Below, piece by piece: positions 1-17,722 of a stretch of 17,722 bases of DNA (position 1 is its first letter; each line of letters starts with the position of its first letter). The position numbers and the translations under genes are program-made. Source of the DNA: Spirochaetales bacterium (lineage in GTDB: Bacteria > Spirochaetota > Spirochaetia > Sphaerochaetales > Sphaerochaetaceae); NCBI GenBank assembly GCA_012519125.1, contig JAAYQY010000335.1:1-17722 (forward strand), given 5' to 3'. The notes below the pieces were generated by a model. The model had not been told where the DNA came from, searched no databases, and was given only the letters and a program-made list of their open reading frames with translations.

Positions 1-153
1 CTCGGTGGCTGGATCACCGCTCCGTTTGTAGGCAAGCAGATTGTTGATGCCTGGCTTTCAGTCTCCTTCACCGAAAAGATGGAGTTCAAGAAAGAGTTCC
101 TGACCAACGCCTTCAATCAGGTACAGGTCCTGGAAGAGGAGCAGTTTCGATGA
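1..153 (+). CDS. RpiB/LacA/LacB-family sugar isomerase, C-terminal 50 residues (5' end outside window)
   Basis: Frame 1 is open from the first base to TGA at 151-153. The translated tail reads LGGWITAPFVGKQIVDAWLS and then a basic, acidic-mixed helix. This matches the C-terminal signature of ribose-5-phosphate isomerase B and galactose-6-phosphate isomerase subunits: a CLG or LGG turn, a short strand, then an A..IVDAWL helix. The family interconverts aldose and ketose forms of four- to six-carbon sugars, usually phosphates. The stop overlaps the next start as ATGA, so the gene is translationally coupled to the alcohol dehydrogenase. In the sulfo-TK pathway an RpiB-type enzyme (SqwI) isomerises 4-deoxy-4-sulfoerythrulose and its aldose, and that role fits the neighbours. 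The substrate assignment is inference from context. The active-site half lies outside the window, so family membership rests on the C-terminal motif alone. Confidence 0.7.
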   Translation, partial: LGGWITAPFVGKQIVDAWLSVSFTEKMEFKKEFLTNAFNQVQVLEEEQFR

Positions 154-1331
154 TAGCAAGCATCGCCAGTCCTGTGCACATCGTCTCCTCAACCGAGCTT
201 GATGGAGAGATGTTGGCAGACATCCTTCGGTATACCGCTCTGAAGGCGGGCCGACTGAAGGTGGCTGTCATCCTTGATAATGCTCCGATCAAGGAGAAAG
301 ATGCATTGGTCGAGCACCTGAAATCGGTATTCGATGTCCAGGTCTTATCGGATGTGCAACCCAATCCAAGGACCGCTGACATCATGCGCATGTTCTCCGA
401 TGCCAGCTTCGCAGGATCGGACCTGGTACTCGGCATTGGAGGCGGAAGCGTTCTCGATTCGGCGAAAGCACTGGCCATGCTCTCCACCAACGGAGGAGAG
501 CTCGACCAGTATCTGGGACTGAATGCGACAAGAAGCGTCCAATGCAGGTCACTTCCCTTGGTGCTCATCCCCACCACTGCAGGAACAGGTTCAGAGGTTA
601 CCAAAGTCGGTGTCTACACTACCGAAAGTGGTCGCAAGTATACCTTGGGTTCTCCCCTGATGCATGCCTATACTGCTGTGTTGGCAGCGAACCTGCTGCA
701 TGGAGTTCCCGCTTCGCTCTGCGCCGCGACCGGCTTGGATGCCCTCGACCATGCCTTGGAGTCAATCTGGAACAAGAACAGTACTCCTCTCACCCGCCAG
801 CTTGCAAGAAGAGCGGCGCTGAAGGTGCTCACTACACTCCCCAAACTCTATGAGGCAATCGAAACGGGAGCAGCAGAGCGTACCGTGCTGCAGAGACAGA
901 TGCTCGAAGCCTCGTGCGAGGCAGGCATTGCCTTCAACCTCACCGGAACAGCGAGCGGGCATGCCATCTCCTTCGTCCTCAGCGAAGAGTGGCACATCCC
1001 TCACGGCCTCAGTTGTGCCTTCACCTTGGGTGAAGTCTTCGCTTGGGCTGTCCAGGACAGGAACAACAGAACCGAAATTGCTACGCTCTCACGGTTCCTG
1101 CACCCCGACCTGAAGGACGAGGAGGCTCTGGTACAGCGTCTGGCAGAGGACATCAACGACCTGCTGTCCAAACTCAGCATACCCAGAACCTTCTCTGAAC
1201 TCTCCCTCAATCTGGACAGCGACCAGATACGCAGCCTGTTCCGACGTGCCATGGAAGATCCAAAACTGCACAACCAGACTCCTCCCATGCAAGAAGAAGA
1301 CTTGTACCGGTTGTTGGAGGCAAAACTGTGA
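150..1331 (+). CDS. Iron-containing (group III) alcohol dehydrogenase, probable sulfoacetaldehyde reductase
   Basis: 393 residues, normal for Fe-ADHs. Visible family motifs are the nucleotide loop GGGSVLD (97-103), PTTAGTGSE (141-149) and the four metal ligands D197, H201, H271 and H285. The ligand spacing (4 and 14) equals that of FucO. The helix after the ligands (LESIWNKNST) resembles the subgroup that reduces phosphono- and sulfo-acetaldehyde, where SxWSVNST is typical. The predicted reaction is NAD(P)H-dependent reduction of a short anionic aldehyde in the cytoplasm. With an RpiB-like isomerase upstream and a TauE/SafE exporter downstream, the best fit is sulfoacetaldehyde to isethionate (SqwF-like). 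Phosphonoacetaldehyde reductase or a general alcohol dehydrogenase remains possible. The ATG at 150 overlaps the upstream stop by four bases, and the stop overlaps the next GTG start by four. The Fe-ADH call is certain; the substrate is inferred. Confidence 0.93.
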   Translation: MIASIASPVHIVSSTELDGEMLADILRYTALKAGRLKVAVILDNAPIKEKDALVEHLKSVFDVQVLSDVQPNPRTADIMRMFSDASFAGSDLVLGIGGGSVLDSAKALAMLSTNGGELDQYLGLNATRSVQCRSLPLVLIPTTAGTGSEVTKVGVYTTESGRKYTLGSPLMHAYTAVLAANLLHGVPASLCAATGLDALDHALESIWNKNSTPLTRQLARRAALKVLTTLPKLYEAIETGAAERTVLQRQMLEASCEAGIAFNLTGTASGHAISFVLSEEWHIPHGLSCAFTLGEVFAWAVQDRNNRTEIATLSRFLHPDLKDEEALVQRLAEDINDLLSKLSIPRTFSELSLNLDSDQIRSLFRRAMEDPKLHNQTPPMQEEDLYRLLEAKL

Positions 1332-2068
1332 GTGCCCTGTTGCTCAGCGGGCTGGTCGTGTTTGTTACCCACACCCTGGAAGCCATCACCGGCTTCGGGT
1401 GTGCTGTTCTCGCCATGCCCTTTGTCAGCGCCTTGCTGGGGGTACATATGGCAGTGAAGGTCATCACCTTCCTCGCATGGTTGCTTGCTCTCTACCTGGT
1501 GGTTAAAAACTACAAGCAGATTGATTGGAAGCAGTATGCGATCATTACCGGGTGCATGCTCTTAGGCCTTCCCGTGGGGATGTATCTGTTCAGAACCCAG
1601 CAGAGCGATACCCTCAACCTTATGCTTGCCCTCTTCATCATCATCGTCTCCTTGAGCCAGCTGTGGCGATCGGCACGCGGTGGGGCTCCCCGGGCGCCGC
1701 TGACCAAGAAAACGGCACTGCCCTACTATCTGCTGCTTGTTGCCGGTGGGGTGATCCATGGCATTTTCTCCTCAGGAGGCCCCTTGGTGGTACTCTATGC
1801 AACCCGTACGCTTTTGGACAAAGGACGGTTTCGGGCAACACTCTGTCTGTTGTGGACCACACTGAACACCATCATCCTAGCCACTTATTTCATCGAAGGT
1901 TCTGTCACGAAGGACGTGGCTGTCTCAACCGGCCTTCTGATTCCCTTTGTGGTGGCTGGCATCATCGTTGGTGAAAGAATCCACAACAAAGTCGACCAGA
2001 AGAAATTCACCCTCATTGTATTCTCCATGCTCCTGCTGACAGGGGTCTTTATGCTCTTCTCGAGGTAA
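1328..2068 (+). CDS. TauE/SafE-family anion exporter, probable sulfonate (isethionate) efflux
   Basis: 246 residues, mostly hydrophobic, with about seven to eight likely membrane spans. Two internal-repeat signatures of the family are visible: HTLEAITGFG at 15-24 (the HxxEAxxGFG loop of the first repeat) and GGVIHGIFSSGGP at 140-152 (the second-repeat glycine/serine loop). The C-terminal GERIHNKVDQ stretch (215-224) followed by a last span is also typical. TauE/SafE proteins move sulfonates, sulfite or related anions across the inner membrane. Here the exporter follows an Fe-ADH, which suggests export of the reduced end product. The start is GTG at 1328, overlapping the dehydrogenase TGA (GTGA). 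No cysteine or soluble extension is fused to it. The direction and substrate of transport are inferred from gene order, not from sequence. Confidence 0.9.
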   Translation: MSALLLSGLVVFVTHTLEAITGFGCAVLAMPFVSALLGVHMAVKVITFLAWLLALYLVVKNYKQIDWKQYAIITGCMLLGLPVGMYLFRTQQSDTLNLMLALFIIIVSLSQLWRSARGGAPRAPLTKKTALPYYLLLVAGGVIHGIFSSGGPLVVLYATRTLLDKGRFRATLCLLWTTLNTIILATYFIEGSVTKDVAVSTGLLIPFVVAGIIVGERIHNKVDQKKFTLIVFSMLLLTGVFMLFSR

Positions 2069-2072
2069 ATCA

Positions 2073-2783
2073 ATGGCAAGCAAACAGTTTCAGGTTCCCC
2101 AGGCTTTGATCGCGCAGAACCCCCTCACCATGATACTGCGAATCGACTCATCACCCTTTACGAAGTATGGAAGGGTGTTGAACGACCTGTCTGTGGACAA
2201 ACTCGTGGCAAAAGCCGATGAGCTCACCGATATTCCCCAAGAGGGAAACCTCTACGTTGCAGACCTTCAAGCCTTGCATCAGGAAGAGCAAGCTCAAGCC
2301 TTGGGACAATACTTTGGGTTCCAGGAGATCCAGATTGGCTACTGCAATGGGAAGAATACGACCATCAATGGGGTTGAGTATCACAAGAGTCCGGAACTTT
2401 TCATCGCTGTCACCGATTGCCTTCAATTTCTTACACGATTCGACAGGCTCAAGGAGTTCAACTCAGTCGATACGCACGATGCAGAGCTCTTCTACTTCCC
2501 CAAAGGAAGTGCAGTCCTGATCGACCCGCATGTGCTGCATCTTTCCCCCTGTGCGGTGTACAAAGAGGGCTTCAAATCCCTCATCGTCCTGCCCAAACAA
2601 ACAAATGAACCCTTGAGCGAAGCCATGGAGGCTGTGCGCAAACAGAGCAAGGATGGCGAAACACGCATCCTTTTCAAGCAAAACAAGTGGATGCTCGCCC
2701 ATCCCCAGCGACACCAGCTCATCAAAGGCGGGGTCTGCATCGGCCTGGTCGGCCCGAACCGTGGGGTACAGCCACTGGATTGA
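2073..2783 (+). CDS. DUF4867-like cupin-fold protein linked to sulfosugar catabolism
   Basis: 236 residues, no signal peptide and no membrane span. The middle of the protein has a cupin-like pattern: VEYHKSPELF (101-110), giving the HxxxE pair H104 and E108, and then a PKGSAVLIDPHVLHLSP stretch (143-159) with H153 and H156. These four residues could form a metal site like those of cupin-type sugar isomerases. I place it in DUF4867 from overall resemblance, which I could not check. From memory, members of that family recur in gene clusters for sulfoquinovose breakdown, and an aldose-ketose isomerase or epimerase role is plausible. It starts four bases after the exporter stop, with GAGGT eight bases upstream of the ATG inside the exporter's last codons. 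It is the last gene of the operon and is followed by a strong hairpin. Gene call is firm; family moderate; function open. Confidence 0.75.
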   Translation: MASKQFQVPQALIAQNPLTMILRIDSSPFTKYGRVLNDLSVDKLVAKADELTDIPQEGNLYVADLQALHQEEQAQALGQYFGFQEIQIGYCNGKNTTINGVEYHKSPELFIAVTDCLQFLTRFDRLKEFNSVDTHDAELFYFPKGSAVLIDPHVLHLSPCAVYKEGFKSLIVLPKQTNEPLSEAMEAVRKQSKDGETRILFKQNKWMLAHPQRHQLIKGGVCIGLVGPNRGVQPLD

Positions 2784-2813
2784 AGCTTGACCGGCCAAAC
2801 GGCCGGTCAAGTT
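2784..2813 (+). terminator. Perfect 11-bp hairpin after the sulfonate operon
   Basis: The arm CTTGACCGGCC (2786-2796), loop AAAC and arm GGCCGGTCAAG (2801-2811) form a perfect stem, extendable by one G-U and one A-U pair. It begins three bases after the stop of the DUF4867-like gene. The downstream sequence (TTCTGCTGA) has only a weak T tract, so intrinsic termination is plausible but not textbook. The stem may instead protect the 3' end of the message. It lies in the convergent gap before the minus-strand P-loop gene. Confidence 0.55.
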
Positions 2814-2823
2814 CTGCTGAATA

Positions 2824-2854
2824 CACCGAAGGCCGCTTGCGCGGCCCTCGGGTG
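2824..2854 (-). terminator. GC-rich hairpin in the convergent gap, probable end of the fusA-side unit
   Basis: CACCGAAGGCCGC (2824-2836), loop TTGC, then GCGGCCCTCGG (2841-2851) form a stem with one A/C mismatch. An outer CA/TG pairing is possible with one bulged base (2852). It sits five bases beyond the stop of the minus-strand P-loop gene. On that strand the following bases are GTATTCAGC, so the U tract is poor. With the hairpin at 2786-2811 it makes a paired barrier between two convergent genes. A bidirectional termination role is inferred. Confidence 0.45.
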
Positions 2855-2858
2855 AACA

Positions 2859-3566
2859 TTACTTGGAAATGAGCATGGTTTTGGGATCGAGGCTGACACC
2901 CATAGGCTTTTCAACCATCCCTTCATGCGTCTTCACGGCGGTCATCACCACCTTGTCGCGCTCCTCATTGTAGATCAACCCAATGAGGACATCGATCAGA
3001 TTCGTGTATTTTTGCATGGTGTTCGGAACACCGTACTTGTCATAGACCACATCAGCACGGACCGGAGATACACTGAACCACACTTCCAGGTTCATGCTCT
3101 CTGAAAACTCCTTGATCCGTCTTACATCGTCTTCGGTGGCAACAGTAAGCTTGTATCCGTCGAAGAGGATGGCATCAGCCTTGAATGAGCCGTGTTTGAT
3201 CAGGGTCTCCAAGCTGGAAAGCACCTTGTCGATGGTGACATTTTCCTGACTGAAGTTCATAACCACACGATTGGAGAGAATATTGTTGTACACTGATGCT
3301 GCGTCTGAAAGACTGCGACCATCGGATACTTCGCGGAAAACCTCTTTGTACCAGTTGATCACATGTTCCACATTACCAGAGAACGAAACATGGATGACAT
3401 GTTCGCCCCTGAGCAGCTTATCGGTGGCAAGGTGTACCAGACATGCCGTCTTTCCTACACCGTGTCGAGAAACGAGGACTCCGAGGTTCCCACGACCGAG
3501 CCCGCCGCCCAGTGATTCCTCAAATACGCGAAGAGGACTCAAGTCGTTCAACTCTTGAATTTCCAT
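2859..3566 (-). CDS. RecA/KaiC-like P-loop ATPase of unknown role, downstream of fusA
   Basis: 235 residues from the ATG at 3566. I chose this start because GGAGGTGA ends five bases before it; an upstream in-frame TTG at 3581 would overlap that ribosome site. The N-terminus has a KaiC/RadA-like layout: a G-rich lead-in (GGGLGRGNLGVLVS), a Walker A variant SRHGVGKT (33-40), then a helix and the strand VIHVSFS. A Walker B-like strand DAILFDG lies at 131-137. The first Walker A position is Ser instead of Gly/Ala, so it is slightly off consensus. There is no DNA-binding domain, zinc finger or second RecA domain. It lies 148 bases downstream of fusA, past a terminator, with a TATACT-like -10 at 3603-3608 but no good -35. 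Nucleotide binding is likely; partner and process are unknown. Confidence 0.8.
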   Translation of the reverse strand: MEIQELNDLSPLRVFEESLGGGLGRGNLGVLVSRHGVGKTACLVHLATDKLLRGEHVIHVSFSGNVEHVINWYKEVFREVSDGRSLSDAASVYNNILSNRVVMNFSQENVTIDKVLSSLETLIKHGSFKADAILFDGYKLTVATEDDVRRIKEFSESMNLEVWFSVSPVRADVVYDKYGVPNTMQKYTNLIDVLIGLIYNEERDKVVMTAVKTHEGMVEKPMGVSLDPKTMLISK

Positions 3567-3632
3567 AATGCTCACCTCCAAGTAGAAATTAGGTTCATCC
3601 CCAGTATACTATGGAAATTCACACTTGGGTAC

Positions 3633-3656
3633 CTTTTTGCGTGCTGGCGCAAAAAG
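3633..3656. repeat. 9-bp inverted repeat overlapping the fusA terminator tract
   Basis: CTTTTTGCG (3633-3641) and CGCAAAAAG (3648-3656) are perfect inverted arms around a six-base loop (TGCTGG). The right arm contains the A run that serves as the U tract of the fusA terminator on the minus strand. The two hairpins therefore compete for the same bases. On the minus strand this second hairpin lies between the terminator and the P-loop gene and could act as a backup stop. The role is inferred. Confidence 0.5.
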
Positions 3657-3690
3657 AGGCCCCCAAAAGGCATTCAAACCTCATGGGGGC
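3651..3690 (-). terminator. Intrinsic terminator downstream of fusA
   Basis: Read on the minus strand, GCCCCCA (3690-3684) pairs with TGGGGGC (3665-3659) across an 18-base spacer and is followed after CTC by a run of five U (3655-3651). It lies 24 bases beyond the fusA stop. The GC-rich seven-base stem plus U tract is a reasonable rho-independent terminator, though the loop is long. On the plus strand the same stem is followed by TTTT, so it may act in both directions. Confidence 0.65.
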
Positions 3691-3713
3691 TTTTGGATAC
3701 CAGAAGCAGAATC

Positions 3714-5822
3714 TTACTTCTGTTCCTTCCTGCGCTTCTCCTGATAATCCTTCTTCAACTGCTCGGAAACACTGGTGGGTACTCTTCCGTACTTACCGAT
3801 TTCCATCGTGAACTCGCCCTTGCCCTGGGTAAGGGAGCGCAACACGGTGGAGTATCCGAACATCTCAGAAAGCGGAACTTCTGCGAGCACGGTACACATG
3901 GCATTGTCCTCAGTGGAACTGATGATAAGACCACGTCTCTGGTTGATCGAGGCGAATACGCTTCCCTGGAACTCATTGGGAGCGACGACCTCAACCTTCA
4001 TGATCGGCTCAAGGATAACCGGCTTGGCCTTCTCAAACGCCTCACGGAATGCACCAAGAGCGGCAGTCTGGAACGCCTGGTCGGAGGAGTCGACGGGGTG
4101 CCAAGCACCATCGTTGACCACAGCCTTCACGCCGATGACCGGGAAGCCGAGCTGACTGCCCTTCTTGACAGCGGTCTGGAAACCCTTGTCACAGGAGGGG
4201 ATGTACTCGGTCGGGATGGATCCACCCTTGACCTCATCAACGTACTCGTACTCCTTCAGCTCCTCACCCTCAGCAGGATCTGGAAGCGGCTCAATATAAC
4301 CGGCAATGCGGGCATACTGACCGGAACCACCAGTCTGCTTCTTGTGGGTATAGTTGAAGTCAGCACGCTGGGTGATGGCCTCACGATATGCAACCTCAGG
4401 CTGGCCGACCTCTACCTCTGCCTTATACTCGCGCTTCATGCGCTCGACATAGACTTCAAGGTGGAGCTCACCCATGCCCTGGATGATCGTCTGGTTGGAC
4501 TCGGGATCCACAAACGTGCGGAACGTCGGGTCTTCCTTGGTGAAACGGTTGAGCGCCTTGCCCATGTTGTCAGCAGCCTTCTTGTCCACCGGCTTGATGG
4601 CCAGTGAGATAACCGGGTTGGGAACGAACATGGAGGAGAGCGAATAGTTGAGCTTCGGGTCACAGAAGGTGTCACCGCTGGCACATTCGATGCCGAACAG
4701 TGCAGCAATCTCACCACACCCAGCTTCAGTCAGGTCTTCCATGGCTGCAGAATGCATACGGATCAAACGACCAACGCGGAACTTCTTGCGGCTGCGGGTA
4801 TTGTAGAGTTCATCACCCTTCTTCACCTTGCCCTGGTAGACGCGGATATAGGTAAGCTGACCATACTGACCATCCTCAAGCTTGAATGCAAGAATGACCG
4901 GGGGGAGCTCGTCGTTGGACTGGAGGATAACTTCCTCTTCATTCTTGTCCAAATCGAGAGCTCTGTTGACAACTTCGGTCGGGTTGGGCAAGTAGCTGAC
5001 AACGGCATCAAGCAAAGCCTGGATACCCTTGTTCTTGTATGCAGAACCCATCAGAACGGGGACCAGCTCAAGACGGATGGTAGCTTCACGAATCGCCTTG
5101 CTCAGCAACTCTTCAGTCACATTGTCCTCGAGCATGGCTTCCATCAGCTCATCAGAGCACATGGAAACACCGTCAAGCAGCTCTTCGCGCTTGGCCTGTG
5201 CTTCTGCAAGCAACTCAGCGGGAATCTCAGCCTCACGAATCTGGTCCATGTTTGGACCTGCATCAAAGTAAAGAGCCTTCATGCTGACCAAGTCAACAAC
5301 ACCCTCAAGGCGTTCTTCGAGCCCGATGGGAATCTGCATCAGCACTGCATTCAGGCCGAGCTTATCCACAAGCTGCTTCTTGACGCGATACGGATTTGCA
5401 CCGGTTCGGTCGCACTTGTTGATAAAGGCGATGCGGGGAACATGGTAGCGCTTCATCTGCCGGTCAACCGTGATTGACTGACTCTGTACACCACCGACGG
5501 AACACAGGACCAACACAGCACCGTCAAGCACGCGCAAGGAGCGCTCGACCTCGATGGTGAAGTCAACGTGTCCCGGAGTGTCGATGACGTTGATCTCCGT
5601 TCCTTTCCAAGTGACGTTTGTTGCAGCACTTGCGATGGTGATACCACGCTCACGCTCCAGCTCCATGCTATCCATGGTGGCGCCAACGCCATCCTTACCA
5701 CGAACTTCATGAATTTCGTGGATCTTATTGCAGTAGTAGAGGATGCGTTCGGAGAGCGTAGTCTTACCCGAATCGATGTGGGCACTAATTCCGATGTTCC
5801 TCAAGTTTTGCAAGTCAGCCAT
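3714..5822 (-). CDS. fusA: Translation elongation factor G, spirochaete/mitochondrial EF-G1 type
   Basis: 702 residues, full length for EF-G, the cytoplasmic GTPase that drives tRNA-mRNA translocation on the ribosome. GTPase motifs: P-loop AHIDSGKTT (14-22), switch I RGITI (60-63 region), DTPGH (81-85) and NKCD (135-138). Domains II to V follow without gaps, ending in a lysine-rich tail. The P-loop has Ser where most bacterial EF-Gs have Ala (AHIDAGKTT), and the [20 protein letters not shown] stretch (41-60) is the form seen in mitochondrial EF-G1 and the spd group of spirochaetes, planctomycetes and some deltaproteobacteria. In Borrelia this type does translocation while a second EF-G does ribosome recycling, so a second paralogue is expected elsewhere. 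Start ATG at 5822 has AGAGG nine bases upstream. It stands alone with its own promoter and terminator, not in the str operon with rpsL/rpsG/tuf. Confidence 0.97.
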
Positions 5823-5922
5823 ACTATATAACCTCTATAAAATAGAATAAAAACGAGTCCACAGGTTCCCTGCAGCATCCAATTCAATCCTGATGAAAAG
5901 CTCTTTCTTCCTAGCACACATC

Positions 5923-5968
5923 AGGTTATCTTCTGAAGGGATGGGAAGGGACGGAAAAGAGACAACCT
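5923..5968 (-). promoter_or_regulatory. Hairpin with pyrimidine-rich loop in the fusA 5' leader
   Basis: On the minus strand AGGUUGUCU (5968-5960) can pair with AGAUAACCU (5931-5923), nine pairs with one G-U, closing a 28-base loop made almost only of C and U. It lies within the first 60 bases of the predicted fusA transcript, about 100 bases before the start codon. I recognise no known riboswitch or ribosomal-protein leader. A role in control of EF-G expression is speculative. Confidence 0.35.
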
Positions 5969-5988
5969 TGTCCCAACGTACCTCGTGG

Positions 5989-6017
5989 ATAATAGTATAT
6001 CTCGCTTTTTTGTGCAA
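5989..6017 (-). promoter_or_regulatory. Sigma-70-type promoter for fusA
   Basis: On the minus strand TTGCAC (6017-6012) is followed after exactly 17 bases by TATTAT (5994-5989). This would start transcription near 5982 and give a leader of about 160 bases before the fusA ATG. The rest of the 262-base divergent gap (5823-6084) holds the leader hairpin and the upstream region of the HIT gene. Confidence 0.6.
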
Positions 6018-6062
6018 TCCCTTTTCCCAACACAATCCTTTTCCGACTCGACACTTGTGTGC

Positions 6063-6068
6063 TACAAT
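6063..6068 (+). promoter_or_regulatory. Possible -10 box for the HIT-gene operon
   Basis: TACAAT matches the -10 consensus in five of six positions. The -35 candidates are weak (TTTCCG at 6040-6045 with 17-base spacing). If used, transcription would begin near 6075, right at the GAGGTG ribosome site, so the leader would be very short. Low confidence; an earlier promoter may be the real one. Confidence 0.25.
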
Positions 6069-6084
6069 GGCTTTGAGGTGTGCC

Positions 6085-6486
6085 ATGGAAACGATTTTCA
6101 CGAAAATTCTTGAAGGCAAGATTCCTTCGGTCAGACTCCATGAGGATGAGCTTTGCTTTGTCATCCTCGACATCAATCCGGTCAACAAAGGACATCTTCT
6201 GATCATCACAAAGGAGAGCTATCCACTCCTTTCCGATTGCCCGGACTCCACACTTTCCCACCTGATGCAGGTTGCAAAACGTGCCGATGCAAAACTTAGG
6301 GAAGTCTTGCACTGTGATGCAACGAATCTGATCATCAACAACGGCAAGGCCAGCGGACAGGAAGTACCGCACCTGCACCTGCACCTCATTCCCCGTTGGG
6401 AGAACGACAAGAAGAACATCCATCTTCAAAAAGAGACCTATACAGACGGTGAGATGGCCGAGTATGGGAAAACACTGGAGTTCTGA
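6085..6486 (+). CDS. HIT-family (HINT-like) nucleoside phosphoramidase/hydrolase
   Basis: 133 residues. The histidine triad HLHLHLIP at 96-103 (H96, H98, H100) and the N-terminal pattern IFTKILEGKIPSVRLHEDE (4-22) identify the HINT branch, which hydrolyses AMP-linked phosphoramidates and related adenylates in the cytoplasm. NLIINNGKASGQEVPH (81-96) is the conserved loop before the triad. The zinc cysteine often found near the N-terminus (IFCKI) is Thr here. I start at ATG 6085 because GAGGTG ends four bases upstream. An in-frame ATG at 6067 would sit inside a possible -10 box. First of three close genes, three bases before the next start. Substrate not predictable from sequence. Confidence 0.93.
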   Translation: METIFTKILEGKIPSVRLHEDELCFVILDINPVNKGHLLIITKESYPLLSDCPDSTLSHLMQVAKRADAKLREVLHCDATNLIINNGKASGQEVPHLHLHLIPRWENDKKNIHLQKETYTDGEMAEYGKTLEF

Positions 6487-6489
6487 GCC

Positions 6490-6771
6490 ATGCGTGCATG
6501 TCACCATTGTCATACTGATATCGATCCTTTGATGAGCATCGGCTACAATACTGTTTGCCCGAAATGTGGAAAAAGCCTGCATAGTTGCGTCAACTGCCGC
6601 TTCTACAGCCCCGGCTCCTACCATGACTGCTCCGAGGGTGTGGAGGAGTATATTGAGGATAAGGTGGAGGCCAACTTCTGCGACTCCTTCATGCTTGGGG
6701 AGGACACCAAGGAAGAAGCGCAACGCAAGGCTGATGCCAAAGCCAGGGCGGAAGCCTTCTTCAACTTCTAA
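6490..6771 (+). CDS. Small eight-cysteine zinc-ribbon protein of unknown function
   Basis: 93 residues, cytoplasmic, no signal or membrane segment. Cysteines fall in CxxC pairs: C4/C7, C23/C26 and C33/C36, then C47 and C64. This allows two zinc sites, a ribbon from the first four and a second site from the last four. The phrase CVNCRFYSPGSYHDC (33-47) looks conserved in style. The C-terminal third is a charged, Lys/Glu/Ala-rich helix. The ATG at 6490 follows the HIT stop by three bases, with GGAG nine bases upstream, so translational coupling is likely. It could bind nucleic acid or a partner protein; I cannot assign a function. The composition and operon position make it a real gene rather than a chance frame. 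Confidence 0.85.
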   Translation: MRACHHCHTDIDPLMSIGYNTVCPKCGKSLHSCVNCRFYSPGSYHDCSEGVEEYIEDKVEANFCDSFMLGEDTKEEAQRKADAKARAEAFFNF

Positions 6772-6786
6772 GGAATAGGAACCATC

Positions 6787-8460
6787 ATGAATACACGTCG
6801 CTTGTTGCTTCTGATCTTGCTCTCAGTCACCATCCTTTTCAGCGGATGCCAGTCCTACACAGCCAAAGAAGCCAAGTCCCGCTTGGCACTCCCTCCTGAG
6901 CCAGAGACGACCTTGGTCACCAAGTACTCCGTACTGGAAGCTGAAAAGCAGGAACTTTTGGCCAAACAGGAGGCAGAAGAGCTGCAGCTGCGCCAGCAGA
7001 TGGAGCAAGAGGAAGCACAGCGAAAACAGGCTCTTGCATGGGAACAGCTTACACAGGCTGAAGCGGATGCAAGAAATGCCATTGCCCTGCTCACCGAAGA
7101 GAAACAAACCCTTCAGGACCAATTGGACCAATTGCAAGCCCAGCTTGCACAGACGAGCACGACTCTCTCATCCCAAGAGCTCACCGCAGAAGGGCTGACC
7201 AACGAGCTGACGAGCATTGAGTCTCGCTACGCAGAGCTCTTGCTCTCCTTCGATCAGCTCTCCTACCATGCAAGTGAACTGGAAACACTGCTTTCCGAGC
7301 AGCAGTTGATAAATGACCATCTGCAGGAGTTCCTTACCCAAGCACAGACCGATCACCAAGCAGAGATGGCCGCACTGCTTGCCTCACACGAGCAGGAGGT
7401 TGCTGAGCTGCTTGCAACCATCAGGAGCCTGCAGACCGACAATACCCTGCTCAAGGCCCAGCTTGAGGAAAAGACCCTCACCCTGGAAGAGAAGACAAGA
7501 CTTGAGCAGCAACGTGCTGAACAAACGCGAAAAGCAGAGCAAGAAGAGATGGAGCGCCAGCAGCAGATTGCCCTCGAGCAACAGCGCCTGGCCCAGCTTG
7601 AGGAAGAACAAAGGCTGCGCCAGCTTGCCCTCCACCAACAAATACCCCCGCTCTCGGAGTTGACCTATCCCAGGCTGTACACCACACAAGCGCCAACCAT
7701 ACACCTTGAGGAGAATGGGCAACTGGATGTCATGCTGCTCCCCCTCGATGATCGGATGTGGGATTCCAAAGCAGTCGTCAAGGAAGTGCACACCAGCATC
7801 AGTGATCTGAATTACCCCGTCATGTTGGTAACCGGTCATATGCAGAATGTCATCGATTTGGTACGGGAAATGGGCTTGCATGCCGTGCTGGTCCGGGGAG
7901 GAGCGATCATCAGCAGGCTGCCGATCATCAAGAGTGATGAGTACGGGGCAAGCGTTCAGTTCAGCGAAAAGAAAACCGTACGCTTCTCGGTTGCCAACCT
8001 TCCCGAGTATCAGGTCTTGGAGGCCTTCCAAGCAAAGGCGGACTGGCAGACACTACAGAAGAAGATCACTCCCAATCGTCTGGCAGCACTGAAGGCCATC
8101 ACCGCCCAAGGCGCGGTTACCGAACCCACCATCCTTGGCGCCAGCCTCTATGAACCCTCGCACCAGGATTGGAACACCTTCAGCCCGATCGCCTACCGCC
8201 AAATCGATTACCTGTGGCCTCTGACTGCCCACCTTGAGGAGGAACAGTTCTATGATGTCTATCGGGCTACTCACTTTTCCAGTGCAACCGATGCAGGAAA
8301 TACCTTGTTGAAGGGAGAACTGAAAGAGCGCTTGGACTACCTGTTCAGCAGAAAGCTGCTGCCGCTCTCTTCCTCGATGCTCACCATCGGAGGTGAGTCG
8401 GTACCTGATGGGCAAGGCATCTCACGCTATGGCTTGGTAGCGAGCTTCCTCGTACCTTAG
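6787..8460 (+). CDS. Coiled-coil lipoprotein with a catalytically degenerate EEP (DNase I-like) domain
   Basis: 557 residues. The N-terminus is a lipoprotein signal (MNTRRLLLLILLSVTILFSG) with lipid cysteine C21. Residues about 45-295 are Gln/Glu/Leu-rich heptads, a long coiled coil. The C-terminal 245 residues follow the order of an endonuclease/exonuclease/phosphatase fold: GGAIISRLPI (371-380, family G.AILSR.PI), ILGASLYEP (449-457, where active members have GDFN), a D.YR..H stretch, RLDYLFSRKLLPLSS (515-529, family RIDYIFVS), and SRYGLVASF near the end (active members have SDHxPL/V). The metal-binding Glu, the Asp-Asn pair and the final Asp-His are absent, so it is probably not a nuclease or phosphatase. 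It would sit in the periplasm, anchored to a membrane. AAGGA lies upstream of the ATG, 15 bases after the zinc protein. Lipoprotein and coiled coil are clear; the EEP fold is motif-based inference. Confidence 0.85.
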   Translation: MNTRRLLLLILLSVTILFSGCQSYTAKEAKSRLALPPEPETTLVTKYSVLEAEKQELLAKQEAEELQLRQQMEQEEAQRKQALAWEQLTQAEADARNAIALLTEEKQTLQDQLDQLQAQLAQTSTTLSSQELTAEGLTNELTSIESRYAELLLSFDQLSYHASELETLLSEQQLINDHLQEFLTQAQTDHQAEMAALLASHEQEVAELLATIRSLQTDNTLLKAQLEEKTLTLEEKTRLEQQRAEQTRKAEQEEMERQQQIALEQQRLAQLEEEQRLRQLALHQQIPPLSELTYPRLYTTQAPTIHLEENGQLDVMLLPLDDRMWDSKAVVKEVHTSISDLNYPVMLVTGHMQNVIDLVREMGLHAVLVRGGAIISRLPIIKSDEYGASVQFSEKKTVRFSVANLPEYQVLEAFQAKADWQTLQKKITPNRLAALKAITAQGAVTEPTILGASLYEPSHQDWNTFSPIAYRQIDYLWPLTAHLEEEQFYDVYRATHFSSATDAGNTLLKGELKERLDYLFSRKLLPLSSSMLTIGGESVPDGQGISRYGLVASFLVP

Positions 8461-9065
8461 TCGTCTCCCTCATCAACCACCACGGCCTCAGCCTCGATCA
8501 CCGTCTGTGAAAACTGACGGTTGATCTTGCGTATCCTCACCGACCACAAGACCATGCCAAGGCCCATGGCGATGAGCACCACGCCGACCAACTTGAGCAG
8601 CATGCTGCCGATCTGCTGGGGAAAGACAAACAAGAGGATCGCCACCACCAACGAGAAAACCCCTTCTGAAAGAAGCGCAGAAACAGGAAGTTCACTCTTG
8701 CGCAACAGCAGTGCATCAAGGAAAGAGATGATTGCAGAGAAGATCAGCTCAATGGCAATAAGATAGAGCAGAAGCGTCCAGCTTACATTGGCCGCAGAGA
8801 GAGGGACGATGAAGGCAACCAACCCCAACACGATACTGATGAGGGCTTGGATGAGCGTTGCCATTTTGGTACGACGACCAAGGGTGTAGGTTCTGAGGGC
8901 AAATAGACTCGCAACACCAGAGCCAACCAGAAACAATCCCAAGATGGAGATGAAGATCCTTACGAACGACTCCTGTTGAAACATCAGATAGATGCCAAGC
9001 ACCACCAGAAGCGAGCCGAATATCGTTGCCAGCATCAGATGTCGTTTGAAAAAAGTATCCTGCAT
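8457..9065 (-). CDS. HdeD/DUF308-family inner-membrane protein
   Basis: 202 residues from the ATG at 9065, chosen because AAGGAG lies six bases upstream; the frame stays open 29 codons further but that stretch is Cys-rich and holds the likely divergent promoter. Six hydrophobic spans are visible in three hairpin-like pairs, with small residues (G, A, S) spaced as in the DUF308 repeat of HdeD, a protein tied to acid and envelope stress in enterics. The last 30 residues are an acidic cytoplasmic tail ending DEGDD. The stop overlaps the stop of the convergent lipoprotein gene by four bases (8457-8460). It diverges from the HAD gene across 89 bases. The function here is unknown beyond family membership. 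Confidence 0.85.
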   Translation of the reverse strand: MQDTFFKRHLMLATIFGSLLVVLGIYLMFQQESFVRIFISILGLFLVGSGVASLFALRTYTLGRRTKMATLIQALISIVLGLVAFIVPLSAANVSWTLLLYLIAIELIFSAIISFLDALLLRKSELPVSALLSEGVFSLVVAILLFVFPQQIGSMLLKLVGVVLIAMGLGMVLWSVRIRKINRQFSQTVIEAEAVVVDEGDD

Positions 9066-9088
9066 GGAAAGCTCCTTGAAAGCTGGTC

Positions 9089-9118
9089 TTGTGCAACCAC
9101 AGCTTTTTTCTTTATGGT
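9089..9118 (+). promoter_or_regulatory. Probable promoter for the HAD hydrolase gene
   Basis: TTGTGC (9089-9094) and TATGGT (9113-9118) are separated by 18 bases, giving a start of transcription near 9125 and a leader of about 30 bases that contains the AAAGGA ribosome site. The match is fair, not strong. The same 89-base gap must also drive the divergent HdeD-like gene. Confidence 0.4.
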
Positions 9119-9154
9119 ACAGACAACAACCACACAAGTAAAGGACAGCCAACC

Positions 9155-9847
9155 ATGTACCGCCACCTTTTCTTCGATGCAGACGGAACCCTCTTCGATT
9201 TTGATCGTGCTGAACAACAAGCTTTCGCCCTCATGGCCCAGGAACTCTCACTGCCCAGTGACGAATCCGCATTTGCTCTCTACAAAAGTTGCAATGAGGA
9301 GTGCTGGAAGCTGTTCGAAAAGGGTATGGTCACCCTTGCCCAACTCAAGACCCAACGTTTTGACCGATTCTTCTCCTCCCTCTCCCTCGAAGGGGACAGC
9401 GAAAAGGCAAGCGCATCATACCAATACCATCTCTCCGGACAGGGAATCCTCTTTGAGCAGAGCATCAAAGTCCTGCAAGTTCTCACTGAGCGAGGGTACA
9501 CACTCTATCTTGCATCCAATGGCATTGCTGACGTACAGAGAGGGCGAATCGCTCATGCAAAGATCGGCCCCTACTTCAAGGGAATCTACATCAGTGAGGA
9601 GTTGGGAGTTCAAAAACCCGATACCCGTTTCTTTGAGCAGATGCTCGGGAAAGAGCAGTTGCTTGATCATAAAAAGAGCTGCCTCATGATAGGAGACAGC
9701 CTCTCAAGCGATATCAAAGGGGGGATTGACAGCGGGTTGGATACCGTATGGATCAACGCAGGGAATCAGGAGCCTCAGGGCGTGGTACCCACCTATACCC
9801 TCACCCACTTGGGCCAGTTGCTGCAACTCTTGTCATCGCCTATTTGA
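9155..9847 (+). CDS. HAD-superfamily hydrolase, YjjG/YfnB-type nucleotidase
   Basis: 230 residues, all four HAD motifs present: FFDADGTLFDFD (6-17; nucleophile D8 and acid D10), LASNG (119-123; S121), QKPDTRFF (153-160; K154) and MIGDSLSSDIKGG (178-190; D181 and D186). The alpha-helical cap lies between motifs I and II. The FDFD after the first motif and the LASNG form fit the TIGR02254 group, which includes E. coli YjjG, a pyrimidine nucleotide 5'-nucleotidase that clears non-canonical nucleotides. Start ATG 9155 has AAAGGA nine bases upstream; the frame continues upstream but without a ribosome site. The last eight bases overlap the end of the convergent FKBP gene. Enzyme class is firm; substrate is family inference. 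Confidence 0.93.
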   Translation: MYRHLFFDADGTLFDFDRAEQQAFALMAQELSLPSDESAFALYKSCNEECWKLFEKGMVTLAQLKTQRFDRFFSSLSLEGDSEKASASYQYHLSGQGILFEQSIKVLQVLTERGYTLYLASNGIADVQRGRIAHAKIGPYFKGIYISEELGVQKPDTRFFEQMLGKEQLLDHKKSCLMIGDSLSSDIKGGIDSGLDTVWINAGNQEPQGVVPTYTLTHLGQLLQLLSSPI

Positions 9848-10628
9848 TGGCCTTCAGTTCAACCTCGACGATGAGCAAACTGTTTGGATCGACTGCCTGT
9901 GTTCCTTCCACCCCATAGGCAAGGCTGGGATGGATCCAGAACCGGTACTTCGAACCAGTCTCCATCAGCTTCACCCCTTCGATGAAACCAGGAACCATAA
10001 TTGCCTGCAACTGGAAGGAAGAGCTCTGTTTTCGTTCATAGGAGCTGTCTATGACCCTGCCGTTAAGCAGCATAATCTGGTAGTCAACCTCAATGATACT
10101 CTCTTCAGAAGGTTTCTCTCCACTCCCTTGGACGAGAACACGGTACTGTAGTCCACTCTCAGTGGCTACAACACCTTCCTGCTTACCGTTCGAAGAGAGA
10201 AAATCCTCTGCAGCCTGTAAATTTTCAGCGGCAATCTTGGCACGCTCCTGTTGAGCTTTTTGCAAAAGGTTCGTCTGTACTTCATGAAGTATCTGGGTCA
10301 TCTCTTCTTGGGAGAAAAAACCGGTATTCTTGCCTGCATCAAGCGCTCCCTTAGCAAAATAAGTAGAGCTGAGGTTGTCAAAGCCTTGCTGTTGCAAGGT
10401 GGTAAAGAGCATATAGCCATAGGTATAGCTGAACCGATCATCAAGGGAGAGGGGTTTCTCCAAATCTGAAATGGCATCCCTGATTTCCACTGTCTTCTCA
10501 GCAGGCGCCATCTTCACAGGTTCTGATACCTGTGGTGCGGGCAACGTGGCCTGGACGGAGCGATTGCAACCTGCAAAAAGCAGCAAGACGAGAAAGGGTG
10601 CGAGGCGTACGGGCAAGAGGTTCTTCAC
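9840..10628 (-). CDS. FKBP-type peptidyl-prolyl isomerase lipoprotein (FkpA/Mip-like)
   Basis: 262 residues starting at GTG 10628, with AAGGA six bases upstream. Signal peptide ends in LFAGC, so C21 is the likely lipid-bearing residue and the protein is periplasmic or surface exposed. A linker (25-55) leads to a helical FKBP_N dimerisation domain (about 55-145; SYTYGYMLFTTLQQQG) and a C-terminal FKBP domain (about 150-262). FKBP landmarks are VDYQIMLLNGRVIDSSY, VPGFIEGVKLMETG and HPSLAYG. The usual pocket Trp (GWxEG) is Phe, and the usual FDSS Phe is Ile, so activity may be lower than in classical FKBPs. It probably assists folding of envelope proteins. Its 3' end overlaps the HAD gene tail to tail. 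It follows the fumarase operon on the same strand after 172 bases. Confidence 0.93.
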   Translation of the reverse strand: MKNLLPVRLAPFLVLLLFAGCNRSVQATLPAPQVSEPVKMAPAEKTVEIRDAISDLEKPLSLDDRFSYTYGYMLFTTLQQQGFDNLSSTYFAKGALDAGKNTGFFSQEEMTQILHEVQTNLLQKAQQERAKIAAENLQAAEDFLSSNGKQEGVVATESGLQYRVLVQGSGEKPSEESIIEVDYQIMLLNGRVIDSSYERKQSSSFQLQAIMVPGFIEGVKLMETGSKYRFWIHPSLAYGVEGTQAVDPNSLLIVEVELKAIK

Positions 10629-10800
10629 GGTTTTTCCTTCCGAGCAGAGTTTTTGCCTCCCTTATCCCATCCAAACAACGGCATGGAATTACCAGACACA
10701 TCATTCACCCCATGACGACGGTCTGTGCAAGAGAGGCTTGCATACAGGAAACTGTACCCCAGCTCAGGAGAAACGTCCAGTAAAAAGAACAGGAACCTGT
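10629..10800. other. Gap between fumarase and FKBP genes with short adjacent hairpins
   Basis: No convincing gene. Two small hairpins stand side by side: TGCAAG/CTTGCA (10726-10742, loop AGAGG) and TACAG/CTGTA (10743-10756, loop GAAA on the plus strand). A third, weaker one abuts the fumarase stop. The FKBP promoter should lie here on the minus strand; TTGCAC occurs at 10729-10724 region but its -10 partner is poor. No tRNA or known small RNA recognised. Confidence 0.4.
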
Positions 10801-10801
10801 C
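10782..10801 (-). terminator. Weak terminator at the end of the fumarase operon
   Basis: On the minus strand GACAG, loop GTTC, CTGTT (10801-10788) is followed by CTTTTT (10787-10782). The stem is only five or six pairs and touches the stop codon at 10801-10803. The U run is good but the stem is weak, so read-through into the FKBP gene is possible. Confidence 0.35.
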
Positions 10802-11325
10802 TATCGGTCAAAAACACTGGCTCCCTGCGCAGTAATGGCAACCACGAGAGGAAAGTGCTCGACCTCAAGCTCAAGCAAAGCCTCCGGCCCAAGTTCGGCA
10901 AAAGCCACCGTTCTGAAGGAGCGGACACAGGAGGCATAGAGGGCACCACACCCTCCGTAAGCCTGCAGGTAGAGCGCTTGATTGCGCTTGATCGCCTGCA
11001 CCACCTGTTCCGATCGAGGTCCTTTGCCTATCATCACCTTCAGCCCACTATCAAGCAACCGAGGAGCAAAGGGATCCATGCGGGCACTCGTCGTCGGACC
11101 ACAAGCACCGATCACCTTTCCCTCGGGTGCCGGGGAAGGCCCCATGTAGTAGATGCAGGCACCTTCCAAGGAGAGGGGAAGAGGTTTCTGCTCATCCAGC
11201 AATTGGACGAGAAGCTTGTGCACCTGGTCACGACCTACATAGAGCTTTCCGCTCAAGAAGATCTGTTCGAAAGGTGCAAGTGAGTGGATGACGTCAGAAG
11301 AGAGCGGCAAAGTCAGTTCACGCAT
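10801..11325 (-). CDS. Class I fumarase / L-tartrate dehydratase, beta subunit
   Basis: 174 residues from ATG 11325, with GGAGGGTGAAG just upstream. Family landmarks: FLSGKLYVGRDQVHK (23-36), IYYMGPSP (58-65), VIGACGPTTSARMD (71-84), MIGKG (98-102) and AYGGCGALY (122-130). This is the C-terminal half of the iron-sulfur hydro-lyase, encoded separately as in two-subunit enzymes of anaerobes; it supplies substrate-binding residues. It overlaps the alpha gene by eight bases (ATGCGTGA), so the pair is made in step. The reaction is most likely reversible hydration of fumarate to malate; tartrate dehydration or a methylfumarate-type substrate cannot be excluded from sequence. Last gene of the def-led operon. 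Confidence 0.93.
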   Translation of the reverse strand: MRELTLPLSSDVIHSLAPFEQIFLSGKLYVGRDQVHKLLVQLLDEQKPLPLSLEGACIYYMGPSPAPEGKVIGACGPTTSARMDPFAPRLLDSGLKVMIGKGPRSEQVVQAIKRNQALYLQAYGGCGALYASCVRSFRTVAFAELGPEALLELEVEHFPLVVAITAQGASVFDR

Positions 11326-12160
11326 CTTCACCCTCCCAGACGATCTTGGCCTTGCGGTCGGCCCAACAGTTGATGGAGACAGCCAGAGGAAGGCCTGCAA
11401 TATGGGTAGGCTCATGCTCTATGGCAACGCTCAAGGCAGTGATGGTGCCACCAAGCCCTCCGCTTCCAATCTCTGTTTGCTGGACCTTTGCAAGAATTTT
11501 CTCCTCCAAGGACGCATACTGAGCATCGGTGTGCTGTTGGTTCACCGGACGAAGCAAGGCTCGCTTGCTCAGATACGCAGCACGGTCCATGCTGCCCCCC
11601 AGCCCTACTCCGAGGAAGATGGGAGGACAGGGTTTGCCTCCCGCAGCCTGGACTATGGCCCCTACTGCTTCAATGACCCCTTCCTCACCACAGGTAGGAT
11701 TGAGCATGCGAACCTGGCAGCAGTTCTCACTGCCAAAGCCCTTGAGCAGGATCTGGATGGTAAGAGAAGAGCCCTCCACCGGTTGCCACCACATGACAGG
11801 AGGAAGATTGGTGAGCGTATTGTTTCGGGCATAAACCGGCTCTTCCACCACCGAATGACGGTAATACGCCTTGTCCACAGCAAGTGAACACCCCTCAAGG
11901 ATGGCAGCCTCGATGGCAGCAAGCCCAAGGGGGCAGGACTTGCCCACATCAACAAAAACCAGGAACATCCCGGTATCCTGGCACATAGGAAGGTGCTGTG
12001 CATCGGCGATTTCCAGATTCTTCAGAATCGCAGCAAGCACTGCCTTGCTCGCCTCGCTCGTCTCTGTCTTCTGTGCCCAGAGGAGGCGTTGGAGCACATC
12101 ATCAGGCACGTGGGTAACCGCATGGATCAGTTCATTGGCAATATGTTCAGCGAGTTTCAT
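11318..12160 (-). CDS. Class I fumarase / L-tartrate dehydratase, alpha subunit
   Basis: 280 residues, the usual size of a separate alpha subunit. The three cysteines that bind the [4Fe-4S] cluster are visible: C60 in MCQDTG, C178 in KPCPPIFLGVGLGG (176-189) and C265 in NCWADR. GSGGLGG (232-238) and PTH (251-253) are also conserved. The enzyme is oxygen-sensitive and cytoplasmic, and it works with the beta subunit encoded just downstream. Its ATG (12160) lies 14 bases inside the end of the VanZ-like gene, so translation is probably coupled. AAGGA and GAGG precede the start. Fumarase is the more likely activity, but the family also contains tartrate dehydratases and I cannot tell them apart here. 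Confidence 0.94.
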   Translation of the reverse strand: MKLAEHIANELIHAVTHVPDDVLQRLLWAQKTETSEASKAVLAAILKNLEIADAQHLPMCQDTGMFLVFVDVGKSCPLGLAAIEAAILEGCSLAVDKAYYRHSVVEEPVYARNNTLTNLPPVMWWQPVEGSSLTIQILLKGFGSENCCQVRMLNPTCGEEGVIEAVGAIVQAAGGKPCPPIFLGVGLGGSMDRAAYLSKRALLRPVNQQHTDAQYASLEEKILAKVQQTEIGSGGLGGTITALSVAIEHEPTHIAGLPLAVSINCWADRKAKIVWEGEDA

Positions 12161-12659
12161 CTACCTCATCCTTCCAATTGGGATCATACAACCAGGGTCG
12201 TGCTGTGAAATAGGAGCCAACCAGCTTAAGAATCAAGAGAACAACAGCAAGACCTACCACCAGGCCCATGAAATCGGCAGCAAGATCCATCCACTCCCGA
12301 GAGCGACCAAACTTCGGCTGCAGCATCTCAACCACGAAGCCGAGCAATGTCCCGGCAACCAACGTATAGATGATGGAAGGCCCCGCCCACGAGGTCAGAT
12401 GCAGGGTGGAGTGCGGTCGTTCCTGTATTTTTCGCTGTTTTCCAGAACCGGGAATCCTCAGGGTAGCGAGGAAAAAGAAGAAGCCGAAGGCCGCATAGGC
12501 AGCCATATGATCACCCTTGTCTGCAAACGGTATCCAGGAGATGCGCGGATACGACTCCTTGGGAATGAAGGAGAGATACAGGACTAGGGCCACCACCAAC
12601 AGGGTGAAGGCTATCCCCACACTCCGAACGATCATTTGCAACGGAATCCTACCTCGCAT
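12147..12659 (-). CDS. VanZ-like small membrane protein
   Basis: 170 residues from ATG 12659; AAGGGG lies six bases upstream. Alternative starts at 12689 (GTG) or 12683 (ATG) would overlap the radical SAM gene by 35-41 bases and have no better ribosome site. Four hydrophobic spans. VanZ-family landmarks are LSFIP in the first span's end, DKGDHMAAYAAFG (loop and second span), and GFVVEMLQP followed by DLAADFMGLVVG (third and fourth spans, with conserved E, Q and D). VanZ proteins are inner-membrane proteins; the prototype lowers teicoplanin sensitivity, but most members have unknown roles. Here it overlaps both neighbours (11 and 14 bases) in the def-led operon. Family call good; function unknown. 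Confidence 0.85.
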   Translation of the reverse strand: MRGRIPLQMIVRSVGIAFTLLVVALVLYLSFIPKESYPRISWIPFADKGDHMAAYAAFGFFFFLATLRIPGSGKQRKIQERPHSTLHLTSWAGPSIIYTLVAGTLLGFVVEMLQPKFGRSREWMDLAADFMGLVVGLAVVLLILKLVGSYFTARPWLYDPNWKDEVDETR

Positions 12660-13650
12660 ACCTATCCCCTTGTCTATATCCATGCTCACTCATCTCGCAT
12701 CTCACCGCCTCAAGAAACTGGTGCTTGTCGGCAAAATGCCGCGGTGAGACGAGTCGATGACTGGGAGTTTCACACATCATCCGCTCAATGACCATCGAAG
12801 GGTTGAGAAAACGCAGGAAATGAATGCTCTGCTCTACGTGCCGCCGCATCGAGGCCACACTGACCTCACCCTGTCGATACCACCCTTCAAGCCTCGTTCC
12901 CCCGCAGACATGGAGGTTGTGAATCTTCACTGCCTCGCTTTTCACCTGGTTAAGCAGAAGCGCAGTGTGCATAAACGCATCCTTACCTTCTCCCGGAAGA
13001 CCGAGTATTACATGAGTACAAACACCAATACCTGCAGAATGTAACGAATTTACCGCAGAAATATAGCGTTCTACGCTGTCATTTCGCCCCAACAAGGAGA
13101 GACTCTGCTCATCTGATGTCTGCAGACCAAGCTCAACCCATACTCGTTTCACCCGAGTTAGGTAGCTTGCCAACAAGGCGACCACTTCTTCGTCGATGCA
13201 GTCTGCACGGGTAGAAACGATCAGCTCAACAAACGGTCCATGCTCAAGCCCTGCATCGTAGAGGGCCTTCAGTACATCAACAGGGTCATAGGTATTTGTG
13301 TATGCCTGATAGTAGAGCGAAAAGAAGTCCGAGCGATACCGACTTCTGATGAACTGCTTGCCCCGCTTTACCTGCCTCTCTATCAGCTCAATGCGCCTCT
13401 CAAGTTCCAACGGCTTTCTCCCAAGCTGTTCCGACATCTCTTTCTGATAGGCACTGTCATGCATGAACCTGCTTTCATGCTGGCGCAGGTAGGTGGACGC
13501 ACTGCCTGTCCCGTCGCAAAAAGCACACCCCCCGCTGCCATCAGCCAGCCTATTGGGACAGGAGAAGTGTGCATCGATGCCGATGCGGTAGACAGCGTGT
13601 CCGTAGGTTTGGCGCAAATGGTGGGCATAGGAACGATACAAGCTCTCCAT
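12649..13650 (-). CDS. TIGR01212-family (YhcC-like) radical SAM protein
   Basis: 333 residues from ATG 13650, which shares its A with the patatin stop (TGATG). The cluster motif is C31-x10-C42-x2-C45 in SCPNRLADGSGGCAFCDG (30-47), the spacing typical of TIGR01212, an Elp3-like radical SAM group. Other landmarks are a Y/Q/A-rich FFSLYYQAYTNTY stretch, STRADCIDEE, WVELGLQTSDEQSL and GVCTHVILGLPGE, all typical of the barrel. No acetyltransferase or other extra domain. It should bind a [4Fe-4S] cluster and cleave S-adenosylmethionine; RNA or translation-factor modification is often guessed for the family but is unproven. The reading frame continues upstream into patatin codons; those are not part of this gene. 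Confidence 0.93.
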   Translation of the reverse strand: MESLYRSYAHHLRQTYGHAVYRIGIDAHFSCPNRLADGSGGCAFCDGTGSASTYLRQHESRFMHDSAYQKEMSEQLGRKPLELERRIELIERQVKRGKQFIRSRYRSDFFSLYYQAYTNTYDPVDVLKALYDAGLEHGPFVELIVSTRADCIDEEVVALLASYLTRVKRVWVELGLQTSDEQSLSLLGRNDSVERYISAVNSLHSAGIGVCTHVILGLPGEGKDAFMHTALLLNQVKSEAVKIHNLHVCGGTRLEGWYRQGEVSVASMRRHVEQSIHFLRFLNPSMVIERMMCETPSHRLVSPRHFADKHQFLEAVRCEMSEHGYRQGDRYAR

Positions 13651-15863
13651 CAATAGACACCAATGATGAAAGTGACGTTTCCTTGCAAGCTGGTTCCCAA
13701 GCCTACCAGGACCTCCCCGAGAGGAGTATCGAGAGCAAGCGTCAGGCCCAGGCCAAGATCCCATTGGTTGGGGAAGAGCAGCGTGTCAGAGGAAGCACTC
13801 ACGCCTTGGTAGGGGTCGTACTCATCGAAGAGGGCGAACCGAAGGTTCACCTTGCAGAACGCTGGATACCCCAACACCTCGGCCAGCCTATGGGTCCAAC
13901 TGCTTCCCACCATTGCCAAATCCCGTCTCAATGAGAGCGGGCTGTACCCGGGAACTCCAAAAGGAAACCCCATGTCTGCATAGCTGGAAAGCAATTCATA
14001 GCGCTCACGAAGATGGGAAACTTGCAGGTCATAGCCCAAGGTGTCTGCATATGTAAGGGCAAATTTCTGCTCCCAAGCGAGCCGGTAGGCGTACATGGCC
14101 GTATCCAGATAGCCGATTCTGGCGAGCATATCCAACCGATAGCCATACGAGGCAAAGCGGCTGTCCAAGGTGGAGGAGAGCAGGCTCAGCTCAAGCTGGG
14201 GGAAGGCCAAAAACTGCTGGGGATAACGACTGTCGTGCAGTGCGATAAGATCATACCACCCATCAAGCTTCACATGGGTATACTCACCCATATACAGGTC
14301 CAGGCCGATGGTAGTACGGAACGCACGATCGAGCGGTGCGCTGCGCTGGGCATCCACCAAGGCATTGCGCGTTGACATACTGCCGCTTGCATAGGAGAGC
14401 GCTAGATGAACATTCCACCTACCAAGGGCATTCATGGCAAATGGATGGCTGAGGCCGAACTCCACCCCGGTTCTCTGCCCAAGGCTCGCCTGGATGAGAA
14501 AGGTGAAATCAGTGTCACCAAGCTGGGCCAGCGAGGCATCCAAGAACACATCAGAACGGTACCAAGCCGAAGAAGAGGAAGGAAGCGTACTGGAAAATCC
14601 TGCATCCATCTGAAAGCCCATGCTGATGTTTGCACTTTTCTTTCCGAATCCCCGTGTCTGGATCAGGAGCACCCCATCCTCAGCCATCTCATAACTGACG
14701 GTGGCCAAGGCATGGGCTTTCCGTATCTCCCTCATCCTCAGATTGAGCTCGGTAGCAGTCTGTTTGTTCAAGCGACGTCCTAAAAAGCGTGAAAACATCG
14801 AGGCATCCACAAGCATATCGGCAGCTTTCAGGGAGATGTCTTTCACCGTCAGCTGAAGAATTACCGGACTCGGCAGCAAGCTGTAGCTCCCCAAGCGGTC
14901 AGGGTCAAGCACCTTCAGCTCGCGTTGCTCAGCAATGCGATGTGCCAGTTGCTCAAGCTCATCTGCTTTCTCCTCCACAGCCTGGTGTCCCTGTGCAAGA
15001 ATGTGCTCATACTTGTTGAAATCCAAGGCAAAGACATCCTCAAGCTTTGGAAAGAAGACCAAGTCTGCTTGGCTGTGCTGTTTTTGGGCTGTGTCTTGGG
15101 TAACAAGAATGATGGTCTGCATGGTCATGGCGGAAAGGCTTTCCAACGCTGAATAGTTGAGCACCTGCATTTCGTTCACATCACAGGCTATGACAATATC
15201 AGCTCCAAGAGAACGTGCCAACTCGATGGGGAGGTTGTCCACCACCCCTCCATCCACCACCAAGCGCCCATCCTCGTAAGGATAGGGAGTAAAGACAATG
15301 GGGATGGAAATGCTGCTTCGGATTGCTCCAACCAAGGAGCCGCTTGCATGCACGATCCGCTCCTTGGTCATGGCATCTGCGGACACACAGCGAAACGGGA
15401 TGGGAAGTGCATCGAAATCCACTGGGGATGGATGCTTGGCAAAGAGATAGCCAAGCAATTCAAGAATACGCTGATCACCGATGAATGCAGGAGAGCTGCC
15501 GATTCCTGTTTCCCCGAATCCCAGGGAGAAGGCTTGATTGTGCGTGTAGGCAAAAACATCATCCTGCTCGCGCTTTGTGTCGAGCACCGGTTCTGCAAAG
15601 AGCCCAATCAAATCCGTCTCTTCAAGCAGAGATCGTATCTCTTTTGGCGTGTATCCGGCACTGTAAAGTCCACCAACCAGACTGCCCATGCTGGTTCCAA
15701 GCACCAGGTCGATCGGAATTCCCTTCTCTTCAAGAGCCTCCAGTACCGAGACGTGGGCAAGGCCCCGAGCCCCTCCACCGGAGAGTACCAGTGCAATCTT
15801 GGGAGAGCCCCACAGGGTACTGAGACTCAACAGAACCAGCAGCACAGCAAGGAGGCGCCTCAT
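13650..15863 (-). CDS. Outer-membrane patatin-like phospholipase with C-terminal beta-barrel (PlpD/type Vd-like)
   Basis: 737 residues. Signal peptide to about residue 19 (ending LWGS). Patatin domain 21-320: oxyanion loop GGGARG (29-34), nucleophile elbow GTSMG with S58, and the catalytic Asp in VVDGG (D204). A connecting region with a POTRA-like pattern (about 335-415) leads to some 300 residues of alternating aromatic/polar strands (about 420-737), ending in VTFIIGVY, a terminal aromatic like other outer-membrane barrels. The architecture matches PlpD-type autotransporters, in which the barrel holds or releases a phospholipase A1-like domain. It needs an outer membrane, so the organism is diderm. 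The gene follows fmt by four bases with a hairpin at the junction, and overlaps the radical SAM gene by one base. Lipase activity is predicted; substrate and release are unknown. Confidence 0.93.
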   Translation of the reverse strand: MRRLLAVLLVLLSLSTLWGSPKIALVLSGGGARGLAHVSVLEALEEKGIPIDLVLGTSMGSLVGGLYSAGYTPKEIRSLLEETDLIGLFAEPVLDTKREQDDVFAYTHNQAFSLGFGETGIGSSPAFIGDQRILELLGYLFAKHPSPVDFDALPIPFRCVSADAMTKERIVHASGSLVGAIRSSISIPIVFTPYPYEDGRLVVDGGVVDNLPIELARSLGADIVIACDVNEMQVLNYSALESLSAMTMQTIILVTQDTAQKQHSQADLVFFPKLEDVFALDFNKYEHILAQGHQAVEEKADELEQLAHRIAEQRELKVLDPDRLGSYSLLPSPVILQLTVKDISLKAADMLVDASMFSRFLGRRLNKQTATELNLRMREIRKAHALATVSYEMAEDGVLLIQTRGFGKKSANISMGFQMDAGFSSTLPSSSSAWYRSDVFLDASLAQLGDTDFTFLIQASLGQRTGVEFGLSHPFAMNALGRWNVHLALSYASGSMSTRNALVDAQRSAPLDRAFRTTIGLDLYMGEYTHVKLDGWYDLIALHDSRYPQQFLAFPQLELSLLSSTLDSRFASYGYRLDMLARIGYLDTAMYAYRLAWEQKFALTYADTLGYDLQVSHLRERYELLSSYADMGFPFGVPGYSPLSLRRDLAMVGSSWTHRLAEVLGYPAFCKVNLRFALFDEYDPYQGVSASSDTLLFPNQWDLGLGLTLALDTPLGEVLVGLGTSLQGNVTFIIGVY

Positions 15864-15864
15864 A

Positions 15865-15879
15865 CGGTTAGCCTAACCG
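15865..15879 (-). repeat. Hairpin over the fmt stop, one base before the patatin start
   Basis: CGGTTA (15865-15870), GCC, TAACCG (15874-15879) is a perfect inverted repeat. On the minus-strand message the 3' arm contains the fmt stop (UAA) and ends one base before the patatin AUG; the only Shine-Dalgarno-like bases (UUAGG) are inside the hairpin. Ribosomes finishing fmt would open it, so coupling of the two genes is a reasonable inference. Confidence 0.4.
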
Positions 15880-16812
15880 ACCAGAGAGGAAACCCTGGTT
15901 TCCATTGAGGAAGGAGAGATAATCCAACTCCTTACGCTTCTCCAGTTGCAGGTGAGTCACCCACAACAGGCCGTCACCGGTGGCTATGGCTATGCCTTTT
16001 CCCTTTTGCTTTCCCACCACCGTGCCTGGCTCCACACCTGGAGGTACTGCATCGCTGCCAGCTTCGGCAAGCGTGCCATAAACAGAAGTGAGCATCAGCG
16101 TTTGACCTTCGTAAACGGTTCTTGCCTTCGGCCAAGGAACAAGGGCCCTGATCTGGGCATGGAGGGTTTTTGCACTCTGATGAAAATCAAGCACTCCCAT
16201 CGAAGCATCAATGAGTGTGGTATAGGTTGCTTCTCCCTTCTGCGGAGAAAAGGTCGCAGTTCCTGCTTGCAGTGCTCCCAAAGAAGTGAGAGCAAGGGAC
16301 GCAGCCCTCTCACTGACCAAAGTTCCCAGACTTTCGGTGGTCTCTGTTCCCCCAAGAGGAATCGTACAGGAAGCAAGGATATCCCCACAGTCCATCTCGG
16401 CGGCGATGCGCTGGATACTGATGCCGGTCATCGTCGCTTGGCTGAGAATGGCCCCCTGGATGGGGCTTGGACCGCGCAACAGCGGCAACAGGGAGGGATG
16501 GATGTTCAGTTTTTCACCTGAGAACAGGCCGAGAAACTTTGGGCCGAACATTCGTCCATATGCGAAACAGAGCAAGGTATCACATCCAAAGGGAGCGATG
16601 GCAGCGCGAGCATCACTGCCAAGATGGTCAAACTGCACCACCTCAAGGCCGAGCCTAAGCGCCTCCTCTTTGACCGCAGACGGAACAAGGGCCTTGCTGC
16701 GAGCTTGAGGCTTGTCGGTATTTGTCAACACCGCTCCGATCTCAAAATGCTCTGCCAAGGCCCTCAGGGTAGGTACTGCGATCTCACTTGTTCCTGCAAA
16801 CAGGATCCTCAC
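15868..16812 (-). CDS. fmt: Methionyl-tRNA formyltransferase
   Basis: 314 residues, normal length. Transfers a formyl group from 10-formyltetrahydrofolate to Met-tRNA(fMet) before initiation. The N-terminal transferase domain has MRILFAGTSEIAVPTL, and the catalytic trio is visible: N103 and H105 in LNIHPSLLP (102-110) and D141 in MDCGD, with the same N-to-D spacing (38) as E. coli. RGPSPIQGAIL (113-123) follows. The C-terminal OB-like tRNA-binding domain starts near 205 (PQKGEATY) and includes RALVPWPKA. The start is GTG at 16812, overlapping the def stop (GTGA); GAGGAG lies about ten bases upstream. The def-fmt pair is a classic arrangement in bacteria. Confidence 0.97.
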   Translation of the reverse strand: MRILFAGTSEIAVPTLRALAEHFEIGAVLTNTDKPQARSKALVPSAVKEEALRLGLEVVQFDHLGSDARAAIAPFGCDTLLCFAYGRMFGPKFLGLFSGEKLNIHPSLLPLLRGPSPIQGAILSQATMTGISIQRIAAEMDCGDILASCTIPLGGTETTESLGTLVSERAASLALTSLGALQAGTATFSPQKGEATYTTLIDASMGVLDFHQSAKTLHAQIRALVPWPKARTVYEGQTLMLTSVYGTLAEAGSDAVPPGVEPGTVVGKQKGKGIAIATGDGLLWVTHLQLEKRKELDYLSFLNGNQGFLSGRLG

Positions 16813-17315
16813 CGCTCTTTTCTCCTCTTTCCCTTGGTGCGTTTCTCATATGCTTTCACCATCTTCTCCTTCTCTTCGTCGGAGAGACGGTCGATGAACA
16901 GAACCCCATTGAGATGGTCATTCTCGTGTTGGATGGCACGGGCGAGCAGACCTTCCGCTTTCACCGTGAACACCTTTCCTTCAATATCCTGGGCCTGCAC
17001 GGTAACCCTGGCGGGCCGCTGGACATCGTGCCAGACGCCGGGGATGGAGAGGCATCCTTCCTCTGAGATATCAGTCTCGATGGAAGTCTCGATGATCTGC
17101 GGATTGATATACGCACGCTTCTCGACTCCCTGGATGTTGATCACAAACAAGCGGCTGGGTACGCCTACCTGCGGTGCGGCAAGGCCGACTCCATCTGCTT
17201 CGGACATCGTTTCGAACATGGCATCTACCAGCACACGCAAGCCGCTGTCAAATTTGGTTATCGGTTGGCACTTTTCTCCAAGCACCTCTTCACCTAGTGT
17301 ATAAATATCTAACAT
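16809..17315 (-). CDS. def: Peptide deformylase
   Basis: 168 residues. Removes the N-formyl group from new proteins, the step that undoes the product of fmt. All three motifs are intact: GVGLAAPQVG (42-51), EEGCLSIPG (85-93, metal ligand C88) and QHENDHLNG (129-137; H130, E131 and H134). The metal is probably Fe(II) in the cell. The C-terminal 25 residues are a strongly basic tail (KRTKGKRRKER). First gene of the seven-gene minus-strand operon. The ATG at 17315 has no real ribosome site and lies only nine bases from the -10 box, so it is probably translated from a nearly leaderless message. Confidence 0.97.
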   Translation of the reverse strand: MLDIYTLGEEVLGEKCQPITKFDSGLRVLVDAMFETMSEADGVGLAAPQVGVPSRLFVINIQGVEKRAYINPQIIETSIETDISEEGCLSIPGVWHDVQRPARVTVQAQDIEGKVFTVKAEGLLARAIQHENDHLNGVLFIDRLSDEEKEKMVKAYEKRTKGKRRKER

Positions 17316-17324
17316 AGTAACTCA

Positions 17325-17353
17325 ACTATACCAACACGCCACTCTCTGGTCAA
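17325..17353 (-). promoter_or_regulatory. Strong sigma-70-type promoter for the def operon
   Basis: On the minus strand TTGACC (17353-17348), 17 bases, TATAGT (17330-17325): five of six matches in each box with ideal spacing. Nine bases separate the -10 box from the def ATG, so transcription should begin within about zero to four bases of the start codon. No other strong promoter is seen in the 196-base gap (17316-17511), which also contains a TACAATTTTGTA palindrome (17422-17433) before the divergent lipoprotein gene. Confidence 0.7.
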
Positions 17354-17511
17354 CTTCATGAGAGCCAGTACACCCACAGGACAAAGAAGAGAGAAATCTA
17401 GGCAAAACATCATGACAGATTTACAATTTTGTATAGCAGAGTCTGAGTGACAGGATACCTCTGCCCATCCCTAAGAAGAGGCATCGCACCCAGACCTGAA
17501 AGGAGATGGCA

Positions 17512-17722
17512 ATGCGAAGGTTTGCCCTATGCGTACTGGCTCTATTTCTTGTTCTGCTCACCACCGGCTGTGAGGATGATGAACTTCCCCTTACTGCAAC
17601 CCAACTCAGGATCCAGGCATTGCTTGACCAACCCCATCGTACGAACCTATGCCAACTACACCAATGCAAATGGGGTGCTGATTGATGGTACAGATTCACT
17701 GACCGGCCCAACCTTCCCCCAG
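17512..17722 (+). pseudogene. Lipoprotein gene, apparently frameshifted, running off the window
   Basis: ATG at 17512 is preceded by AAGGAG at ideal spacing (6). It opens a lipoprotein signal, MRRFALCVLALFLVLLTTGC, with lipid cysteine C20, then EDDELPLTATQLRIQALLDQP. In this frame a TGA ends translation at 17683-17685 after 57 residues. From the CCCC run at 17632-17635 onward, the +1 frame is open to the window edge and reads IVRTYANYTNANGVLIDGTD and then SLTGPTFPQ, a composition typical of secreted proteins, while the original frame turns into Cys/His/Gln-rich noise. One extra C in the run would explain this. It may be a pseudogene, a sequencing or assembly error, or a phase-variable gene. 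I do not recognise the family. Signal and frameshift are seen; the cause is not known. Confidence 0.6.

Follow-up and report, generated by a model that had tools for sequence, protein, structure and literature searches.

Probable downstream end of an isethionate-producing sulfo-TK cluster in an uncultured Sphaerochaeta-like spirochaete

The isethionate branch of the sulfo-TK pathway was first described in Clostridium sp. MSTE9, with SqwGH, SqwI, SqwF, and SqwE as its components (PMC12890257, PMC9594981). A sulfoacetate branch with SqwD and SqwKL was described by Chu et al. 2023, as reported in PMC12890257. The sulfo-TK pathway is already published for Sphaerochaetaceae: it was transcribed in the Neosphaerochaeta fermentans MAG SQrumen3 during isethionate production in rumen microcosms, and YihQ and DUF4867 (SftX) are named in a figure legend of the same paper (PMC13219744). 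DUF4867 proteins are described as the sulfoglycolysis accessory SqvB/SftX (PMC9594981, PMC11968277).

The cluster described here adds one more uncultured spirochaete. It lies in the window, by which we mean the whole 17,722-nucleotide stretch analysed (contig JAAYQY010000335.1 of the MAG GCA_012519125.1), and is very likely the downstream end of an isethionate-producing sulfo-TK cluster in a Sphaerochaeta-like anaerobe.

Gene content of the cluster

The identities and order of the genes, their conservation, and the clade of the reductase were read directly, and the following features were located:

1..153, forward strand: tail of an RpiB-type isomerase, SqwI (50 aa plus stop, TGA 151-153; frame open from base 1, remainder lost at the contig end)
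150..1331, forward strand: Fe-dependent alcohol dehydrogenase family protein, SqwF, putative sulfoacetaldehyde reductase (393 aa; PF00465, PF25137)
1328..2068, forward strand: TauE/SafE membrane protein, SqwE, putative isethionate exporter (246 aa; PF01925)
2073..2783, forward strand: DUF4867 cupin protein, sulfoglycolysis accessory SqvB/SftX (236 aa; PF16161)
2784..2813, no strand assigned: possible transcript end, a 13-bp G+C-rich hairpin after the DUF4867 gene and before an opposite-strand gene

The isomerase tail and the reductase gene overlap by four bases (ATGA), as do the reductase and exporter genes (GTGA), and a 4-base gap separates the exporter and DUF4867 genes; the recomputed ORF coordinates matched the ORFs and spacing of the original prediction. 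The hairpin was computed at -24.6 kcal/mol (z -5.75); it has no trailing T run and is not among the elements listed by the terminator scan. For the three complete genes compared with the related loci L008 and L118, dN/dS was 0.07-0.12 in all six comparisons, and the genes are, as judged from these sequences, under purifying selection.

The gene families proposed originally were recovered, three of them above the Pfam cut-offs and the isomerase through full-length relatives. By itself, the 50-aa tail had no Pfam or NCBIfam match; it reads identically to the C-terminus of a complete RpiB-type ORF in L008, and the full-length counterpart in L010 matched PF02502 with 139.5 bits. The RpiB-type isomerase of the isethionate branch is thus represented in the window by these 50 residues. 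The exporter (PF01925, 102.3 bits, over the cut-off) corresponds to the sulfonate exporter of that branch by its TauE family and its position in the same operon, its transport activity being predicted; a TauE exporter follows the reductase in most relatives.

The reductase exceeded the Pfam cut-offs for PF00465 (115.3 bits) and PF25137 (105.1 bits) and corresponds by family to the metal-dependent alcohol dehydrogenase (PF00465) of the isethionate branch, with a predicted substrate. Its nearest relative, in L008, is 93% identical. Among 35 sequences, D197, H271, and H285 were invariant and H201 nearly so, and we take these four residues to be the metal ligands. Its best NCBIfam match was the phosphonate-linked Fe-ADH PsrA (TIGR03405) at 194.3 bits, which fails the cut-off of 423.7, followed by SarD (NF050025) at 159.4 bits, which fails the cut-off of 700. 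The SarD result means that the enzyme is not a SarD; sulfoacetaldehyde reduction remains compatible with it. In a tree that included neither SarD nor characterised SqwF, nor any general alcohol dehydrogenases, the window sequence fell inside a sulfo-TK-linked clade of spirochaetes and Bacteroidota, separate from phosphonate-linked dehydrogenases and split from 17 PsrA-side rows at 100/100. The grouping with phosphonate enzymes that had been named in advance as contrary evidence was not seen. A phosphonate reading of the reductase was rejected on the tree together with the sub-cut-off PsrA score, although PsrA was the best NCBIfam match, and a general alcohol enzyme by model scores and gene context only.

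The DUF4867 protein matched PF16161 over the cut-off (211.4 bits) and PDB 9gyy over its full length (E 2.3e-48). Its residues E102, H104, E108, and H156 were invariant in 13 of 13 sequences and coincide with the 2His-2Glu metal site published in PMC11968277, so that both the family and the site of this accessory are present. The original prediction had counted the protein among the needs of the lower pathway; this part did not stand, as PMC9594981 and PMC11968277 describe it as the accessory SqvB/SftX instead. A DUF4867 gene was near the reductase gene (<=3 kb, same strand) in 26 of 28 reductase-bearing genomes, and this close linkage provides a natural test set for the DUF4867 family.

Upstream genes in this MAG and in relatives

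Base 1 of the window is the first base of its contig, and genes upstream of it are therefore missing from the MAG. In L008, the genes of the window are preceded by a split transketolase, and SqwGH lies immediately upstream of SqwI in L008, L010, L118, and others; L010, from the cultured Sphaerochaeta halotolerans, carries the cluster in full. In L008, a divergently oriented block next to the transketolase-led genes includes a relative of sulfoquinovose isomerase (the sulfoquinovose isomerase model was its sole match, 202 bits, below the cut-off of 700), a sugar transporter of the ABC type, and a GH31 enzyme scoring 849.5 bits on the YihQ model PRK10426 (cut-off 553). These are the upstream genes that had been predicted, here read in relatives. 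Of eight upstream genes that could be identified in L008, none was a phosphonate gene (0/8), and the unrelated upstream pathway that would have spoken against the prediction was not encountered.

The reductase was found in 28 of 139 Sphaerochaetaceae genomes, 25 of which had SqwH nearby (<=3 kb, same strand), and SqwH, SqwI, and SqwF occurred together in 21 of the 24 loci L008-L031 within the stretch read. Transketolase halves at most 75% identical to SqwG/SqwH were also observed in other contexts (L102, L103, and L117).

Searched against this MAG, the L008 DNA outside positions 9852-12700 gave one weak 72-base match and nothing else, so that neither the sulfoquinovose isomerase (SqvD/SftI) nor the sulfoquinovosidase was found by this search; SqwH gave no match at E<=1e-60. 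The transketolase family PF02779 had three matches in the MAG, none being the sulfo-TK SqwGH. A second split transketolase, on another contig (C26), was rejected as not belonging to sulfo-TK; a different Fe-ADH adjoins it. We ascribe the absence of the upstream genes to the contig break and the 81.9% completeness of the MAG. The reductase belongs to a protein cluster at 99% identity (P0001) with members on 6 contigs, of which the longest has 43,674 bases.

Proposed route and rival explanations

The sulfo-TK pathway originally proposed is supported by the families in the window, the gene sets of relatives, the reductase clade, the published pathway scheme, and the Sphaerochaetaceae cases described in PMC13219744. 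For the window organism, we infer the substrates, the reaction directions, and the presence of the upstream genes. A YihQ-type glycosidase would free sulfoquinovose, which would be taken up and then isomerised, giving sulfofructose. From this, the split transketolase SqwGH would pass two C2 units on to glyceraldehyde-3-phosphate in two steps, between which the SqwI isomerase would act, and sulfoacetaldehyde would be left. SqwF of the window is predicted to reduce this to isethionate with regeneration of NAD+, and the TauE-type SqwE would export the product. The DUF4867 protein probably aids the sugar end, perhaps through anomer or ring interconversion. Isethionate formed in this way from a plant or algal sulfolipid sugar would be a substrate for sulfite-respiring, sulfide-forming bacteria.

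In some relatives, the transketolase module is accompanied by NagA/NagB-like genes in which the phosphate pocket is altered; L030 and L019 each hold such a pair. The NagB-like proteins lack the customary phosphate loop as well as further contacts, positions presumed to bind phosphate. In one draft genome (G139, locus L030), NagA/NagB-like genes accompany SqwGHIFE, and the sulfoquinovose isomerase SftI found no match at E<=1e-3. Possibly, though doubtfully, the lower module is a plug-in used beyond sulfoquinovose, NagA/NagB-like enzymes in some relatives feeding an amino sugar to SqwGH. There are hints of a route for a C6-sulfonated, or possibly a 6-O-sulfated, amino sugar: removal of its acetyl and amino groups would give sulfofructose (or fructose 6-sulfate), which SqwGH would then cleave. 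To the extent observed, this route concerns relatives and not the window organism. Our literature search found no printed report of such a route via NagA/NagB-like enzymes. The Breznakiella NagA/NagB-like pair was dropped as a sulfo-TK-specific marker after close NagB relatives (74-76% identical) were found in two further genomes. In G436, the contig with the gene is 4,786 bases long and carries no sulfo-TK genes, and nothing in the genome matched SqwH at E<=1e-40; in G526, the gene and SqwGH share a contig, some 22 kb apart, with no NagA-like match on the stretches read. SqwGH thus shares a contig with this NagB type in three of four genomes, or in one of two when G139 and G142, which were found through this linkage, are left out. 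The wider value lies in the relatives: the module is present also in Bacteroidota and may serve amino sulfosugars.

It is extremely unlikely that the window module itself is fed, via NagA/NagB-like enzymes, with a sulfonated or sulfated amino sugar instead of sulfoquinovose: G139 offers a precedent, but the nearest relatives, L008 and L118/G101, carry the YihQ and SftI version with no NagA/NagB-like gene seen in their clusters, and the window species retains DUF4867. We give very little credence to a pentose-phosphate-like or phosphonate pathway, in which RpiB, transketolase, and a general or phosphonoacetaldehyde-type dehydrogenase would act on unsulfonated sugars or phosphonates. PsrA leads the NCBIfam matches, and PMC11968277 assigned to the pentose phosphate pathway a small group of DUF4867 proteins that neighbour RpiB, transketolase, and Fe-ADH; however, the PsrA score is less than half of its cut-off, the tree sets the reductase clade apart, and the gene set is accompanied by a YihQ-model GH31, an SftI-type isomerase, and a TauE exporter.

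A decaying remnant, with the upstream genes lost in evolution and not through assembly, is likewise highly improbable. In its favour, the MAG lacks the upstream part, and a remnant does exist in G110 (L113), where DUF4867, permeases, and a GH31 match in two pieces remain without SqwGHIFE/SftI in 18 kb. Against this stand the low dN/dS of the three complete genes and the position of the contig break, inside SqwI, exactly where SqwH comes next in relatives.

Comparison with described systems

Sulfo-TK clusters related to that of the window were also observed in Bacteroidota. In the main texts of the sulfo-TK papers checked, 'Bacteroid' occurred only once, in a reference of PMC13372026.

The published SqvB/SftX structures 9gyy and 9gyz (PMC11968277) resemble the window protein in the full-length match and the four metal ligands kept, but come from a Bacillus megaterium sulfo-transaldolase cluster. 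SQrumen3 and the other Sphaerochaetaceae share family and pathway with the window organism by the description in PMC13219744, which places SQrumen3 in a different genus. With Clostridium sp. MSTE9, the likeness is by gene family: SqwI (tail), SqwF, and SqwE are shared, and the counterparts of SqwGH, the sulfoquinovose isomerase, and YihQ are found in relatives, while the window is without upstream genes. The sulfoacetate branch was seen in a sister genus at L104 and L105; on the model for acylating sulfoacetaldehyde dehydrogenase (cut-off 600), the L104 enzyme reached 534 bits. That branch, as described, would have its upper pathway in common with the cluster reported here, whereas the window carries the reductive end, SqwF and SqwE.

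Genes at the start of the window and in its closest relatives

The window is contig C228 from its first base, in a draft genome of 457 contigs that is 81.9% complete, and thus the assembly holds no sequence upstream of base 1. The four genes are as follows.

Genes within bases 1-2783, all in the same direction
RpiB-type isomerase (SqwI), C-terminal tail, last 50 codons
Fe-dependent dehydrogenase (the predicted SqwF reductase), 393 residues, Pfam match well above cut-off
TauE/SafE protein (the predicted SqwE exporter), 246 residues, Pfam match well above cut-off
DUF4867 protein, 236 residues, Pfam match well above cut-off

The junctions were two 4-base overlaps and a 4-base gap; this layout, described in the original prediction, was confirmed by the open reading frames (ORFs) and, for the complete genes, by Pfam. 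The 50-residue isomerase tail alone gave no family match in the Pfam and NCBIfam profile search; it is identical in reading to the end of an ORF in the relative L008, whose counterpart in L010 is PF02502. A purifying signal was obtained in all six gene comparisons made (dN/dS 0.07-0.12). A 13-bp hairpin (z = -5.75) lies 3' of the DUF4867 gene; it lacks a T run and was absent from the terminator scan listing. The next long ORF runs in the opposite direction.

Scanning of genome contigs with words of the window's own protein yielded 53 loci, the nearest being L008 from a Spirochaetales metagenome-assembled genome (MAG) (93%, 95%, and 94% identity for the reductase, exporter, and DUF4867 protein). 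The earlier reading of the window start as the end of a sulfo-transketolase (sulfo-TK) operon is supported by the genes upstream in L008: SqwI and both transketolase halves (PF02779/PF02780 and PF00456) directly, and further upstream, divergently, a ROK regulator, a FucI-type isomerase, a solute-binding protein, two permeases, and a GH31 enzyme. The GH31 enzyme scored 849.5 bits (cut-off 553) on PRK10426, the YihQ model, labelled alpha-glucosidase in the output. The sole NCBIfam match of the L008 isomerase was sulfoquinovose isomerase (SftI), at 202 bits and below the cut-off of 700; its L017 counterpart reached 347 bits on this model (same cut-off).

SqwH, SqwI, and SqwF occurred together in 21 of the 24 loci L008-L031, and DUF4867, an SftI-type isomerase, and GH31 in 15, 13, and 13, several of these stretches ending at contig ends. 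The whole set is present in G101 (L118, a 3.23-Mb contig), where GH31 extends past the stretch taken. The order differs in five spirochaete loci (L018, L020, L023, L024, and L028), with DUF4867 between SqwF and SqwE and an isomerase of a second SftI type; cluster rearrangement has therefore taken place inside the phylum. A cluster remnant in G110 (L113 4903-10476) comprises permeases, DUF4867, and a GH31 match in two pieces, with no SqwGHIFE or SftI within the 18-kb stretch.

Among 139 Sphaerochaetaceae genomes, the reductase (E<=1e-40) was found in 28, the window's among them; DUF4867 lay on the same strand within 3 kb in 26 of these and SqwH in 25. SqwH was missing within this distance in G000, which begins in SqwI, G104, whose contig ends in SqwI (L111), and G098, where the contig starts 645 bases from the reductase. 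The two genomes lacking DUF4867 near the reductase, G104 and G127, had none on the contigs fetched. As DUF4867 occurs in 66 of the 139 genomes, 40 carriers have it away from the reductase. The available text of PMC13219744 gives a pathway frequency of 11.8% in 246 Sphaerochaetaceae genomes.

Reductase and transketolase relationships

The window reductase fell below all NCBIfam equivalog cut-offs, the best matches being the phosphonate-linked PsrA model (194, cut-off 423.7) and SarD (159, cut-off 700). A tree was built from 35 rows, namely the window and 34 of the 53 loci; six extracted ORFs were omitted as short, of odd start, or near others (L026, L031, L043, L047, L055, and L059), and 13 loci were not extracted. 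Since the loci were drawn with words of the window protein, they include no general alcohol dehydrogenase, SarD, or characterised SqwF, which limits the tree. The window grouped with L008 (99/96) and then L009 (100/99), within 15 spirochaete and three Bacteroidota rows separated by one branch (100/100) from the other 17. PsrA was the best match for all nine of these 17 that were scanned, above its cut-off in three.

SqwG/SqwH-like transketolase halves (67-75% identical)
L102 6324-8069
L117 6870-8623
L103 679-2449

No SqwI, SqwF, or DUF4867 was found in these three contexts; therefore, transketolase identity alone is no proof of sulfo-TK. The window's MAG carries a second split transketolase (L096 123-4094, contig C26), after which come an Fe-ADH-type ORF other than the window's and one further ORF; this set is not sulfo-TK.

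Variant clusters in relatives

Bacteroidota sulfo-TK sets (G140, G141)
L130 3468-5848 and 15639-19525
L132 4869-10004
L029 10001-11164

Sulfoacetate-type sulfo-TK ends
L104 1217-10450
L105 234-12074
L164 9951-17414

Altered-loop NagB on a sulfo-TK transketolase contig (three genomes)
L030 7655-16995
L019 14526-17626
L156 1346-2182 with L164 9951-17414

A single contig of G140 (L130) carries DUF4867, SqwG, SqwH, SqwI, SqwF, and SqwE as well as an isomerase of SftI type (461 bits, under the cut-off of 700); between these genes stand further ORFs that are SusC/SusD-like by eye. In G141, an SftI-type isomerase (439 bits, under the same cut-off), DUF4867, SqwG, SqwH, SqwI, and SqwE are grouped in L132; the reductase lies on a separate stretch (L029). 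The phyla given in the available part of PMC12890257 are Firmicutes, Spirochaetes, Thermotogae, and Tenericutes; Bacteroidota was not found among those named in the accessible portions of the sulfo-TK literature checked. At the sulfoacetate-type ends, called by model scan (L104 and L164) or layout (L105), genes for an acylating sulfoacetaldehyde dehydrogenase and a CoA ligase replace SqwF and SqwE.

In the Bacteroidota genome G139 (L030), SqwGHIFE is followed by MFS, NagB-like, DUF4838, and NagA-like genes; a search for SftI in this draft, of unstated completeness, gave nothing at E<=1e-3. The complete sulfo-TK cluster of Breznakiella homolactica (L019/L159) contains NagA-like, NagB-like, and Gfo/Idh genes. 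In these two loci, the NagA-like proteins scored 203-204 bits (cut-off 225.65) and the NagB-like proteins 74 and 110 bits (cut-off 236.9); both NagB-like proteins match NagB structures and had no Pfam match at 1e-3. When four NagBs of this altered type were compared with 10 ordinary ones, all four had PVGP, two residues shorter, in place of the LPTGSSP-like loop, lacked the NA-RFF Arg at its position (in L030 one lies close by), and had another residue for the Lys in K-A-R-A-L, with MDEY, GH, and FNEP kept. From the presumed roles of these residues, the altered loop is the phosphate loop.

G526 has an altered-type NagB on the same contig as SqwGHI, CoA-ligase subunits, and an acylating sulfoacetaldehyde dehydrogenase relative (541 bits, cut-off 600), at a distance of about 22 kb and with sulfatase-like ORFs between them (the one scanned reached 196 bits on arylsulfatase, cut-off 481). 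In G436, the altered-type NagB is unlinked to sulfo-TK genes. NagA-like genes occur in two of the three linked genomes. The association suggests an amino sugar carrying a sulfonate or sulfate group, but only one of the two genomes not found through the linkage shows it.

Comparison with the described pathway

The window DUF4867 protein is SqvB/SftX, termed a putative mutarotase in the available text of PMC9594981. According to the accessible part of PMC11968277, Bacillus megaterium SqvB/SftX (structures 9gyy and 9gyz) has a 2His-2Glu metal site, and its mutarotation was undetectable; the window protein likewise retains all four metal ligands. Naming varies across papers, and SqvB and SqvD are both used for one protein inside PMC11968277. 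The same source places 14 DUF4867 sequences in the pentose phosphate pathway by their RpiB, transketolase, and Fe-ADH neighbours; as this is the gene set seen here, that group may be sulfo-TK too.

In the scheme given in the available parts of PMC12890257 and PMC9594981, sulfoquinovose is converted to sulfofructose, SqwGH moves two C2 units with SqwI isomerising in between, SqwF reduces sulfoacetaldehyde, and SqwE exports the product; the window genes would provide the last part. Interest comes mostly from the relatives' clusters, the window cluster being ordinary in kind. Sulfo-TK is already described for Spirochaetes (PMC12890257), and Sphaerochaetaceae sqwGHI were highly transcribed in isethionate-producing rumen microcosms (PMC13219744), as the accessible texts state; thus, the window cluster is a further example of a known pathway.
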